64,000 nucleotides of DNA. Origin: Kiritimatiellia bacterium. Lineage in GTDB: Bacteria; Verrucomicrobiota; Kiritimatiellia; CAIVKH01. Below the pieces are notes generated by a model. The model ran no database searches, had not been told where the DNA came from, and saw only the letters and a list, made by a program, of their open reading frames with translations. The DNA lies in assembly GCA_025054615.1 (NCBI GenBank), contig JANWZO010000008.1, positions 1-64,000 of the forward strand. The letters run 5' to 3'. The translations under genes and the position numbers were made by a program. Positions 1 through 64,000 of the stretch are shown here, one piece after another; position 1 is the first letter of the stretch; every line of letters starts with the position of its first letter.

Positions 1-2
1 AT

Positions 3-3000
3 TCAATTTCGATGCGCCGAATCGCTGCTGCCAACAATGTCGGGCCCGGCATTTCGCTGTCCGTATCGGCGCCCCTGATTGAGAATGCGGTCTTGTATGG
101 CAACTACGGCGGCGCCCTTGTCGCGAATCAGGCTTCACCATCGATGTTCAATTCAATCGTGGACGGGTCGGTGTCGACCGCAGCGCTGTTTACGATCGGG
201 ATGTCTTCGATCAATACGGATTTCAATGTGTACACTTTGGCGACCAACGGCGTATTCGCAAGAGATACGCAATTTGGTTTTGTCCTGCCACGTTTGAGCG
301 ACTGGCAGAGATACAGCGGGAAGGACATCCATTCGGTGCGAATCGCCTCCGGAATGGCCAATCCCGCCGACGGCGATTTCACCTTGTTAAGCCAGGCAGG
401 GCGGACCACGACAAATGGCGTGCTTGTTTTCGACACGAATACATCGTGGGCGATTGATGCCGGTCGCTACAGCGATCCGTTCGCGAATGAGCCCGTTCCG
501 AATGGCGGCCGGATCAATGCGGGCGTATTTGGCAATACGCATCTGGCCAGCCGCAGTCCCACCTCAACCGCGCAGCGGGCCGTCCTGGCGGCCACTCTGC
601 GCGAAGGTGGCACCACGTCGGGCAATGTGCCGCTGTACTGGTTAACGCGCGGGTTTGCGCCAACCAGCGGAGTCCGGGTTATGGTTTCGATGGACGGGGG
701 CGCCACATGGCAGGTATTGGCGACGAATCTGCTCCACGTTTCCGCGCCGCTGACGTGGAATAGCGCTCTGTCAGGCTCCTCGCCGCTGGCATACTGGAGG
801 ATATGCAGCGAGGACAACACCAATCTGTGCGACACGGCGGGGCCCTTCACTGTTCGGAACGGACCTATTGCCTATTACGTAAACGATACAAACACGCTGG
901 GCGACGTGTTCTGCACGGCGCCAGGCAGTCCCACCAACACGGCGCTGTCGCCGGCTACGCCGCACACGAGTTTGCGCCACGTTTTGGAGCGATTTGATCT
1001 CGACGGTGGCGATACAGTGTATGTGGACACGGGGGTCCACACGTTGGACGAATTCATATTGGTCTCAGCGCTGGACAGCGGATCTCCAACTGCTTTGGTT
1101 CGCGTCGTAGGAAGCGGCGCTGAAATTTTCGGAGGGTCGCAATTTAGACCGTCGCCGGGAATGACGAACGCCGCGTTTCGTTTTTCCGGTGCCCAATATG
1201 TCGCTTTGGACAATTTGGTTTTGCACGGATTCGAGCTCGGACTGTCCTTCGAACAGCAGAGCGCCAACAATTCGGCAAGCAACCTTCTGATCCGGAACGG
1301 AATGCGAGGGGTGAATTTCCAATTGAGCTCTGGAAATCGCGTCAGTCGGTCGATTGTGACTCGGATGAGCGCGTCTGCCGTCGGCAGTAGCCTATCCTCG
1401 CTGAACACGCTTGAAGGATGTATCCTTTGGGAGTCAGGTTCGAATACCGTCGAGTTGGCAAATGGCTCGATGCTGATTTCTAACACCGTCTTGCACGCGA
1501 AATCGGATGGTGTGGTCTACAGGTTGGGAACGAATGGAATTCCGATTGGCGATTATAATGCGTATGTCATTCCGCATGACGCTTTCCTGATGATCGGTAA
1601 TGGTCTGGCTTATGACCGCATCCCGGAATGGTCGAAGGCGTCGATGCAAGACTTCTACAGCCTTCATGTCGATGACCCCGGCTTCTTCAATCCGTCCAAT
1701 GATCTTTTCTACCTCCGAAGTGCTAGTGGCCGATTTGATCCTTGGACGGGCCTGTTCGTCACCACGGACACGAACTTCTCGCCGCTGATTGACGCGGGGC
1801 CAGTTACGTGGGATTTCGGCAACGAACCGACTCCAAATGGCGTGCGAATTAATATAGGCCCGCATGGCAATACGGCCCGCGCGAGCAAAAGCCGAACGAA
1901 CGGCTGGTTATATGCCATCACAGCGTCTGGTGGCGGCCGACTCGAAGGTTTGGCCCTTATAACCTGGAATTACGGGAACATCCCTCCGACCGATCTCGTG
2001 CGCTTGGATTACTCATACAACAATGGGCTGACGTGGACGAATATTGGCACGGCGACAGTGGGTCAGATGTCGTTCCTTTGGCAGACCGACGAGAAATACC
2101 CGGGTGGCGTCGAGAAATTCCCATCCAGTCCGATTGGCCGGTGGCGACTCACGTTGCTTTCGAATACAAACATATGGGATATGACGGACCACTATTTCTC
2201 GCTCCGGAACAAAGAATTCATCTTCTACGTGAATGACACCAGTACGGTCGGCGATGTCTACACCTGCGGGCCGGGGAGCGATGCCTATCTCGGCATCTTC
2301 CCGTGCGAGCCGAAGGCAACGTTGTCCTCGTTGCTCGCCGACCTCGATGTTGAGGGCGATGACATTATCCTGATCGACACGGGTGGCTATTTGTTCGGAT
2401 CCAACGAGGTGTGGTCGCTGTCGATTGGTGATGAAGGTCGGCCCGGCCGGCCGGTCCTGATTCGAGGGAGCACTAATGGGGCTGCGGGGGGAACCGTGTT
2501 TGACCGGCCGCTTGCCGGCGCCGCGAATTTGCTGCAAATCGAGGGTCGCCATGTCGAGCTGGAACACATTCGATTCAACCGAGGGAATCTCGTTCTTAGC
2601 AGTGATACAATCGCCCGCCACCTCATATTCACGAACGGTTCGCTGATCATTGCGGGCGATAATGTGTTGGCTGAAAAAATCAATGTCGCAAACGGTATCG
2701 TTTCGATCGCAGGACGCAATGGTACGGTACGCGAAAGTGTCGTGCAGCACGGGTCCATCCACACGCTCGGAACTAACATCTTCATTCTGAACAACATCGT
2801 ATACGGGACAAACGTATCGCCAGGCTTGCTGATCGACGGCAATCTCGTATTTGTCCGGCACAACACGGTGGCAACTAAGGGAACTGCTGTGCGAAAGATT
2901 GGATTCGGCAGCGCCTCACTCCTCAATAACATCTTGAAGGCCGATGGGCCGGATCGGTTCTGCATCGATGCCCAGACGGGTGCACTTGATTCGGACTATA

Positions 3001-5219
3001 ACAATCTATGGGCCGTGAACGGGGCCTGGATCGGCGGGTACCGAAACGGTAACTGGGAGCGGCTTCTCTACTGGCAGCGGGAAGCCCTTCTTGACCTCAA
3101 CAGCATTTCGGCGGATCCGTATTTCGCAAATGAGGCTGGCGGTGACTTCCGTCTGCGCTCAGTGGCCGGACGGTGGAACGGAACGTCCTGGGTAACGGAT
3201 ACAAATCATTCACCGAGCATTGATGCGGGTTCACCCCTCAGCGTTTACACCAATGAACCCTTGCCCAACGGCGAACTTGCCAATCAAGGCTTCGATGGCA
3301 ATACCCCGTTCGCCAGCAAGAGCCGAACTCTGCCCTGGTTATTGGCGATAACGGCAAACGACGGCGGCGTTCTTCGCGGGACGAACACGTTGCGCTGGCG
3401 TTACGGCAACCTCAGCACGTCTGAACAGGTGGTGGTCCAGTTCTCTGCCGATAACGGCCTTTCATGGACGAACCTTTCCGGGCCTGTTGCAGTAGGGAAC
3501 GGCGCCTTCGTTTGGAACAGCACACCTTTTGGCAACGCGTTGCAGGCGCGGTGGCGTGTCGTGCTGGTTTCGAACACCAACGTCTTCGATGCGACTGATA
3601 CACCGTTCCAACTGCGCAATTTCGGCACTGTCTTTTATGTCAACGACACCAATACCGTTGGCGATGTCTACTGCACAGCCGCCGGCAATGATGCCAACAG
3701 TGGTTTGTCGCCGTCCGCGCCGAAACAGAGTCTCCAGGCGATTCTCGATGCCTATGATACAGAGGGCGATGACGTTATCTACGTGGATACCGGTATTTAC
3801 CCGATTTCCGGTTTGAGCCGTATCATTTGGTCTAGGGGCGGCGACCCGACGACCGGCCGCCTCTTGATCCGGGGCAGTACCAATCTGGCCGCAGGGGGTA
3901 CAATCTTTACTCGCGACCATCCATCGCAGCATACTCTTGAGATTTCAGCATCGTTCGTGGAAGTTCGCGACATTACGGTCCAGAATGGCTTCTACGGGAT
4001 TTATTCCTCCTCTAACCGCCATGTCGTTCTGCGTGGAATTTTCGGCCGCTCGAATGAAATCGCCATCGCCTTCAATCGCACGTTCAATGCTACGGTTCAA
4101 AATGCCCGGATTTGGGCGAATCGGCTCGGTGGTATCGACAATCTGAATGGGCGAACGACGCTCGTCGAAAATGTAACATTCGTCGGCAATTCGAACTTTG
4201 CGTATCGCATGGTTGGCACCGTGGCCGATGTCGTGCAAAACAACATCTTCTATCTCTCGGAGACGAATTCAACCGCTCTTGCTGGGGTCTTGACGTCAAT
4301 CGACAACGCGTTCATCGATTACAATGTTTACTTCTTTGGGGCGCCCACCACTGCCATCTTCGGATCCTATACCGACCTCTTGCAGTGGCAGTTGGACAAG
4401 CAGAAGGATTATCGCAGCGCCATCACGAATCCGTTGTTGAACAATGTCGCGGCAGGCGATTTCACGCTCCGGAGCCAGTATGGACGCTGGCAAAACGGCG
4501 TGTTTGTGAATGACGCTGAGACGTCGTGGGCCATCGATCGCGGCAATCCGAATTCGGTCTTCACGAATGAGACGTTCTTCAACGGCGGGCGCGTTGACAT
4601 CGGGGCTTTTGGCAATACGCCTTACGCCAGCCGCAGCCCAACCAACCGAATTCTCGAACTTCGCACGCTGAACGGAAATATTTCGATCGACGACAATTCG
4701 CCAACGAACGTCTTCCCGCTCATCTGGGGAGCGATTAACCTCCCGACGAATTTGATCGTGAATGTTCAGTTCTCCGGCGACGGAGGTCTGAGCTGGTTCA
4801 ATCTAGCGACCAATGTCAGCGCCTTCCGAGAATACATTGTCTGGCAGGCCACGCCATTCTTCAATACGCATCGAGGGCGCTGGCGAGTGGTCGGCGTCAA
4901 TGACACGAACTATGTTGCGGTAAGCACGGGGAATATGGATATCTTCTTCGGCCAGTTCCGCATCACCTCGATTACGGCGGAGGGCACGACAAATCGCATC
5001 GTGTGGCGTGGCGCGTGGAATGAACACTATCAGGTGCAGTGGGCGACCAATCGGATCGGGAATGAATTCTTCTGGCGCAACGCGGCCAGCGGATCGGGAC
5101 CCCATGAACAGGCGGCATTCCTATCGACCAACGGCGGCGATTTTGTGTTCCGCGATATCCAGAGTCCGACCAATCAACATCGGCTCTATCGTGTCCTTCG
5201 GCTCGATATGGAACCCTGA
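3..5219 (+). CDS. Giant modular beta-helix-type surface/secreted protein (5' end outside window)
   Basis: The frame is open to the left edge, so the 1,735 residues counted from the first ATG (base 12) are a minimum and any signal peptide lies outside the window. The protein is made of long repeated modules. Each starts with a motif like YVNDTNTxGDVYC (near residues 288, 738 and 1208), goes through an N/S/T-rich stretch that looks like a right-handed parallel beta-helix, then an IDAG...NEPxPNG...GNTxxASxSxT box and an Ig-like stretch with SxDxGxTW. A partial module precedes the first motif. The last 80 or so residues (YQVQWATN ... YRVLRLDMEP) resemble the C-terminal module of two other proteins in this window. 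No catalytic motif is visible. By analogy with beta-helix surface proteins it may be an adhesin or polysaccharide-interacting protein, but that is inference; only the repeats and likely export are well supported. Confidence 0.85.
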   Translation, partial: SISMRRIAAANNVGPGISLSVSAPLIENAVLYGNYGGALVANQASPSMFNSIVDGSVSTAALFTIGMSSINTDFNVYTLATNGVFARDTQFGFVLPRLSDWQRYSGKDIHSVRIASGMANPADGDFTLLSQAGRTTTNGVLVFDTNTSWAIDAGRYSDPFANEPVPNGGRINAGVFGNTHLASRSPTSTAQRAVLAATLREGGTTSGNVPLYWLTRGFAPTSGVRVMVSMDGGATWQVLATNLLHVSAPLTWNSALSGSSPLAYWRICSEDNTNLCDTAGPFTVRNGPIAYYVNDTNTLGDVFCTAPGSPTNTALSPATPHTSLRHVLERFDLDGGDTVYVDTGVHTLDEFILVSALDSGSPTALVRVVGSGAEIFGGSQFRPSPGMTNAAFRFSGAQYVALDNLVLHGFELGLSFEQQSANNSASNLLIRNGMRGVNFQLSSGNRVSRSIVTRMSASAVGSSLSSLNTLEGCILWESGSNTVELANGSMLISNTVLHAKSDGVVYRLGTNGIPIGDYNAYVIPHDAFLMIGNGLAYDRIPEWSKASMQDFYSLHVDDPGFFNPSNDLFYLRSASGRFDPWTGLFVTTDTNFSPLIDAGPVTWDFGNEPTPNGVRINIGPHGNTARASKSRTNGWLYAITASGGGRLEGLALITWNYGNIPPTDLVRLDYSYNNGLTWTNIGTATVGQMSFLWQTDEKYPGGVEKFPSSPIGRWRLTLLSNTNIWDMTDHYFSLRNKEFIFYVNDTSTVGDVYTCGPGSDAYLGIFPCEPKATLSSLLADLDVEGDDIILIDTGGYLFGSNEVWSLSIGDEGRPGRPVLIRGSTNGAAGGTVFDRPLAGAANLLQIEGRHVELEHIRFNRGNLVLSSDTIARHLIFTNGSLIIAGDNVLAEKINVANGIVSIAGRNGTVRESVVQHGSIHTLGTNIFILNNIVYGTNVSPGLLIDGNLVFVRHNTVATKGTAVRKIGFGSASLLNNILKADGPDRFCIDAQTGALDSDYNNLWAVNGAWIGGYRNGNWERLLYWQREALLDLNSISADPYFANEAGGDFRLRSVAGRWNGTSWVTDTNHSPSIDAGSPLSVYTNEPLPNGELANQGFDGNTPFASKSRTLPWLLAITANDGGVLRGTNTLRWRYGNLSTSEQVVVQFSADNGLSWTNLSGPVAVGNGAFVWNSTPFGNALQARWRVVLVSNTNVFDATDTPFQLRNFGTVFYVNDTNTVGDVYCTAAGNDANSGLSPSAPKQSLQAILDAYDTEGDDVIYVDTGIYPISGLSRIIWSRGGDPTTGRLLIRGSTNLAAGGTIFTRDHPSQHTLEISASFVEVRDITVQNGFYGIYSSSNRHVVLRGIFGRSNEIAIAFNRTFNATVQNARIWANRLGGIDNLNGRTTLVENVTFVGNSNFAYRMVGTVADVVQNNIFYLSETNSTALAGVLTSIDNAFIDYNVYFFGAPTTAIFGSYTDLLQWQLDKQKDYRSAITNPLLNNVAAGDFTLRSQYGRWQNGVFVNDAETSWAIDRGNPNSVFTNETFFNGGRVDIGAFGNTPYASRSPTNRILELRTLNGNISIDDNSPTNVFPLIWGAINLPTNLIVNVQFSGDGGLSWFNLATNVSAFREYIVWQATPFFNTHRGRWRVVGVNDTNYVAVSTGNMDIFFGQFRITSITAEGTTNRIVWRGAWNEHYQVQWATNRIGNEFFWRNAASGSGPHEQAAFLSTNGGDFVFRDIQSPTNQHRLYRVLRLDMEP
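873..2222 (+). repeat. Protein-coding module 1 of the giant protein
   Basis: First complete copy of the roughly 450-residue module, running from YYVNDTNTLGDV to just before the next FYVNDT motif. It contains a DTVYVDTG segment, a beta-helix-like stretch, an IDAG/NEPTPNG box and a WRLTLLSNTN closing segment. Similarity between copies is clear at protein level but the DNA has diverged, so this is an old duplication. Confidence 0.7.
2223..3632 (+). repeat. Protein-coding module 2 of the giant protein
   Basis: Second copy of the module, starting at FYVNDTSTVGDVY, with DDIILIDTG, an IDAG/NEPLPNG box, SADNGLSWTNL and WRVVLVSNTN at the positions expected from module 1. It is about 470 residues long. 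Confidence 0.7.
3633..4940 (+). repeat. Protein-coding module 3 of the giant protein
   Basis: Third copy, starting at FYVNDTNTVGDVYC, with DDVIYVDTG, an IDRG/NETFFNGG box, SGDGGLSWFNL and WRVVGVNDTN. It runs directly into the different C-terminal module; the 3' limit is approximate. Confidence 0.65.
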
Positions 5220-5340
5220 CTTGGTGCTGCAAATGAGACGGATCGCCCAAAGAAAGGCGTGCCGCCAGGCTCAGGGGACCTCGATTCCGTGTTGGCAGTT
5301 CAGACGGAGCAGTAATAATCGAAATCGTTGAGATGCCACT

Positions 5341-6597
5341 ATGGCGAATATCTGCAAACGTTTAACCGCCTTCCTGGGCCTAACTGCTCTTTTCCTGGTG
5401 GTCTCGTCTTCTCAAGCCAATTTGATAATTAACGAAGTATTTTACAACATCAGCCCACAGGGGGGAAACCAGTTTATCGAACTGTATAACTCCGGAACGA
5501 ATGTCCAGTATTTGGACGGCAAAATTCTCACAGATGAAGCGGGGGATGGATCGGAGGGTGTTTTCAAGTTTCCGGGTGCCCCTGGTGGGACGTCTTTGCC
5601 TGTCAGCCCTGGACAGTATGTCGTTGTTGCCGTGGATGCAACCAATGCCACAGCCACAGCCGGGTGGGAATGTTTTGCCGGTCTTACGGATTCGGATAAT
5701 CCTGCGGTGCCGAACCTGACCCTCGTGGCCGGGTACGCCGATTTGGGCCTGTTCTCGGGTGGGGACAACATTATTCTCGCGGACGGAACCGACACTGTGC
5801 CCCCAATTGATCCCGCCACGGTCATCGATGGGCTGAATTTCGCAGGCGGGGGTGGAGAACTCGCGCCTCTTGGCCCTCTCCTGCCCGATCCGAATCCGAA
5901 TGCGTCTTCACCCTACGGCTATTCCTTGGGCAGATGCCCTGATGGAACGGATAACAACATCTCCTCCTTGGCGGATCTGTACCCCATGAATCCAACACCG
6001 GGCACTCCTAACACCTGTACGGTCGCCTCGTTGAGCATTCAATCCATTTCCCTTCCGGAAGGAAATTCGGGGGTGACAACGGCACAGGTGCCGGTTTTGT
6101 TGTCGCTGCCCCAGCCGTCCACCGTCACCGTCCAGTTTTTTACCTCGAATGACACCGCTCTGGCGGGATCGGATTATTTCGCGACCAACGGCACTCTGGC
6201 CTTCGCGCCAGGCGTCCAAACGCAGGCCATTCAGGTTCTGATTGTTGCGGACACAGTGAACGAGCCCGATGAGTCTTTCACTGTCCGCCTACAAAATCCC
6301 ACAAATGCATCTCTCGCTGTGGCAATCGGGACGGTCATGATTTTGAATGATGACACTCCGCTGACGATCGTCACCAGCGCGTTCGTCTCCATCTTCGCTT
6401 CGGCGACGTCGGTTTCTACACGATGGGAATCCGTCTCGGGCGGCGTTTATCGCCTTCAGGCTTCTCCTTCGCTGACCGCGCCGGCCTGGGTCGACGTGGG
6501 TCCGCCAGTCACTGCGACCGCATCTTTCGCTTCGATGCTGGATACAAACACAACCGCAACCTCGCGCGTCTATCGCGTCATCCAAATTTTGCCCTAG
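5341..6597 (+). CDS. Secreted lamin-tail / Calx-beta domain protein
   Basis: 418 residues with an N-terminal signal peptide (hydrophobic AFLGLTALFLVVSSSQA, cleavage likely near residue 26). The mature part opens with a lamin-tail-like domain (LIINEVFYN ... NQFIELYNSGTN, about residues 27-220). A Calx-beta domain follows (about 235-335), with VTVQFFTSNDTALAGSDY and the closing MILNDD. The last 70 residues (WESVSGGVYRLQAS ... RVYRVIQILP) are the same kind of short C-terminal module seen in the giant protein upstream and in the TIGR03790-like protein at 55 kb. It lies 121 bases after the giant gene on the same strand, and no terminator is visible between them. The domains point to an extracellular or cell-surface calcium-binding protein; no enzymatic site is seen. 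No strong Shine-Dalgarno precedes the ATG. Confidence 0.85.
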   Translation: MANICKRLTAFLGLTALFLVVSSSQANLIINEVFYNISPQGGNQFIELYNSGTNVQYLDGKILTDEAGDGSEGVFKFPGAPGGTSLPVSPGQYVVVAVDATNATATAGWECFAGLTDSDNPAVPNLTLVAGYADLGLFSGGDNIILADGTDTVPPIDPATVIDGLNFAGGGGELAPLGPLLPDPNPNASSPYGYSLGRCPDGTDNNISSLADLYPMNPTPGTPNTCTVASLSIQSISLPEGNSGVTTAQVPVLLSLPQPSTVTVQFFTSNDTALAGSDYFATNGTLAFAPGVQTQAIQVLIVADTVNEPDESFTVRLQNPTNASLAVAIGTVMILNDDTPLTIVTSAFVSIFASATSVSTRWESVSGGVYRLQASPSLTAPAWVDVGPPVTATASFASMLDTNTTATSRVYRVIQILP

Positions 6598-6651
6598 GGG
6601 AGTTCCCTCTAAAGAGCGGGGCGATCGACAACCGGCTGACTTCGAAAAGCT

Positions 6652-8193
6652 TTAGGAAATTTCAGACCTTGCAGCCAGCAGCGAGGATACAACGCGACGC
6701 TGTTCCTCGGCGGTGAGATACGGCGACATCGGCAGACTGAGGCAGGTAGATGCGATTCGCTCGGCAACCGGAAAATCGCCCGGCCTGTAACCTAGATTTG
6801 AAAACGCGCCCTGCAGGTGTAATGGCGTTTTGTAATACGATACGGTTGGGATTCCCTGGCTCTGGAGCCGCGTGGAAATCAAATCGGGATTGTCCAGCCG
6901 GATTGTGTATTGCGCATACACGGATGTGTTTTCCGGTCGGATGATCGGCGTGACGATACCCGAAGCATCTTTGAGCATTTCATCGTAACGCCGCGCAACT
7001 TCGCGCCGAAGAACGCACTCCTTATCGAACACCGAAAGTTTTTCGAGAACGATCGCTGCCTGCAGCGTATCCATCCGACCATTCAGGCCGACCACGGGAT
7101 GCTGATGCTTGACCTTTTGTCCATGGACGCGAATCTGGCGCATTTTTTCGGCGAGGCCGTCATCATTCGTGAAAATGGCGCCGCCATCTCCGTAGCAGCC
7201 CAGGGGCTTGCTGGGGAAAAAAGACGTGCATCCGATCAGACTCAGGCCGCACGACCTTCTGCCGTGATGCGTCGCTCCAAAGCATTGGGCGGCATCTTCA
7301 ATGACCGGGATGCCCCATTCGGACGCAATCGACGTAATTCGGGTCATATCGGCGCATTGGCCATAGATCCCCACCGGAATGATCGCGCGCGTGCGCGAAG
7401 TGATGGCTGCCCGCATCCGTTCCGCGTCCATGTTCATGGTGTCCCATTCGACGTCGACAAAAACGGGCCGTGCCCTCAGGAGAGCGATGACCTCGGCCGT
7501 CGATATCCAGGTGTAGGGGACTGTGATGACCTCATCGCCCGGGCCGATCTCCAGCGCCATCAGCGCGATGAGAAGGGCGTCGGTTCCGCTTGCGACGGTG
7601 ATGGCATGCTTTACGCCGACATAATCGGCCAGTCGCGCCTCCAGGGTTTCAATTTCCGGGCCTAGTATGTATTGCCCGTGGTGCAGTACGCGGTGGATCG
7701 ACCGCTCCAGTCCGGCGCGGATCGCCTTCTGTTGCCGTTCAAGATCAATAAACGGCATGGGAGCGGAAGCCGCTTTCATGGCCAGATAAGATTCCGGAGT
7801 GAGGTCGGCAGGATCTACCGATGGGGCAAAAGTGATGCGCTTTGGTTTGCCTGGCAGACGGCTCAGGGCAATACGGGCTTGCGCAATGTCCGGCTCCGAA
7901 CTCCAAAGGGCATCCAGCTCATCCGCCAACGAGGGAAGGATGCCGCATTTCCGAACTGCGTCCGACATGCGGCGCCGGAGTTCATCGTTTGTTGCCGCCG
8001 GTTGCGAAAAATTCGATCGTTCCGACAGTTGTTTTTTGGCCTCCTCAAGCGCGTTTCGGATCGAGGCCATGTGAAGCCAAAGTGTGTCGCCGCGGCCGCT
8101 TGCCGCGTCGCAGACTCGGCGAAAGGCCGATTCCTCCTCGTTTAAGGCCAGAAGATGCTGAACCAGAACATCACGTGAGATCAGCAAGTGCAT
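6652..8193 (-). CDS. DegT/DnrJ/EryC1 sugar aminotransferase (WbpE/WlbC-like) with extra N-terminal domain
   Basis: The C-terminal 370 residues are a PLP-dependent sugar aminotransferase of the DegT family: MPFIDLERQQ start, GPEIETLE, SGTDALLIAL, VPYTWISTAEVI, EDAAQCFGA and the Schiff-base lysine in FFPSKPLGCYGDGGA. Its partner gene upstream is a WbpB/WbpD-type fusion, so it probably makes the 3-amino group of UDP-2,3-diacetamido-2,3-dideoxyglucuronic acid for surface polysaccharide. Residues 1-145 are an unrelated extension starting MHLLISRDVLVQHLLAL, with PDIAQARIALSRL and LTPESYL later. Its spacing suggests a PIN-like fold, but that is inference. The ATG at 8193 is chosen because it overlaps the upstream gene by only 13 bases; longer frames would run deep into that gene. 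The domain boundary is near residue 146. Confidence 0.85.
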   Translation of the reverse strand: MHLLISRDVLVQHLLALNEEESAFRRVCDAASGRGDTLWLHMASIRNALEEAKKQLSERSNFSQPAATNDELRRRMSDAVRKCGILPSLADELDALWSSEPDIAQARIALSRLPGKPKRITFAPSVDPADLTPESYLAMKAASAPMPFIDLERQQKAIRAGLERSIHRVLHHGQYILGPEIETLEARLADYVGVKHAITVASGTDALLIALMALEIGPGDEVITVPYTWISTAEVIALLRARPVFVDVEWDTMNMDAERMRAAITSRTRAIIPVGIYGQCADMTRITSIASEWGIPVIEDAAQCFGATHHGRRSCGLSLIGCTSFFPSKPLGCYGDGGAIFTNDDGLAEKMRQIRVHGQKVKHQHPVVGLNGRMDTLQAAIVLEKLSVFDKECVLRREVARRYDEMLKDASGIVTPIIRPENTSVYAQYTIRLDNPDLISTRLQSQGIPTVSYYKTPLHLQGAFSNLGYRPGDFPVAERIASTCLSLPMSPYLTAEEQRRVVSSLLAARSEIS

Positions 8194-9878
8194 GGGGGCT
8201 GTCCTGACTTCAATTCGTCGTATCGCCGACGGCCCACGGCCAGTTCGGCTGGCAATGGAGCGTCCTCGTCCAGATCCAGGCACTTCAGGGAGCCATTGAC
8301 CAGTTGATATCGAAAGCCGGATTCCGGACACCGCCACAGTCCATCCTCCGAGGGCCGGGTCATAGGATGGCCGTGGCGGCTGATCCAGCCCTTGGGGCGC
8401 GCAGGGTTGCCGGCCACGAGCGTGTAATCGGGGACATCGCGTGTGACCACCGCGCCGGCTGCGACGAATGCGTAGCGTCCGATGGTGACGCCGCAGACAA
8501 TCGTGGCGTTCGCGCCAATCGTGCAACCGCGCCGCAGGATCGTGGTTTCATAGAGGTCATGACGGTTGATTTGCGCGCGAGGGTTTTTCACGTTCGTCAG
8601 AACGCAGGAAGGCCCCAGAAAGACATCATCTTCGATTACGGTCCCCGTGTAGACGGAAACGTTGTTCTGAATTTTTACGCGGTTCCCGATTCGTGTACCT
8701 CCCGCGATGTTCACATTTTGGCCGATGACGCAGCCTTCCCCAATCACCGCTCCAGACATAATGTGGCTGAAATGCCAGATTTTTGTCCCCGCGCCGATCT
8801 CGGCGCCCTCATCCACAACCGCCGACGGGTGAACAAAATAGGGCTTTGATGCCGTCTGCGACGACTCAAAGGCCCGAGTCTGCGCCAACGTCTTGAGCGA
8901 CTGCTGGCACGCCTCGAGGACGCGCAGAACCCGTAAACCTTCACGGCCGTCCGTGGGCGGGGGAACGCGGGTCGCGACACTATCGAGAAACTGCCTGCAT
9001 TCGATCAGCAAAGGTTCCTCATCCGAGGTCGGAACAACTTCCGCCGCTGCGCGGATGGCGGTCGGGACGCGGTTGATCCATTCCACCCGGTGCGGGTAAA
9101 GGGCGAGTTTATTTTCCGACGTGTCGTCAAATACCGCCATTTTCTCGGAGCCGACCACCACAAGGCGGTGCTCTTTGAACGGGTGCAGCCAGCTTACGAA
9201 AATATGGGCTTGGACTCCGCTGGGAAATTGCAGGAGCGTCATTGTGACATCGTGCACATCCGGATTGAGCCACGCGCCGCCGGACGAAAACACGTGCCGC
9301 GGTTCCTCGCCCAGCAGATTGAGAAGCAGCGAAATGTCGTGAGGTGCAAAACTCCAGAGAATGTTTTCCTCGGTGCGAATTTTTCCGATGTTCAGACGAT
9401 TCGAGTAGACGTATCGCACCTGCCCAAGGTCGCCGCGATTGATCAGCGTTCGCAAGGCCGCGATGGCCGGATGGTAGTTCATGACATGCCCAACCATCAG
9501 AATCCGACCGGCTTTCTCCGCCCGCTCGACCAGATCTTTTCCTTCGTTGGCAGTTAGGGCCATGGGTTTTTCCACGAAAACATCTTTGCCCGCTGCCAGC
9601 GCGTCACGAACCAGATGGTAATGAGTGGCCGCCGGGGTGGAGATCACAACCGCACGGATGCGAGGGTCATCCAAAAGCATTTTGGGATCGGAGGTGGCTG
9701 TGACGCCGGCATACCGGGGAGCTGCCTCTTGCAAGCGTTCTGGATTCGTGTCGGAGATGGCCACTAATGCGCCCAAGCGGTGGAAGACCCTCGCCAAGTT
9801 CTGGCCCCAGGTCCCGATGCCGATCACGGCGACCGAAGCGATGTCGAGTTGGTGTTTGTTGGCTGATGAATCCGACAT
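8181..9878 (-). CDS. Gfo/Idh/MocA dehydrogenase fused to hexapeptide N-acetyltransferase (WbpB-WbpD-like)
   Basis: Two enzymes in one 565-residue chain. Residues 1-350 are a Gfo/Idh/MocA NAD-dependent oxidoreductase: Rossmann VAVIGIGTWGQN, the EKP motif in VFVEKPMALT, then FAPHDISLLLNL. Residues 355-500 are a left-handed beta-helix acyltransferase with hexapeptide repeats (VHPSAVVDEGAEIGAGTKIW onward, ending VAGNPARPKGW), followed by a WbpD-type tail with a CPESGFRY element. In the Pseudomonas Wbp and Bordetella Wlb pathways separate proteins oxidise C3 of UDP-GlcNAcA and acetylate the 3-amino group, with a DegT aminotransferase acting between them. That aminotransferase is the next gene here (13-base overlap). 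The UDP-GlcNAc 6-dehydrogenase (WbpA) is not in the window. The ATG at 9878 is preferred over an upstream TTG at 9929 because the Rossmann motif follows at normal distance. Confidence 0.88.
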   Translation of the reverse strand: MSDSSANKHQLDIASVAVIGIGTWGQNLARVFHRLGALVAISDTNPERLQEAAPRYAGVTATSDPKMLLDDPRIRAVVISTPAATHYHLVRDALAAGKDVFVEKPMALTANEGKDLVERAEKAGRILMVGHVMNYHPAIAALRTLINRGDLGQVRYVYSNRLNIGKIRTEENILWSFAPHDISLLLNLLGEEPRHVFSSGGAWLNPDVHDVTMTLLQFPSGVQAHIFVSWLHPFKEHRLVVVGSEKMAVFDDTSENKLALYPHRVEWINRVPTAIRAAAEVVPTSDEEPLLIECRQFLDSVATRVPPPTDGREGLRVLRVLEACQQSLKTLAQTRAFESSQTASKPYFVHPSAVVDEGAEIGAGTKIWHFSHIMSGAVIGEGCVIGQNVNIAGGTRIGNRVKIQNNVSVYTGTVIEDDVFLGPSCVLTNVKNPRAQINRHDLYETTILRRGCTIGANATIVCGVTIGRYAFVAAGAVVTRDVPDYTLVAGNPARPKGWISRHGHPMTRPSEDGLWRCPESGFRYQLVNGSLKCLDLDEDAPLPAELAVGRRRYDELKSGQPPCTC

Positions 9879-9951
9879 GCGGTTTGGACAGCAAAGGAAC
9901 AATCTGATGGTTTGAATCCCGGTCGTCAATCCCCACTCGGTTACCGAAAAA

Positions 9952-9981
9952 AAAGAGCGGGCTTCTGAGAGCCCGCTCTTT
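9952..9981 (-). terminator. Rho-independent terminator, likely bidirectional
   Basis: Perfect 12-bp stem (AAAGAGCGGGCT paired with AGCCCGCTCTTT) around a 6-base loop, with A and T tracts on both sides. It sits 23 bases after the stop of the redoxin gene on the minus strand and separates that unit from the sugar genes. Confidence 0.9.
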
Positions 9982-10004
9982 TTACATCTCCGGATACTTC
10001 GACG

Positions 10005-10607
10005 TTACTTGTATTTTACGCTGCACCCGTAAGGTTGGGTTTGCGGTGTGCCCACCGGCCGTCCGGCCGCGAGGTCAGCGAGAGCTTCTCGGACGTAATT
10101 TTTTGCCTTTGGCACGTCGTCCGGGTCAGTCGACCGAATGCTGTCAATCGCCCCTTGGTAAACTAAAACGCCCTCGGCGTTGACGATATACATGTGCGGC
10201 GTCGTCTTCGCGCCGTAAAGACGGCCCACCGTGCCCTCCTCATCAAGAAGGATGGCCGTTGCGGCACCCTGCTTCTCCTCGTTAATTTTCTGCCATTCCT
10301 CCAGCGAGTAATGACCCTGTTTGCCGGGCGCGGAGGAACAAATGGATAGCCAAATGACTCCATTTGCCGTGGCTTCCCGTTGCAGCGCCTGCATATGCCC
10401 TTTGTCGTAGTGTTTTTGAACAAAGGGGCAGCCATGGTTGATCCACTCCAATACGACCGTTTTGCCCCGATAGTCGGACAATGCGTGCTCATTGCCGAAG
10501 ATGTCCCTCAATCGGAAGTCGGGCGCCGGATCACCATTCCTAACCTGCGCGCCTGCGATCGTTATCGATAGAGCCAGAACGAGCGCGGACACGATCATCG
10601 ATTTCAT
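10005..10607 (-). CDS. Exported thioredoxin-fold redoxin (AhpC/TSA-like)
   Basis: 200 residues with a signal peptide (MKSMIVSALVLALSITIAGA). The mature part has the AhpC/TSA-redoxin pattern: GDPAPDFRLRDIFGNEHALSDYRGKTVVLEW, shown here by its parts PAPDFRL and YRGKTVVLEW. Instead of a CxxC pair it has a single cysteine in NHGCPFVQKHY; a second cysteine sits near the C terminus in YGCSVKY, as in a known group of periplasmic redoxins where it may be the resolving cysteine. A good Shine-Dalgarno (GGAGG, 10 bases before the ATG) supports the start. The DsbD-type gene lies 59 bases upstream on the same strand and could supply it with electrons. It ends at a strong terminator. The exact substrate (peroxide or protein disulfide) cannot be told from the sequence. 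Confidence 0.85.
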   Translation of the reverse strand: MKSMIVSALVLALSITIAGAQVRNGDPAPDFRLRDIFGNEHALSDYRGKTVVLEWINHGCPFVQKHYDKGHMQALQREATANGVIWLSICSSAPGKQGHYSLEEWQKINEEKQGAATAILLDEEGTVGRLYGAKTTPHMYIVNAEGVLVYQGAIDSIRSTDPDDVPKAKNYVREALADLAAGRPVGTPQTQPYGCSVKYK

Positions 10608-10666
10608 TTGCGATCAACCTCCGTGGATAGTAATTGTATCATTTGACCAAGAACATATCGCATCGT

Positions 10667-12775
10667 TCAACGATTTCCAGCTATCGCATCCAGAACGACT
10701 CGAGGCGTGAGAATTTCTGGAAGAATGATGGGTTTCGAGTCGGCGCCCAGCGGGTAATAGACATACAAGGGCACCCCGCTTCGGCCAAACTCTTCAAGGG
10801 CCCTAGTAATCACATCGTTTCGATCCGTCCAGTCGGCCACCAGCAGGGCAACGTCCATTTCGCGGAAGCGCGCAAGCACCTCGGGCCGCCTCAATGCTAC
10901 CTGTTTGTTCACTTGGCAGGTGAGGCACCATGCCGCTGTGAAATCAATAAAGACTGGGCGTCCCTCGCGCCTCAACTGCGCGAGTCGTTCGGGGGAGAAC
11001 GGTTCCCACTCGGACGCTCTGTGTGCCGGTTTCTCAGGAGCGACCTCATATCCTATAGATTGGAATGCATGAATAAGTGCGCTTGCGGCCAGAAGCATCG
11101 CAACAGCCCGCGCCCCAAGTCGAGTCCATCGTTGTCGATGGAGCGCGCCCCATCGACCCGCGATCCACATTGAGAGGGCTAGTATCAGAAAGAGGCTCGC
11201 CGCCCGTATAACCGCCGCTGCGCCGGCCTGAAGGCTCAGGACCCACACGAGCCACACGACGGTGGCCATCATCAGGAACCCCATTGCCTGTTTGAGCGAC
11301 TCCATCCACGGCCCGGGCTTCGGAATTCGGCGGACGATGCCCGGCGAGGCGGATAGCGCAACATAAGGTGCGGCCATACCAAGTCCCAGCGCCGTAAAAA
11401 TGGCAAGAGCGGATGCGGGAGGCTGAGTCAGCGCGTAGCCGAGCGCAGCCCCCATGAAGGGGGCCGTGCAGGGTGTCGCGACAATCGTGGCGAGCAGCCC
11501 GCTGAAAAACGACCCTGCATATCCGCTCTTGGACTGCAGTTCCTGGCCCACGGTGGTCAATGAGAGACCGAATTCGAACACGCCAAACAAACTGAGCCCG
11601 AGACAAAAGAAAAGCGCAGCAAGCCCCAGCACGATTCTCGGCGACTGCAACTGGAATCCCCAGCCGATCTCCTCACCGCCCGCTCGAAGTGCGATCAGCA
11701 GCCCGGCAAGAATCCAAAAGCAGACGAGCACTCCCGCTGCGAAAACCAATCCGTGCAAGACCATCCGTCGACGTGACCACCCTGACTGCGAGACGAAGCC
11801 GAGCAGTTTGAGCGAGATCACCGGAAATACGCAGGGCATAAGATTTAGGATCAGTCCGCCGACGAATGCCGCCATCATCGATGCACCAAGCGTGGATGGG
11901 AACTTCAGCCCGTCCGCGCTTGGAGGTATTTGCCCGATTCTCGCCTCCCGCTTGAGGTCGGTCTTAACCGGGATGGCGCGATGAGTGGGATCTGCCGTCC
12001 ATGCGCTTTCCGCGACCAAAATGCCTTCCAGCTCAGCGGGAGGGCGTTCTGACTGAGTTTGAATCGGAATTCGCAGGATGTGTTTTGTCCCATCCCGGAT
12101 AAAGATCTGGTCGGCGGCATGCACGATCAGATCGTCTCGGAAAGGAAAGAATTGGGCGCCGGAAACAGTCCGAGTCGGGTGTTCAAAGACAAGTTCGATC
12201 GAGTCATTGAGCAGTCGGGCCTCGACGCGCCAATCGGGTGCTTCGCGGGGAAGCGCCTCTCGGGCGGCCCTGAACAGCCGCTCGTGGCGGGGGTTGGGCG
12301 ACGGATCTTCGCCCACTTCGACGGTCAGCGAAAGGTCAGCCCTGCCGGGAAGGCAGATTTCCTTGCACATCAACCATTCCGCGCGAGCCCGAAAGATATA
12401 GGAGGTGGATTCCAAGTTCGGGGGCGTTCGAATTTCCACGAGGAGGAGGACCTCTCGCTCATATCCATAACTGGCGAGGGGAGGCGTAAGGATTCGCGAT
12501 GGAAGCGGCCACTGGATTTCGCCGGCAGCAAAACCTGGCGGCAGACTCCATTTGATCTTGGTGGCTAGCCCCGAATCACCTGGGTTTCGCCAGTACGAAT
12601 GCCATCCTTCATCGTGTCGGAGGAGCAGGCCGACCCAAAAGGGCTTTCCAGGTTGGATAGAGACCGGTTCGGCAATCAATTCGGCTTCTACGTGCCTGTC
12701 TCGGATGGGCTCGCTCCATCCTAGGACTGCAAAGCTCATCCATATCGCGAAAAGCTTTAGTGGGATCGATTGCAT
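10667..12775 (-). CDS. dsbD: DsbD/ScsB-family thiol:disulfide interchange protein
   Basis: 702 residues with a cleavable signal sequence, a periplasmic N-terminal DsbD-like domain (about 25-280, with a CKEICLP cysteine pair), a multi-span membrane domain (about 300-580) and a C-terminal thioredoxin domain with WCLTCQ (C617, C620). The two membrane cysteines needed for electron relay are visible in LNLMPCVFPVISLKLLG and ATPCTAPFMG. The protein moves electrons from cytoplasmic thioredoxin across the inner membrane to periplasmic partners. The long N-terminal domain with GYEREVLLLVEI is closer to the ScsB type than to E. coli DsbD. It lies between the farnesyl diphosphate synthase gene (53 bases upstream) and the periplasmic redoxin gene (59 bases downstream), all on the minus strand, and the redoxin is the obvious local client. 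Confidence 0.9.
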   Translation of the reverse strand: MQSIPLKLFAIWMSFAVLGWSEPIRDRHVEAELIAEPVSIQPGKPFWVGLLLRHDEGWHSYWRNPGDSGLATKIKWSLPPGFAAGEIQWPLPSRILTPPLASYGYEREVLLLVEIRTPPNLESTSYIFRARAEWLMCKEICLPGRADLSLTVEVGEDPSPNPRHERLFRAAREALPREAPDWRVEARLLNDSIELVFEHPTRTVSGAQFFPFRDDLIVHAADQIFIRDGTKHILRIPIQTQSERPPAELEGILVAESAWTADPTHRAIPVKTDLKREARIGQIPPSADGLKFPSTLGASMMAAFVGGLILNLMPCVFPVISLKLLGFVSQSGWSRRRMVLHGLVFAAGVLVCFWILAGLLIALRAGGEEIGWGFQLQSPRIVLGLAALFFCLGLSLFGVFEFGLSLTTVGQELQSKSGYAGSFFSGLLATIVATPCTAPFMGAALGYALTQPPASALAIFTALGLGMAAPYVALSASPGIVRRIPKPGPWMESLKQAMGFLMMATVVWLVWVLSLQAGAAAVIRAASLFLILALSMWIAGRWGALHRQRWTRLGARAVAMLLAASALIHAFQSIGYEVAPEKPAHRASEWEPFSPERLAQLRREGRPVFIDFTAAWCLTCQVNKQVALRRPEVLARFREMDVALLVADWTDRNDVITRALEEFGRSGVPLYVYYPLGADSKPIILPEILTPRVVLDAIAGNR

Positions 12776-12827
12776 GTGCGAACATTTAGACGAAGGCCGA
12801 CTCGAAGGCGCTCAAATATCCTCATCT

Positions 12828-13712
12828 TCAAGATTTGCGCGACACTGCGAAGTCTGCGAGCGCCTCTAGGGAGTAGACCGGTCCGGGCAATTCGGATAAT
12901 TGCGCCTTCGCCTCCTCGACATAGTGCAGGGCCATCGAGCGTGCTTTTTCAATCCCGTAAACCGACACATAGGTCAGTTTGCCCCGTGCGGCGTCAGTGC
13001 CCGTCTTTTTGCCCAACGCCGACTCATCGGATGTCGCGTTCAGGATGTCGTCGGTAATTTGAAAGGCCAGACCCAGCCGCTCTCCAAACAGGCCGAGCGA
13101 ATCGACCCATTCTGTCGATGCTCCGGCGGTGATCGCGCCGATTCGGCATGACGCCTTAATGAGGTCGGCCGTTTTGTGCATGTGGATAAATTCCAACTTC
13201 AGTGGATCGGGTGGCGAGCCTTCTGCCTCGATATCCTCCACTTGGCCGCCGATCACGCCCTGGCTGCCCGCAGCGCGAGCCAGTTCTCGAACTAGGGCGA
13301 GTGGATCGTGAGGCGCGGGCGCGGGACAGTCTGCAAGCCATTCAAAGGCCATCGTCAAAAGGGCATCGCCAGCGAGAATAGCCACCGCTTCGCCGAATTG
13401 GATATGGCAAGTAGGACGCCCCCGACGGAGGTCGTCGTCGTCCATTGCCGGCAGGTCGTCGTGGATCAGCGTATACGTGTGTAGCAGCTCGATCGCCGCC
13501 GCGGGCCGAAGCGCTGCCTCAGCATCGCCGCCGCAGGCTTCCGCCGCCGCCATGCACAGAATCGGGCGCAGTCGTTTCGCTCCGCCGAATACGCTGTATC
13601 GCATCGCTTCATGGATGCGCGTAGGACGCGTTTGCGGGGGAGGGAGAGCCCGGTCCAGATAGTCGTCAACGCGGGCCTTGAGGTTTGACAGATAAGTCGT
13701 CAGGTCAAACAT
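12828..13712 (-). CDS. ispA: Farnesyl/geranylgeranyl diphosphate synthase (polyprenyl synthetase)
   Basis: 294 residues, the usual length for short-chain trans-prenyltransferases. The first aspartate-rich motif is DDLPAMDDDDLRRGRPT (from residue 85), and the substrate-binding FGGAKRLRP segment is present at 42-50. The second aspartate-rich motif reads DDILN (221-225), with asparagine in place of the third aspartate of the usual DDxxD. HKTADLI and GKKTGTDAARGK are also typical. It condenses IPP with DMAPP or GPP to supply precursors for undecaprenyl phosphate, quinones and similar lipids. The DDLPAMDD form suggests a type II (IspA-like) farnesyl diphosphate synthase, though product length is not certain from sequence. 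It may be co-transcribed with the downstream dsbD gene. Confidence 0.92.
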   Translation of the reverse strand: MFDLTTYLSNLKARVDDYLDRALPPPQTRPTRIHEAMRYSVFGGAKRLRPILCMAAAEACGGDAEAALRPAAAIELLHTYTLIHDDLPAMDDDDLRRGRPTCHIQFGEAVAILAGDALLTMAFEWLADCPAPAPHDPLALVRELARAAGSQGVIGGQVEDIEAEGSPPDPLKLEFIHMHKTADLIKASCRIGAITAGASTEWVDSLGLFGERLGLAFQITDDILNATSDESALGKKTGTDAARGKLTYVSVYGIEKARSMALHYVEEAKAQLSELPGPVYSLEALADFAVSRKS

Positions 13713-13770
13713 GGATGTACGCTAGCTTTCAGAGTGGCTCCGCTCAACCATCTTCTCCCCGAATAAATAG

Positions 13771-14115
13771 AGAGCCATTGCAAGTGGTGAATTCGGCGGC
13801 CCCTTGGATCAATTTACGGGTTCAGCGGTTACGACTGGGGGATTTGCGTACGGCTGCGAGCCGAGCACACATCGCTTCGAACACGCGTAAGTCTTGCGAG
13901 CCGGATCCATGGTGCTGGCGGTGGCGGGCGAAGGCGGTCGAAACGCCCTATGTCTAGCCAGGCTTGGGATCGCGGTGACGATCGTCGAACTTATTGAGGC
14001 GGACTCGGCGCACCGGATCTTGGAGGATCGGTTCGCTGTCTTAAACCTGGGCATCCATGCAGATTCACAGAAATGGGAAGTAGGCGATCGTTTTCACGGG
14101 GCCGCCGCCCGTTGA
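13771..14115 (+). pseudogene. Decayed TehB-like SAM-dependent methyltransferase
   Basis: This otherwise empty stretch holds, in one frame, two pieces of a class I SAM methyltransferase split by an in-frame TAA at 13888-13890. The first piece contains FAYGCEPSTHRFEHA, matching the FxYGTEPNxFLxEHA entry motif of TehB-like methyltransferases. Directly after the stop comes LRAGSMVLAVAGEGGRNALC followed by LARLGIAVTIVE, which is the SAM-binding motif I region (VLxLAxGEGRNAxxLARxGxxVTxVD). Nothing recognisable follows GVxxxxxDL-type positions, so most of the gene is lost and the remaining reading frame stops at 14115. No start codon or ribosome site is visible. The order and spacing of the motifs make chance unlikely, but I cannot confirm it without an alignment. 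Confidence 0.6.
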
Positions 14116-14176
14116 AGTTTAGGAGACCCACCGAGTCGTACCCTGCCTACTTCATGACCTGTCGGTGGCGGGAAAG

Positions 14177-14998
14177 TCAGCGTTTCGGAAAGATCAATTC
14201 GAGTTCATACAGGACTGACCAGCGTTTTCCCGTGACAAACAGGCGGCGGGTTGCCTCGTTGTATGCAATTCCATTCAGAACATTTTCGCGTGATAAACGC
14301 GATTCTTCAGGCAGCAACGGAGAAAAATCTAGCCAGCCCAGAACCTGCCCTGTCGCGGGGTCGATCCTCGCGACACGAGATTCTCCCCAGACATTAGCGA
14401 AGATCTCAGGTCCGACGGCTTCTAATTCGTTCAATCTTCGCAAGGGCGAATCGCCATCACGGACGATGACGGACCCGAGAGACTTCATCGTCTGGGGGTC
14501 GTAGAACCTCAGCACTTCAGAGCCGTCGCTAGCCACCAGGCGGTTGCTCCAGACCGTCAGGCCCCATCCCTCACCGTCCCATGGATACGAGCCCAAAGTT
14601 TCGAAGGTCTCTGCATTGTAGACAAACATCATCTTTTCGCGCCACGTCAGTTGGAAAATGCGGTTGGACCAGAGCGCGATGCCCTCGCCAAAAAATACCG
14701 ATGGGAGGTTGCGCCGACGAATGACGGCGCCGGTGTCCAAATCGACTTCTCTGAGGGAAGATTCCCCATACAGTCCAGTGCTTTCGATCAAACGTCCGTT
14801 CCAGAACAACAATCCTTGGGTAAAGGCCGTCGGGTCATGGGGCAGTGTCCGCAGAATTCGAAACTCGAGCGCAGCGGTTTTCTCACGCTGCTCGGCGAAT
14901 GCGCCGGACAGAGCCAAACTGGCAACTGCGATTACCGTCAGCCTTAGAAGACACCAAGGGAGGCTGCGACGCCGATAATGGACTCTAGATTGGTGCAT
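14177..14998 (-). CDS. Glutaminyl-peptide cyclotransferase (glutamine cyclotransferase family)
   Basis: 273 residues with an N-terminal signal sequence (hydrophobic CLLRLTVIAVASLALSGAFA). The mature part has the bacterial/plant-type glutamine cyclotransferase pattern: LPHDPTAFTQGLLFWNGRLI, STGLYGESSLREV, EGWGLTVWSNRLVASDGS, LNELEAVGPEIFANVW and a final LNGIAYNEATRRLFVTGKRW. These enzymes convert N-terminal glutamine to pyroglutamate and fold as a five-bladed beta-propeller. The signal sequence places it in the periplasm. The ATG at 14998 is 8 bases after the stop of the upstream DUF255 gene, so the two are likely co-transcribed; an upstream in-frame ATG at 15103 would overlap that gene and would lose the signal peptide. 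Confidence 0.87.
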   Translation of the reverse strand: MHQSRVHYRRRSLPWCLLRLTVIAVASLALSGAFAEQREKTAALEFRILRTLPHDPTAFTQGLLFWNGRLIESTGLYGESSLREVDLDTGAVIRRRNLPSVFFGEGIALWSNRIFQLTWREKMMFVYNAETFETLGSYPWDGEGWGLTVWSNRLVASDGSEVLRFYDPQTMKSLGSVIVRDGDSPLRRLNELEAVGPEIFANVWGESRVARIDPATGQVLGWLDFSPLLPEESRLSRENVLNGIAYNEATRRLFVTGKRWSVLYELELIFPKR

Positions 14999-15005
14999 GT
15001 GAAGT

Positions 15006-17159
15006 TCAGGGCGTGACCGCAACGCTGACGGGAAATTCGATTTGGCGTTCGGGCAGGCATTCCGTCGAATTGCAGGGCCGGAAGTACAGCCGGATAACGC
15101 CATGAACCTCGAGACCCGCTGGATCCTGTGGCATTCGCAATCGAACCGTGGACGAATCCATGCTCACCAAATCGAAGGGAGGCCCGGTCTCCACTCGGAA
15201 CGGGGCGCCGCCTTCATACGGTTGCAAGGTCCAACCGGCTGGCACGTCCGCCTCGACCGCCAGCGCCACCACGCCTCCGGGCGCCGCCGACCGCGCCAGC
15301 GGTCGCACCTTCCAGCTCACGGCTTCGTTCGCTGCGTTGCGATAGAGAAACAGCGCCGCGTGGAGGACCGAGGCGCTCGCGGACGGGGCTCGGGCTGCGA
15401 GCGGATGCGCGGCAGCGAGCGCACGTTCTGCCGCGCGCCGAAACTCAGCGCCGCCTCCGCGCTCTGCGAGAATGGCCCAGACGCGAATGGCCAATCCCAC
15501 GGGAGAGGGCTGAGATTGATCCATGACGTCTGGAATTTTGACAGGCAGGGTTTCATGCCGCGGTCCCACCGACCACGGCATTCCGGTCAACGGGTCTGCG
15601 AAATGGTCGATCATATGCCGTCCAAGCCGCTCGGCGGCCTCAAGCCATGAAGCGTCTCGCGTCGCCTCATTCAGGCAGAGAAGCGACCATGTTAGGGCCG
15701 CATAGTCCTCAAGAAATGCCGGGACATGGCTGCGGTTACCCTGACGGATTCTCATGAGTTCGCCGTCAACGACGCTGCGCTGAAGAAGGGATCGTGCGGC
15801 AGCCTCTGCAGCCGCGAGATAGCGCCGGTCTGCGAAAACCTGCGCCGCGGAAGCTAACGCGGCAATCGCGAGCCCGTTCCAAGAGGTGATGATTTTATCG
15901 TCGCATGCGGGGCGCACTCGCGCCTTTCGCGCCTCTTTCAAAACCGCACGGCACCTGGTCATTCGGCTGCGTTCAGGTTCATCGACGAAGGAGGTTAGAT
16001 GCAGAATATTTAGTCCGGTCGGGTGTCCCGTGGCCTCCTCGAAGTAATTTCCACCGATCCGAACATTATAGAGCCGGCAAAAGTCGGCCGCATCCGTCCC
16101 TAAAAGGCGGACGATTTCCTCATGGGACCAGACGTAATACTTGCCTTCTTCGCCATCGCTGTCCGCGTCCAACGATGAGTAAAAGCCGCCCTCGCGATCC
16201 GTCATTTCCTCGAGCAGCCAGTCCAGCGTCTCGCGGGCTGCGGCTTCGTACTCCGCCCGGCGCCTGGGATCGGATGAGCGGGCCGCCGCGAGCGAATACG
16301 CGCGAGCGAGTTGCGCGTTGTCGTACAGCATTTTTTCGAAATGCGGCAAAAGCCAGCGCTCATCGGTCGAATAGCGGTGAAAACCGCCGCCGATGTGGTC
16401 GCGGATCCCGCCGAGCGCCATCGCATCCAGAGTGCGAAAGGCATAGGCGTCCAGATCGGATTCGGACCGCGCAGTAGGACTGTCGAGAATCAGCCCTAGC
16501 GCCGTGTGGGGCGGGAATTTCGGCGCGCCCGCGGGGCCGCCGTGCTCGCGGTCTTCATGGTCGAGCCAATCCTGGCGAGCGCGGCGGAACAAGCTGTCCC
16601 ACATGTGTGGCGCGTACACCTCCGGTGCAGGGCGCGATGCGGCAGCCTTCATAGCCGAAATGATCTGCCGCGCCTGCTCCTCGATATCCGCGCGGCGGGT
16701 TCGCCAGATTTCGGCGAGCCGCAACAGGAGCGTTTTGAAACCGATCCGGCCCCATCGGTCCTCCGGCGGGAAATAGGTGCCGGCATACCAGGGTCGACCG
16801 TCCGGCAGCAGCCAGACTGAGTTGGGCCAACCTCCACGGCCCGTCATGATTTGAGTCACCAGCATATAAAATTCATCGAGGTCCGGCCGCTCCTCGCGAT
16901 CGACTTTCACCGAAACAAAATGCCGGTTGAGGATTTCCGCAATTTCGGGATTCTCGAAGGACTCACGCTCCATGACGTGACACCAATGGCACGCCGAGTA
17001 GCCGATGGACAGAAAGATGGGTTTATCCTCAAGCTTCGCGCGATTTAGGGCTTCCTCGCCCCAGGGGTACCAATCCACCGGATTTGTCGCATGCTGCCGA
17101 AGGTAAGGGCTCGTTTCGTGAATCAAGCGGTTGGAATGAGGGCGGTGCTCGTCGGCCAT
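15006..17159 (-). CDS. Thioredoxin-domain DUF255 / spermatogenesis-associated protein 20 family (YyaL-like)
   Basis: 717 residues. It starts with [22 protein letters not shown] and the redox motif SACHWCHVM (about residues 54-62), the hallmark of this family, followed by [13 protein letters not shown] and [15 protein letters not shown]. The rest is an alpha/alpha-barrel of the N-acylglucosamine-2-epimerase type ([63 protein letters not shown]). Family members are widespread and poorly characterised; a role in thiol redox or sugar handling is only suggested. There is no signal peptide with the ATG at 17159. A longer ATG at 17306 was rejected because it runs into the divergent glycosyltransferase gene and adds sequence unlike the family. 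Confidence 0.88.
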
Positions 17160-17278
17160 CGTGTGGGTCTCCCGCGCTTTACTTATCGGTTCAGCATAAA
17201 CGAAGGACAGCAGTCCTGCAAACCGCCCGCTTGACGATACTTGTTGGTTCGCGAGACCCTTGCTAGCCTTGCGTGCCC

Positions 17279-18229
17279 ATGAAAACCGTCTCCGTCGTTG
17301 TCCCATTTCTGAATGAGGAGGAGAATCTTCCCGTTCTCTACGAGCGCGTGAAATCCGCGCTATCGAACGTGCCGGAGAAATGGGAGCTCGTCTTGGTCGA
17401 CGACGGCAGCACCGACGGCTCCGCGGCGTGGGCTACGCAGAAGGCGGCCGAGGACCCGCGGGTGAAGCTGGTCCAGCTTTCGAGGAATTTCGGCCACCAA
17501 ATCGCGATCACGGCGGGGATGGATTATGCGACCGGCGACGCGGTTGTGATCATCGATGCGGATCTCCAAGATCCGCCTGAAGTGATTCCGGAGCTTCTGG
17601 CGCGGTGGCGGGAGGGGTTCGAAGTAGTCTATGCGGTGCGCAAGAGCCGCGAGGGCGAGACGTGGCTGAAGAAATTTCTGGCCGCTGCATTTTACCGGAT
17701 TTTCTACCGAATGTCCCGGGTCAAGGTACCCATGGATGCCGGCGATTTTCGTCTTGTTGACCGGAAGGTGGTGGACGCCCTGAGAAATGTTCGCGAGCTA
17801 CATCGCTTCATGCGCGGGCTGACCTGCTGGGTTGGTTTCCGACAATGTGCGGTGTACTACGAGCGAGCAGCCCGTCACGCGGGAGTGACGAAATACCCTA
17901 TATGGAAATCGTTGAATCTTGCGTGGGACGGCTTCACGTCGTTCTCCGGCGCCCCTTTGCGCTGGATGACGGGGATCGGCCTGTTTTTTAGCCTGGCCGG
18001 TTTGCTGTTCGCGTTGCGGGTGGTGCTTGGAAAAATCTTCGGTTGGATCGATACCGTTCGTGGCTGGACATCTCTGATGGCCGTGGTTCTAGTGCTCGGC
18101 GGCATTCAGTTGATGTGCATGGGCCTCCTTGGCCAGTATGTCAGCCGAATTTTCGAGGAAACGAAGAAGAGGCCCCTGTATTTCGTCCGGTCCACCGTGG
18201 GTTTTGGAGACAGCGGAAACGCCCGGTAG
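17279..18229 (+). CDS. Family 2 glycosyltransferase, membrane-anchored (GtrB/DPM1-like)
   Basis: 316 residues from the ATG at 17279. The catalytic GT-A domain has [40 protein letters not shown] and the DADLQDPPE metal-binding motif; [13 protein letters not shown] and the basic KYPIWKS segment follow. Two transmembrane helices occupy about 225-295 ([20 protein letters not shown] and [20 protein letters not shown]). This is the architecture of bacterial GtrB/DPM1-type enzymes that transfer a hexose from a nucleotide sugar to polyprenyl phosphate at the inner membrane. It heads a three-gene run with an epimerase and a nucleotidyltransferase, so the set probably serves envelope glycan synthesis. 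A GTG two codons earlier (17273) is possible. Confidence 0.92.
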
Positions 18230-18232
18230 TGT

Positions 18233-19165
18233 ATGTCGGACGATTTGATTCTCGTCACGGGTGGGGCAGGGTTCATCGGTTCTCATTTGGCAGAGGCTCT
18301 CGTGGGCGCCGGTTATCGCGTACGAGTGGCCGACGACCTGTCCAGCGGCCGGCTCGAGAATCTTGCCGCAGTGATGAACCGCATCGAGTTTCTTCGCACC
18401 GACATCTCGAGCTTTGCCAACGCGGCCGCGGCTTGCCTGGGTTGCCGGGTCGTTTTCCATCTGGCGTCTCTCGTCTCCGTCGCTCAATCGGTGAGCAATC
18501 CTTTGGAGAGCCATCGGCGCACCGCCGAAACCACTCTCAACGTGTTAGAGGCCGCACGGCATCGCGGGGTACAGCGCGTCATTGTGGCGAGCACGGCCGC
18601 GGTCTACGGCAACACGCCGGACCTCCCCAAGCGAGAGGACATGAAACCAAACCCTGCGTCACCCTATGCGGCGGCCAAACTTACGGCCGAAGCCTACGCG
18701 CAGGTCTACGCGCACCTATATGGGCTTCAAACGCTTTCCCTGCGGTTCTTCAACGTTTATGGCCCGAGGCAGGATCCGAACTCGCCATACAGCGGCGTCA
18801 TCTCACGGTTTGTCCGCGCGTACCGACAGGGCGCATCCCTCACCGTTTTCGGCGATGGGCGTCAGACGCGCGATTTTGTTAGCGTCCGGGATGTGGTGGC
18901 GGGCCTGGTGGCCGCCATGCAAACCCCGGTGGCGGATGGCTCGGTGATTAATCTCGCCACAGGCCAAGAAACCGACTTGTTGACGCTAATCGACCTTCTG
19001 GCCAGAATCGCTGGGAAACGGATGCCGACCGAGTTTCAGCCGGCTCGCCCGGGCGATGTTCGGCGATCGGTTGCGGATGTTTCCCGGGCCAAAGAAATAT
19101 TGGGATTTGAAGCAAAAGTGAACTTGGAGGTCGGTCTCCGCCAGCTTTGGGAGTCGGATGAATGA
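18233..19165 (+). CDS. NAD-dependent nucleotide-sugar epimerase/dehydratase (extended SDR)
   Basis: 310 residues. Rossmann motif VTGGAGFIGSHLAEAL at the N terminus, DDLSSGRLENL, VFHLASLVSVAQSV, the active-site serine region STAAVYG, catalytic SPYAAAKL (YxxxK), LRFFNVYGPRQDP and FVSVRDVVAGL. These features place it among UDP-sugar 4-epimerases and related enzymes (GalE/WbpP type); the exact sugar is unknown. It starts 3 bases after the glycosyltransferase stop and overlaps the following nucleotidyltransferase by 4 bases (ATGA), so it is the middle gene of an operon. Confidence 0.92.
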   Translation: MSDDLILVTGGAGFIGSHLAEALVGAGYRVRVADDLSSGRLENLAAVMNRIEFLRTDISSFANAAAACLGCRVVFHLASLVSVAQSVSNPLESHRRTAETTLNVLEAARHRGVQRVIVASTAAVYGNTPDLPKREDMKPNPASPYAAAKLTAEAYAQVYAHLYGLQTLSLRFFNVYGPRQDPNSPYSGVISRFVRAYRQGASLTVFGDGRQTRDFVSVRDVVAGLVAAMQTPVADGSVINLATGQETDLLTLIDLLARIAGKRMPTEFQPARPGDVRRSVADVSRAKEILGFEAKVNLEVGLRQLWESDE

Positions 19166-20067
19166 AACCTGCGCTTGTTGTCATGGCTGCCGGAATGGGG
19201 AGCCGCTATGGCGGGCTAAAACAAATCGATCCCGTGGGTCCCCATGGTGAAATCGTCATTGAATACAGCGTGTATGATGCGCTGCGGGCCGGATTCGGCC
19301 GTGTGGTCTTCATCATCCGTCGGGATATAGAGGCCCCTTTTCGGGCGGTGATTGACCGCGCAATCTCCCGCAACGCCCGCGTCGATTATGCTTTCCAGGA
19401 ACTGGGCGATTTACCGGCCGGTTTCAGGCCGCCGCCGGAACGGACGAAACCCTGGGGCACCGGACACGCCATTTTATCAGTCAGACAGATTGTCCATGAG
19501 CCGTTCGCCGTCATCAACGCGGACGACTTCTATGGGCGCGAGGCCTTCCACGCGATGGCGCAGCCCCTCACGCAAGCTTCAGCCGATTCCACGGAGTTTT
19601 ACCTCGCGGGATATCGCTTGTCGGAGACGCTGTCGGAGCACGGTGCGGTTTCTCGCGGCATTTGCGAGGTCGATGACCACGGATTCCTTCGGCGAGTGGT
19701 CGAGCGGACGCATATTGAAAAGCGGAATGGCAAGATCGTCGCGCAAACGGAAAAGGGACTGGAACCCATTTCGCCCGATACAACCGTATCGATGAACTTT
19801 TGGGGATTTACCCCGGCTCTGTTTCCTCACCTTGAGCGGGTTTTCGTGGATTTTTTGCGCGCGAATAGCCAAAGCCCGAAGGCAGAGCTGGCGATTCCGA
19901 CGATCATCGACGGCCTCGTCGCTGAGGGCGTCGTCCGCGTGCGGGTTGTTCCTACGACGGCGCGCTGGCTCGGAATGACCTATCCGGAAGACAAACCGGT
20001 GGTCCGGGACGGGATTGCTGCGAGGATCCGATCCGGCGAGTATCCCTCGCCGCTATGGGGTGGATGA
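19162..20067 (+). CDS. Sugar-1-phosphate nucleotidyltransferase-like protein
   Basis: 301 residues with the nucleotidyltransferase signature MAAGMGSRYGGLKQIDPVGP at the N terminus, KPWGTGHAILSVRQ and the metal-binding INADDFYG. Later, TVSMNFWGFTPALFPHL and a closing region of LGMTYPEDKPVVRDGI are typical of a bacterial family usually annotated as sugar nucleotidyltransferase. It would activate a sugar phosphate to an NDP-sugar, consistent with its operon partners (glycosyltransferase and epimerase). Its 3' end overlaps the convergent DJ-1/PfpI gene by 15 bases. The sugar and nucleotide specificity cannot be read from the sequence. Confidence 0.87.
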   Translation: MKPALVVMAAGMGSRYGGLKQIDPVGPHGEIVIEYSVYDALRAGFGRVVFIIRRDIEAPFRAVIDRAISRNARVDYAFQELGDLPAGFRPPPERTKPWGTGHAILSVRQIVHEPFAVINADDFYGREAFHAMAQPLTQASADSTEFYLAGYRLSETLSEHGAVSRGICEVDDHGFLRRVVERTHIEKRNGKIVAQTEKGLEPISPDTTVSMNFWGFTPALFPHLERVFVDFLRANSQSPKAELAIPTIIDGLVAEGVVRVRVVPTTARWLGMTYPEDKPVVRDGIAARIRSGEYPSPLWGG

Positions 20068-20586
20068 TATCGGTTCGCCCTTGAGGGCTCGGACCAATGC
20101 GGCGGCAAATACGGGCAGGTCGACCGGCGTTCGCGAGCTGATCAGGTTTTCATCGACCACTAGCGGAGCGTCGATCCAGATGGCGCCCGCGTTCTGCATG
20201 TCGTCGCGGATGCCGACCGTGCTGGTGGCGCGCCGGCCCCGCAAGATATCCGCGGAAATCAGGATCCACCCCGCGTGGCAGATAAACGCGATGGGCCGCT
20301 TCGCCCGGTGCAAGACGCGCACCACATTCAGCACTGTGGGATCGCGCCGCAACTTGTCCGGGGCAAAGCCGCCCGGGACCAGCAGGGCGTCATAAATCAA
20401 GGGTTCCTCCACGTCTCCGATATCGATATCCGCCCGGCACGGATACCCGTGCTTTCCCTTATACACGGTGCCGGCCTTGGGTCCCGCCACGATGACTTTC
20501 CAACCCTCTTCCTCGAGCCGAAGTTTGGGATACCAGAGCTCGAGGTCTTCGTACAAATCGTCAACAAAAGAGAGAATCGTTTTCAT
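20053..20586 (-). CDS. DJ-1/PfpI family protein (class I glutamine-amidotransferase-like)
   Basis: 177 residues, the common length for this family. DALLVPGGFAPDKLR forms the typical elbow before the nucleophile, and the conserved cysteine is C103 in AFICHAGWIL. The end, AGAIWIDAPLVVDENLISSR, followed by PVDLPVFAAALV, is the PfpI-type C terminus. Family members are proteases, deglycases or chaperones; the specific role here is not readable. The ATG at 20586 (MKTILSF) is chosen over a TTG seven codons upstream. It is convergent with the nucleotidyltransferase gene and divergent from the hydrolase gene. Confidence 0.88.
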   Translation of the reverse strand: MKTILSFVDDLYEDLELWYPKLRLEEEGWKVIVAGPKAGTVYKGKHGYPCRADIDIGDVEEPLIYDALLVPGGFAPDKLRRDPTVLNVVRVLHRAKRPIAFICHAGWILISADILRGRRATSTVGIRDDMQNAGAIWIDAPLVVDENLISSRTPVDLPVFAAALVRALKGEPISSTP

Positions 20587-20749
20587 CGACAGATCTTGGT
20601 TCAGCAAAAATTACCCTCACAAACGCTTCTTGGCGAATAGATTTCTCGCCTCAGGTCCCACTGAATCGAGGGTGATCGAAAAACTTCGCTCGTTCCGAAG
20701 ACGGTATGATAGGAAACCGCCAGCTCACCCTGAAACGCGTGATACTCCC

Positions 20750-21673
20750 ATGTTGATGAAATTTTTGTTTGCCGGCCTTGCCTCGGCCCTTACGGCCCGG
20801 GCAGCCTACCCGGCGTGGACGCGAATGCGCGCTGCGCAGCGCGAACGCGCCACGGCCTGGCGTCCCGACGGTGTGCGTGTCGGTGCGGCGCCATTTGAGC
20901 TGGGTGAGGGGCGGGTCGCGATCCTTTGCATCCACGGTTTCGCCTCGAGTCCCTCCGTTTTCTCCCACATGGCCACAGAACTCGCACAGCGGGGCTATGC
21001 CGTTCGCGCCATGCGGCTGCCTGGATTTGGCGAACGGCTGGAGCGGATGCTTCGAGTCGATGAATCGGATTGGCAGCGTACACTTGCCGACGAAGTCCGA
21101 GACCTTCGCCGGACGCATGACACGGTCTGGCTGATGGGACACTCGATGGGCGCCACCCTGGCCTTGGACCTAGCACAAACGGACCGGCAAGCGGTGGACG
21201 GGCTGGCGCTTATCGCGCCGTTGATTCAAGTCTCGACGCGCCGAAGCCTCGGACTTCCGCCCGAGACCCTGTTTGCCGTCGCCGAAAAGATTCTGACACC
21301 GGATACGATACTCGGAACTGCATTCCCTGTGGATCTTCATGCGAAAAAAGAAGGCGTGGCGGAAGACCGCGACCGTTTCCTGCCGATGTCTATGTATTCG
21401 GCCATGTTCCGGTTGACGCGGCGTGTCCGGTCGCGTCCGACCGAATTGAATATACCGACATTAATTGTCGTCCCCGGATCTGACAAGGTCGTCAGTCGTC
21501 GTGCTTGCCTGAAATTTTATGAAGATCTGCGAGCGCCTCGCAAGAAACTGGTGCATGCACCGAACGCGGGGCACGTTATACCCTTGGACTACGGATGGCA
21601 GGAGATTGTGCGCTCCGTGGTAGAATTTGTGGAAGCAGCGGAAGCCCCAACCACAGGAGGACCGCCCAAATGA
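20750..21673 (+). CDS. Alpha/beta hydrolase (carboxylesterase/monoacylglycerol-lipase-like)
   Basis: 307 residues. The oxyanion-hole HGF motif is in ILCIHGFASSPSVFSHMATE; the nucleophile is S132 in WLMGHSMGATLALDLA; the acid is probably in IVVPGSDKVV and the histidine in PNAGHVIPLD. This matches the serine-aminopeptidase S33/carboxylesterase family acting on acyl esters. A short hydrophobic N terminus (LMKFLFAGLASALTARAAY) could be a membrane anchor or signal. The stop overlaps the start of the LplT-PlsC-acyl-ACP synthetase gene (ATGA), so the two are translationally coupled and the hydrolase probably acts on a lysophospholipid, monoglyceride or fatty acid ester feeding that enzyme; this last point is inference. 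A longer frame to 20468 overlaps the divergent gene and lacks homology-like sequence. Confidence 0.88.
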   Translation: MLMKFLFAGLASALTARAAYPAWTRMRAAQRERATAWRPDGVRVGAAPFELGEGRVAILCIHGFASSPSVFSHMATELAQRGYAVRAMRLPGFGERLERMLRVDESDWQRTLADEVRDLRRTHDTVWLMGHSMGATLALDLAQTDRQAVDGLALIAPLIQVSTRRSLGLPPETLFAVAEKILTPDTILGTAFPVDLHAKKEGVAEDRDRFLPMSMYSAMFRLTRRVRSRPTELNIPTLIVVPGSDKVVSRRACLKFYEDLRAPRKKLVHAPNAGHVIPLDYGWQEIVRSVVEFVEAAEAPTTGGPPK

Positions 21674-24600
21674 TCCGTCGGTTTGGCAAATCGTTCGCCT
21701 GGCTGAATGCGACCCAGTTTCTCGGCGCGATGAACGACAACATATTCAAATTGCTGTCGTTCTTTTACGTAATTCGACTGCTCGGGGAAGAACGGGCCAG
21801 CGAATGGGTCGCGCTTGGAGGAGCCATTTTCGTCATTCCCTTCCTGCTGTTCACGCCCGCCGCCGGTGCCCTCGCCGATCGATTCAGCAAACGATCGATC
21901 ACCGTATTCGTCAAAGTGTTGGAAATTGCCGTGATGGCGCTTGCGGTTGCGGCCTTCCATGCGAAATGGGCACCTGGCGCCTACATCGTGCTGTTCTTGA
22001 TGTCGACCCAGAGCGCGCTGTTCGGGCCGAGCAAATACGGCATCATTCCCGAACTGGTTCCCCGCGATCAGCTCTCCGCCGCGAACGGCACGATCATCAT
22101 GTTCACATATGTCGCGATCATTTGCGGCACTGCCTTGGGCCCTTGGCTGGGCGAGATCTTCCGCGACCGCCTCGTGTACGCGGCCCTCGTCTGTGTAGGG
22201 ATCGCTATAGCCGGCACGATCGCCTCCCTTGGGATCGAAAAAACACCACCCGCGGGCAGGAAATCCGCGCCCTCCTTGTTTGTTGTGGACGATGTCTGGC
22301 GCACGATGGCCTCCATACGGCGCGACACCGAACTCGTGATGGCGATTCTTGCCTCGGCCTACTTTTCGCTGATTGGTTCATACACGCAACTGAACCTGAT
22401 CCCGTTCGGCATGACTCACTTGAAGCTCACGGAAGCGCAGTCGGGGTATCTCTTCTTCTTCGCGGCTGTCGGGATCGGAGCGGGAGCCTGGCTGGCCGGA
22501 AGATTGTCGGGTCGCCGTGTGGAATTTGGTATTGTTCCGGCGGGGGCACTGCTCTTGGCGGGCACGACCCTTGTGATTGGCCTGGATACTCTTCCGCTCG
22601 ACGGCATCCGGGCCATGATTTTCCTCGCCGGCGTCGGCGCCGGCTTGTTTCTGATTCCGCTTGAAGCGTTTGTGCAATTCCGTGCCCCGCGGGCACAACT
22701 CGGTTCCATACTGGCGGCGAACAGCTTCTTGAGCTGGATCGGCGTGCTCCTCGGTTCCGCACTCGTCTACATCTTCAACGTGGCGCTCGGCCTGCCGCCG
22801 GCTCGGGGGTTTGCGATTATGGGTGCTGCCACGATCGTTCTCGGCCTGTTGTCGGTCGCCATCCTGCCGGAATTTGGCGTGCGTTTTGCGACACTGCTGT
22901 TCACGCGGCTTCGTTACCGCGTACGCGCGGTTGGCGCAGATTCCATTCCGCCGCATGGGGGGGCGATCCTCATCTCAAACCATGCGTCCCGCCTAGATCC
23001 GTTCCTGATTCTTACCTCGCAGTCCCGCCGTATCCTCTTCGTTCTCCCCCGGTCCGCGTACGAGGCCAGTCCGTTCCGGTCCTGGTTGCGTGCTCTGCGA
23101 GCGGTTCCGCTCGGGTCGGGCGACCCTCCCGAAACTTTTGCGGCCGTGGAGAAAAAGGCGCTCCGCACACTCGAGTCTGGCGGCTTGGTCTGTCTGTTCG
23201 CGGACGACTCCACTCTCGGGAAAGGCCCATCCTGGAACGGCCGCCCATTCGTAGAACAACTAGCGGTCCGCTCGCGCGTTCCAATCATCCCGGTTTACAT
23301 CAGCGGGATGTGGAATACTCCGCACAGTTACTTTCGCGATTCCCGCCTGCTCGAATGGCCGGATCGCGGCTGGCGGCGTCATGTCGCGGTGGCCTTCGGT
23401 CGAGCGATGACTCCTCCCTGCACGGCGCCGCAAATCCGGAATGCCCTGATGGAGACATCCTGCGAGGCGGCGGCAACCCGGAAGCCGCTGCATCGCTCCC
23501 TTGCCGAGCTGTTCATCCGCATGGCGCGGCGAAACCGATCCAAACGCGCGCTCGACGATACTGCGGGACGCTCGATCACGCTAGGGGAGGCGCTGATCGG
23601 CGCCATCGCTCTCGCTCGTGTGCTGCGCCGGCCCCTCGCTTCCCAGCAAAATGTCGGGGTTCTGCTGCCGCCCAGCGTCGGCGGCTTTCTCGTGAATGTT
23701 GCGCTGGCGCTGTTGCGGAAAACCTCTGTCAACCTCAACTTCACGGCCTCTGCGGAGGCGTTCAATTCGGCAATCGAACAGGCGGGGCTTCGAACCATCA
23801 TCACGGCGCGGGCCTTCGTGGAGAAATTTCCGCAATTTGCGAATTTGCCCGGCCTCGTCTTCGCCGAGGATTTGCGCGCACAAATCGGAACCGCTCAGAA
23901 AATCCGAGCCGCCCTTGTCGCGCTTGCCGCGCCGGTCTGCGCGATCACCCCCCTGCGCCGCGCCTCGCCGGACGATGTAGCGACCATCATTTTCTCCTCC
24001 GGCACAACCGGCGCGCCAAAAGGGATCATGCTGACCCATCATAACATAGCCGCGAATATCGAGTCCTTTTCCCTCGTGCTGCGACCGACTTGCGAAGACC
24101 GCCTCTGCGCGTCGCTCCCGCTGTTCCATTCCTTCGGCTTTACCTGCGGACTCTGGTTCCCCGCCGTATCCGGAATCTCGACCAGCTATCACGTGAGCCC
24201 ATTGGACGCCGCGAAAATCGTCGAGGTCGTCCGCGAGCGGAAATGCACCGCCCTCTTTGCCACACCGACATTCCTCGCCTCCTACATGAAAAAAGCCAAC
24301 CCGGAGGACTTCCGGACCCTCCGAGTCGTTATCACCGGTGCGGAAAAACTTAAGGCCCGGCTCGCCGATGAATTCGAGGCGAAATTCGGACTCCGGCCCA
24401 TCGAAGGCTACGGTACAACGGAACTTGCGCCCGTCGCCACGTTGAGCCTGCCAGATGTCGACATTGACGGGGTCTACCGGGGCACCCGAAAGGACGGCTC
24501 CGTCGGGCAGCCGGTTCCGGGCGTAGTCGCCCGCGTTGTGGACCCCGACACGGGGCATCCGCTCGGGTTCGGCGAGCCCGGCCTTCTCCTCATCAAGGGT

Positions 24601-25059
24601 CCGAACGTGATGAAGGGCTACCTCGATCGGCCTGAACTAACGGCCCAGGCTATCGTCGAGGGTTGGTACAAAACCGGCGATATGGCGCGCATCGACGAAG
24701 AGGGCTACGTGTTCATCACTGATCGCCTCGCGCGCTTCAGCAAGATCGGCGGCGAAATGGTGCCGCATCTCGCGATTGAAGAGGTCTATCTGCGCGCGCT
24801 CAACGCCACCGACGCCGTTCTCGCTGTCGCGTCGATCCCGTGCGAACGAAAGGGCGAACGGCTTGTGGTGCTCTATTTGGACGCGGCGGGGGATGCGGAA
24901 ACGCTGCACCGGATCATGATGTCCAGCAACCTACCGAACCTGTGGCGCCCTTCGCGCGATTCGTATTTCCGCATCGACGCGCTTCCAATGACGGGCAGCG
25001 GGAAGCTCGACGTAAAAGAGCTACGCCGCATGGCGGCACGGCTGGCCGCAGGGTCTTGA
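21670..25059 (+). CDS. aas: Three-domain fusion: LplT-like lysophospholipid flippase, PlsC acyltransferase, acyl-ACP synthetase (Aas)
   Basis: 1,129 residues. Residues 1-415 are a major-facilitator transporter of the LplT type (FLGAMNDNIFKLLSFFYVI, SALFGPSKYGIIPELVPRDQ, FIPLEAFVQFRAP-like LIPLEAFVQFRAPRAQLGS). Residues 420-620 are a PlsC acyltransferase with the NHxxxxD motif in ISNHASRLDPFLI (from residue 437) and PFVEQLAVRSRVPIIPVYIS. The rest is an AMP-forming acyl-ACP synthetase: FSSGTTGAPKGIMLTHHNI (near residue 773), EGYGTTELAPV, GWYKTGDMARIDEEGY and the catalytic lysine in TGSGKLDVKEL. E. coli encodes LplT and Aas separately; fused forms are known. Together they import a lysophospholipid across the inner membrane and re-acylate it. 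The ATG at 21670 overlaps the hydrolase stop. Confidence 0.93.
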   Translation: MIRRFGKSFAWLNATQFLGAMNDNIFKLLSFFYVIRLLGEERASEWVALGGAIFVIPFLLFTPAAGALADRFSKRSITVFVKVLEIAVMALAVAAFHAKWAPGAYIVLFLMSTQSALFGPSKYGIIPELVPRDQLSAANGTIIMFTYVAIICGTALGPWLGEIFRDRLVYAALVCVGIAIAGTIASLGIEKTPPAGRKSAPSLFVVDDVWRTMASIRRDTELVMAILASAYFSLIGSYTQLNLIPFGMTHLKLTEAQSGYLFFFAAVGIGAGAWLAGRLSGRRVEFGIVPAGALLLAGTTLVIGLDTLPLDGIRAMIFLAGVGAGLFLIPLEAFVQFRAPRAQLGSILAANSFLSWIGVLLGSALVYIFNVALGLPPARGFAIMGAATIVLGLLSVAILPEFGVRFATLLFTRLRYRVRAVGADSIPPHGGAILISNHASRLDPFLILTSQSRRILFVLPRSAYEASPFRSWLRALRAVPLGSGDPPETFAAVEKKALRTLESGGLVCLFADDSTLGKGPSWNGRPFVEQLAVRSRVPIIPVYISGMWNTPHSYFRDSRLLEWPDRGWRRHVAVAFGRAMTPPCTAPQIRNALMETSCEAAATRKPLHRSLAELFIRMARRNRSKRALDDTAGRSITLGEALIGAIALARVLRRPLASQQNVGVLLPPSVGGFLVNVALALLRKTSVNLNFTASAEAFNSAIEQAGLRTIITARAFVEKFPQFANLPGLVFAEDLRAQIGTAQKIRAALVALAAPVCAITPLRRASPDDVATIIFSSGTTGAPKGIMLTHHNIAANIESFSLVLRPTCEDRLCASLPLFHSFGFTCGLWFPAVSGISTSYHVSPLDAAKIVEVVRERKCTALFATPTFLASYMKKANPEDFRTLRVVITGAEKLKARLADEFEAKFGLRPIEGYGTTELAPVATLSLPDVDIDGVYRGTRKDGSVGQPVPGVVARVVDPDTGHPLGFGEPGLLLIKGPNVMKGYLDRPELTAQAIVEGWYKTGDMARIDEEGYVFITDRLARFSKIGGEMVPHLAIEEVYLRALNATDAVLAVASIPCERKGERLVVLYLDAAGDAETLHRIMMSSNLPNLWRPSRDSYFRIDALPMTGSGKLDVKELRRMAARLAAGS

Positions 25060-25127
25060 CCGCAAGCCGCGCCGGCGAAGGGTCTGCCCGCGCGGCGGAG
25101 CGGCAACGAGGAGAGCCGCTGCAGATT

Positions 25128-25190
25128 TTCCATTCCATGGAAAAATTAGAGGCCCGGCCTTCCATGCGATGGAATTTACATAGCATGGAA
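25128..25190. repeat. Palindrome trio, copy 1 (TTCCAT-N3-ATGGAA)
   Basis: Three 15-bp palindromes in a 224-bp gap between two convergent genes: 25128-25142 (TTCCATTCCATGGAA), 25160-25174 (TTCCATGCGATGGAA) and 25176-25190 (TTACATAGCATGGAA, one mismatch). The spacing is 17 bp then 1 bp. The same trio occurs at 50621-50682 and in degraded form at 62054-62115. The rest of the 224-bp gap holds nothing recognisable. Confidence 0.8.
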
Positions 25191-25283
25191 ATTTGGGGTC
25201 CAATGATTCAGTTGTGCAGAGCAGCGCGGCAAAGGGGAGCCGATACAGAGGCGAAATGGAAATGAGGGTTCGCGTTGATGCAG

Positions 25284-26147
25284 TCAGCCGCTCGACGTTT
25301 CGGCGGCCGGTGAGGCGGGTGAGGCAGGGGCTTGCGGCAGAGGGATTTCTCTAAAGCGGCGCCGTTCGTAGATGCGTGAGGTGGTGAAGCCGGCCGTCCG
25401 CGCGAGGGAGACGGCGGCAAGAAAGCCTTCGCCCACTCGGATAGGCAGGTGGGCGTCGGATCCGAACGTAAGCCCGATGCCTCGCTCCCGCGCCCAGGAG
25501 AGCAGGGCGAGCGAAGGGTACATCTCGCCGGCGAGATGGCGGGCACCAGAGGTATTGATTTCGATGGCCATGCCGGCGGCGGCGATCCGGTCAAGGGCGG
25601 GCAGGGCAAATTGTTTCAGCTTTTCGATGGGCAGTGTTGGCAGGAACCGTTTCGGAAGGTCCAGGTGCGCGACGACGTCATACAATCGCGTGTCGGCCAG
25701 CTCACCAATCCTTTGAAAATATAGGCGCCAGGTCTCCAAAGGGTCGAAGCCATCGGCAAGCCCGCGCGGTTCTGTCGGGTGCCCCCAATAATTGAGGAAA
25801 TGGACTGAGCCGAGAACGATGTCGAACGGGTGTCGCTCGAGGAAGGGGGCAAGGAATCGAACGCACCCGCGGTAGTAGTCCGCTTCGATGCCGAGCAGGA
25901 CCGGCACCGGCGAATCGCGCTTGGCCCGACCGACCATGTCCAGGTAGTCGCCGAACTGGGCGAGCTCCATCCGGTGGTCGATGCCGAAACCGTCGTCGGT
26001 CGGCCCGTGGTCGGTGATGGCGATTTGCGGCACGCCCGCGGCAGCGGCGGCGCGGGCGTACTCAAGGGGATCCCCCTCGGCGTGTTTGCAGAGAGGGGTA
26101 TGCATGTGATAGTCGGGCGGCAGCGTACGGAGCGCGTCAATGGACAT
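25284..26147 (-). CDS. hisJ: Histidinol-phosphatase, PHP type
   Basis: 287 residues with a PHP-domain metal centre: DYHMHTPLCKHAEGDP (first metal motif), ITDHGP, the glutamate in LLGIEADYY, VLGSVHFLNYWG, VVAHLDLPKRF and TFGSDAHLP near the C terminus. This set is the HisJ/HisK histidinol-phosphatase subfamily, which dephosphorylates histidinol phosphate in histidine synthesis. Other his genes (hisF, hisI) lie far away at 61 kb. It follows phoU on the same strand after a 42-base gap, so it may be read from the phosphate operon; no terminator is visible there. The C-terminal proline/alanine-rich tail is not conserved. Confidence 0.88.
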   Translation of the reverse strand: MSIDALRTLPPDYHMHTPLCKHAEGDPLEYARAAAAAGVPQIAITDHGPTDDGFGIDHRMELAQFGDYLDMVGRAKRDSPVPVLLGIEADYYRGCVRFLAPFLERHPFDIVLGSVHFLNYWGHPTEPRGLADGFDPLETWRLYFQRIGELADTRLYDVVAHLDLPKRFLPTLPIEKLKQFALPALDRIAAAGMAIEINTSGARHLAGEMYPSLALLSWARERGIGLTFGSDAHLPIRVGEGFLAAVSLARTAGFTTSRIYERRRFREIPLPQAPASPASPAAETSSG

Positions 26148-26189
26148 GACCCGACGATGATAAGGGACGAGGGATGGCCGCGCAATCGA

Positions 26190-26879
26190 TCAGGCGGAGG
26201 GTGCCGGCGCTTGTGCTCGAAGGAATCGCGAGCGGTGCCGCACAATGTCGCCCTCGATCATGTAGATCACGTCCTTTGAAATGTTGGTTGCGTGGTCGGC
26301 GATGCGTTCGAGGGTTCGCGAGATCGACGTCAGGGCGAGAAGACTGCGGAGCTCGTTTGGGCGGGCGGCCAGATCCTCCTCGACCTCGTCGAGCAGCTTG
26401 CGGTTGAGATTGTCGACGGTGTCGTCGGAAAGCCAGATTTCCCGGGCGAGCTGGGCATCCTGGTTGATCAGGGCGTCGAGGCTGCGGCTGACCATGTGGA
26501 GGGCGGCATCGGCGAGCGTTTTCAAGTCGTAGTCCCGGGTAAGCGGGGGCCGCTGGGCGAGCACGATGGCCCGCTCGGCGATATTGACGGCGAGGTCGCC
26601 GATTCGCTCGAGGTCATGGTTGATTTTGATCATAGCCACGACGAAGCGGAGGTCGTTGGCGACCGGCTGATAAAGCGCGAGAATCTTGAGGCATTCCTCC
26701 TCGACGGCGACCTCCTGGCGATCAATCTCGTGGTCAGCCTCGATAACCTTCCGGGCGAGAGGTTCGTTGCGCTCCCGGGCCGATTTGACCGCCAGACGCA
26801 GGTTCTCCTCCACCATGGCGGCCATGGTCAGGCTCAGCTTCTTGAGGTTTTGCAACTCGCGCATCAAATGAATAGCCAT
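26190..26879 (-). CDS. phoU: Phosphate transport regulator PhoU
   Basis: 229 residues forming the two-repeat PhoU helical bundle. Each half carries the metal-cluster pattern E/DxxxD: EADHEIDRQE with KINHDLERIGDLAVNIAERA, and LSDDTVDNLN with SISRTLERIADHATNISKDV. PhoU damps phosphate uptake and signalling together with the PstSCAB transporter and the PhoR kinase. The ATG at 26879 follows a good Shine-Dalgarno (GGGAGA), so the long upstream extension of the open frame, which overlaps pstB, is not translated. It is the last gene of the pst run, 46 bases after pstB. Confidence 0.95.
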   Translation of the reverse strand: MAIHLMRELQNLKKLSLTMAAMVEENLRLAVKSARERNEPLARKVIEADHEIDRQEVAVEEECLKILALYQPVANDLRFVVAMIKINHDLERIGDLAVNIAERAIVLAQRPPLTRDYDLKTLADAALHMVSRSLDALINQDAQLAREIWLSDDTVDNLNRKLLDEVEEDLAARPNELRSLLALTSISRTLERIADHATNISKDVIYMIEGDIVRHRSRFLRAQAPAPSA

Positions 26880-26925
26880 GGTATTTCTCCCGAGGCGGCG
26901 GACGGCTTTTGAGCGAGTCGCGCTC

Positions 26926-27699
26926 TCATCCGAACCTGCCGGTGATGTAATCCTGGGTCTGCGGATTGGCGGGTTTTCGGAAAAGCTGGTCCGTCGGCCC
27001 GTACTCCACCAACTTTCCCTCATAAAAGAACGCCGTCCAGTCGGAAACGCGCGCCGCCTGCTGCATGTTGTGGGTGACGATGATGATCGTATAGTCTTGG
27101 CGGAGCTCGGCAATCAGGTCCTCGATTCGGGACGTTGACCGAGGGTCAAGCGCCGAACACGGCTCGTCCATTAGGATGACGTCGGGATTGACCGCAATGC
27201 AGCGCGCAATGCAGAGCCGCTGCATCTGGCCGCCAGAAAGCTGGAGCGCCGAGGTGTGGAGGCGATCCTTGACCTCGTCCCACAGCGCGGCCTTGCGAAG
27301 ACACCGCTCGACGACCTCGTCCAGGATGGAGCGGCTGTTAACGCCGGCGATGCGGAGCCCGTAGACGACATTTTCGTAAATCGATTTGGGGAAGGGATTC
27401 GATTTTTGGAACACCATGCCGACACGGCGGCGCAGGGCGATGACATCGAGGTGGGGCGAATTGATCTCCATGCCGTCCAGGCGGATCGAGCCCTCCATCC
27501 GGATGCCGTCGATTAGGTCGTTCATGCGATTGAAGCAGCGCAGCAGGGTGGATTTGCCGCAGCCGGAGGGTCCAATGAATGCGGTGCACTGCCGCCGCGG
27601 GATCGGGAGGTTGATTTGGAAGAGGGCCTGATGGCTTCCGTAGAAAAAATTGAGGTCCCGCACGTCGAGCACAATGTCGGAAGGAGGCGGTTGTTCCAT
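26926..27699 (-). CDS. pstB: Phosphate ABC transporter ATP-binding protein PstB
   Basis: 257 residues, the usual PstB length. Walker A is [20 protein letters not shown], the Q-loop is [19 protein letters not shown], the ABC signature is [16 protein letters not shown], Walker B is [13 protein letters not shown] and the H-loop is [13 protein letters not shown]. The CFNRMNDLI and KSNPFPKSI segments are specific to PstB. The gene begins 3 bases after the pstA stop and would drive ATP-powered phosphate import through PstC and PstA at the inner membrane. Confidence 0.97.
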
Positions 27700-27702
27700 G
27701 GC

Positions 27703-29337
27703 TCAAAAGGCTCCCGTGGCGTATTTCCGGCGCAGTCGCTCACGAATGATGATAGCGCCTAGGTTCAGGATAATCACAAGGGCGATCAGGAAAAGGGTTG
27801 TGCCGAACACCATCGGGCGTGCGGCATCCGAATCCGGGGATTGGAAGCCGAGGTCATAGATATGGAAGCCAAGGTGCATGAATTTGCGGTCGAGGTGAAT
27901 GAACGGGAAGATGCCGTCGATCGGTAGGGTGGGGGCTAACTTGACCACGCCGACGAGCATCAGCGGCGCGACCTCCCCTGCGCCGCGCGCCATCGCCAGC
28001 ACGAGGCCGGTCATGATACCCGGCGCGGCGGCGGGCAGGACGACGCGATAGATGGTCTGCCATTTGGACGCGCCCAGCGCTAGCGAGCCTTCCCGCGTTC
28101 CGCGGGGTACAGCGGCTAGCGCCTCCTCCGTGGCGACAATGACCACCGGAACGGTCATCAGCGCAAGCGTGAGAGATGCCCACAAAATGCCCCCGGTTCC
28201 GAACGTAGGGGTCGGCAGTGCGGAAGAATAAAACAGCCGGTCGATCGTTCCACCCGCCAGATACACGAAAAATCCAAGGCCGAAGACGCCAAAGACAATG
28301 GACGGCACGCCGGCGAGGTTGTTCACAGAGATGCGCACAGCGCGGGTGAGCAGGGTTTGCCGGGCATATTCCCGCAGGTAGATCGCAGCGAGGACGCCAA
28401 ACGGCATGACTGCGATGCTCATCAGCACGGTCATCACAAACGTGCCGAAAATGGCCGGGAAGATACCCCCCTCGGTATTCGCCTCACGCGGCTCATCCGT
28501 CAGGAAATCGAAGAGATTCTGCGCGAATAACCAGGTCTTTTGCGCGAAGCTCATCCGGTTGGGGAAATGGACCTTGACGAGCTGACCGAGCGAAATGGAC
28601 CGCTCCTCGCCGGTGAAGAGGCGATAGACCAACTCGCCGCGATCCAACTGGGCGCGAAGCTCGAGGGCACGGGCGGCCAGTTCCCGATGTCGTTCGCGAA
28701 GATCGGCTTCGCGGCGGCGGAGCTCTTCGTCGGAGAGGTCCGAATCCCGCGCCAGCCGCTTGAGCTCGTGGTTGATTCGGCCGATCTGGATTTTTTCGAC
28801 GGTTCGCAATGTTTTGCGAAGAGCCTTCACGCGTTCCAGTTCGAGGCTGAGCGTATCGTCGAAAGCCGGATCTTCGGCTCCGATGCGCTGCCCACCAGGC
28901 CGTACGATCGCGAGAGGTATTCCGATGGCATTTCCGTATTCCATCCGTTCGATCACCATCGCCTCGAGCGGAAAGCGCTTGGCGAGGATGTCGCGAATGG
29001 GCACGTATCGGAATCCCATGCCATACACGTCCTTGTTGCCGATCTGGAGGTGCCATTCGCGTTCGGCTTCTCGGCCGTCTGGCTGAGGGATCATGCGATC
29101 CCTCGTGCGAACAACGATGCCGCCAAGCTGGGTCTGGCCGCGGACTGCCGCCGGACTCGATGGGGAAATCTCGATTTCGACAACCGGTTTCGGCCAGAAA
29201 CTTCGGATCCCGTTATACGAGATGAGCAGCAGCAGGCCGAGGACCATCATCAATCCGAGCGCGAGCCCCATAGAGGTCAGCCAGACGCCGGTTTCGCCGG
29301 CGACGCGGAATTGTCTGTTGGCGGGATGGGGCTTCAC
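27703..29337 (-). CDS. pstA: Phosphate ABC transporter permease PstA (long form)
   Basis: 544 residues, nearly twice the length of E. coli PstA. One transmembrane segment near the N terminus (GLALGLMMVLGLLLLISYNG) is followed by about 230 residues of periplasmic sequence ending in a charged, probably coiled-coil stretch (ELKRLARDSDLSDEELRRRE, then ADLRERHRELAARALELRAQ). The permease core then begins at EGGIFPAIFGTFVMTVLMS and contains NLAGVPSIVFGVFGLGFF, and the EAA-type loop EEALAAVPRGTREGSLALGA. The long form, like its partner PstC, is known in several phyla. It starts 4 bases after the pstC stop. Confidence 0.93.
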   Translation of the reverse strand: MKPHPANRQFRVAGETGVWLTSMGLALGLMMVLGLLLLISYNGIRSFWPKPVVEIEISPSSPAAVRGQTQLGGIVVRTRDRMIPQPDGREAEREWHLQIGNKDVYGMGFRYVPIRDILAKRFPLEAMVIERMEYGNAIGIPLAIVRPGGQRIGAEDPAFDDTLSLELERVKALRKTLRTVEKIQIGRINHELKRLARDSDLSDEELRRREADLRERHRELAARALELRAQLDRGELVYRLFTGEERSISLGQLVKVHFPNRMSFAQKTWLFAQNLFDFLTDEPREANTEGGIFPAIFGTFVMTVLMSIAVMPFGVLAAIYLREYARQTLLTRAVRISVNNLAGVPSIVFGVFGLGFFVYLAGGTIDRLFYSSALPTPTFGTGGILWASLTLALMTVPVVIVATEEALAAVPRGTREGSLALGASKWQTIYRVVLPAAAPGIMTGLVLAMARGAGEVAPLMLVGVVKLAPTLPIDGIFPFIHLDRKFMHLGFHIYDLGFQSPDSDAARPMVFGTTLFLIALVIILNLGAIIIRERLRRKYATGAF

Positions 29338-29341
29338 GGGG

Positions 29342-31609
29342 CTAGATCGCCTTAAACTTTTCCCGAAGGTGATGCCGCAACAATTCGGCCAGTGTGTTGA
29401 GCAGGAAGGTCATCAGAAAGAGGAGCATCGCGCCGAGAAAGAGCGCCCGATACAGCGTGCTGTTGTGCGGTGCTTCCGGCAGTTCGACCGCGATGTTGGC
29501 GGACAGGGTGCGCATGCCGGAAAAGATGTTGAAATCCATGATCGGCGTGTTGCCTGTTGCCATCAGCACGATCATGGTTTCGCCAACCGCACGGCCGAAG
29601 CCGATCATCAGGGCCGAAAAGATTCCCGCGGAGGCCGTGGGCAGCACGACTTTCACCGCCGTTTGCCAACGGCTGGCGCCCAAGGCGAGGGAGGCGGAGC
29701 GGAAGGCCGGAGGTACATTGGAGAGGGAATCTTCGGCGATCGTAAAAATTATCGGGATCACCGCGAATCCCATCATGAATCCGACGACCAGTGAGTTTCG
29801 CTGTTCAAAGGGCAATCCGACGGTCTGGATCCACCAGAGGCGGAAATCGGCAATCGACACACCCGTGGAGGGGTCGCGCGCCACAAAGAGGATCGATTCG
29901 AGAAACGGCCCCGCCTGCCATGCCACATACCCGACGGCGGCGAGAAGGGGTGCGATGTAGAGGAATTCATAACCAGTGCGGACAAAACGCCGCGCGCGGG
30001 CTGGGAGACGGTTCCACAGCGCGCCAACCGCGCAGGCCGTGAGGGGTAGGGCGATGAGCATCAACAGGACTGATGGCACCCGCTGTTCGAGCAGCGGCGC
30101 CAGCCAAAGGGCAGCGAGAAAGCCGAGAATGACCGATGGCAGCGAGGCCATGATCTCCATCGTCGGTTTGATGAGGCGTCGAATGTCGGGGTGAGCGAAC
30201 TGGGACGTGTAAAGGGCCGCGAGCAACGCGAGGGGAGTCGAAAACAGCATCGCATAGACGGTGCCCTTGATGGTGCCCAGAAGCAGAGGCACCATCGACA
30301 ATTTAGGCTCGAAATCGTCAGTAGCTCCTGTGCTCTGCCAGGCAAAGGCCGGCTCCGGAGCGCCCTCATACCAAATTTTGCCAAAAAAAGCCCGCAATCC
30401 CGCCTCGGGGTGGGGGTCATCGAGGGTGAACCGGTGCAGCCGAGCAGAAGCGTCTAGCAGCCATATGGAATCATATTTGGAGCCGAGAAAGGCGAGTCTC
30501 ACCTCAAAGGGGAGATCGGCCTCCCATCGGATTCGCTCCGTGGTTGCAAAACGTAGCGATGCCCGGTTTTCCCCTGACAGCAGGAAGGCCTTGTTGCGCA
30601 GGCTCTTTGCATAGGCCGAAGGTTGAGCGCCGAGCGAGGGGAATTGTTTGGTCAGGCCGAACCGGCGCCCTGCAGAGCCTTGTTCGTACAGGCTGTAAAT
30701 TTTGTTTTCACCGTGCGTATCGGCCACGACCACCGAATCGTCGCCAAACAAGAATTCGACCACAGCGATGGATCCCGTTCCGCTGTCGCCGGCAAATGGC
30801 GTAAACGTCTGGCGGAGCGCAAGGTCATGTACCTCTCGGGCGAAATATTTGATGGTGCCGTCAGATAGCGCGAGGATAAGGCCGTCTGCGCGTTCGTTGA
30901 CCATTAACCGCAGAGGTTCACTGGAGAGCTCCCGGGTCAGATCCCAAGTGCGAGTGAGAGTCCAGTTTCCGGCGCCGACGAGCGTTCGACGCTGCGTCAA
31001 CAGTGCGGCGGTCAGCCGGTATTCTCCATCAATCCGTTGCAGGGCAGCAGCCAGACGATGGCCGCCCAAACCGTCAAGATCGCCAAGTAGGATGGGGTGG
31101 CTAGGGACGCCGAGGGGTACGGAGAGGGTGATCCGCGGCTCGGCGAGCACGGTACGTCTGTCGCCCTCGAAACGAGTGGAATAACCAATCTCGATCACAT
31201 GAAGGGTCCCGCGATCCGTTCCGAGGACCAATTCCTGCCGTTTCGGATGGTAAAAGACAGACGAGATTTTTTCACCGGCCGGCAAGGGCAGAGGTCGCTC
31301 CTCGATCGCGCCGTTCTCTACTGTTCGAATGAATAGCAAGCGGCCGTCGCGGGTGAGCGCAAAAGGATACTCCGACCATTCGTCCGCGCCCATGGCGATG
31401 TAGTCGCCGGGCGGCAGCGCCCATGAGGCGTCCGGAACTACTTTGGCGGGTTGAAAGAGAGGCCAGATCTGCCAAAAGATGAACAGGAAGATTGCCAGAA
31501 CAGCAGTGATGATGCTCAAGCCGCCGATTTTGATCACATAATACATGACCCGATCCGTCCAGAGTACGGAAGGGGCGATTTCATAGCCTCGGGCCGGCTT
31601 GTCGGGCAT
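29342..31609 (-). CDS. pstC: Phosphate ABC transporter permease PstC (long form)
   Basis: 755 residues from the ATG at 31609. One transmembrane helix (IIKIGGLSIITAVLAIFLFIF-like, about 25-50) is followed by a periplasmic insert of some 370 residues with repeated beta-rich strands (RDGRLLFIRTVENG, VLGTDRGTLHVIEIG, VNERADGLILALSDGTIKYF), looking like a beta-propeller. The permease core begins around residue 430 (VPLLLGTIKGTVYAMLFSTPL), with IMASLPSVILGFLAALWL and the EAA loop AEDSLSNVPPAFRSASLALG. It pairs with long-form PstA. A longer frame to 31768 runs into pstS and was not used; the gene starts 46 bases after the pstS stop. Confidence 0.93.
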   Translation of the reverse strand: MPDKPARGYEIAPSVLWTDRVMYYVIKIGGLSIITAVLAIFLFIFWQIWPLFQPAKVVPDASWALPPGDYIAMGADEWSEYPFALTRDGRLLFIRTVENGAIEERPLPLPAGEKISSVFYHPKRQELVLGTDRGTLHVIEIGYSTRFEGDRRTVLAEPRITLSVPLGVPSHPILLGDLDGLGGHRLAAALQRIDGEYRLTAALLTQRRTLVGAGNWTLTRTWDLTRELSSEPLRLMVNERADGLILALSDGTIKYFAREVHDLALRQTFTPFAGDSGTGSIAVVEFLFGDDSVVVADTHGENKIYSLYEQGSAGRRFGLTKQFPSLGAQPSAYAKSLRNKAFLLSGENRASLRFATTERIRWEADLPFEVRLAFLGSKYDSIWLLDASARLHRFTLDDPHPEAGLRAFFGKIWYEGAPEPAFAWQSTGATDDFEPKLSMVPLLLGTIKGTVYAMLFSTPLALLAALYTSQFAHPDIRRLIKPTMEIMASLPSVILGFLAALWLAPLLEQRVPSVLLMLIALPLTACAVGALWNRLPARARRFVRTGYEFLYIAPLLAAVGYVAWQAGPFLESILFVARDPSTGVSIADFRLWWIQTVGLPFEQRNSLVVGFMMGFAVIPIIFTIAEDSLSNVPPAFRSASLALGASRWQTAVKVVLPTASAGIFSALMIGFGRAVGETMIVLMATGNTPIMDFNIFSGMRTLSANIAVELPEAPHNSTLYRALFLGAMLLFLMTFLLNTLAELLRHHLREKFKAI

Positions 31610-31655
31610 CGTTAGAGCGTCCGGGACGCCTCGATCGCTCCGTGGGTTATCGCGA

Positions 31656-32627
31656 TTATTCAAGCTTGCGGAGCTCTTCTTGAACGATTTCGGCCGGCAG
31701 CGGATAGTATCCGTCCTTGACAACCACTTCCTGGCCAGCCCGCGAAAGGACATATCGTAGAAATTCACCGGTCAACTTATCAATCGGCTGGCCCGGCTTC
31801 TTGTTCACGTAAATGACCAAGAACCGCGCGAGGGGATAATCGCCGCTCAAACAATTTTCGGGGGTTGCTTCAAACAGAGCATCCTCCGAAAGACCGATAG
31901 GCAGCGCTCGAACGCCGGCGCTTGCATAGCCGATACCTGAGTAGCCGAGCGCGTAAAGATCGCCAGCGACGCCGAGGATCACGGAAGATGAACCGGGCTG
32001 CTCCTTCACCGTGGGCCGGAAATCGCCTTTCGCCAGCGCATGCTCCTTGAAAAATCCGTACGTGCCGGAGGCGCTGTTTCGGCCGTACAATGAGATGGGA
32101 CGGTTGGCCCAGTCGCCGGATAGCCCGAGCTGACCCCAGGTTGTGATGTCGGGACCGCCCAATTTTCGCGTGGTGGAAAAGATGCTGTCGATCTGCTGCA
32201 TCGTGAGGCCCTTGATGGGGTTGTCCTTGTGCGCGAAGACGGCCAGCGCGTCGATCGCAACGCGTATTTCGGTTGGTTTATAACCATAACGGGCCTCGAA
32301 CGCATCGATCTCAGAGGACTTCATCGGGCGGCTCATCGGGCCCAGTTGCGCCGTTCCTTCAATCAGGGCGGGCGGGGCAGTGGAAGATCCCTTGCCCTCG
32401 ATTTGAATCACCACGTTCGGATACTGGGCGCGAAACCCTTCCGCCCACAGAGTCATTAGATTGTTGAGCGTGTCCGAACCGATGCTGTTGAGGTTCCCAG
32501 CCACGCCTTCCACGCGCTCATATAGCGGCAGGCGTTCATCGACTGTGGGCGGGACTGCCGCGTAGGAGGCGGCGAGAAGAGAGGCGATCCCCAGAATTCG
32601 ACAAACGAGGATTTGGACTCTTTTCAC
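31656..32627 (-). CDS. pstS: Phosphate-binding periplasmic protein PstS
   Basis: About 323 residues. A signal peptide (VQILVCRILGIASLLAASYA) precedes the phosphate-binding core: GNLNSIGSDTLNNLMTLWAE, QIEGKGSSTAPPALIEGTAQ, GPMSRPMKSSEI, DALAVFAHKDNPIKGLTMQQ, YGRNSASGTYGFFKEHAL. I place the start at the GTG at 32627 because a Shine-Dalgarno (AAGGAGA) lies 9 bases upstream of it; an in-frame ATG at 32651 lies upstream of that site and is less likely. It captures phosphate in the periplasm for PstC/PstA. It follows phoB by about 48 bases. Confidence 0.92.
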   Translation of the reverse strand: MKRVQILVCRILGIASLLAASYAAVPPTVDERLPLYERVEGVAGNLNSIGSDTLNNLMTLWAEGFRAQYPNVVIQIEGKGSSTAPPALIEGTAQLGPMSRPMKSSEIDAFEARYGYKPTEIRVAIDALAVFAHKDNPIKGLTMQQIDSIFSTTRKLGGPDITTWGQLGLSGDWANRPISLYGRNSASGTYGFFKEHALAKGDFRPTVKEQPGSSSVILGVAGDLYALGYSGIGYASAGVRALPIGLSEDALFEATPENCLSGDYPLARFLVIYVNKKPGQPIDKLTGEFLRYVLSRAGQEVVVKDGYYPLPAEIVQEELRKLE

Positions 32628-32675
32628 GATTGGTTTCTCCTTCCGGTCCATGACAGCGGCGTCGGCACCGTCGGG

Positions 32676-33362
32676 TTACTCGCGAAACCGATAGCCGACG
32701 CCGCGAACGGTCTCGATGTATTCTCCGGCGGGACCGAGTTTTCGTCGGAGGCCGACGATCTGCACGTCAACCGAGCGGTCCGTTACGGCGTAATCCTCGC
32801 CGCGAACCGCATCGACGATCTGCTGCCGTGTATACACCCAGCCGGGCCTGCGGGCGAGAAATTGAAGCACCCGAAATTCAGTGAAGGTCAGGTCAATTCG
32901 CTTGCCCTTGAGCAGCACTTCATGCCGCCCAGGGTGAATGACGAGATCGTGCACGTGGATCGGAGATTGATCGTCGGGGACATCTCGGGATTTTCGCCGA
33001 AGAACATTCCGGATCCGAGCCACGAGCACCCGGGGGCTGAAAGGTTTCGTGATGTAATCGTCCGCGCCGACCTCGAGGCCTGTGACGATGTCCGTTTCCT
33101 CGCCCTTGGCCGTCAGCATGACGATCGGAATGTGGCGCGTCTTTGGCTCCCCGCGCAGGTTTCGACAGACCTGCAGCCCGTCGATGCCGGGCAACATCAG
33201 ATCGAGAAGAATCAGGTCGGGGGTTGACTTCCGGGCCGCCTCCAGCGCCGCCTCACCCGAAGCGATCACTTGAACGGTGTATCCCTCCTTCCCCAAATGG
33301 AAGGATACGAGTTCCTGGATGTCCTCGTCGTCCTCGATCAACAGGATGCGCTTTTTGGCCAT
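32676..33362 (-). CDS. phoB: Phosphate regulon response regulator PhoB-type (OmpR family)
   Basis: 228 residues. The receiver domain has RILLIEDDEDIQELVSFHLG, the phosphoacceptor aspartate in LILLDLMLPG, VMLTAKGEE and the lysine in ITKPFSPR. The C-terminal winged helix has LTFTEFRVLQFLARRPGWVY and RSVDVQIVGLRRKLGPAGEY ... VRGVGYRF. Its place directly upstream of pstSCAB-phoU marks it as the phosphate regulator, binding Pho boxes when phosphate is scarce. A GGGAG site 8 bases before the ATG at 33362 supports the start. No phoR histidine kinase lies in the operon or elsewhere in the window. I could not make out a clear Pho box upstream. Confidence 0.9.
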   Translation of the reverse strand: MAKKRILLIEDDEDIQELVSFHLGKEGYTVQVIASGEAALEAARKSTPDLILLDLMLPGIDGLQVCRNLRGEPKTRHIPIVMLTAKGEETDIVTGLEVGADDYITKPFSPRVLVARIRNVLRRKSRDVPDDQSPIHVHDLVIHPGRHEVLLKGKRIDLTFTEFRVLQFLARRPGWVYTRQQIVDAVRGEDYAVTDRSVDVQIVGLRRKLGPAGEYIETVRGVGYRFRE

Positions 33363-33433
33363 GCACAGGACTCCCGATTGCCATCTAAGGTCGAAAAGAT
33401 GTGTTAGCAAATTGTGAGAAGCCGGTGAGCGTT

Positions 33434-34858
33434 TTACTGAGCGCGTCGAATGGCGTCAAATGCGGCCAGCGCGACGTCGCGGGCGCTGGCATGGTCGACG
33501 AGGGGCCGGGGATAATCGCGGCCGAGCTCAATACCAAATTGACGCAGTGTGGCGTCGGGTAGCTCGGGCACTCGGTGGATCATAGGGGAGGGTAGCGATG
33601 CCAATTCTGGAACCCACCGACGGACGTACTCGCCGTCAGGATCGAATTTCTCCCCCTGCAGGATGGGGTTGAAAATCCGAAAGTAGGGCGCAGCATCCGC
33701 GCCGCAGCCCGCCGTCCATTGCCATCCCAATGTGTTGTTCGCCAAATCCGCATCGACCAAAGTGTCCCAGAACCATTCCGCTCCGCGCTGCCAGGGAACA
33801 AGAAGGTCTTTGACGAGGAAAGAGGCGACAATCATGCGCACCCGATTGTGCATCCAGCCGGTGTGCCAGAGTTCTCTCATTCCTGCGTCGACGATTGGGT
33901 AGCCCGTTCGCCCCTTTTGCCACGCCTTCAGAGCGGCGGGATTTTCGCGCCAGGGAAAGGACCTGAATTCAGGCCGGAGCGGCTCTGTGGCAGTGTATGG
34001 GAAATGGAAAAGCAGATGATGAGCAAATTCCCGCCAGATCAGTTGCCTCAAATAGGATTCGGCAGAGCCGCCGGGATGGGCTTTGCGGATGGCCCACCAC
34101 ATCATGCGCGGGCTAATCTCACCGAAGTGAAGGTGGGGCGACAAACGCGACGTGCTTTCAAGGTCGGGGCGGTCGCGGTCGACCTTGTAAGCCGGCGCCT
34201 TGGGTGAAAATGACTCGAGCCGTCGAAGGGCGCCGGTCTCGCCCGGCTGCCAAGACTGGGCCATGCCGTGATACCAAGGAATTCGAGGCAAAAGACCGAG
34301 ATCCGCGATGGTCAGAGAATCGACGGGCGGACAGGAAGGGAGTTCGCGGGGTGCCGGCAACGGGGTGGAGGGGTCGCCGATTTCCTGGCAGGCCCGATAA
34401 AAGGGCGTAAACACCTGATAGGGTTTGCCGGAGGACGTTTGGATGGTCCACGGTTCGTGCAAAAGGGAAGCATTGAAGGATCGGGCGTCGATGCCACGGG
34501 CGCGAAGATGGCTTTTGATCTGCTTGTCCCGCTCAATCACAGCGGGCTCATAGAGACGACTCCAATAAATCGCTGACGCGCCCGTCTCACGGATCAACTT
34601 GTCCAGAGCCTCGAGGGAAGGACCTCGGCGAATGACCAGTCGGCTGCCGAGCTCGCGCAAGGAAGCGTCGAAGGCAGTAAGGCTCTCGTGGAGCCACCAT
34701 TTGGAGGCGCTGCCGGGCGGCCAGGGAGATTCCTCGTCCGGCGCCCAGATGAAGACCGGTACAATAGAACCGCCGCGCTTCAGCGCGGCACTAAGGGCCT
34801 CATGATCATGGAGCCGCAGATCGCGTCGAAACCAAACAATGGTTGCGGCAGTGGCCAT
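33434..34858 (-). CDS. phrB: Deoxyribodipyrimidine photolyase (class I CPD)
   Basis: 474 residues, typical of class I photolyases. The antenna-binding N-terminal domain has IVWFRRDLRLHDHEAL and VPVFIWAPDEE. The FAD domain has SRLSPHLHFGEISPRMMWW, LIWREFAHHLLFHFP, TGYPIVDAGMRELWHTGWMH, NRVRMIVASFLVKDLL, and DADLANNTLGWQWTAGCGAD followed by FRIFNP. These include the residues that bind FAD and the tryptophans of the electron-transfer chain. It uses light to split cyclobutane pyrimidine dimers. It starts 6 bases after the SDR gene stop, so the two are an operon, and lies 71 bases upstream of phoB. Confidence 0.95.
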   Translation of the reverse strand: MATAATIVWFRRDLRLHDHEALSAALKRGGSIVPVFIWAPDEESPWPPGSASKWWLHESLTAFDASLRELGSRLVIRRGPSLEALDKLIRETGASAIYWSRLYEPAVIERDKQIKSHLRARGIDARSFNASLLHEPWTIQTSSGKPYQVFTPFYRACQEIGDPSTPLPAPRELPSCPPVDSLTIADLGLLPRIPWYHGMAQSWQPGETGALRRLESFSPKAPAYKVDRDRPDLESTSRLSPHLHFGEISPRMMWWAIRKAHPGGSAESYLRQLIWREFAHHLLFHFPYTATEPLRPEFRSFPWRENPAALKAWQKGRTGYPIVDAGMRELWHTGWMHNRVRMIVASFLVKDLLVPWQRGAEWFWDTLVDADLANNTLGWQWTAGCGADAAPYFRIFNPILQGEKFDPDGEYVRRWVPELASLPSPMIHRVPELPDATLRQFGIELGRDYPRPLVDHASARDVALAAFDAIRRAQ

Positions 34859-34864
34859 TGTGGC

Positions 34865-35590
34865 TCAACGGCCGCGTAGCGAGGCCAGCCCTCCGTCCAC
34901 ACCGAGGACCTGACCGGTAACCCAGCTCTGATTCGGATCCATGAGCCAGGCAATCGCGGAGGCCACATCCCGCGGCGTGCCGATGCGGCCCAGCGGGTGC
35001 ATGGCGAGGGAAGCCTTCAAAGCCATTTCATTGCCGGTGATTCGGGCGGCGAGTGGCGTGTCCACGAGACCTGGCGCCACCACATTAAATCGAATTTTTC
35101 GCGTGGCATAGGTTGCGGCCGCCGACCGCGCGAGACCTTCAACGCCGGCTTTCGCAGCAGCGATTGCCTCATGGTTCGGAAGTCCGACCCTCGCCGCGCA
35201 TGTGGACACCAACACAACTGAGCCACCCGACGCGCTCATCGCCTTGGCGGACGCGCGCGTAACATAGAACGCACTGCTCAGATTTACCGCCAGGGTCGAC
35301 TGCCACTCCTCATCGGTTGTCAGGTGGGCCGGTTTCAGGAGGATGCTGCCGACGCATAAGGCAACGGCATCCAATCCACCCATCGACTGATTGGCTGTAT
35401 CCACGACGCGGTCCACATCGCGCGGATTCGTCACATCGCCGGCCATGACGTTGCATCCCAGCGAGGCGGCCAGTGATTGGAGACGGTCCTCATTCCGCGC
35501 CGAACCAAAAATGCGATGGCCTTGGGCAACCAAGAGACGGGCCAACTCATGTCCGATGCCGCCGGTGATTCCAAAGATCAGCGCATTCAT
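34865..35590 (-). CDS. SDR-family protein with altered catalytic tetrad
   Basis: 241 residues with the Rossmann motif FGITGGIGHELARLL, a conserved N103 in AVNLSSAFY and the C-terminal PGLVDTPLAARI. The catalytic tetrad is unusual: where classical SDRs have Ser-(12)-Tyr-(3)-Lys, this protein has T130 in VSTCAARVG, isoleucine at position 143 and K147 in EAIAAAKAG. The missing tyrosine suggests it is not an ordinary dehydrogenase, unless another residue takes over. The final GQVLGVDGGLASLRG matches SDR proteins. It is co-transcribed with the photolyase and divergent from the anion transporter (40-base gap). Confidence 0.88.
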   Translation of the reverse strand: MNALIFGITGGIGHELARLLVAQGHRIFGSARNEDRLQSLAASLGCNVMAGDVTNPRDVDRVVDTANQSMGGLDAVALCVGSILLKPAHLTTDEEWQSTLAVNLSSAFYVTRASAKAMSASGGSVVLVSTCAARVGLPNHEAIAAAKAGVEGLARSAAATYATRKIRFNVVAPGLVDTPLAARITGNEMALKASLAMHPLGRIGTPRDVASAIAWLMDPNQSWVTGQVLGVDGGLASLRGR

Positions 35591-35630
35591 CGCAATTTAC
35601 AAAACAGAGATCACAGCAATACTTCACGGC

Positions 35631-36857
35631 ATGCCTGAATTCCTTACACCGGCAGTGGGCATTTTTCTGCTGACTTACCTGGGCGTTGCGCTGGGCGAGA
35701 TCCCCGGCCTGGCGATCGACCGGACGGGAATCGCCCTGCTAGGTGGCGTTGCCATGATCGCATTTGGCGTGTTGAACACGGAGGAGGCGGTGGGGGCAGT
35801 GGATATGCCGACGATTTTGCTGTTGTTCGGCCTGATGGTCTTGTCCTCCCAGTTCCGCCTTGGTGGTTTCTACACGCATGTCGCGCTGCAATTGACTCGT
35901 TTCATGGATCGTCCAGCCCTCTTTTTATGGGGACTGATGGTGGTTTCCGCTTTGCTTTCCGCCGTTCTCGCGAACGACATCGTTTGTCTCGCCTTTACGC
36001 CGGTACTTTGTTGGTCTCTTTCCCGGCGCGGTTTGAATCCCCTGCCGTACCTTCTGGGGCTTGCCATCTCGAGCAACATTGGCTCCGCGGCGACGATTAT
36101 CGGGAATCCGCAAAATATGTTGATCGGCCAGGTGGCAAATCTCTCCTTCCTCCATTTTACGCTGTGGTGCTCGATTCCGAGTGTCTTCGCCCTTGCTGCC
36201 GCCTTCGCCATTCTGGTCGGGCTTTTCCGCGGAGCCTGGATGGCTAAAGGGCCCGCGATTCCGAAGGGTGACTGGCCGGATTACGATCGCCGCCAGAGCG
36301 CGAAGGGTCTGGTGGTGACCGCCCTGTTGATCGCCTCGTTTTTCACGTCTGTTCCTCGCGAATTATCGGCCTTGGTCGCCGCAGGTGTTCTTCTCTGCAG
36401 CCGCCGGATGGCGACCCGTTCCATCATGGGGCTTGTCGACTGGCATCTGATTACATTGTTCATCGGCCTGTTCGTTGTCGTGCGAGGTTTTGAGAACACG
36501 GGCTGGCCGGCCTATATCGTCGAGACCCTCCGTGCGCACGGGATCCACCTCGATGCGCCGATGGTGCTGGCGGGACTCTCCGCCGTCCTCAGCAATCTGG
36601 TCAGTAATGTTCCGGCGGTGATGCTGTTGACCAAATTCATTCCGACATCTCCGCCGGAGCCCTGGTATGTTCTCGCGCTGGCCAGCACGTTCGCTGGGAA
36701 TCTGATCACGATTGGCAGCATCGCAAACCTGATTGTGATTGAGCAGGCCAAGCAGTCGGGAATCGAAATTTCTTTCGCCGATCATGCGCGGGCTGGGATC
36801 CCCGTCACATTGGCCTCGTTTGCGATCCTCTACGCATGGATCGCACTGGCGGCATAG
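35631..36857 (+). CDS. SLC13/ArsB-NhaD-type anion or ion transporter
   Basis: 408 residues with about 11-12 hydrophobic segments. The two re-entrant signature regions are LANDIVCLAFTPVLCWSLSR then SSNIGSAATIIGNPQNMLIG, and LSNLVSNVPAVMLLTKFI then STFAGNLITIGSIANLIVIE. These are diagnostic of the ion-transporter superfamily containing ArsB, NhaD and SLC13 carriers. Substrate cannot be told: arsenite, sodium/proton or carboxylate/sulfate are all possible. The ATG at 35631 is used; the long upstream part of the frame overlaps the divergent SDR gene. It is convergent with the DUF1365/cyclopropane-synthase fusion (9 bases apart). Confidence 0.88.
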   Translation: MPEFLTPAVGIFLLTYLGVALGEIPGLAIDRTGIALLGGVAMIAFGVLNTEEAVGAVDMPTILLLFGLMVLSSQFRLGGFYTHVALQLTRFMDRPALFLWGLMVVSALLSAVLANDIVCLAFTPVLCWSLSRRGLNPLPYLLGLAISSNIGSAATIIGNPQNMLIGQVANLSFLHFTLWCSIPSVFALAAAFAILVGLFRGAWMAKGPAIPKGDWPDYDRRQSAKGLVVTALLIASFFTSVPRELSALVAAGVLLCSRRMATRSIMGLVDWHLITLFIGLFVVVRGFENTGWPAYIVETLRAHGIHLDAPMVLAGLSAVLSNLVSNVPAVMLLTKFIPTSPPEPWYVLALASTFAGNLITIGSIANLIVIEQAKQSGIEISFADHARAGIPVTLASFAILYAWIALAA

Positions 36858-36866
36858 GCCGCATTT

Positions 36867-38855
36867 TCAGCGATAGGCGAGTCGAAGCGAAGGATTGCAG
36901 GCGCGAGTGAGCACAATCTGCAGGTCATCGAGGGCGCGGGTCGCAAATGCTGCTTCGCAGTAGCCGAGATAATACCGCCACTTGCGTAGGAACGCGTCGT
37001 CAAATCCAAGCGCCTGGATTTCATCCCGATGGGCCTCGAAATTTTCAGCCCAGCGGCGGAGGGTGGGTGCGTAGTGCGGGCCGATGTTTTCGACCGATTC
37101 AATGTGAAGGGAGGAATGCCTCGCCATGGCGTTCAGCAGGGCGCTCAATGCGGGAAGATGGCCTCCCGGAAAAATTCGTTGCTGAATCCAGTCCGTGCTG
37201 CGGCAGTAATCGCGATATCGCTGGTCCGGAATCGTGATGACCTGTAAAGCAATGACGCCATTCGGTTGAAGGGCCCGATCCAGGGTTTCGAAGAAGGCGC
37301 CGAAATATTCACGACCGACTGCCTCGAGCATTTCAATCGAAACGATGCGGTCGAATCGGCCTTCGATCCTCCGGTAATCGCATAATCGAAATTCGATGCG
37401 GTCGTCGAGACCCGCCGCTCGTGCGCGGTTGCGGGCCTCCTCGAGCTGGCGTTCTGAGATGGTTATGGATGTGACCCTGCAGCCAGTCAACCTGACAGCT
37501 TCAATGGCGAATCCCCCCCATCCCGATCCAATTTCGAGCACATGGTGATTCGGTCCGATCCTCGCGGCCTGGATCAATTTTCGAATTTTGGCCCGCTGCG
37601 CTTCCTCCAGCGATTGATCCGGCCGTTCGAAATACGCGGCCGAATACATCATCGTGGGGTCCAGCCAGAGCTTGAAAAAATCGTTGCTCAGGTCGTAATG
37701 CGCGGAAATGTTTTTGCGGCTGCCGATGAGCGAGTTTTTCCGGAGTACATGGCGCAGTCGGTTAAGCCAGGTTGCAAGACGCGCCGTGCGAAGATTTCCG
37801 TGTTGAAGTTGTTCGCGATTTTCGATGAATAAACCGATGACAGAAGCAATATCCTCCGTATTCCACTCCCCAAGCACGTAGGAGTCGCCAAGCCCGATTT
37901 CCCCCTCGAGCACGACCCGCGAAAAAAAGGAGGGCTGGTTGATCAGCATGTCGGCGTTGAACCCCGGTCGGGCGCCGCCAAAGACTCGCAAGGAACCATC
38001 CGGGAAACGGACGGACAATTTGCCCGCCTCGAGTCGTTCGAATAGACCTGTAACGATCCGCGCGCAGGCCCGTTCAAATGCTGTCGCCGGCGCGGTGCGA
38101 ATGGTGAGCGGGCTGGAGGGCGCCGGTTTGGTGAAGACCGGGAGTCGCTTCCGCACATAAAGATGAGCGGCTTGCGTCATAATTCGAGGCATTGTCATGG
38201 CAGCGACAATCGGGTGCCGCGCCAAGGTACCGATCAAATGATTCGTATCTAGCGGGAAAGCCTTACCAGCAATTTGCGATCGAAACACGACACGCCCGTC
38301 TCGAACAAGATCCACGCGGATATCGATGATCGGTTCGGGCGGCGAAAATTGAAATTCGTATTCCCCGCGCATGTCGTGGAAAGGCGACACGTGGAAACAC
38401 TTTTTCGCGCGGAACCGAGTGCCTCCATTTCGATACTCTGGCTTATCGAGCAGATAAAGATGGCGCTCTTGGAACGTGTTGTTGACCTCCGCGATGGCGC
38501 AGCGCAGAAGGCCGTCGGGACCCAAGCAATAGTAAAAGCTGACCGGATTGAAGACGTAGCCGAAGTAGCGCGCGCACGTGACGAGAAACACCCGGGCGAT
38601 GTCCCTGCTGCCGGGCACCATCGCCAGGAATTTTTCGAGCTTCTCGCGAATCGTGCCCGCTGCGTGGTCCAGATAGTCTTTGTCGTGAATGGAGACAAGG
38701 GCACGGCTGTTATACCCGAAGCCGCGCACTGTGTCCGAAAGCGTGGGAAGCTCGCTCAGATCGAAACCATAAAAGTAGACGGGATAGCTGAAGGAGTGGG
38801 GGACCGGCTCGAGCCGCGCATGCAGAACGCGCCCTCTGTAAATGCGGGAATTCAC
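36867..38855 (-). CDS. DUF1365 domain fused to cyclopropane-fatty-acyl-phospholipid synthase-like methyltransferase
   Basis: 662 residues with two parts usually encoded as separate neighbours. Residues 1-245 are DUF1365 (RIYRGRVLHARLEPVPHSFS, YFYGFDLSEL, CARYFGYVFNPVSFYYC, EVNNTFQERHLYLL, KKCFHVSPFH). Residues 260-660 are a CFA synthase-like SAM methyltransferase: NISAHYDLSNDFFKLWLD, MMYSAAYF, SAM motif VLEIGSGWGGFAIEA, SITISERQLEEARNRA, DRIVSIEMLEAVGREY and IQQRIFPGGHLPAL. The second part methylates or cyclopropanates unsaturated acyl chains of membrane phospholipids. It overlaps the amine-oxidase-like gene by 4 bases. DUF1365 has no established biochemical function. Confidence 0.93.
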   Translation of the reverse strand: MNSRIYRGRVLHARLEPVPHSFSYPVYFYGFDLSELPTLSDTVRGFGYNSRALVSIHDKDYLDHAAGTIREKLEKFLAMVPGSRDIARVFLVTCARYFGYVFNPVSFYYCLGPDGLLRCAIAEVNNTFQERHLYLLDKPEYRNGGTRFRAKKCFHVSPFHDMRGEYEFQFSPPEPIIDIRVDLVRDGRVVFRSQIAGKAFPLDTNHLIGTLARHPIVAAMTMPRIMTQAAHLYVRKRLPVFTKPAPSSPLTIRTAPATAFERACARIVTGLFERLEAGKLSVRFPDGSLRVFGGARPGFNADMLINQPSFFSRVVLEGEIGLGDSYVLGEWNTEDIASVIGLFIENREQLQHGNLRTARLATWLNRLRHVLRKNSLIGSRKNISAHYDLSNDFFKLWLDPTMMYSAAYFERPDQSLEEAQRAKIRKLIQAARIGPNHHVLEIGSGWGGFAIEAVRLTGCRVTSITISERQLEEARNRARAAGLDDRIEFRLCDYRRIEGRFDRIVSIEMLEAVGREYFGAFFETLDRALQPNGVIALQVITIPDQRYRDYCRSTDWIQQRIFPGGHLPALSALLNAMARHSSLHIESVENIGPHYAPTLRRWAENFEAHRDEIQALGFDDAFLRKWRYYLGYCEAAFATRALDDLQIVLTRACNPSLRLAYR

Positions 38856-40135
38856 AGATCGATGCCGAATTGGCGCGCCACCGCTACTGCAGAGCGGACG
38901 GCGTCCTCGTGGAATCCGTATCCGAAATAACTTCCGCAGAAAAACGTGCGATTCGGACCGTTCAGGGAAGGAAGCTCGGCCTGGCTCCTCAGGGCGTCGA
39001 ACGAATACAGCGGATGGGTGTATGTCATCTCGCGAATGACAGATTCATCGCGGGGTGGGCGAGGGACATTCAGGGAGACGAAATATTGTCGGCGTGTGGA
39101 AAGACCCTGAAGACGGTTCATGTGATAGGTGACCGCCACAGGACGGTCTTCTCCGCTGCCACGGTGGCGACGATAATTCCAGGAGGCCCATGCTCGGCGA
39201 TTCGGCGGCATTAGAGACTCATCCGTATGAAGTACGGCGCGATTCTCCTGGTAACGCCAGGCCCCGAGAAGCCGGCGTTCTTCGGGGGAAGGATCCGCCA
39301 GCATATGAAGGGCTTCATCGGCATGGGTCGCGATGACAGCTACATCGAATTCACGTGACATACCGCCCGGCAGGCACACTCTCACGCCCCGGCCGGGCAG
39401 CCGTTCAATTCGCTCGACTCGAGCGCGAATGCTGCAGTCGATTCGGGAACTTCCGAGCAGCTTCTTTACGTAGGTTCGGCTTCCGCCCACCACGGTCTGC
39501 CAGCGCGGGCGGTCTTCCAGAGATAGTAACCCGTGATTTTCCCAAAACCGTATCATCATTTCGGCTGGGAATCGCGAAATATCCCGCAGCGAAGACGACC
39601 AGATCGCCGAGGCCATCGGGTAGATGTAGGCGTCGCGGGCGAGATCGCTAATGCGCAAATCACGCAAGTAGTCGCTGACAGTCATATTGGCAAGCTTGCC
39701 TGCGGCGAGGTCGGCGCGCGCCCGTCGGCAGAAGCGGGCAATTTCCATCAGAAAGCGCCAATGAGCCGGGCGCAGGAGATCCCTTCGATTGGCAAACAGC
39801 CCGGAAAGTCCAGTGCCCGCATACTGGAGTCCGCTTCCCTCATCGTAATATCCGAAGGACATATCGCTGTAACGCACGGCGCAATCCAACTGCGAGAGCA
39901 GCTTCGTGAACAGGGGATAGGTTTTGTCGTTTAGGACGATGAATCCCGTGTCCACGGGGGTGCCAGCGTCCGGCCCCGAGGGGATTTCAATCGTGTTCGT
40001 GTGGCCCCCGACATAATCATTTCGCTCAAAGAGAGAGACGCGGTGGCGTCTCTGCAGCAGATAGGCGGCGACAAGTCCGGCAACGCCGCCGCCGATCACG
40101 GCGATGTTTAGTTGAGAGCTCTGGTCGTATTTCAT
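38852..40135 (-). CDS. FAD-dependent amine oxidase-like protein (COG2907 type)
   Basis: 427 residues. The FAD-binding dinucleotide fold is IAVIGGGVAGLVAAYLLQRR at the N terminus, then YVGGHTNTIEI and PVDTGFIVLNDKTYPLFTKL. A second conserved block is ASAIWSSSLRDISRFPAEMM, and the C-terminal FAD site is NRTFFCGSYFGYGFHEDAVR. COG2907 proteins are regularly encoded beside DUF1365 and CFA-like methyltransferase genes, in sets linked to singlet-oxygen response and unusual fatty acids. The reaction may be oxidation or desaturation of the acyl chain modified by the methyltransferase; this is inferred from the neighbourhood. Start and stop overlap both neighbours by 4 bases. Confidence 0.9.
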   Translation of the reverse strand: MKYDQSSQLNIAVIGGGVAGLVAAYLLQRRHRVSLFERNDYVGGHTNTIEIPSGPDAGTPVDTGFIVLNDKTYPLFTKLLSQLDCAVRYSDMSFGYYDEGSGLQYAGTGLSGLFANRRDLLRPAHWRFLMEIARFCRRARADLAAGKLANMTVSDYLRDLRISDLARDAYIYPMASAIWSSSLRDISRFPAEMMIRFWENHGLLSLEDRPRWQTVVGGSRTYVKKLLGSSRIDCSIRARVERIERLPGRGVRVCLPGGMSREFDVAVIATHADEALHMLADPSPEERRLLGAWRYQENRAVLHTDESLMPPNRRAWASWNYRRHRGSGEDRPVAVTYHMNRLQGLSTRRQYFVSLNVPRPPRDESVIREMTYTHPLYSFDALRSQAELPSLNGPNRTFFCGSYFGYGFHEDAVRSAVAVARQFGIDL

Positions 40136-40647
40136 CCGAATTTCCCGCTGCGGCGCAGCCAGTCCCGGAGCATCGGAAATTCGTAGGCGAATTGAAGAGT
40201 AGCCAAGCCCGAAACCAAAAGCTCCTCAATTTCCTGCATCGTCCAAAAACGCCCATCCTCCAACTCCGAGGCCTGCAGCCTGAATGGACCCGGATGAACC
40301 ATCACAAATGTCCGCACCAGTTCCGTTTCTTGCGGAGACTGCCAGAGATAGCTGTAGGCCGGATCGCCAAGCACGGCCCGGACGCCCAATTCCTCCTCCA
40401 ATTCGCGTTGGGCCCCCTCTCGGGGCGACTCGCCCGGGCGTAGGTGGCCGCCTACGGAAGAATCCCATTTCCCCGGTTCAATATCTTTCGAAGAGGCCCT
40501 TTTTTGCAGAAATAGTCGACCCTCTTGGTCGAACACCTGAACATGGACCGCTTGGTGAATCAGCGCAGGATTCCCATGGCACTCGGATCGGAGGGCGCGC
40601 CCTACGATGCGGCCCTCGCGATCGACGATATCAAAATACTCATCCAC
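40132..40647 (-). CDS. Nudix hydrolase (isopentenyl-diphosphate-isomerase-like group)
   Basis: About 171 residues from the GTG at 40647; a GTG at 40710 would add 21 residues. The Nudix box is GGHLRPGESPREGAQ followed by RELEEELGV, with all key residues. The N terminus, DEYFDIVDREGRIVG then HQAVHVQVFD, is the pattern of Nudix proteins related to isopentenyl diphosphate isomerase but without its full active site. It hydrolyses a nucleoside-diphosphate-linked substrate of unknown identity. It is the first gene of a three-gene chain (Nudix, amine oxidase-like, DUF1365/CFA) with 4-base overlaps. Confidence 0.87.
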   Translation of the reverse strand: MDEYFDIVDREGRIVGRALRSECHGNPALIHQAVHVQVFDQEGRLFLQKRASSKDIEPGKWDSSVGGHLRPGESPREGAQRELEEELGVRAVLGDPAYSYLWQSPQETELVRTFVMVHPGPFRLQASELEDGRFWTMQEIEELLVSGLATLQFAYEFPMLRDWLRRSGKFG

Positions 40648-40750
40648 GTTATTTTCTCGATTACGAACAGGCCAGCTTACATCGGATGCAAAGGGCGGGA
40701 AAGATGTCACCGTGTGCCATCGTGTAGATCTTCAAAAATCGAGGCGCTTG

Positions 40751-40768
40751 GCCAAGCTCCAGCTTGGC
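40751..40768. repeat. 18-bp perfect palindrome downstream of metX
   Basis: GCCAAGCT and AGCTTGGC separated by CC. On the minus strand it lies 23 bases after the metX stop and is followed by a second short palindrome (GCTTGGCCAAGC) and, about 15 bases later, a run of five T. It may help end the metYX transcript, although the T-run is too far away for a classical terminator. Confidence 0.6.
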
Positions 40769-40791
40769 GGGTTCGCGCGGTTAGGCCCGCT

Positions 40792-42066
40792 TCACCGAGC
40801 GCGCAAGAAATACGCCAGGTGAGGCGTGTAAAGGTTGGGCTCCAGCAGGAAGGAATCGTGCCCCTTATCCGAGTGGACCGTGATATGCTCGTGAGGCACG
40901 CGCGCCTTTCGAAGAACGGCGCACTGCTGAGCCTGTTGGGCAGGCTCGAAGCAGGCATCGCCCTCAATGGTAAACACCAGGTGCCGCTGGTTCCGGCAAA
41001 CGGAGAAAACTTCCTCAAATGATGATTTCCCGGTGTCCTTTAGCAGGTCAAACCGCTGCCAGGCATCGATGATTCGCAGGTAGGTGTTCGCGTCAAATCG
41101 CTTTACGAACTTGAGTCCCTGGTTGCGGAGATAGGATTCGACCGGGTGGCTCATCCAATACCATTTATCGCGGTCTTCTTCGGGGCGGACCACTTCGGTC
41201 CTCGCCCGATCCGCCATCATTTCGAGCGAAACAAATGTCTTGTGGCTGATCATACGGGCGAGCGCGAGGCCGCGATCCGGCCGTTTTCGCCCGTAGTAAT
41301 GACCGCCATTAAAGTACTTGTCCTCCTCGATGGCGCAAATCTGCTCGTAATTATAAATCCGCTGCAGAATGGACACCTCGATTCCCGAGCCGATGGTGAT
41401 CACGATCCGAACCCGGTCCGGGTACCGCACCGCGAAATTGTTTGCACACAAACCGCCCAACGAGGCGCCGACGACCGCATGAAGCTGGGCGATCCCGAGG
41501 TGGTCGAGCAGGCGAACCTGGGAATCGACGATGTCGCCGATCATGACCGTTGGGAACGCGCGTCCGTACGGCTTACCCGTGGCCGGATTGCGGCTAGGCG
41601 GTCCGGAAGATCCATAACAACCGCCGATGTAATTCGCGCAGACGATGAAATATCGTTCCGTGTCCAGCGCCTTGCCTGGCCCGATGAAATCGTCCCACCA
41701 GCCGACATGCATTTCATCCGTCCACAGGCGACCCACCCCCTTGACGCGACGGTTGATGCCCGCGGCATGCTGGCTGCCGCTCAGCGCATGGAACAGCAGA
41801 ATGGCGTTGCTTTTGGTGGAATTGAGCGACCCGTAGGTTTCGTACGCAAGGGTGACGGGGGCGAGGGTTTCGCCCGTGCGGAATACAAAGGGGTTTTTCC
41901 GGTCGGCGAATGTGAAGAAACGGGTGTTCACTTCGCCGAGGTCGGATTTCCGCTTTCCGGGCCGGACCAAATCGGAATCTCCCCGACGGGCCGCGTTCTC
42001 GGTGCGCTTGTCGTCCGCTCCGATGAATGCGTCCGTGCGGATTCCGAGCTGCGGATCCTGTGTCAT
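40792..42066 (-). CDS. metX: Homoserine O-acetyltransferase MetX
   Basis: 424 residues of the alpha/beta-hydrolase type MetX. LAYETYGSLNSTKSNAILLF, HALSGSQHAAG, WWDDFIGPGKALDT and ANYIGGCYGSSGP are the substrate-loop motifs. The nucleophile is S202 in VVGASLGGLCANNF, and the histidine is in SDKGHDSFLLEP. It acetylates homoserine with acetyl-CoA, giving the substrate of the enzyme encoded just upstream (MetY). The ATG at 42066 overlaps the metY stop (ATGA); a longer open frame to 42510 is inside metY and was rejected. The first 40 residues are a poorly conserved lead-in. Both genes sit behind a SAM-I riboswitch. Confidence 0.94.
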   Translation of the reverse strand: MTQDPQLGIRTDAFIGADDKRTENAARRGDSDLVRPGKRKSDLGEVNTRFFTFADRKNPFVFRTGETLAPVTLAYETYGSLNSTKSNAILLFHALSGSQHAAGINRRVKGVGRLWTDEMHVGWWDDFIGPGKALDTERYFIVCANYIGGCYGSSGPPSRNPATGKPYGRAFPTVMIGDIVDSQVRLLDHLGIAQLHAVVGASLGGLCANNFAVRYPDRVRIVITIGSGIEVSILQRIYNYEQICAIEEDKYFNGGHYYGRKRPDRGLALARMISHKTFVSLEMMADRARTEVVRPEEDRDKWYWMSHPVESYLRNQGLKFVKRFDANTYLRIIDAWQRFDLLKDTGKSSFEEVFSVCRNQRHLVFTIEGDACFEPAQQAQQCAVLRKARVPHEHITVHSDKGHDSFLLEPNLYTPHLAYFLRAR

Positions 42067-43352
42067 TTTTGAGACGCGGCGAGCGCCTGGTCGAGGTCGG
42101 CGAGAATGTCGTCGATGTGCTCGATCCCGATAGAGAGGCGCACGAGCTCCGGCGTAATTCCTGCTCCCCGCTGCTGTTCCTCGTTGAGTTGGGAATGCGT
42201 CGTGGTTGCTGGATGGATGGCCAGACTCTTGGCATCGCCCACATTTGCGAGGTGGGAGAACAGCTTCAGGCTGTCGATAAATTTGGCGCCGGCGGCGGCA
42301 CCGCCCTTGATGCCGAAAACAACCATCGACCCGCCTTTGCCCTTCAGATACTTGAGGTTTTTGGCGTATTCGGGGTCGTCCTTGAGACCGGGGAAACGGA
42401 CCCACTCCACCAGTTTGTGACCTTTGAGAAATTCGGCAACAGCAAAGGCATTCTGGCAGTGCCGCTCCATCCGCAGCGGCAGCGTTTCGATCCCCTGAAG
42501 GAACATCCACGAGTTATCGGGGGAAATGCACGCTCCAAGATTGCGGAGTGGCACGGTTCTCATACGCAGGATAAACGCGAGGGGCGCCAGGGGCGGCGGC
42601 AAATCATGTCCCCAGCGCAGGCCGTGGTAAGAGGTGTCCGGCACGTCGTACAATGGGTGCTTGCCGGCGCCCCATGGGAATTTACCCGAATCAACCACGA
42701 TGCCGCCGATCCCGGTTCCGTGACCGCCGAACCACTTCGTCAGGGAGTGGACTACGATGTCGGCCCCGAACTCGATCGGTCGGGTCAGGTAGGGGGTCGA
42801 GAAGGTGGAGTCGACGATCAACGGAATACCGGCGGCATGTGCGATGTTGGCGATCGCCTCAATGTCGGTCACCTCCAAGGCCGGGTTGGAGACGCTTTCG
42901 ACGAAAACCGCTCGCGTCTTCTCGTCGATGGCCCGCGCGACATTTTCCGGATTTTGCGTGTCGACGAATTTGACCCGGATGCCGAGGGTCGGGAGGATGT
43001 CATTGAACTGGGTGTACGTGCCCCCGTACAGGTTGCGCGCGGAGACTATGTTGTCCCCGACCTGCGCCAAATTGATGATTGAGTAGAAAACGGCTGAGGT
43101 TCCAGAGGCAATCCCCAGCCCGCCCAGTTCGGGCGCGCCTTCGAGCAGGGCAACCCGTTTTTCGAGAACATCCGTCGTCGGGTTCATCAACCGTGTATAG
43201 ATGTTCCCCAGCTCCTTGAGCGCGAAAAGATTCGCCGCGTGCTCCGTATTGCGGAACACATATGAGGATGTCCTGTACACGGGCACTGCCCGTGCCAACG
43301 TGGTCGGATCAGGCTGCGTCCCGCCGTGCAAGCAAAGTGTCTCAAGCTTCAT
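42063..43352 (-). CDS. metY: O-acetylhomoserine aminocarboxypropyltransferase (sulfhydrylase) MetY
   Basis: 429 residues, a PLP enzyme of the Cys/Met metabolism family. TLCLHGGTQPDPTTLARAVP is the typical start; YTRLMNPTTDVLEKRVALLE, ASGTSAVFYSIINL and the PLP lysine in VVHSLTKWFGGHGTG follow, with RLSIGIEHIDDILADLDQAL at the end. The length (about 430) and sequence suit MetY rather than MetB or MetC. It joins O-acetylhomoserine and sulfide to homocysteine. A strong Shine-Dalgarno (AAGGGAG, 7 bases before the ATG) fixes the start at 43352. The 5' leader contains a SAM-I riboswitch, so the gene is off when SAM is plentiful. Confidence 0.95.
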   Translation of the reverse strand: MKLETLCLHGGTQPDPTTLARAVPVYRTSSYVFRNTEHAANLFALKELGNIYTRLMNPTTDVLEKRVALLEGAPELGGLGIASGTSAVFYSIINLAQVGDNIVSARNLYGGTYTQFNDILPTLGIRVKFVDTQNPENVARAIDEKTRAVFVESVSNPALEVTDIEAIANIAHAAGIPLIVDSTFSTPYLTRPIEFGADIVVHSLTKWFGGHGTGIGGIVVDSGKFPWGAGKHPLYDVPDTSYHGLRWGHDLPPPLAPLAFILRMRTVPLRNLGACISPDNSWMFLQGIETLPLRMERHCQNAFAVAEFLKGHKLVEWVRFPGLKDDPEYAKNLKYLKGKGGSMVVFGIKGGAAAGAKFIDSLKLFSHLANVGDAKSLAIHPATTTHSQLNEEQQRGAGITPELVRLSIGIEHIDDILADLDQALAASQK

Positions 43353-43455
43353 CCTAAAACTCCCTTTCAAACGCAGAAGTTATAAACATCCGTGGGAAGG
43401 GAACCGGGGACGGCCGACCAGCGAGAAGCCAATACACACCAACGCAATGCGCGTC

Positions 43456-43579
43456 CGCATCGAACAGCCCATCGTCCCCGCTGGTGTGGGGCTGGCTTTG
43501 GCACCTTATCCCGCTAGAGGGGTCGGGACAGGTTGCTGGGCGGTCATCGGGCCAGATCCCTCGCGCCACTCTCGATGCG
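43456..43579 (-). ncRNA. SAM-I (S-box) riboswitch
   Basis: On the minus strand, in the leader of metY, the sequence has the SAM-I core in the right order: GGATCTGGCCCGATGA, then CAGCAACCTG, then AAGGTGCCAA. The ends close by an 8-bp P1 helix, CGCATCGA at the 5' side (43579-43572) with TCGATGCG at the 3' side (43463-43456). The downstream leader (43455-43353) has no hairpin with a U-run, but UCCCUU at 43402-43397 can pair with the metY Shine-Dalgarno AAGGGA at 43366-43361. Control is therefore probably at translation initiation; this last step is inference. Confidence 0.93.
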
Positions 43580-43614
43580 CCGCCCGATCGACGGGACGGC
43601 AACGAGTTGATGGG

Positions 43615-43642
43615 ACAGTACTACAGCGGGCGCACACGTCAA
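43615..43642 (-). promoter_or_regulatory. Candidate sigma-70 promoter of the metYX leader
   Basis: On the minus strand, TTGACG (-35, 43642-43637) and TACTGT (-10, 43620-43615) are 16 bases apart. Transcription would start near 43608, about 30 bases before the riboswitch P1 helix. Confidence 0.45.
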
Positions 43643-43733
43643 TCGCAAAAAGGGTCGTTCGGAGACCACAACGTCTCGCAGAAATCTCTAAAGCAATTGG
43701 CGAATCGTAACTGGCCGCGTATCGTTGAGTGGC

Positions 43734-44534
43734 ATGTCCTACACCGTGTGGAGACTCCGCTTTGGCTTGCCCCGGGCAACATTTGCCGTGTTGGTTGCCC
43801 TCATCGGGGTCTATGTGCTGCAAATAATGTCGTCAGCGTTACTGGGTATTGCGATAGAGCAGGCGCTCGGTTTGAGCGTGGCCGGAATACTGGAAGGGCA
43901 TATCTGGACCTTTCTTACCTACCAGTTCCTCCATGGAGGCCCTTTTCATCTTCTCCTCAACATTCTCATGTTTGTATTTCTAGGGGCTGAAACGGAAAGG
44001 GCGATCGGAACCCGGCACTTTCTCGTCCTTTACTTTCTATCCGGCATACTTGGCGGGGTGGGATGGCTGTATCTCACCTACCCGTATGAAGGGGTATGTG
44101 TGGGAGCCTCTGCCGCCATTTTCGGACTGTTGTCCGCCTTCGCAGTCCTCTTCCCGCATCGCGAGGTGAGCCTTCTGATTTTCTTTATCTTCCCGGTTAC
44201 GCTCAAAGCCTGGGTGCTCGCGATCGCCCTGGGGACTGTTCAGTTGCTGTTTTCGATCTCGCCGAATGTTGGCGGCGTCGCCTATTCCGCTCATCTCGCC
44301 GGTGCGGTGGCCGGATTCATTTATACCGCGGTCGTCTTCCGCCCCGATTGGCTGGATGCCCTGAAGGCCGCCTGGCGGACGCGGCGGCGCGAGGCCGAAC
44401 GACGTGCGGCGGAGCGGGAAGATCGACGCGTCGACGCGCTGCTCGACAAAATCTCGCGGGAGGGAATCCAATCGTTGACGCCGGAGGAGCGGAGATTTCT
44501 TGAGGAGGTCAGCCGGCGCAGAACGTCGCGTTGA
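43734..44534 (+). CDS. Rhomboid family intramembrane serine protease
   Basis: 266 residues. The catalytic serine is S126 in VGASAAIFGLL and the catalytic histidine is H187 in YSAHLAGAVAGF, with six hydrophobic segments around them, an FLHGGPFHLLLNILMFVFLG segment and a charged cytoplasmic C-terminal tail (AWRTRRREAERRAAEREDRR) with a short acidic helix. It cleaves transmembrane substrates inside the inner membrane; target unknown. The ATG at 43734 is preferred to a TTG three codons upstream. It is divergent from metY across the riboswitch-bearing leader and convergent with pgl. Confidence 0.9.
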   Translation: MSYTVWRLRFGLPRATFAVLVALIGVYVLQIMSSALLGIAIEQALGLSVAGILEGHIWTFLTYQFLHGGPFHLLLNILMFVFLGAETERAIGTRHFLVLYFLSGILGGVGWLYLTYPYEGVCVGASAAIFGLLSAFAVLFPHREVSLLIFFIFPVTLKAWVLAIALGTVQLLFSISPNVGGVAYSAHLAGAVAGFIYTAVVFRPDWLDALKAAWRTRRREAERRAAEREDRRVDALLDKISREGIQSLTPEERRFLEEVSRRRTSR

Positions 44535-44561
44535 GACACTCGAGGTTGCGAATCGCTACCG

Positions 44562-45284
44562 TCAGGTCTTCGCTCCGTCGAAAGGCCAGGCCGCTGCGTC
44601 ACACCATACCTCGACGCCGCGATGCCCCCTCAACGCCAAGCCGGCCGTCGTGGCATCAGGATCGCGCAGGAGGCGGTCGACCACGGCCCGTTTTTCGGCG
44701 CCGCTTACAACAATGACAATCCGCTGAATACGCTGAAAAACAGTCGGCGTTGCGCTGATGCCGTCCAAACCGTCGGGACGGCGGACCGCAACGGCCCATC
44801 GGCCTCGGCTCCGCTCCACGTCATCGGGAGTGAACAGAGAAGCCGTGTGGCCATCGGTGCCCAACCCGAGAATGCCCAGGGAAGCGCCAGGCCACGCCGC
44901 GAACAATGATTCTAGAGCTTTTGAGTACGACTGTTCGGCTTCCGGCAACGGCCTCTCTCCGGCGACGCGGATCATTTGATGATCGGACAGACCGGCCGCC
45001 GCGAAATGTGGCCACGAATTGCCGAAATTACTGCGGGGATCGCCAAGCGGCACGTGCCGGTCGTCAGAAAAAAACACGATCGAATTCGGATGAATCGGAG
45101 GGCGCAATTCGGCCAGTAGCCGGTAGGCGGCGAGTGGGGTGGTGCCGCCAGCGATCATCACCGGGCCGGGGCGGGACAGGGCTTCGGCGAGGGCCTTGCA
45201 AAGGGCGCCGGCGAGTGATGCAGCTTCGCCATGATTTAGGACGCGTATCATCGCGCCGCAGCGGGGTGGCTGGCGAAATTCCAT
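44562..45284 (-). CDS. pgl: 6-phosphogluconolactonase (DevB/Pgl type)
   Basis: 240 residues. The conserved pattern is present: MIAGGTTPLAAYRLLAE, IVFFSDDRHVPLGDPRSNFG, ASLGILGLGTDGHTASLF and RIVIVVSGAEKRAVV. It hydrolyses 6-phosphogluconolactone, the product of glucose-6-phosphate dehydrogenase, whose gene (zwf) is 3.7 kb away on the other strand. Start uncertain: ATG at 45284 (used) or 45251. It follows pntB by 5 bases, so the transhydrogenase and this pentose-phosphate enzyme share an operon, which suggests a common role in NADPH supply. Confidence 0.9.
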   Translation of the reverse strand: MEFRQPPRCGAMIRVLNHGEAASLAGALCKALAEALSRPGPVMIAGGTTPLAAYRLLAELRPPIHPNSIVFFSDDRHVPLGDPRSNFGNSWPHFAAAGLSDHQMIRVAGERPLPEAEQSYSKALESLFAAWPGASLGILGLGTDGHTASLFTPDDVERSRGRWAVAVRRPDGLDGISATPTVFQRIQRIVIVVSGAEKRAVVDRLLRDPDATTAGLALRGHRGVEVWCDAAAWPFDGAKT

Positions 45285-45289
45285 GAATC

Positions 45290-46666
45290 TCAAGCGCTTT
45301 TGAATTCTGCGGCGATGGCAGCAACACTCGCCTTCGCGTCGCCGAACAGCATGCGGGCGTTATCTCGAAAGAAGAGTGGGTTGTCGATGCCCGCAAATCC
45401 GGAGGCGAGGCTCCGTTTAAGGATGATGACCGTCTTGGCGCGGTCGACCTCGATGATCGGCATACCGTAGATAGGGCTGGCCCTGTCTTCGCGAGCCGCT
45501 GGATTGACCACGTCGTTTGCACCGATCACCATCGCGACATCGACGGTTTCCATAATCGGGTTGACATCCTGAGGCTCGACGAGCTGTTCGTAGGGTACAT
45601 TCGCCTCCGCAAGCAGCACATTCATGTGGCCGGGCATCCGGCCCGCGACAGGGTGGATCGCGTATTTCACATCGCATCCATTTGCCGCCAGCAGCTCGCC
45701 GAGTTCACGGACGGCGTGTTGCGCCTGCGCGACGGCCATTCCATACCCGGGAACGATCACGACCGACCGCGCCGCCTCAAGCAGCAGATAGGCATCCTCT
45801 GGAGTGATTGGTTTGGCTTCGCCTTTGTAGCCCTCGGTACGGCGGCCTGCCGCCGAGCCAAACCCGCTGAAGAGGACGTTGGCAAGGGACCGGTTCATGG
45901 CCTTGCACATGATGTTGGTTAGGATGATTCCGCTCGCTCCCACCAGACACCCGGCGACGATCAATACATTATTGAGAATCACGAAACCCGCAGCGCACGC
46001 CGCCAGCCCCGAATAACTATTGAGCAGCGAGATGACCACCGGCATGTCGGCCCCGCCAATCGGGATTACAGCGAGGATCCCCAAAATCAGTGACAGCGCA
46101 ACCATTGCGACAAAAACGCTGTAGACCCGCTGAGGGTCCTCCACACACACGAGAACGGCGCATGCCGCAGCCGCCAGCAGCAACAGCGCGTTTGCGATCT
46201 GCTGGCCCTTGAACAGAATCGGTTTGCCGCTGATTTTTTCGGCCAGCTTGGCATAGGCCACCATGCTGCCTGAGAACGTCACCCCGCCGATTAGGACCGC
46301 GAGCGACGTGGCAATCAGGGTGAAAAGGCCGCTTTCCGGATGGCGATGGTATTCGGACCAGCCGACAAGCAGGCTGGCCAGACCGCCAAAGCCATTGAAA
46401 AGGGCGACCATCTCCGGCATCGCCGTCATTTTCACGCGCTGCGCCGCTATTGCGCCGATCGCGGATCCCAACACGCCGCCGATCAGAATCCAGTGGTAGG
46501 TTTGAATCTGGCGGTCCAGCAGCGTCACCAAAACGGCAATCAGCATCCCCAGGGCGGAAATCCAATTTCCCCGGCGCGCCGTCTCCGGCCGACTCAGCAT
46601 TTTCAGGCCGAAGATGAACAGGATGCAGGCGAAGATGTAGCCGAGGTTCTGAATCAGATCGTTCAT
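45290..46666 (-). CDS. pntB: NAD(P) transhydrogenase subunit beta PntB
   Basis: 458 residues with about nine transmembrane segments (VALFNGFGGLASLLVGWSEY is the typical first block) and a C-terminal NADP-binding dIII domain: VVIVPGYGMAVAQAQHAVRE, IHPVAGRMPGHMNVLLAEAN, VAMVIGANDVVNPAA, IEVDRAKTVIILKRSLASG and DNPLFFRDNARMLFGDAK. It forms the proton-translocating transhydrogenase with PntAA and PntAB, making NADPH from NADH at the expense of the proton gradient. It overlaps pntAB by 4 bases. Confidence 0.97.
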   Translation of the reverse strand: MNDLIQNLGYIFACILFIFGLKMLSRPETARRGNWISALGMLIAVLVTLLDRQIQTYHWILIGGVLGSAIGAIAAQRVKMTAMPEMVALFNGFGGLASLLVGWSEYHRHPESGLFTLIATSLAVLIGGVTFSGSMVAYAKLAEKISGKPILFKGQQIANALLLLAAAACAVLVCVEDPQRVYSVFVAMVALSLILGILAVIPIGGADMPVVISLLNSYSGLAACAAGFVILNNVLIVAGCLVGASGIILTNIMCKAMNRSLANVLFSGFGSAAGRRTEGYKGEAKPITPEDAYLLLEAARSVVIVPGYGMAVAQAQHAVRELGELLAANGCDVKYAIHPVAGRMPGHMNVLLAEANVPYEQLVEPQDVNPIMETVDVAMVIGANDVVNPAAREDRASPIYGMPIIEVDRAKTVIILKRSLASGFAGIDNPLFFRDNARMLFGDAKASVAAIAAEFKSA

Positions 46667-46965
46667 TGCGGCGACCCCGGGCCCTCCTTTTTCTTAAACA
46701 TAGCGAGCATCCGATTGGTCACCAGATATCCGCCTACCACGTTGATAGCCGCCAGCGCCATAGCAAGAGTTCCGAGCGCCGTCGTTTCCCAGTGCCCGTC
46801 ATCGACCCCCGCCGCGATGATCGCCGCAACAATCGTGATGCCGGAAATCGCGTTGGAGCCGGACATCAGCGGCGTGTGAAGTTGGGAAGGGACTTTCGAA
46901 ATCAGTTCAAAGCCGAGAAAGATCGAAAGGACGAACACAAACAGTAATAGAATCATTTCCGTCAT
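46663..46965 (-). CDS. pntAB: NAD(P) transhydrogenase subunit alpha part 2 PntAB
   Basis: 100 residues, three membrane helices. LLLFVFVLSIFLGFELISKV, PSQLHTPLMSGSNAISGITI and GTLAMALAAINVVGGYLVTN are the conserved PntAB segments. In this organism the alpha subunit is split: this membrane piece and PntAA are separate polypeptides, as in Rhodospirillum rubrum. It overlaps both neighbours by 4 bases. Confidence 0.95.
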   Translation of the reverse strand: MTEMILLLFVFVLSIFLGFELISKVPSQLHTPLMSGSNAISGITIVAAIIAAGVDDGHWETTALGTLAMALAAINVVGGYLVTNRMLAMFKKKEGPGSPQ

Positions 46966-48104
46966 GCCTTCTTCTCCACAATCGGTTGGATGGCCGGGTG
47001 CACGACCGCCCCATTGTGCGTGACGAGGCAGCCCTTGATGATGTCATCCTCCGAATTCAGCACAAAGGACTTCGTTTCCCGATTCCAGAAGTGTTCAATG
47101 AAATTCGCGAGGTTGCTCGAGAACATCTGGCTGGCATGCGCCGGAACCCGACCCGGCATGTTGCCGTATCCCAGAACCCGCACACCGTGGATGATCACTT
47201 CCTCGTCGAGCCGAGAGCCCTCCACATTTCCGCCCGTTTCCACGGCGAGGTCCACAATCACGCTGCCGGGCTTCATGCCGCGGATCATTTCATCCGTGAT
47301 AATCAGCGGCGCGCGCTTGCCGAAAACCTGCGCCGTAGTGATGACGACATCGGCGTTCGCGCAGCTCCTCGCCATCGCCTCGCGCTGCTTACGCAACTGT
47401 TCCTCCGTCAGCGCCTTCGCGTATCCGTCCTTCGTCTGCCCTGTTTCGCCGAGGTCGATTTTGAGAAATTTCGCGCCGAGCGATTTGACCTGTTCTTCCA
47501 CGACCGGCCGCGTGTCAAACGCCTCCACGACCGCGCCGAGCCTTTTGGCCGTCGCGATGGCCTGCAGACCCGCCACGCCCGCGCCCACGACGAAAACGCG
47601 CGCCGGCGCGATGGTTCCGGCTGGCGTCGACATCATTGGAAAGATTTTGTCCAGCCGATTCGCCGCCATCAGTACGGCGACGTATCCGGCGAGATTGGCC
47701 TGTGAGCTCAACACGTCCATTTTCTGCGCAATGGTTGTTCGCGGAATCAGTTCCAAGCTGAATGCCGTCACCCCTGCATCGGCCAGCGCGCGGATGAGCT
47801 CCGGCGTCTGAAACGGATCGAGAAGACTGACGTGCAGGCATCCGGCCCGCAGTAGCCGGATATCCTCGAGCGGCGGCTTCCGCAACCGAAGGACCAGGTC
47901 CGCCGATTTCAGAGCGGTCATGCGGTCGGATTCGACCGTGGCCCCCGCTCGTTCGTAAGCCTCATCCGGGATACCGATGGATTCTCCGATTCCGCATTCG
48001 ACAGAAACGGAGGCGCCCAACCTGACAAGTTTTTCCGCCGAAGGGGGGATCAGCGGGACCCGCCGTTCGCCTTGCGCGCGTTCGCGCAACACAACAATCT
48101 TCAT
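46962..48104 (-). CDS. pntAA: NAD(P) transhydrogenase subunit alpha part 1 PntAA
   Basis: 380 residues, the soluble NAD-binding dI domain of transhydrogenase. KIVVLRERAQGERRVPLIPP at the start, FSLELIPRTTIAQKMDVLSS, QANLAGYVAVLMAANRL, the NAD-binding VFVVGAGVAGLQAIATAKRL and AFDTRPVVEEQVKSLGAKFL are all diagnostic. It is the first gene of the pnt operon on the minus strand; its 5' side faces the divergent DUF547 gene across 80 bases. Confidence 0.96.
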   Translation of the reverse strand: MKIVVLRERAQGERRVPLIPPSAEKLVRLGASVSVECGIGESIGIPDEAYERAGATVESDRMTALKSADLVLRLRKPPLEDIRLLRAGCLHVSLLDPFQTPELIRALADAGVTAFSLELIPRTTIAQKMDVLSSQANLAGYVAVLMAANRLDKIFPMMSTPAGTIAPARVFVVGAGVAGLQAIATAKRLGAVVEAFDTRPVVEEQVKSLGAKFLKIDLGETGQTKDGYAKALTEEQLRKQREAMARSCANADVVITTAQVFGKRAPLIITDEMIRGMKPGSVIVDLAVETGGNVEGSRLDEEVIIHGVRVLGYGNMPGRVPAHASQMFSSNLANFIEHFWNRETKSFVLNSEDDIIKGCLVTHNGAVVHPAIQPIVEKKA

Positions 48105-48184
48105 AACAGGCGAAGAGAAAAGCAGTCCCTTGCACCCGCATCAAGCTTTTGATCAGAGCTGCGCATTATGATACAAACTTTGCC

Positions 48185-48979
48185 ATGAACATATTAAGCC
48201 TCGCGTGCGTCGGAGCAGGGCTGCTGTTCATCCTTGCCGCCCAGTCGCCGGCCGCTGACATCGATGATCCGCTAGCGGCGGCAAACGCGATCTATGCGGA
48301 ACTCCTCGCTAACCACGTGAAGGACGGCCGGGTCGACTACCGCGGCCTGCGGGCCCGGCGCGACCAAATTCAGGAATGCCTGAAAATGTACGGTTCCATC
48401 CGATTGAGTCGGTTCGATCGATGGACGATCCCGGAGCGGCTCGCCTTTCTTTCGAACCTTTACAACCTGTATGTTTTGAAAATCATCCTTGACGATTATC
48501 CACTATCCAGCATCCGGAAAGCCGGCGGGTGGTTCAGCGGCGACCCGTTTGAGTGGAAAGTCGTCTCTATCTTCGGTCACCGGACATCACTTTTGATCAT
48601 TCACAAGAACTATCTTCGTCGCGACTACGCCGAGCCGGGGATCCATTTCGCCGTCTGCCAGGGCGCCCGATCCAGCCCCCCGCTTCGCCATGAACCGTAC
48701 AACGGGGAACATTATTATGACCAGATTGCCGACCAGGCCCGGGTCTTTCTTTCGAGGGCTCCCGACAATCAGATTGATGTCAAGCGCCGACGAATGGTGC
48801 TCTCGCCGATCTTCAAATGGTATGAAGAGGACTTCGCGCGATACGCCGGCGGAGTCGAGGGCTACATTCGGATCATCGCCCCGCCAGAGTGGGGCGTCCG
48901 CGATGCGCCGGGTCGTTTTTCCGTATCTTATTCCCGCTTCGACTGGAAGCTGAACGACGCCAACCCCGGGCGCAAGTGA
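48185..48979 (+). CDS. Exported DUF547 domain protein
   Basis: 264 residues. A signal peptide (NILSLACVGAGLLFILAAQS) is followed by the DUF547 core: VDYRGLRARRDQIQECLKMY, ERLAFLSNLYNLYVLKIILD, GDPFEWKVVSIFGHRTSLL, HFAVCQGARSSPPLRHEPYN. The family has a conserved SHxxCP-type or CQGARSSP cysteine segment, but no reaction is established. It lies 2 bases before zwf on the same strand, so the two may be transcribed together. The ATG at 48185 is chosen because it begins the signal peptide. A TATGAT -10-like box lies at 48167-48172. Confidence 0.85.
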   Translation: MNILSLACVGAGLLFILAAQSPAADIDDPLAAANAIYAELLANHVKDGRVDYRGLRARRDQIQECLKMYGSIRLSRFDRWTIPERLAFLSNLYNLYVLKIILDDYPLSSIRKAGGWFSGDPFEWKVVSIFGHRTSLLIIHKNYLRRDYAEPGIHFAVCQGARSSPPLRHEPYNGEHYYDQIADQARVFLSRAPDNQIDVKRRRMVLSPIFKWYEEDFARYAGGVEGYIRIIAPPEWGVRDAPGRFSVSYSRFDWKLNDANPGRK

Positions 48980-48981
48980 AC

Positions 48982-50538
48982 ATGCACGCGATCGGCGCGC
49001 CGTTCGTCACCTCGGCCAATTTGTCCGTCCGGGTAACCGATCCGGCCACGATCGTCATCTTTGGCGCATCCGGTGACCTTGCACGCCGGAAGTTGCTGCC
49101 CGCCCTCTATGCGATGCACGTCCAGCGCCTGCTGCCCGATAATTTCGCCATCTTCGCCGTCGCCCGCCGCGAATACACCGACGAGTCCTATCGCGGATTC
49201 GTCGCCGAGTCGCTGCACGAGTTTTCGCGTATCCGCCCCGATCCCGAATCGCTGCAGGACTTTTGCCGACGCGTTTTCTACCACCCGGCCGACATCAGCC
49301 TTTACCAAGCCTATCGAACCTTGCGCACCCGCCTGTTTGACCGGCGCATCTTCCCGCCCAACCACGTGTTCTACCTGTCCGTCAAGCCGGAGCTGTTCCA
49401 CATTGCGCTCGAAAACCTTCGCGCGGCGGGCCTCGTGCAGCCGCCGGACGGTGACCACTGGAGTCGTGCCGTCATTGAAAAGCCCTTTGGTCGCGATCTG
49501 GATAGCGCACGATTGCTCAACCGGGTCGTGCTGCAGCACCTCGACGAATCTCAGGTCTACCGGATCGACCATTATCTCGGCAAGGAGACGGTCCAGAACA
49601 TCCTCTCCTTCCGTTTCGCCAACGCCATCTTCGAACCGCTCTTCAACAGTCACCTGGTCGACCACATCCAGATTACCGTGGCCGAAACCGTCGGCATGGA
49701 GAGCGGGCGGGGCGCCTACTACGATGCGAGCGGCGCGCTCCGCGACATGCTGCAAAACCACATGTTGCAACTGCTTTGCCTCGTTGCGATGGAGCCGCCC
49801 TCAGGACTCACCGCTCATGCGCTTCGAAATGAAAAGGTCAAGGTCCTCCAATCGATCCGCCCCTTTTCACGCGAAGAGCTCACGCGATCGGTCGTTCGCG
49901 CGCAATACACCGCAGGGGCCGATCCCTCTGTCCCGGGATATCTCGCGGAAGAGCGAATTCCTTCCAATTCAACGACGGAAACCTACGTCGCTCTTCGCCT
50001 TCATATCGACAACTGGCGCTGGGCGGGCACGCCGATCTTTCTGCGGACGGGCAAGCGGATGGCAAGGCGGCTCACCGAAATCGCGATTCAATTCAAAAAG
50101 CCACCCCTCCAGTGGTTTCAGCTCGTCGAATGCGTCGGCGACGTGTGTGACCTCTCCCGTGCGAGCCCCAACCTGCTTGTCTTCCGAATCCAGCCGGACG
50201 AGGGCATTTCCCTTCGGTTTGCCGCCAAGCGGCCGGTACCGCAAATCCTCGTGGAAAATGTGACGATGGAATTTTCTTATTCCTCCACCTGGCAGCGGCA
50301 ACTGCCGGAAGCCTATGAGCGCCTGCTCCTCGACGTGCTGCGCGGCGACTCCACCCTCTTCATGCGGTCGGACGAGGTCGAGTCCGCGTGGGCGGTGGTC
50401 GATCCGATCCTCCGCGCCTGGCAAGAGGACCCCTCCTTCCCGCTGGCCACCTATCCGGCCGGTTCGTGGGGCCCGCCCGAGGCCGATGCCCTATTTCTGC
50501 ATCCGGACCAGTCGTGGCGCAACCCCGCCGGGACCTGA
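48982..50538 (+). CDS. zwf: Glucose-6-phosphate 1-dehydrogenase
   Basis: 518 residues. The NADP fold is ATIVIFGASGDLARRKLLPA; the active-site motif is RIDHYLGKETVQNILSFRFA, with the substrate lysine in EKPFGRDLDSARLLN before it. ETVGMESGRGAYYDASGALR, RTGKRMARRLTEIAIQFKKP and LRAWQEDPSFPLATYPAGSW are also characteristic. It makes NADPH and 6-phosphogluconolactone, the first step of the oxidative pentose phosphate pathway. The start ATG at 48982 follows the DUF547 stop by 2 bases; an upstream frame overlaps that gene. The downstream lactonase and the transhydrogenase are encoded on the other strand nearby. Confidence 0.96.
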   Translation: MHAIGAPFVTSANLSVRVTDPATIVIFGASGDLARRKLLPALYAMHVQRLLPDNFAIFAVARREYTDESYRGFVAESLHEFSRIRPDPESLQDFCRRVFYHPADISLYQAYRTLRTRLFDRRIFPPNHVFYLSVKPELFHIALENLRAAGLVQPPDGDHWSRAVIEKPFGRDLDSARLLNRVVLQHLDESQVYRIDHYLGKETVQNILSFRFANAIFEPLFNSHLVDHIQITVAETVGMESGRGAYYDASGALRDMLQNHMLQLLCLVAMEPPSGLTAHALRNEKVKVLQSIRPFSREELTRSVVRAQYTAGADPSVPGYLAEERIPSNSTTETYVALRLHIDNWRWAGTPIFLRTGKRMARRLTEIAIQFKKPPLQWFQLVECVGDVCDLSRASPNLLVFRIQPDEGISLRFAAKRPVPQILVENVTMEFSYSSTWQRQLPEAYERLLLDVLRGDSTLFMRSDEVESAWAVVDPILRAWQEDPSFPLATYPAGSWGPPEADALFLHPDQSWRNPAGT

Positions 50539-50620
50539 CGGGTACTTTCCGAGGATTTCACTCATGGGACGCGCCGCTGTTGCCAGACCGGCAGTAGGTT
50601 TGCGGCCGATGCCGTAAAAT

Positions 50621-50682
50621 TTCCATGGTGTGGAATTTCCATGCGATGGAAATTTCAAAAAAATTTTTTCCATAGCATGGAA
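50621..50682. repeat. Palindrome trio, copy 2 (TTCCAT-N3-ATGGAA)
   Basis: Three 15-bp palindromes in the 210-bp gap between the convergent ends of zwf and rubredoxin: 50621-50635 (TTCCATGGTGTGGAA), 50637-50651 (TTCCATGCGATGGAA) and 50668-50682 (TTCCATAGCATGGAA). The spacing is 1 bp then 16 bp, the reverse-orientation equivalent of copy 1. Past the trio the base context CGCAGCGG resembles that beside copy 1 read on the other strand. Confidence 0.82.
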
Positions 50683-50712
50683 ATCGCAGCGGAAAACGCA
50701 GCGGGGCGGTTT

Positions 50713-50740
50713 GGCTGTCACCGGTCACGAGACCGGAGCC
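50713..50740 (-). terminator. Candidate hairpin after the rubredoxin gene
   Basis: Stem CCGGTC/GACCGG (6 bp) with loop ACGA, extended by GGCT/AGCC with a small bulge, starting 8 bases past the rubredoxin stop. No T-run follows on the minus strand, so it could be a weak or Rho-dependent terminator. Confidence 0.4.
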
Positions 50741-50748
50741 AATTCCGT

Positions 50749-50931
50749 TTAGAGCGGCTCAAAGGCCTTTTTGAGAGCAAGGCACATGGGGCAGACCCAG
50801 CTCTCTGGAAGGGCTTCGAAGGGCGTCCCCGGTGCGATGCCATGCTCGGGATCGCCGACCACCGGATCATAGATGTAACCGCAGCAGGTACAGACCCACC
50901 GCTCCGCGACTGGGTGGTTGGCAGTTGTCAT
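50749..50931 (-). CDS. Rubredoxin
   Basis: 60 residues. The iron site is formed by four cysteines: [20 protein letters not shown] gives the first pair (C-x-x-C-G-Y) and [17 protein letters not shown] gives the second (CPxC). The [15 protein letters not shown] segment between them is typical. A small electron carrier of this kind often serves peroxide or oxygen reductases, or alkane hydroxylases; none is next to it. A promoter with a -10 only 8 bases before the ATG suggests a very short leader, and no Shine-Dalgarno is seen. Confidence 0.95.
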
Positions 50932-50939
50932 CGCGAAAA

Positions 50940-50968
50940 ATTAGTACTAGATAAGGTTGACGGGTCAA
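50940..50968 (-). promoter_or_regulatory. Candidate rubredoxin promoter with near-leaderless start
   Basis: On the minus strand, TTGACC (50968-50963) and ACTAAT (50945-50940) are 17 bases apart. Transcription would start about 2 bases before the ATG at 50931. The -35 lies inside a short palindrome, TTGACCCGTCAA, that could be an operator. Confidence 0.45.
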
Positions 50969-51080
50969 GCGAGCCGTCGATGAGCGCGGGCGCTGGCGGC
51001 CGGCCCCCGCCGGTCTGTCCGGGCTCGAGTGCGCGAGGTCGCGCGTGTGAACCGGCTGGCGAACAAAGATCCGAAGAACC

Positions 51081-51881
51081 ATGAAGAAAAACGCGCAAAT
51101 CATCACGGGATTGGGTGAAGGGGATGTTGCCCAGTACGCCTTTTTGCCCGGCGATCCCGGGCGGGTCCCGAAAATCACCGAGGGGTGGGAGGATCTCCGC
51201 GAAGTCTGCCGCGTGCGCGAGTATGTGGTGCAGACGGGAATCGTCCAGGGCGTTCGAATGACGGCGGCCTCAACCGGCATCGGAGGTCCCTCTCTAGCCA
51301 TCCTCGTGGAAGAGCTCGCAAAGCTCGGCACGCATACCTTTATTCGTGTGGGGAACAGCGGCGCGATCGCTGACGAGGTCCAACTGGGTGATTACGTCAT
51401 TTCAACGGGTGCCATCCGCGATGACGGGACCTCGCGCACGTATGTGGGGATCGAGTATCCCGCGGTCGCCGACTTCCGCGTGGTCTCCGCGCTCGTGGAG
51501 GCGGCCCGGCGCAGCGGTGCGCGCTTCCACACGGGAATCACGGTCTCCACCGATGGATTTTACTCGCGGAACAAGGTTCTCGACGCGGAAGGGCGAATGC
51601 GGCCGATGTCTTTCCGGGGCTATGAACAGAGCTGGATGAATGATGTATGCGCCGATTGGAAGCGCGCCCGAGCGCTGAACGTCGAGATGGAATCAGCGAC
51701 GTTGTTCACGATCTGCAACCTGTTTGGCCTTCGGGCCGGGACCATCTGCACCGTGTCCGACCGCACGCCTTGGAGCGCCCCGGGGCAGGACGCCCTTTCG
51801 CTGGATATGAACATCCGCGGCGCGATTCGGATCGCCATCGAGGCAGTTCTGGATCTGAGCCGCGCCGACCAACGGCCGTGA
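51081..51881 (+). CDS. udp: Uridine phosphorylase-type nucleoside phosphorylase
   Basis: 266 residues of the nucleoside phosphorylase family. [20 protein letters not shown] near the N terminus, [38 protein letters not shown], a nucleoside-binding [10 protein letters not shown] region and [20 protein letters not shown] are conserved. VEMES supports a uridine-phosphorylase-like active site, though purine activity cannot be excluded. It cleaves a nucleoside with phosphate to base plus ribose-1-phosphate in pyrimidine salvage. It overlaps thyA by 4 bases (GTGA), putting salvage and dTMP synthesis in one operon. Confidence 0.88.
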
Positions 51882-52672
51882 GACAATACCACGAATTGCT
51901 GCGCAAGGTCCGTTTCGAGGGCGTTCGGAAAAGTGACCGAACAGGGACCGGCACGCTCAGCATCTTTGGCCACCAGATGCGCTTTGACCTGTCGGAAGGA
52001 TTTCCGCTGGTCACGACCAAAAAACTGCACGTCCGATCGATCATTCATGAGTTGTTGTGGTTCCTCCGTGGCGACACGAATATTCGATATTTGCATGAGC
52101 ACGGCGTAACCATCTGGGACGAATGGGCGGATGAAAACGGCGATCTCGGGCCGATTTACGGCGCCCAGTGGCGTTCGTGGCGGAGCGCCGACGGGCGAGT
52201 GATTGACCAGATCGCATGGGTCGTCGAAGAAATCCGACGAAATCCCGACTCCCGACGGTTGGTGGTCACGGCGTGGAATCCTGGCGAGCTGGATCAGATG
52301 GCCTTGGCGCCGTGTCACTGTCTCTTCCAGTTTTACGTCGCGGAGGGTCGCCTCTCGTGCCAGCTTTACCAGCGAAGCGGAGATGTCTTTCTCGGCGTCC
52401 CCTTCAACATTGCATCGTACGCCCTGTTGACGCTGATGATGGCGCAGGTCACGGGATATCAGCCCGGTGAGTTCATCCATACGCTCGGCGACGCGCACCT
52501 CTATCTCAATCACCTGGAACAGGCGGACCTGCAGTTGAGTCGGACGCCTTTCCCCCTCCCGACGATGCGGCTGAATCCGGAAGTTCGATCCATTTTTGAG
52601 TTCCGCTACGAGGATTTTACGCTCGAGAATTACCAGTGCCATCCGGCGATTCCGGCGCCGGTCGCCGTCTGA
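51878..52672 (+). CDS. thyA: Thymidylate synthase ThyA
   Basis: 264 residues, the same length as E. coli ThyA. The start is a GTG at 51878 whose TGA neighbour is the udp stop. Conserved blocks are [72 protein letters not shown] with the catalytic cysteine C146 in [30 protein letters not shown] and [13 protein letters not shown]. It methylates dUMP to dTMP using methylene-tetrahydrofolate, leaving dihydrofolate for the next gene (folA) to reduce. Confidence 0.97.
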
Positions 52673-53202
52673 TGCCGCGCGTGTCTATCGTTGCCGCCGT
52701 CGCCGAAAACGGCGTCATCGGGCGCGAGGGCCGGCTTCCCTGGCGGTTGCCTGCCGAGCTGCGGCGCTTCCGAGCGCTGACGATGGGCCACCCGGTCATC
52801 ATGGGGCGCCGGACGTGGGAATCCCTGGGCCGGCCCCTCGCCGGTCGCCGGAATATCGTCATCAGCCGCACACCCGGCTTCCAAGTTTCTGGCGCGGAGA
52901 TTGTACCTTCGCTGGAGGCGGCACTAAACCTCGCCCGGGATGCGGACGAGGTGTTCGTGATCGGCGGGGCGCGGCTGTTTGCGGAGGCGTTGCCACGGGC
53001 GGACCGGCTGTATCTGACGGTCGTGCACACCCGGCCGGATGGGGATGTGTTCTTCCCATCGTGGGACCCCGCGGAATGGATCGAGATTTCGCGGGAAACG
53101 TACCCGGCCGATCGCGAAAATCCCATCGGATTTACGGCATGTGTTTATGAGCCTCGCGCGGCGCATGCGGGCAAGGGCCGCAGCGATAATTCTCGGGCAT
53201 AG
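52672..53202 (+). CDS. folA: Dihydrofolate reductase
   Basis: 176 residues. The ATG shares one base with the thyA stop. VSIVAAVAENGVIGREGRLP with the substrate region LPWRLPAELRRFRALTMGHP, IMGRRTWESLGRPLAGRRNI, ISRTPGF and DEVFVIGGARLFAEALPRAD are conserved DHFR elements; the C-terminal strand has the ADRLYLTVV segment. It regenerates tetrahydrofolate after thymidylate synthesis. The pair thyA-folA is a very common arrangement. Confidence 0.94.
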   Translation: MPRVSIVAAVAENGVIGREGRLPWRLPAELRRFRALTMGHPVIMGRRTWESLGRPLAGRRNIVISRTPGFQVSGAEIVPSLEAALNLARDADEVFVIGGARLFAEALPRADRLYLTVVHTRPDGDVFFPSWDPAEWIEISRETYPADRENPIGFTACVYEPRAAHAGKGRSDNSRA

Positions 53203-53553
53203 TTTGTATCACCGACCGCGCTGAGCATTCGGTGAGCAGCGATTGAGGCACCAAATCTGCTCTGTTGCGGTATCAGAATGCAAATCCGCGCCCGTCGTGG
53301 ACGATGCTATCTATGGAGAACGGAAGCTACACCGCCAATCATGTCGAATAATGGGCAAGGTTTCGGATGGGCGGCTCTTGTGCATCACCGCTGCGGCGAA
53401 GGTGCAAACTACGCTTTTTGCTAGAGAACATCTTGCGTATCGGCGGGCGCAACAAACGTATGATCCGGTGAACGGAATGGACGCTTGGCATCCCCTAAAG
53501 GCGAGCTAGGATGATTTGCGCATACGTTTTCGATTATCGGAAGGAGAGAATCC
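53203..53553. other. Non-coding gap before the CoxI-like gene
   Basis: 351 bases with no convincing gene, tRNA or riboswitch. Near its right end there is a 9-bp inverted repeat, AAACGTATG (53454-53462) and CATACGTTT (53521-53529), 58 bases apart, that could be an operator or a stem; it lies just before the CoxI-like gene. I saw no clear -10/-35 pair. AAGGAG at 53541-53546 is the ribosome site of the next gene. Confidence 0.5.
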
Positions 53554-54969
53554 ATGCAAGCAACGTCGATTGCAGTGAGCGATGCGCCGGCCGGCAGCCG
53601 GTCCCGTTCCATGGGAATTGGAGTTGCGGCCTATGGCTGGCTGATTGCATCGGCCGCGCTGCTTGCTCTGGTCTTCGGCTTGGCCATCCGAATTGAATGG
53701 CTTACTCCTGCACTGGACGCGATGCAGGCGCGCACCTTCGGCGCCGCTCTCACTCTCCACGGGGCGCTCTCCTTTTATTTCGTTCTTTTGCCACTCGGTT
53801 TCACTGTTCCCGCTCTGGTAACGCTTCGGTATTTATCGTCGGCCGGTGCCTTACCTTTTCCACGGCTCACCGCGTGGGGCTATGGTTTTTATGCCGCGGG
53901 GTTGGGGACTCTGGTCGTCTACGCTCTTGCCGGCGGCAGTGAGGCAGGCTGGAGCGGGGCAAATGTTTTTGGCGGAATTTTTGAGGGCGCCCGGCCCATC
54001 GGTCTGGCGGGTTTGTGTGCCGCGCTGTCTCTTGTGGCGCATGGAATTCAGGCGGCGTCTTCCGGCGGCATCCGAACTCTGCAACTTGCCGGAATGCTTT
54101 CGATATTCCTGCCTGCGGCCGGCGTGATGGCGCTTTTGACGGGCGCAGCACTGGCGCTTTGCATGACCGCGGTCTTATTGGACGGCCTGGGAGGCGTTCA
54201 TTTGTTTGACCCGGTTGCGGGCGGCGATCCTAGAATGTATTTCTATGCCTTTTCCATGTTTCGATCCTCCGCGCTGTCGCTTGTAGTGCTCGCACCGCTC
54301 CTGCTGAGCGCGGGTTGGCTGGAACCACGAGCAGAAATTCGCGTGAGGCCGAGAAGCGTTTGGACCGTCGCAGCCTTGGCCGTGTTTTCCGCTTTGCCGT
54401 TGGGAGGAACGGGCCTTGCGCTGAAATTCGCGGCGTGTTCCGCGGCCTGCCTTGCCATCGGCTTGCTGGCTGCTCGCATGGCCCAGCGCGCCCCGATGTC
54501 CGCCTCAGAGCGGCTCCTGCCGGCCGCCTTGTTCATTGGCGGCTTGCAGGCGTTGTTGGGCCAGTTCCTCCTAGCCACGCCGGTAGGCGCCCAGATCTCC
54601 GGCCAAACGACTTTGGAATCGGCGTGCCTTCATCTCGCGGCGATGACATCTGTGGGTTTTGCCTGGCCCGCCGTCGCGTTGCTTGCCCGTTCGAATTCGG
54701 GGCCGCAGTCGGCTGGCCTCGATGCGTTTATCGTGGCCGCTGCCTTGGTTCTGTTCGCCGGCATTCAGGTCACTGTTATGCCCGACGCTCTTACCGGTCT
54801 CCACGGCCTGTCGTTCCGGGCGAATGCCTATCCCGCCGATTTTCAGGTATTGAAGGTGCTCGGCGCTGCCGGCTCGACAATCTTTGTGGTCGGGTTTGCG
54901 CTGCTATACATCGCCCTTTGGCGAGTCGTCCGCAACTCGTTTCCCGCAAAGGCGGATGCATCGGCCTGA
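53554..54969 (+). CDS. Cytochrome-oxidase-subunit-I-like protein lacking the CuB/haem a3 site
   Basis: 471 residues with about twelve hydrophobic segments and a strong ribosome site (AAGGAG, 7 bases before the ATG). The fold is recognisable from order and wording: LHGALSFYFVLLPLGFTVPA (helix II, H69), RLTAWGYGFYAAGL, VHLFDPVAGGDPRMYFYAF, a CLHLAAMTSVGFAW helix X and the final YPADFQVLKVLGAAGSTIFV, matching the YPxxFxxxNxxSTxGA end of subunit I. Helix II keeps its haem-ligand histidine (H69) and the helix X CLH keeps the second low-spin haem ligand (H360). The HPEVY motif is replaced (RSSALS), the helix VII histidine pair is gone, and the haem a3 ligand position is C358. No subunit II or III gene lies nearby. 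It cannot be an ordinary oxygen reductase; a haem-bearing electron carrier or sensor is possible. Confidence 0.8.
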   Translation: MQATSIAVSDAPAGSRSRSMGIGVAAYGWLIASAALLALVFGLAIRIEWLTPALDAMQARTFGAALTLHGALSFYFVLLPLGFTVPALVTLRYLSSAGALPFPRLTAWGYGFYAAGLGTLVVYALAGGSEAGWSGANVFGGIFEGARPIGLAGLCAALSLVAHGIQAASSGGIRTLQLAGMLSIFLPAAGVMALLTGAALALCMTAVLLDGLGGVHLFDPVAGGDPRMYFYAFSMFRSSALSLVVLAPLLLSAGWLEPRAEIRVRPRSVWTVAALAVFSALPLGGTGLALKFAACSAACLAIGLLAARMAQRAPMSASERLLPAALFIGGLQALLGQFLLATPVGAQISGQTTLESACLHLAAMTSVGFAWPAVALLARSNSGPQSAGLDAFIVAAALVLFAGIQVTVMPDALTGLHGLSFRANAYPADFQVLKVLGAAGSTIFVVGFALLYIALWRVVRNSFPAKADASA

Positions 54970-55051
54970 GGGGCCGTTTGTAGGGAAGGAGTCGTTCACC
55001 GCGAGGCTGATAAAGCGCGGGGAGGGTCCTTTTCCACCGAACGCTCGTGAA

Positions 55052-55080
55052 TTTCTGACGCGCCCATATTGGTGTATAAT
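55052..55080 (+). promoter_or_regulatory. Candidate promoter with consensus -10 next to the start codon
   Basis: A perfect TATAAT (55075-55080) is immediately followed by ATG at 55081 and a second ATG at 55087, where transcription from this -10 would be expected to begin. A weak -35 (TTTCTG, 55052-55057) lies 17 bases upstream. The message could therefore be leaderless. Confidence 0.5.
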
Positions 55081-57816
55081 ATGCGTATGAAGTGGTTGGC
55101 CTGGGCGGGAGCCTTTTGCGCGATTGTGGGCGCGGCAATCGCTGGCGGTGGACCTCTGAACACCATCGTTGTGGTGAATGGTGCCGACACGCAATCACTC
55201 GAAATCGGGCGGCGTTATGCGTGGGAGCGTGGGATTCCGGAATCGCATATTCTGCAGCTCTACGCACCGACTTCGGGAACGGTAGGCATCGGCATCTGGA
55301 GCAACCAGATTCGAAATCCGGTGCTGTCATTCATCAACGCGCAAGGCCTGTCAAACCAGATCGATTACGTTGTATTTGCGCATGCGTTCCCCTACCGGAT
55401 CTGGAACACGAATATCATCGCCTCGCCGACGAATTGGCTGGTCGCCTCGCTCACCTCGTCGATGTATTACGATTTTTTCGCCTCCAGCAATGCCTTTGCC
55501 TACGGCTGCCATTTGAATTCGGCCGCTAGCAACGCCTATTACAAGGCGGAGCGCGCGTTCCGCCGAAGTTCCACCCCGAACGGACGGTATTTGATCAGCG
55601 CCCTGCTCACGGCGTATACCCCGGATGAGACGCGTCTGGCGCTGCGGCGGTCGGCGGCGAGCGACTTCACTCAACCGTCGGGCAGGATCGATCTGGTTCG
55701 GACGAGCGATGGCCTGAGGAGCGCCCGTTGGCCGCAACATGAAGAGGCTGACTATCGCGCGCGCCTGCATGGCAGGAAAAATGAGTGGTTCATCCGCGTG
55801 TTTGACCCGATTCCTTCGGCCACGAATCTGATGGGGTACCAAACCGGCCGAGATGTCGTCTACGATCTGTTTTCCCATCAATACCTCTCGGGATCGTATG
55901 CCGACCACCTGACGTCTTATGGCGGAATATTAGACGAGCCGCATCCCCACACCCGGATTCTGGAGTGGATCCGCGCCGGCGCCGCCGGCTCATACGGGAC
56001 CGTCGTGGAGCCTTGCGCCTACACCGAAAAATTCCCCGACGCCCTGATTTACCACTGGTATGAGCGCGGATTTTCCCTGGGGGAATCTCTCTACATGTCG
56101 GTCAGTCATCCTTACCAGGGATTATTTGTCGGCGATCCCCTGACGGCGCCATACGCAAAACCCTCGACCGTGACTGTGCTGAGCCCGACAAACGGTACGA
56201 TTGTTTCCGGCGTTGTCACAGTTGTCGTGGAGGCCGTGTCCGCCGATGCATCGCGACCGATTTCTCAAATCGACCTTTTCATCGAGGGTCGCCGCCATGC
56301 GACGATCTTCGACATGCAGCCGACGCCTCTCAACATGCTGAACCTTCAGCTCCCGGATGGTCTCGCGACAAAGCCAGTTTTGCCGGGCGAGGATCTTTTT
56401 CAGTGTGCGCAAGGCCTCGCCGTGGCGGCGAATTTGGTTTCAACCAAGGTCAACGCAAGGACCCTCGGCGACACAGTTGAACTGTCGTGGGCCGCGCTTG
56501 GCGAGTCGGCGACAAACGAAGCGATCAGCGCGTGGACTACTCAGGGATTGGCGACTGCGCTCACCATTTCCGCTTGGGCGGTACAGACGAATTTCATGGA
56601 TCCCCCGTATTCGGCGCACGAAGTCCTTGTGTTGAGAGGAAACGCTGTCAGCGGGGACGTTGTGCGGGCCGTCATCACATTGACCAATGGCGTGGTCGCG
56701 ACGAATGTTGCCGTCGCGAGCGCCCCGATGGGCGCTCTTTTCCTTCTCTTTCAATTGCAAGGGGTGATTAATTCGAACGCGCTGCTCCAGGGGCCGGATG
56801 GCGTCGCCGCTGTTTATCTGGTGAATGGCAATCCGACCTATGCCGAGTTGGTGCTCGCCGCGAGGACGCCGGGAGTAGGGGGCACAGGGATTCATGTAGA
56901 TTACAGCATTCAAAAGAAATCTGGCTCGACCCTGGTTCTGAGCGACGCGTTCCAGGATTATTTCAATGACAACGCGGACACGATGCGACCCCGCGCACTC
57001 GTGCGGCTGGCGGTGGGCGTAACCAGCCGCGTGGAGTCGGCGCTGCTCGACACCACCCCGTTTCCCAACGGTCCGCTGCGCTTGGATTTCGTCGCCTACG
57101 AAGGCACGGCCACTCGCGTGCAGGGCCGGGCGACGCTCGCCCTCATGGTCAGCAATTCACCCTACATGTGCGCGGTGCAATCGCCGCCAGCATATCGCCA
57201 TGTGCTTCGAGGGTCGGTCGTGACCTGCGAGGCCGTTGCGGTGAATGGCGCGGGCACGACAACGCAGGTCGCATTTTTCGTCGCTGGAAAGTTGGCGGCC
57301 GTTGATACGACACCGCCCTTTGTTTTCGAATGGAATACCGCAACCGCGTTGGTCGGGCTTGTCCACATTCAGGCCCTCGCCCGGACCGATGCCGGAGAAG
57401 CGGCCCGTTCTGAATTGCTCCCAGTTATGGTCTATATCGACGAGGATGGAGATGAACTTTCCGATCTCTGGGAAATCGACCATTTCGGAAGCGCCACAAA
57501 TGCGAACGCCCTTGGCGACCCCGACGGCGACGGCTCTTCGAATCTGGATGAATTCATCGCTGGAACGATTCCGACCAACGGGCTGTCCCGATTTGCTCTA
57601 ATTAGCATTCAGCCCCCTATGGTCGGATTTTCCGCAGGCACCAACCGTGTTTATCGGGTCGAATACACGGATGGGATGACACTGGAGCCGTGGGAAGGGG
57701 CCTTTCTTGAAATAGTCGGCACCTCTGAGACGCTCTTCTGGCATGATGATCCCACCAACGCGCCGCCGGCGTCCGGTCCAATGCGCGCCTACCGCGTCCG
57801 CGCTCGCCTGCCCTGA
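55081..57816 (+). CDS. Secreted TIGR03790-like protein with calcium-binding spacer and YRV C-terminal module
   Basis: About 911 residues with a signal peptide (WLAWAGAFCAIVGAAIA). Residues about 24-370 fit the TIGR03790 family of exported proteins of unknown function: NTIVVVNGADTQSLEIGRRY, RGIPESHILQLYAP, DYVVFAHAFPYRIW, GSYGTVVEPCAYTEKFPDAL and GFSLGESLYMSVSHPYQGLF. Two Ig-like beta-sandwich regions follow (VTVLSPTNGTIVSGVVTVVV; YMCAVQSPPAYRHV). Then comes a calcium-binding-type spacer (DEDGDELSDLWEIDHFGS and GDPDGDGSSNLDEFIAGT), and a last module closing YRVEYTD ... YRVRARLP, shared in kind with the proteins at 1-6.6 kb. The combination is typical of Verrucomicrobiota/Kiritimatiellota secreted proteins. 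Start 55081 or 55087. Confidence 0.78.
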   Translation: MRMKWLAWAGAFCAIVGAAIAGGGPLNTIVVVNGADTQSLEIGRRYAWERGIPESHILQLYAPTSGTVGIGIWSNQIRNPVLSFINAQGLSNQIDYVVFAHAFPYRIWNTNIIASPTNWLVASLTSSMYYDFFASSNAFAYGCHLNSAASNAYYKAERAFRRSSTPNGRYLISALLTAYTPDETRLALRRSAASDFTQPSGRIDLVRTSDGLRSARWPQHEEADYRARLHGRKNEWFIRVFDPIPSATNLMGYQTGRDVVYDLFSHQYLSGSYADHLTSYGGILDEPHPHTRILEWIRAGAAGSYGTVVEPCAYTEKFPDALIYHWYERGFSLGESLYMSVSHPYQGLFVGDPLTAPYAKPSTVTVLSPTNGTIVSGVVTVVVEAVSADASRPISQIDLFIEGRRHATIFDMQPTPLNMLNLQLPDGLATKPVLPGEDLFQCAQGLAVAANLVSTKVNARTLGDTVELSWAALGESATNEAISAWTTQGLATALTISAWAVQTNFMDPPYSAHEVLVLRGNAVSGDVVRAVITLTNGVVATNVAVASAPMGALFLLFQLQGVINSNALLQGPDGVAAVYLVNGNPTYAELVLAARTPGVGGTGIHVDYSIQKKSGSTLVLSDAFQDYFNDNADTMRPRALVRLAVGVTSRVESALLDTTPFPNGPLRLDFVAYEGTATRVQGRATLALMVSNSPYMCAVQSPPAYRHVLRGSVVTCEAVAVNGAGTTTQVAFFVAGKLAAVDTTPPFVFEWNTATALVGLVHIQALARTDAGEAARSELLPVMVYIDEDGDELSDLWEIDHFGSATNANALGDPDGDGSSNLDEFIAGTIPTNGLSRFALISIQPPMVGFSAGTNRVYRVEYTDGMTLEPWEGAFLEIVGTSETLFWHDDPTNAPPASGPMRAYRVRARLP

Positions 57817-57866
57817 TGCCCGCGCTGCACCGGCTAGAGCCCGACGGCGCCGACCGCTGAGGCCGA

Positions 57867-58841
57867 CTAAATGACCCAGTCGTCCGCTGAAGGGGTGGCG
57901 GAACTTTTGATTCGCAGCTCTGGATGGTTCGCTGAAACGACCGTGTTGGAGGGGACGCTTTCCGTCAGGAAAACATTGCCTCCGATGGTGGATCCGCGTC
58001 CGATGACCGTGTTGCCGCCGAGGATCGTGGCGTTGGCGTAGATCACCACGCCGTCTTCCACCGTGGGATGTCTTTTGATGTGCTTAATCGGAAACCCGCG
58101 TTCATCGAGCGGGAACGAACGGGCGCCGAGGGTGACCCCCTGATAAATTTTTACGTTATTGCCGATCACGCAGGTCTCGCCGATCACCACGCCCGTTGCG
58201 TGGTCGATGAAAAAGCCGTGTCCGATCTGCGCGCCCGGGTGTATATCAACCCCCGTCACCGAGTGCGTCCACTCGCTCATGACCCTTGGAACAATCGGCA
58301 CGTCCAGCTTGTAGAGTTCGTGGGCGATCCGATGCGAGGCGATGGCGAGAACGCCGGGATAGGCGAGCTGGACCTCCGCGTAGGTCAGGGCGGCAGGATC
58401 GCCCTCGTACGCCGCGCGCACGTCCTCGATCAAATAGGTCCGGATTTCGGGGAGCCGCTCGGCAAAGCGCGCCAGCACGCGGCGGGCCTCCGCCTTTACC
58501 GGAACGGGCTTTGGCGCTCCCTCATGTTTGGCCGCCTCACCCTTCCAGCGGAAAGGGATGGCCCGTTCGATTTCCGGCCGCAGGAGCCGCAACGCCCGTA
58601 CCGCGCGGGCCCTCAAAAAGGCGGGCAGATTGCGATGGTGAACGGGCTTGTGGGAGAGCTTCCCGGGAAAGAGCATATCGATCAGCGTCTTCAGCGCCTC
58701 GATGATGTTCTGGCTGTTGGGATAGCAGGCGATAATGCTGTCGGGCCGGTCCTCGTCGCAATCGGAATACGACGCTGCGAGGCGGTCCACAATGTCGTCC
58801 AGAGAATCGCCTTTCGATCGGCTGTTCCGTCGTGCTCGCAT
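57867..58841 (-). CDS. cysE: Serine O-acetyltransferase (CysE/EpsC type)
   Basis: 324 residues, longer than E. coli CysE (273) with an extended N-terminal helical region (about 1-190). The catalytic left-handed beta-helix is clear: SEWTHSVTGVDIHPGAQIGH, GFFIDHATGVVIGETCVIG, NNVKIYQGVTLGARSFPL, KRHPTVEDGVVIYANATILG, GNTVIGRGSTIGGNVFLTES. HATGVVIGET is the serine-acetyltransferase signature. It acetylates serine from acetyl-CoA as the first step of cysteine synthesis. The ATG at 58841 is preferred over a TTG at 58877. The last 20 residues are not conserved. Confidence 0.94.
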   Translation of the reverse strand: MRARRNSRSKGDSLDDIVDRLAASYSDCDEDRPDSIIACYPNSQNIIEALKTLIDMLFPGKLSHKPVHHRNLPAFLRARAVRALRLLRPEIERAIPFRWKGEAAKHEGAPKPVPVKAEARRVLARFAERLPEIRTYLIEDVRAAYEGDPAALTYAEVQLAYPGVLAIASHRIAHELYKLDVPIVPRVMSEWTHSVTGVDIHPGAQIGHGFFIDHATGVVIGETCVIGNNVKIYQGVTLGARSFPLDERGFPIKHIKRHPTVEDGVVIYANATILGGNTVIGRGSTIGGNVFLTESVPSNTVVSANHPELRIKSSATPSADDWVI

Positions 58842-58896
58842 GATCTCAAAGGTAATCGACCCGATGGGCAGCGGCAAGCGGCGGAATCCGCGGAAT

Positions 58897-59997
58897 TCAG
58901 TGCAACAGCAGGCTGAGCCACGATTCCCCGTTGGGTCCCAACACCCAGCCGTCCCCGCGGCGGATCACAATACGCCGCCCATTCCGCCCCAGAACTTTTT
59001 CGTTAACCCGCAGGACCCTTGCGCCGGCCTTTCGGAGAAGAGCGGACTCCTCGGGCGTAGCGGGACGGCCCGATAGAACGACGCCTCCCTCCTGCGCGGC
59101 AATCACCACCGGTCCCTCATGGTCTGGAGGTCCGGCCCAGAGTGCGGGATAGCGCCGGAAATAATCAGGGAGCGTCGGAGCATAAGCGATGATCTCAAAC
59201 GCGACGGGGACCCGGCGGATATGGTCGCGCAGCGACATTTCACCCCCGGTTTCGAGTGCGTCTCGGAAAATGGGAATTGGATCCAGGCCATACAAGTTCA
59301 GGCCGTTATAGAGGCCGCCGGGCATATTTTTCTTCGGAAGCCCCGGCCAGGAGAGAAACCGCGAGTTGGCGATGAGCCCGATCTCGAAATGCAGGTGTGC
59401 GCGAGAAATCGGAATGGGGGAGAGGGCGGTGTTTCCCATGATGCCAAGCCTCGTCCCTGCCGCGACGATCTCGCCTTCTCGGAGGCCGCTATCCACCGAA
59501 GCTAAATGGGCATAGAGTGTGTAGAAAGTCCCGATGGGGTCGTGATGCTCCAGCACGACGTAGATCCCATAATCGGAATTCCCCGCCGTGCGGTGGATCA
59601 TCGCGACACGACCATTCGCCGCGGCGAATACCTCGTCGAGCGGCCGGCCGTTTCGGTCCCGCATCAGCGGCGCGATGTCGATGCCCTCATGAAAGCGTGG
59701 CATCACCTTGTTCCCAAGCAGGCCCGAGCGGACGGAACCGTACAAGCCGGACTCGGGATTTCCCGACGCTGTGGGCATGAAGACCGCCGCGAGGTTCGTC
59801 CCTAGGAGGTTAGTCTGAGCGGTGGGAAACCTCAGCGTCGAAATGTCGGATGGCAGTTCCGCAATCAGCCCGGCGGGCTCCGGCGGAGGAAGCTTTTCGT
59901 TAGGGGCAGAGGGTTCGCCGCGCCTCTTGCAACCGGCAGAAAGGATGAGCGCAGAGGCAATCAGGACCCGGAGGGTCCACAGGGAGAACTCACGCAT
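58897..59997 (-). CDS. M23 peptidase-like lipoprotein
   Basis: 366 residues. The N terminus is a lipoprotein signal with lipobox LSAGC (hydrophobic LWTLRVLIASALILSAGC). The lysostaphin/M23 fold shows HEGIDIAP (the HxxxD ligand pair), VVLEHHDPIGTFYTLYAHL, GLREGEIVAAGTRLGIMGNT and HLHFEIGL (the HxH ligand). These suggest a functional zinc peptidase domain cutting or binding peptidoglycan, facing the periplasm. The last 150 residues (about 215-366) are unusual for the family, with a VGxEIIAYAP-like stretch and a phosphodiester-unrelated C-terminal domain I cannot name. The start at 59997 is 23 bases after the upstream gene stop. Confidence 0.87.
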   Translation of the reverse strand: MREFSLWTLRVLIASALILSAGCKRRGEPSAPNEKLPPPEPAGLIAELPSDISTLRFPTAQTNLLGTNLAAVFMPTASGNPESGLYGSVRSGLLGNKVMPRFHEGIDIAPLMRDRNGRPLDEVFAAANGRVAMIHRTAGNSDYGIYVVLEHHDPIGTFYTLYAHLASVDSGLREGEIVAAGTRLGIMGNTALSPIPISRAHLHFEIGLIANSRFLSWPGLPKKNMPGGLYNGLNLYGLDPIPIFRDALETGGEMSLRDHIRRVPVAFEIIAYAPTLPDYFRRYPALWAGPPDHEGPVVIAAQEGGVVLSGRPATPEESALLRKAGARVLRVNEKVLGRNGRRIVIRRGDGWVLGPNGESWLSLLLH

Positions 59998-60020
59998 CGC
60001 GGGGAGGGATGGGAGGCCGG

Positions 60021-60776
60021 TCAAAACGCGAGGCCGCCGAGAATCTGGAAGCCCTTGAACGTCAGGTCGGCCTCCAAGGGAATGGAGGTTTCATCTCCAT
60101 CGATTGAGATCTGGCGATAACCCGCGCCGACAAAAAAGGGCCGAAGCAAAATCAGCGCATTCGCCTCGGCGTCCCAGAATGTCACATTGATTTCACCAAA
60201 ATCCCAGGCGCCGCCCGCGATCCCGGCGTCGAGACGGAAGAAGGGAGCCGGCTCAAACTGCAGCAGCGCGCCGATGACCGGCAACGCCGCGTTTGCATCT
60301 TCGCTGGCCGACCCATACCCTCGTGCCGAGAGCGCTGCCTCCAGTTCCACGTACTGGGCACCCGCCTGCAAGCCGCCCCGAAAGCCATAGCCGCCGGTGG
60401 TAAACCGGAAGGCCAAGCGCCAGAGGGCCGCCTCCAGCGAGGATTCCACATCCGCGCTCGCGCGATAGGTCCGGTCCGAAAATCGGATTTGCCGCTCGAT
60501 TCGGTTCCTGGCTTTCAGGTCCAAAGCGAGGTGGGAGACGGCCAGCTCGACTCCCGAACCCACCTTGGCATCAAACCCGATAACCTTCTCCTCCTGCCCA
60601 TAGCCAAGATCGTCTTGGATGTCGATTTCCGTCCCTTCGAGGCCGTCGACACCAACGGCTGCGCTGCCTGAAGGTTTCATCTGCCAGTAGCGCGCGCCGA
60701 GTTCTAACACCTGCGCCTGCGCAGAAAATTCCACTGTGCTGAGCGCCAGAGCGAACACAAAAAGTTTTGTTTTCAT
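60021..60776 (-). CDS. Outer-membrane beta-barrel-like protein of unknown function
   Basis: 251 residues with a signal peptide (TKLFVFALALSTVEFSAQAQ). The mature part is made of short amphipathic beta strands ending in aromatic residues (LELGARYWQMKPSG, VELAVSHLALDL, GYGFRGGLQAGAQYVELEAA, FFVGAGYRQISIDGDET) and the very end LTFKGFQILGGLAF, as in bacterial outer-membrane barrels. I cannot assign a function. It lies upstream of the M23 lipoprotein on the same strand and divergent from hisF. The ATG at 60776 begins the signal peptide. Confidence 0.75.
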   Translation of the reverse strand: MKTKLFVFALALSTVEFSAQAQVLELGARYWQMKPSGSAAVGVDGLEGTEIDIQDDLGYGQEEKVIGFDAKVGSGVELAVSHLALDLKARNRIERQIRFSDRTYRASADVESSLEAALWRLAFRFTTGGYGFRGGLQAGAQYVELEAALSARGYGSASEDANAALPVIGALLQFEPAPFFRLDAGIAGGAWDFGEINVTFWDAEANALILLRPFFVGAGYRQISIDGDETSIPLEADLTFKGFQILGGLAF

Positions 60777-60829
60777 CGGCGCCATGTATACGGTTCTGCT
60801 TGCTTGTTCACAACAGGAATTGACCGGAC

Positions 60830-61591
60830 ATGCTTGCCAAACGGATCATTCCGTGCCTCGACATCGCGGGCGGCCGCGTGGTGAAAGGCGTTCGATTCGT
60901 GAATCTCCGCGACGCGGGAGATCCCGTCGAGGCCGCTCGCGCGTATGAGGCTCAGGGTGCGGATGAACTGGCCTTTCTCGACATCACGGCCTCGCACGAA
61001 GCGCGCGACACCATCGTGCACGTCGTCCGCGCGGTTGCCGCTCAGGTATTTATGCCGCTCACTGTGGGCGGCGGCATTCGAACTGTTGCCGACATTCGGC
61101 GGATGCTTCTCGCGGGAGCTGACAAGGTGTCCGTCAACACGGCAGCCGTTGCCAACCCCGATTTGATCAGCGAAGGCGCCGCCCAGTTTGGAAGCCAGTG
61201 TATCGTGCTGGCGATCGATGCCCGGCGGCGGGCTGATGGCCGGGGCTGGGAGGTTTTCACGCACGGCGGGAGGCGACCGACCGGGCTCGACGCAGTTGCC
61301 TGGGCTGTGGAGGGCGTGCGCCGCGGCGCAGGTGAAATCCTGCTGACCAGCATGGATGCCGACGGCACGAAGGCGGGCTATGACCTCGAGCTGACGCGCG
61401 CCATCGCCGATGCCGTGCCCGTCCCGGTGATTGCGTCGGGTGGAGCCGGAACCTTGCAGCACCTGGCCGAAGCGTTGACGGAGGGCCGAGCCGATGCCGT
61501 GCTCGCGGCCTCGATTTTTCATTTCGGCCTGTATACCATCAGAGAGGCAAAAGACTATCTCCGCCGTCTCGGCATAACCGTTCGCCTTTGA
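60830..61591 (+). CDS. hisF: Imidazole glycerol phosphate synthase subunit HisF
   Basis: 253 residues, a (beta/alpha)8 barrel. [20 protein letters not shown] holds the catalytic aspartate (D11 region), and the second is in [73 protein letters not shown] and VIASGGAG are conserved HisF elements. With HisH (not in the window) it makes imidazole glycerol phosphate and AICAR in histidine synthesis. It is followed 29 bases later by hisI on the same strand. Confidence 0.97.
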
Positions 61592-61620
61592 TTACCCCAG
61601 AACTCGGAGCGTAGCAGATC

Positions 61621-62034
61621 ATGAGCCGCGACCTCGAAGAAACAGAAGAATTGAAACTGGATTTTGGCAAACTGGAAAAAGCGGTCGCTCAGTCCAAGGG
61701 GATTCTTCCCGTCGCCGTCCAGCACGCAGATACGCGAGAAGTCATCCTTGTCGCCTACACGAATGAGCTGGCGTTTCGAAAGGCGGTTGAAACGCGGACC
61801 CTCGTGCTATGGAGCACCTCACGAAACGAGCTGTGGGAAAAAGGGAAAACCTCCGGAGAGACCTTCGACTTGGTTGAAGTTCGCGTTAATTGCGAGCAAA
61901 ATTCGTTGCTTTACGTGGTTCGCCCTCGGCGAGGAAACATCTGCCACACGAAAAACCGATTCGGCCAGCCTCGGAACTGCTACTATCGGCGGCTCAATTT
62001 CGAGACAGGCCGGCTTGAAAATCTGGACCCCTGA
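61621..62034 (+). CDS. hisI: Phosphoribosyl-AMP cyclohydrolase HisI (variant metal site)
   Basis: 137 residues. The family pattern is present: VILVAYTNELAFRKAVETRT, LWSTSRNELWEKGKTSGETF and the Zn cysteines C91, C108 (NICHTK) and C120 (RNCYYRR). In characterised enzymes the magnesium-binding loop is DxDxD; here it reads N90-C91-E92-Q93-N94, so all three aspartates are changed. It may still be active with other ligands, or be a lineage form, since the rest is well conserved. It opens the ring of PR-AMP in histidine synthesis. It is next to hisF; the C terminus (ETGRLENLDP) is short. Confidence 0.85.
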   Translation: MSRDLEETEELKLDFGKLEKAVAQSKGILPVAVQHADTREVILVAYTNELAFRKAVETRTLVLWSTSRNELWEKGKTSGETFDLVEVRVNCEQNSLLYVVRPRRGNICHTKNRFGQPRNCYYRRLNFETGRLENLDP

Positions 62035-62053
62035 CCGGCGGCCTGGCTAAAAG

Positions 62054-62115
62054 CTCCATGACGGAGAAATGACATAACATGGAAACGCCCGCCGAAGTTT
62101 TTACAGACGATGGAA
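62054..62115. repeat. Degenerate palindrome trio, copy 3
   Basis: Three imperfect units in the 115-bp gap between hisI and trpE: 62054-62068 (CTCCATGACGGAGAA), 62070-62084 (TGACATAACATGGAA) and 62101-62115 (TTACAGACGATGGAA). Each differs from TTCCAT-N3-ATGGAA by two to four bases, but the spacing (1 bp, then 16 bp) is exactly that of copy 2. Confidence 0.5.
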
Positions 62116-62149
62116 GCCCTTCGCCTCGTGCGGATCGCATCGGGTCCTC

Positions 62150-63679
62150 ATGAGGTGCTTTCCGGACAGAACGGACTTCCTGCAGAAGGCAACGCGAGGA
62201 AATCTCGTCCCCGTCTGGAGGGAGGTTCTGGCGGACCAGGAAACGCCCGTCTCCGCGTATGAAAAACTGCGTCGGCTCGTTCGATCGCGCGGAGGGTCGG
62301 GCCAGACTTTCTTGCTGGAGAGCGTGGAGGGCGGAGAGCATATCGCGCGATATTCCTTTCTGGGAGGAGCGCCGCACGCGATCTTCGAGGCCCGCGGCGA
62401 CCGATGCGTGACGCGGTTTGCGGACGGCCGCGTCGAGTCGGTCTTCGCGCCTGACCCGTTGACGGCCTTGCGCGAGTTGATGAGCCGGTATCGTCCGGTT
62501 CCGGATCCGGCGCTTCCTCGTTTTTTCGGGGGAGCGGTGGGATATATCGGATATGATGCCATATCGCGGTTTGAACCGCGCGTGAAGCTGGCGCCGCGCG
62601 TTGCGTTGGACTGGCCGGATGTGATGATGGCCTTGACGGACCTTCTGGTCGTCTTCGACCACTGCCGGCACACGATCCAATTGGTGGCCAACGCCCACAT
62701 CGAGGGCGATGCGGGCGCGGCGTATGAGGCTGCCGTGCGGCGCCTCGACGATCTCGCGGCAGCGTTGGCGGAGCCGTTGCCGCATCAGTTGCTCGACGTG
62801 CGGGAGCGGCCGCCGCCGCTACCTGCGTCGTCCAACATGACCGCCGATGAGTTCCGAGCGGCCGTCCTAAAAGCCAAGGACTATATTCGGGCCGGAGATA
62901 TCATTCAGGTGGTGCTATCCCAGCGCTTCGAGGTGGACTACAGCGGGGATCCTCTCGACGTCTATCGGGCGATCCGCTGCATCAACCCATCGCCGTACCT
63001 GTACTGCCTCGAATTCGGAGATCGAGCGGTCGTCGGCTCCTCGCCGGAGATTCATGTGCGCAACGAGGGCGGGCGCGTGGAGGTTCGGCCGATCGCCGGC
63101 ACGCGGCCGCGCGGCGCCGATGCGGCCGAGGACGAACGGCTGGCTCGTGAGTTGCTGGCCGACCCCAAGGAGAGGGCGGAACATATCATGCTCGTGGACC
63201 TGGGGAGGAATGACCTCGGGCGCGTCTGCCGATTTGGAACGGTTCGCGTGCCGGAACTGATGGTGATCGAAAAGTACAGCCATGTGATGCACATCGTTTC
63301 GGATGTCGTAGGGGATCTGGATCCGTCCCGCGACTCGTTTGACCTGATGCGCGCAACCTTTCCCGCGGGTACGGTGAGCGGAGCGCCCAAGATTCGCGCC
63401 ATGGAAATTATCGGGGAACTCGAGCCGGACCGCCGCGGCCCCTATGCGGGGGCGATCGGCTATTTCGGTTACTCGGGAAACCTCGATTCGTGCATCACGA
63501 TCCGGACAGCCCTTCTTGATGGGCGCCGTGCGCATGTCCAGGCGGGGGCCGGCATCGTCGCCGATTCGGACCCGGACCGCGAATATGAGGAAACCTGCAA
63601 CAAGGCGCGCGGCATGCTCGCTGCGCTCGCGCTGTCACGGCGGTTTGAGTCGGCCCGCGCGCGGAGGAATTCGGGATGA
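62150..63679 (+). CDS. trpE: Anthranilate synthase component I TrpE
   Basis: 509 residues of the chorismate-binding family. The LLES motif ([20 protein letters not shown]) marks tryptophan feedback binding and points to TrpE rather than PabB. The catalytic region has [106 protein letters not shown] and the closing [20 protein letters not shown]. It converts chorismate to anthranilate using glutamine-derived ammonia. The stop overlaps the start of the glutamine amidotransferase gene by 4 bases. Confidence 0.94.
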
Positions 63680-64000
63680 TCCTCGTCATCGACAACTACG
63701 ATTCGTTCACCTTCAACCTCGTCCAGTATTTCGGCGAACTCGGGGCGGAGATGCGGATCGTGCGGAATGATCAAATCACGATCCCCGAAATTGAGGCCTT
63801 GAAGCCCGAGCGTATCGTCATCAGCCCCGGCCCCTGCTCACCGACAGAGGCCGGGGTTTCCTGCGATGTGATCGCTCACTTCGGGCCGCGGCTACCTATC
63901 CTCGGCGTCTGCCTCGGCCATCAGTGCATGGGGCAGGTGTTCGGAGGCCGGGTTGTGCGAGCTGATCGGCTGATGCACGGAAAAACCTCGCCGATTTTGC
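63676..64000 (+). CDS. pabA: Anthranilate/para-aminobenzoate synthase glutamine amidotransferase (3' end outside window)
   Basis: 108 residues visible before the right edge, so the gene is truncated there. [34 protein letters not shown] and the catalytic cysteine in [17 protein letters not shown] are the TrpG/PabA class I glutamine amidotransferase signatures. It releases ammonia from glutamine for the TrpE subunit encoded just upstream (4-base overlap). In bacteria of this type one protein often serves both tryptophan and folate (PabB) synthesis; folate genes thyA-folA lie 11 kb away. The ATG at 63676 starts the protein at its usual N terminus. Confidence 0.93.

Follow-up and report, generated by a model that had tools for sequence, protein, structure and literature searches.

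A stand-alone gene in the window (i.e., the whole stretch of 64,000 nucleotides analysed here) encodes what, to judge by its alignments, is a paralogue of the A-type cytochrome c oxidase subunit I (COX1), one in which the capacity to reduce oxygen and pump protons is lost and the pocket of the low-spin haem is kept. We interpret the protein, which is kept by selection, as a bis-His mono-haem pseudo-oxidase that would work at the periplasmic face, a reading that we regard as about evenly balanced between right and wrong. The combination behind it, low-spin ligands only in a gene that stands alone and is under selection, appears to be new as far as open papers show. The features discussed below are collected in Table 1.

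Table 1. Position and basis of the features read in the window
Feature	Position	Strand	Description	Basis
COX1-like gene (putative pseudo-oxidase)	53554..54969	+	471 aa, ~12 transmembrane helices predicted, short helix VII	PF00115 match; helix pattern of low-confidence model; ortholog in G006
Ribosome binding site AAGGAGAG	53541..53548	+		read directly
R46 codon	53689..53691	+		alignment with bovine COX1 R38
H69 codon, helix II	53758..53760	+	kept in ortholog	aligned with first low-spin haem ligand
Residues 238-242 (SSALS) at HPEVY position	54265..54279	+	CuB His and cross-linked Tyr lost	alignment
C358 codon, haem a3 His position	54625..54627	+	Ala in ortholog	
H360 codon, helix X	54631..54633	+	kept in ortholog	aligned with second low-spin haem ligand
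R422 codon	54817..54819	+	adjacent R438 position is F421	aligned with bovine R439
Decayed prepilin-like (DUF1559) gene remnant	53253..53506	+	intact copy in G006	tblastn, two frames

The reading frame is open, starts with ATG and is preceded by the strong ribosome site that the first-pass annotation had pointed out (AAGGAGAG, ending 5 bases upstream of the start codon). That annotation had also described the gene as standing alone, and this holds: no subunit II or III is found among the open reading frames between 48 and 60 kb of the window, and no cox genes lie near. No electron-transfer partner is encoded near the gene either, and no adjacent signalling gene was seen.

The homology to COX1 may be counted as shown. 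The profile PF00115, proposed in the first-pass annotation as a check on the COX1 assignment, aligns residues 25-442 of the protein with its positions 4-435 of 436 at 44.4 bits (E 1.4e-11), above the curated cut-off of 34.8 bits, and all the subunit I motifs named there are in place (LHGAL with H69, DPVAGGDPRMY, ACLHLAA with C358 and H360, and YPADFQVLKV). The distance from working oxidases is nevertheless large: the NCBIfam CtaD model (TIGR02891), whose cut-off is 671 bits, gives the protein 70 bits, and its identity to the A-type COX1 of the same genome, by local alignment, is 24%. AlphaFold reached a pLDDT of 41 from the two known orthologs alone and of 44 when five true COX1s were added, both too low for distances in the haem pocket to be read. 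The latter model follows the 12-helix pattern, in which helix VII is short; its best Foldseek matches are COX1s (TM 0.58-0.65), a result that is partly circular given the true COX1s in its alignment. For the model made without true COX1s, the five best matches are COX1 chains as well, at E values of 0.07-0.63. The homology and the probable fold class are of an already known kind, and the protein itself is best placed outside the oxygen reductases, whose defining ligands are absent from it.

The extent of this loss was read from a reference alignment in which true COX1s of the class and the phylum stand beside those of IMG/VR contigs, and which has 125 nearly invariant columns. Of these, 31 are retained by both the window protein and its ortholog, and neither protein retains any of the 13 residues belonging to the binuclear centre, to the Arg/Mg positions next to it or to the D- and K-channels. 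The HPEVY box, which the first-pass annotation had already called replaced, reads SSALS, with S238 and S242 standing at the positions of the CuB histidine and of the cross-linked tyrosine, and the helix VII His-His stretch, likewise reported as absent, is lost in an alignment gap ~13 residues long. The positions of the channel residues of the COX1 of the same genome (N100, D111, N118, N180 and K335) are all replaced or gapped in the window protein. The high-spin haem a3 histidine of helix X is replaced by C358 in the window protein and by Ala in the ortholog; the cysteine had been singled out earlier, and its position was correctly assigned, but its meaning as a feature falls with the alanine of the ortholog, which also rules out that it binds haem or metal. 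As far as these residues tell, the protein has lost both oxygen reduction and proton pumping, so the earlier statement that the protein does not reduce oxygen is well supported.

The low-spin haem pocket has had a different fate. A MAFFT alignment of the protein with true COX1s puts H69 and H360 at the positions of the canonical low-spin ligands, the column of H360 being invariant, and the HMM alignment of the ortholog places the low-spin histidines likewise, so the positions proposed for them in the first-pass annotation stand in both proteins. One pairwise BLASTP alignment shifts helix X by one residue, beside gaps, which we regard as an alignment artefact. True COX1s have nine invariant histidines; the two low-spin ligands alone survive here, and they are the sole histidines that the window protein and its ortholog have in common. 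R46, W133 and R422 are also kept in both. The retention of R46, H69, H360 and R422 (4/4, against the background of 31/125) has a hypergeometric probability of 0.003, falling to 0.0007 when W133 is added (5/5), and identity between the two proteins is 68/83 for the stretches that surround the low-spin pocket, as compared with 37/119 for helices VI-IX of the binuclear side, all of these being descriptive figures, as the residue list was drawn from family knowledge and the segment limits and groups were set after viewing the alignment. Even so, the retention of the pocket evidently exceeds coincidence, in a pattern that is known from two sequences only.

The second of these sequences belongs to a genome of the same family (G006; public contig CALGMT010000026.1) and is 47-48% identical to the first. 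It came from the search for orthologs and conserved neighbours suggested in the first-pass annotation, which found this one ortholog, with the same gene order, among the eight species of the order, the gene thus being present in 2/8 genomes. The order common to both loci is DUF547, zwf, udp, thyA, folA, prepilin and the COX1-like gene; two other genomes (G004 and G005) have the same gene row without the prepilin or the COX1-like gene, and continue with other genes. In G005, what look like indel errors from long-read assembly have put a frameshift into both zwf (L084) and coxA (G005:C4:63107-64424). The prepilin of G006 is intact (L023:9315-9980; PF07596 and PF07963) and ends 20 bases before the start of the COX1-like gene, while that of the window is a frameshifted and truncated remnant in two frames, next to an intact COX1-like gene. 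The COX1-like gene has therefore persisted where its neighbour decayed, and is independent of it, and the prepilin remnant is part of the ancestral locus and not of the function considered here.

A third member was found neither in 288 genomes of the class nor among the matches listed for 388 genomes of the phylum, neither in viral contigs nor in plasmids, and not in the genome collection when searched with two short peptide patterns, by which distant kin would be missed. The weak PF00115 matches listed for the class were read one by one, and those of G015 (discussed below) and G017 are different things. The latter (L066:9348-10673, on G017:C194) is a NorB/COX1-like protein of 441 aa with a mirror-image change, as the histidines of its binuclear site seem kept (the helix VI His, the His-His pair and the helix X His) and its second helix X histidine, the low-spin ligand, reads Met (VVGHTM). 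G319:C3:14026-15366, a strong match to COX1, carries 10 TGA codons in frame; its contig is one of three in that genome, and this may be the mitochondrial genome of a host assembled together with a symbiont, or else a recoded element.

Could the gene simply be decaying after a duplication? Its patchy presence in the order, its fast change and the decayed prepilin beside it are what an early decay would produce. However, both frames are intact at a synonymous distance near saturation (dS ~2.0-2.2, with dN 0.56 and dN/dS ~0.26), which is not how a pseudogene behaves, and a pseudogene was rejected on the intact frames in both species together with this ratio. The strongly patterned conservation and the good ribosome sites also stand against early decay, and we consider a non-functional gene very improbable and largely refuted. 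The frame is under purifying selection, in a gene that is yet evolving much faster than true COX1, which is 93% identical between the same two genomes, as opposed to 47% for the COX1-like pair.

Conservation has moved towards the low-spin side and the periplasmic loops. With sides assigned by the canonical topology, and with loop boundaries taken from the weak model and fixed after seeing the alignment, 57/86 positions are identical in the periplasmic loops vs 16/61 in the cytoplasmic ones (Fisher 2e-6). True COX1 pairs at a comparable overall identity lack this bias (e.g., 35/85 vs 20/52, and 41/85 vs 26/52). In the complete enzyme, electrons arrive from subunit II at the surface above the low-spin haem. 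Since the parts kept are the low-spin haem site and this overlying surface, and the parts lost are the machinery for oxygen and protons, a mono-haem cytochrome is what we propose. A single six-coordinate low-spin haem would sit towards the periplasmic side, ligated by H69 of helix II and H360 of helix X, and R46 and R422 would hold its edge and its propionates. As the binuclear centre and both proton channels are gone, such a haem would give electrons to, and take them from, a partner in the periplasm, which could dock on the conserved periplasmic loops; the haem would so act as a relay. Haem binding, haem type and the role in electron exchange are all three what we infer from the sequence, and the same holds for the electron transfer or sensing proposed in the first-pass annotation.

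As for the haem type, the ba3 enzyme has Gln at the position of bovine R38, and its low-spin haem is haem b. R38 of bovine COX1 hydrogen-bonds the formyl of haem a (PMC12901375), and R46, which aligns with it, would suit haem a, haem b being the alternative. The genome has CtaA (and CtaB, by our reading of its cox cluster), so the cell can make haem A.

Such a protein may be seen as a natural half-oxidase, reduced to the electron-entry haem and the periplasmic docking face, which would relay electrons between periplasmic carriers or report the redox state; this further step is put forward tentatively, and we would sooner doubt it than assert it. In a stricter version, COX1 would have become a haem-based redox sensor, where the haem reports the redox state with no onward electron transfer. 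That the gene stands alone, with neither a CuA subunit nor a partner, would agree with this, and one haem placed at the periplasmic face would be apt for sensing, but a six-coordinate bis-His haem leaves no free site for a gas and no signalling gene was seen adjacent, which makes a pure sensor improbable.

A more serious rival is that the protein binds no haem at all, and that the COX1 fold serves as a scaffold, for binding a periplasmic partner or as an aid to oxidase assembly, the two histidines being ancestral left-overs or structural. This is kept in consideration because of the second degenerate protein of the class, a stand-alone and intact COX1-like protein of 466 aa from another family (L065:8096-9496, on G015:C123; PF00115 57.6 bits). 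Like the window protein, it keeps the histidine of helix II and has lost HPEVY, the His-His pair and the haem a3 histidine; unlike it, it has no histidine in helix X, has a full-length helix VII and is closer to true COX1 (a local COX1 profile gives it 131.9 bits, vs 71.1 for the window protein). Its gene adjoins a mechanosensitive-channel-like gene, and no relative of it was found in 267 genomes of the class. Persisting with an intact frame, this protein shows that the COX1 scaffold can survive in the absence of a usual low-spin haem. The fast evolution of the window gene would also fit a scaffold, and the conserved periplasmic loops would suit docking equally well. On the other hand, it is precisely the low-spin residues that were singled out for retention in the window pair, and the G015 protein is a separate singleton whose kinship to the pair is unsure, given that the tree joins them with support of 96/93 on extreme branches, too long to place it with or apart from them. 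A haem-free scaffold is in our opinion possible, though we lean against it. If, as in the mono-haem reading, a single low-spin haem is held, the protein would be a natural dissection of cytochrome oxidase, in which redox and docking could be studied apart from the coupled oxygen chemistry, and it would mark a route from a respiratory enzyme to a new electron carrier or partner.

We found in open papers no description of a stand-alone COX1-like protein under selection with only the low-spin ligands kept, subscription literature being outside the scope of this search. Pseudo-oxidases may be hidden, and this silence explained, by the fact that at least one published survey and classifier of the superfamily threw out sequences without six histidines (PMC3084760).

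The genome itself (2.48 Mb, 95% complete) has three PF00115 genes, including that of the window. One of the others, on contig C6, was considered as the paralogue of interest and rejected, being a CcoN-CcoO fusion of the cbb3 type. The remaining one is the A-type (aa3) COX1 of contig C16, in a complete cox cluster that, as we read its translated reading frames, comprises alternative complex III, Sco, coxB, coxA, coxC and ctaB. With A-type COX1 (CtaD/CoxA) the window protein shares full-length homology, the predicted 12 helices, the GGDP box, the low-spin ligands, the pocket Arg and Trp and the XI-XII loop with R422 and Y426; it differs in the absence of the CuB ligands, the cross-linked Tyr, the haem a3 ligand and the D-/K-channel residues, in its shortened helix VII and in having no subunit II or III. 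NO reductases (NORs) retain the three FeB histidines and the high-spin histidine, our criterion for NorB, of which the window protein has none, and what it would have in common with NorB and the other haem-copper relatives is the superfamily fold and the positions of the low-spin bis-His haem.
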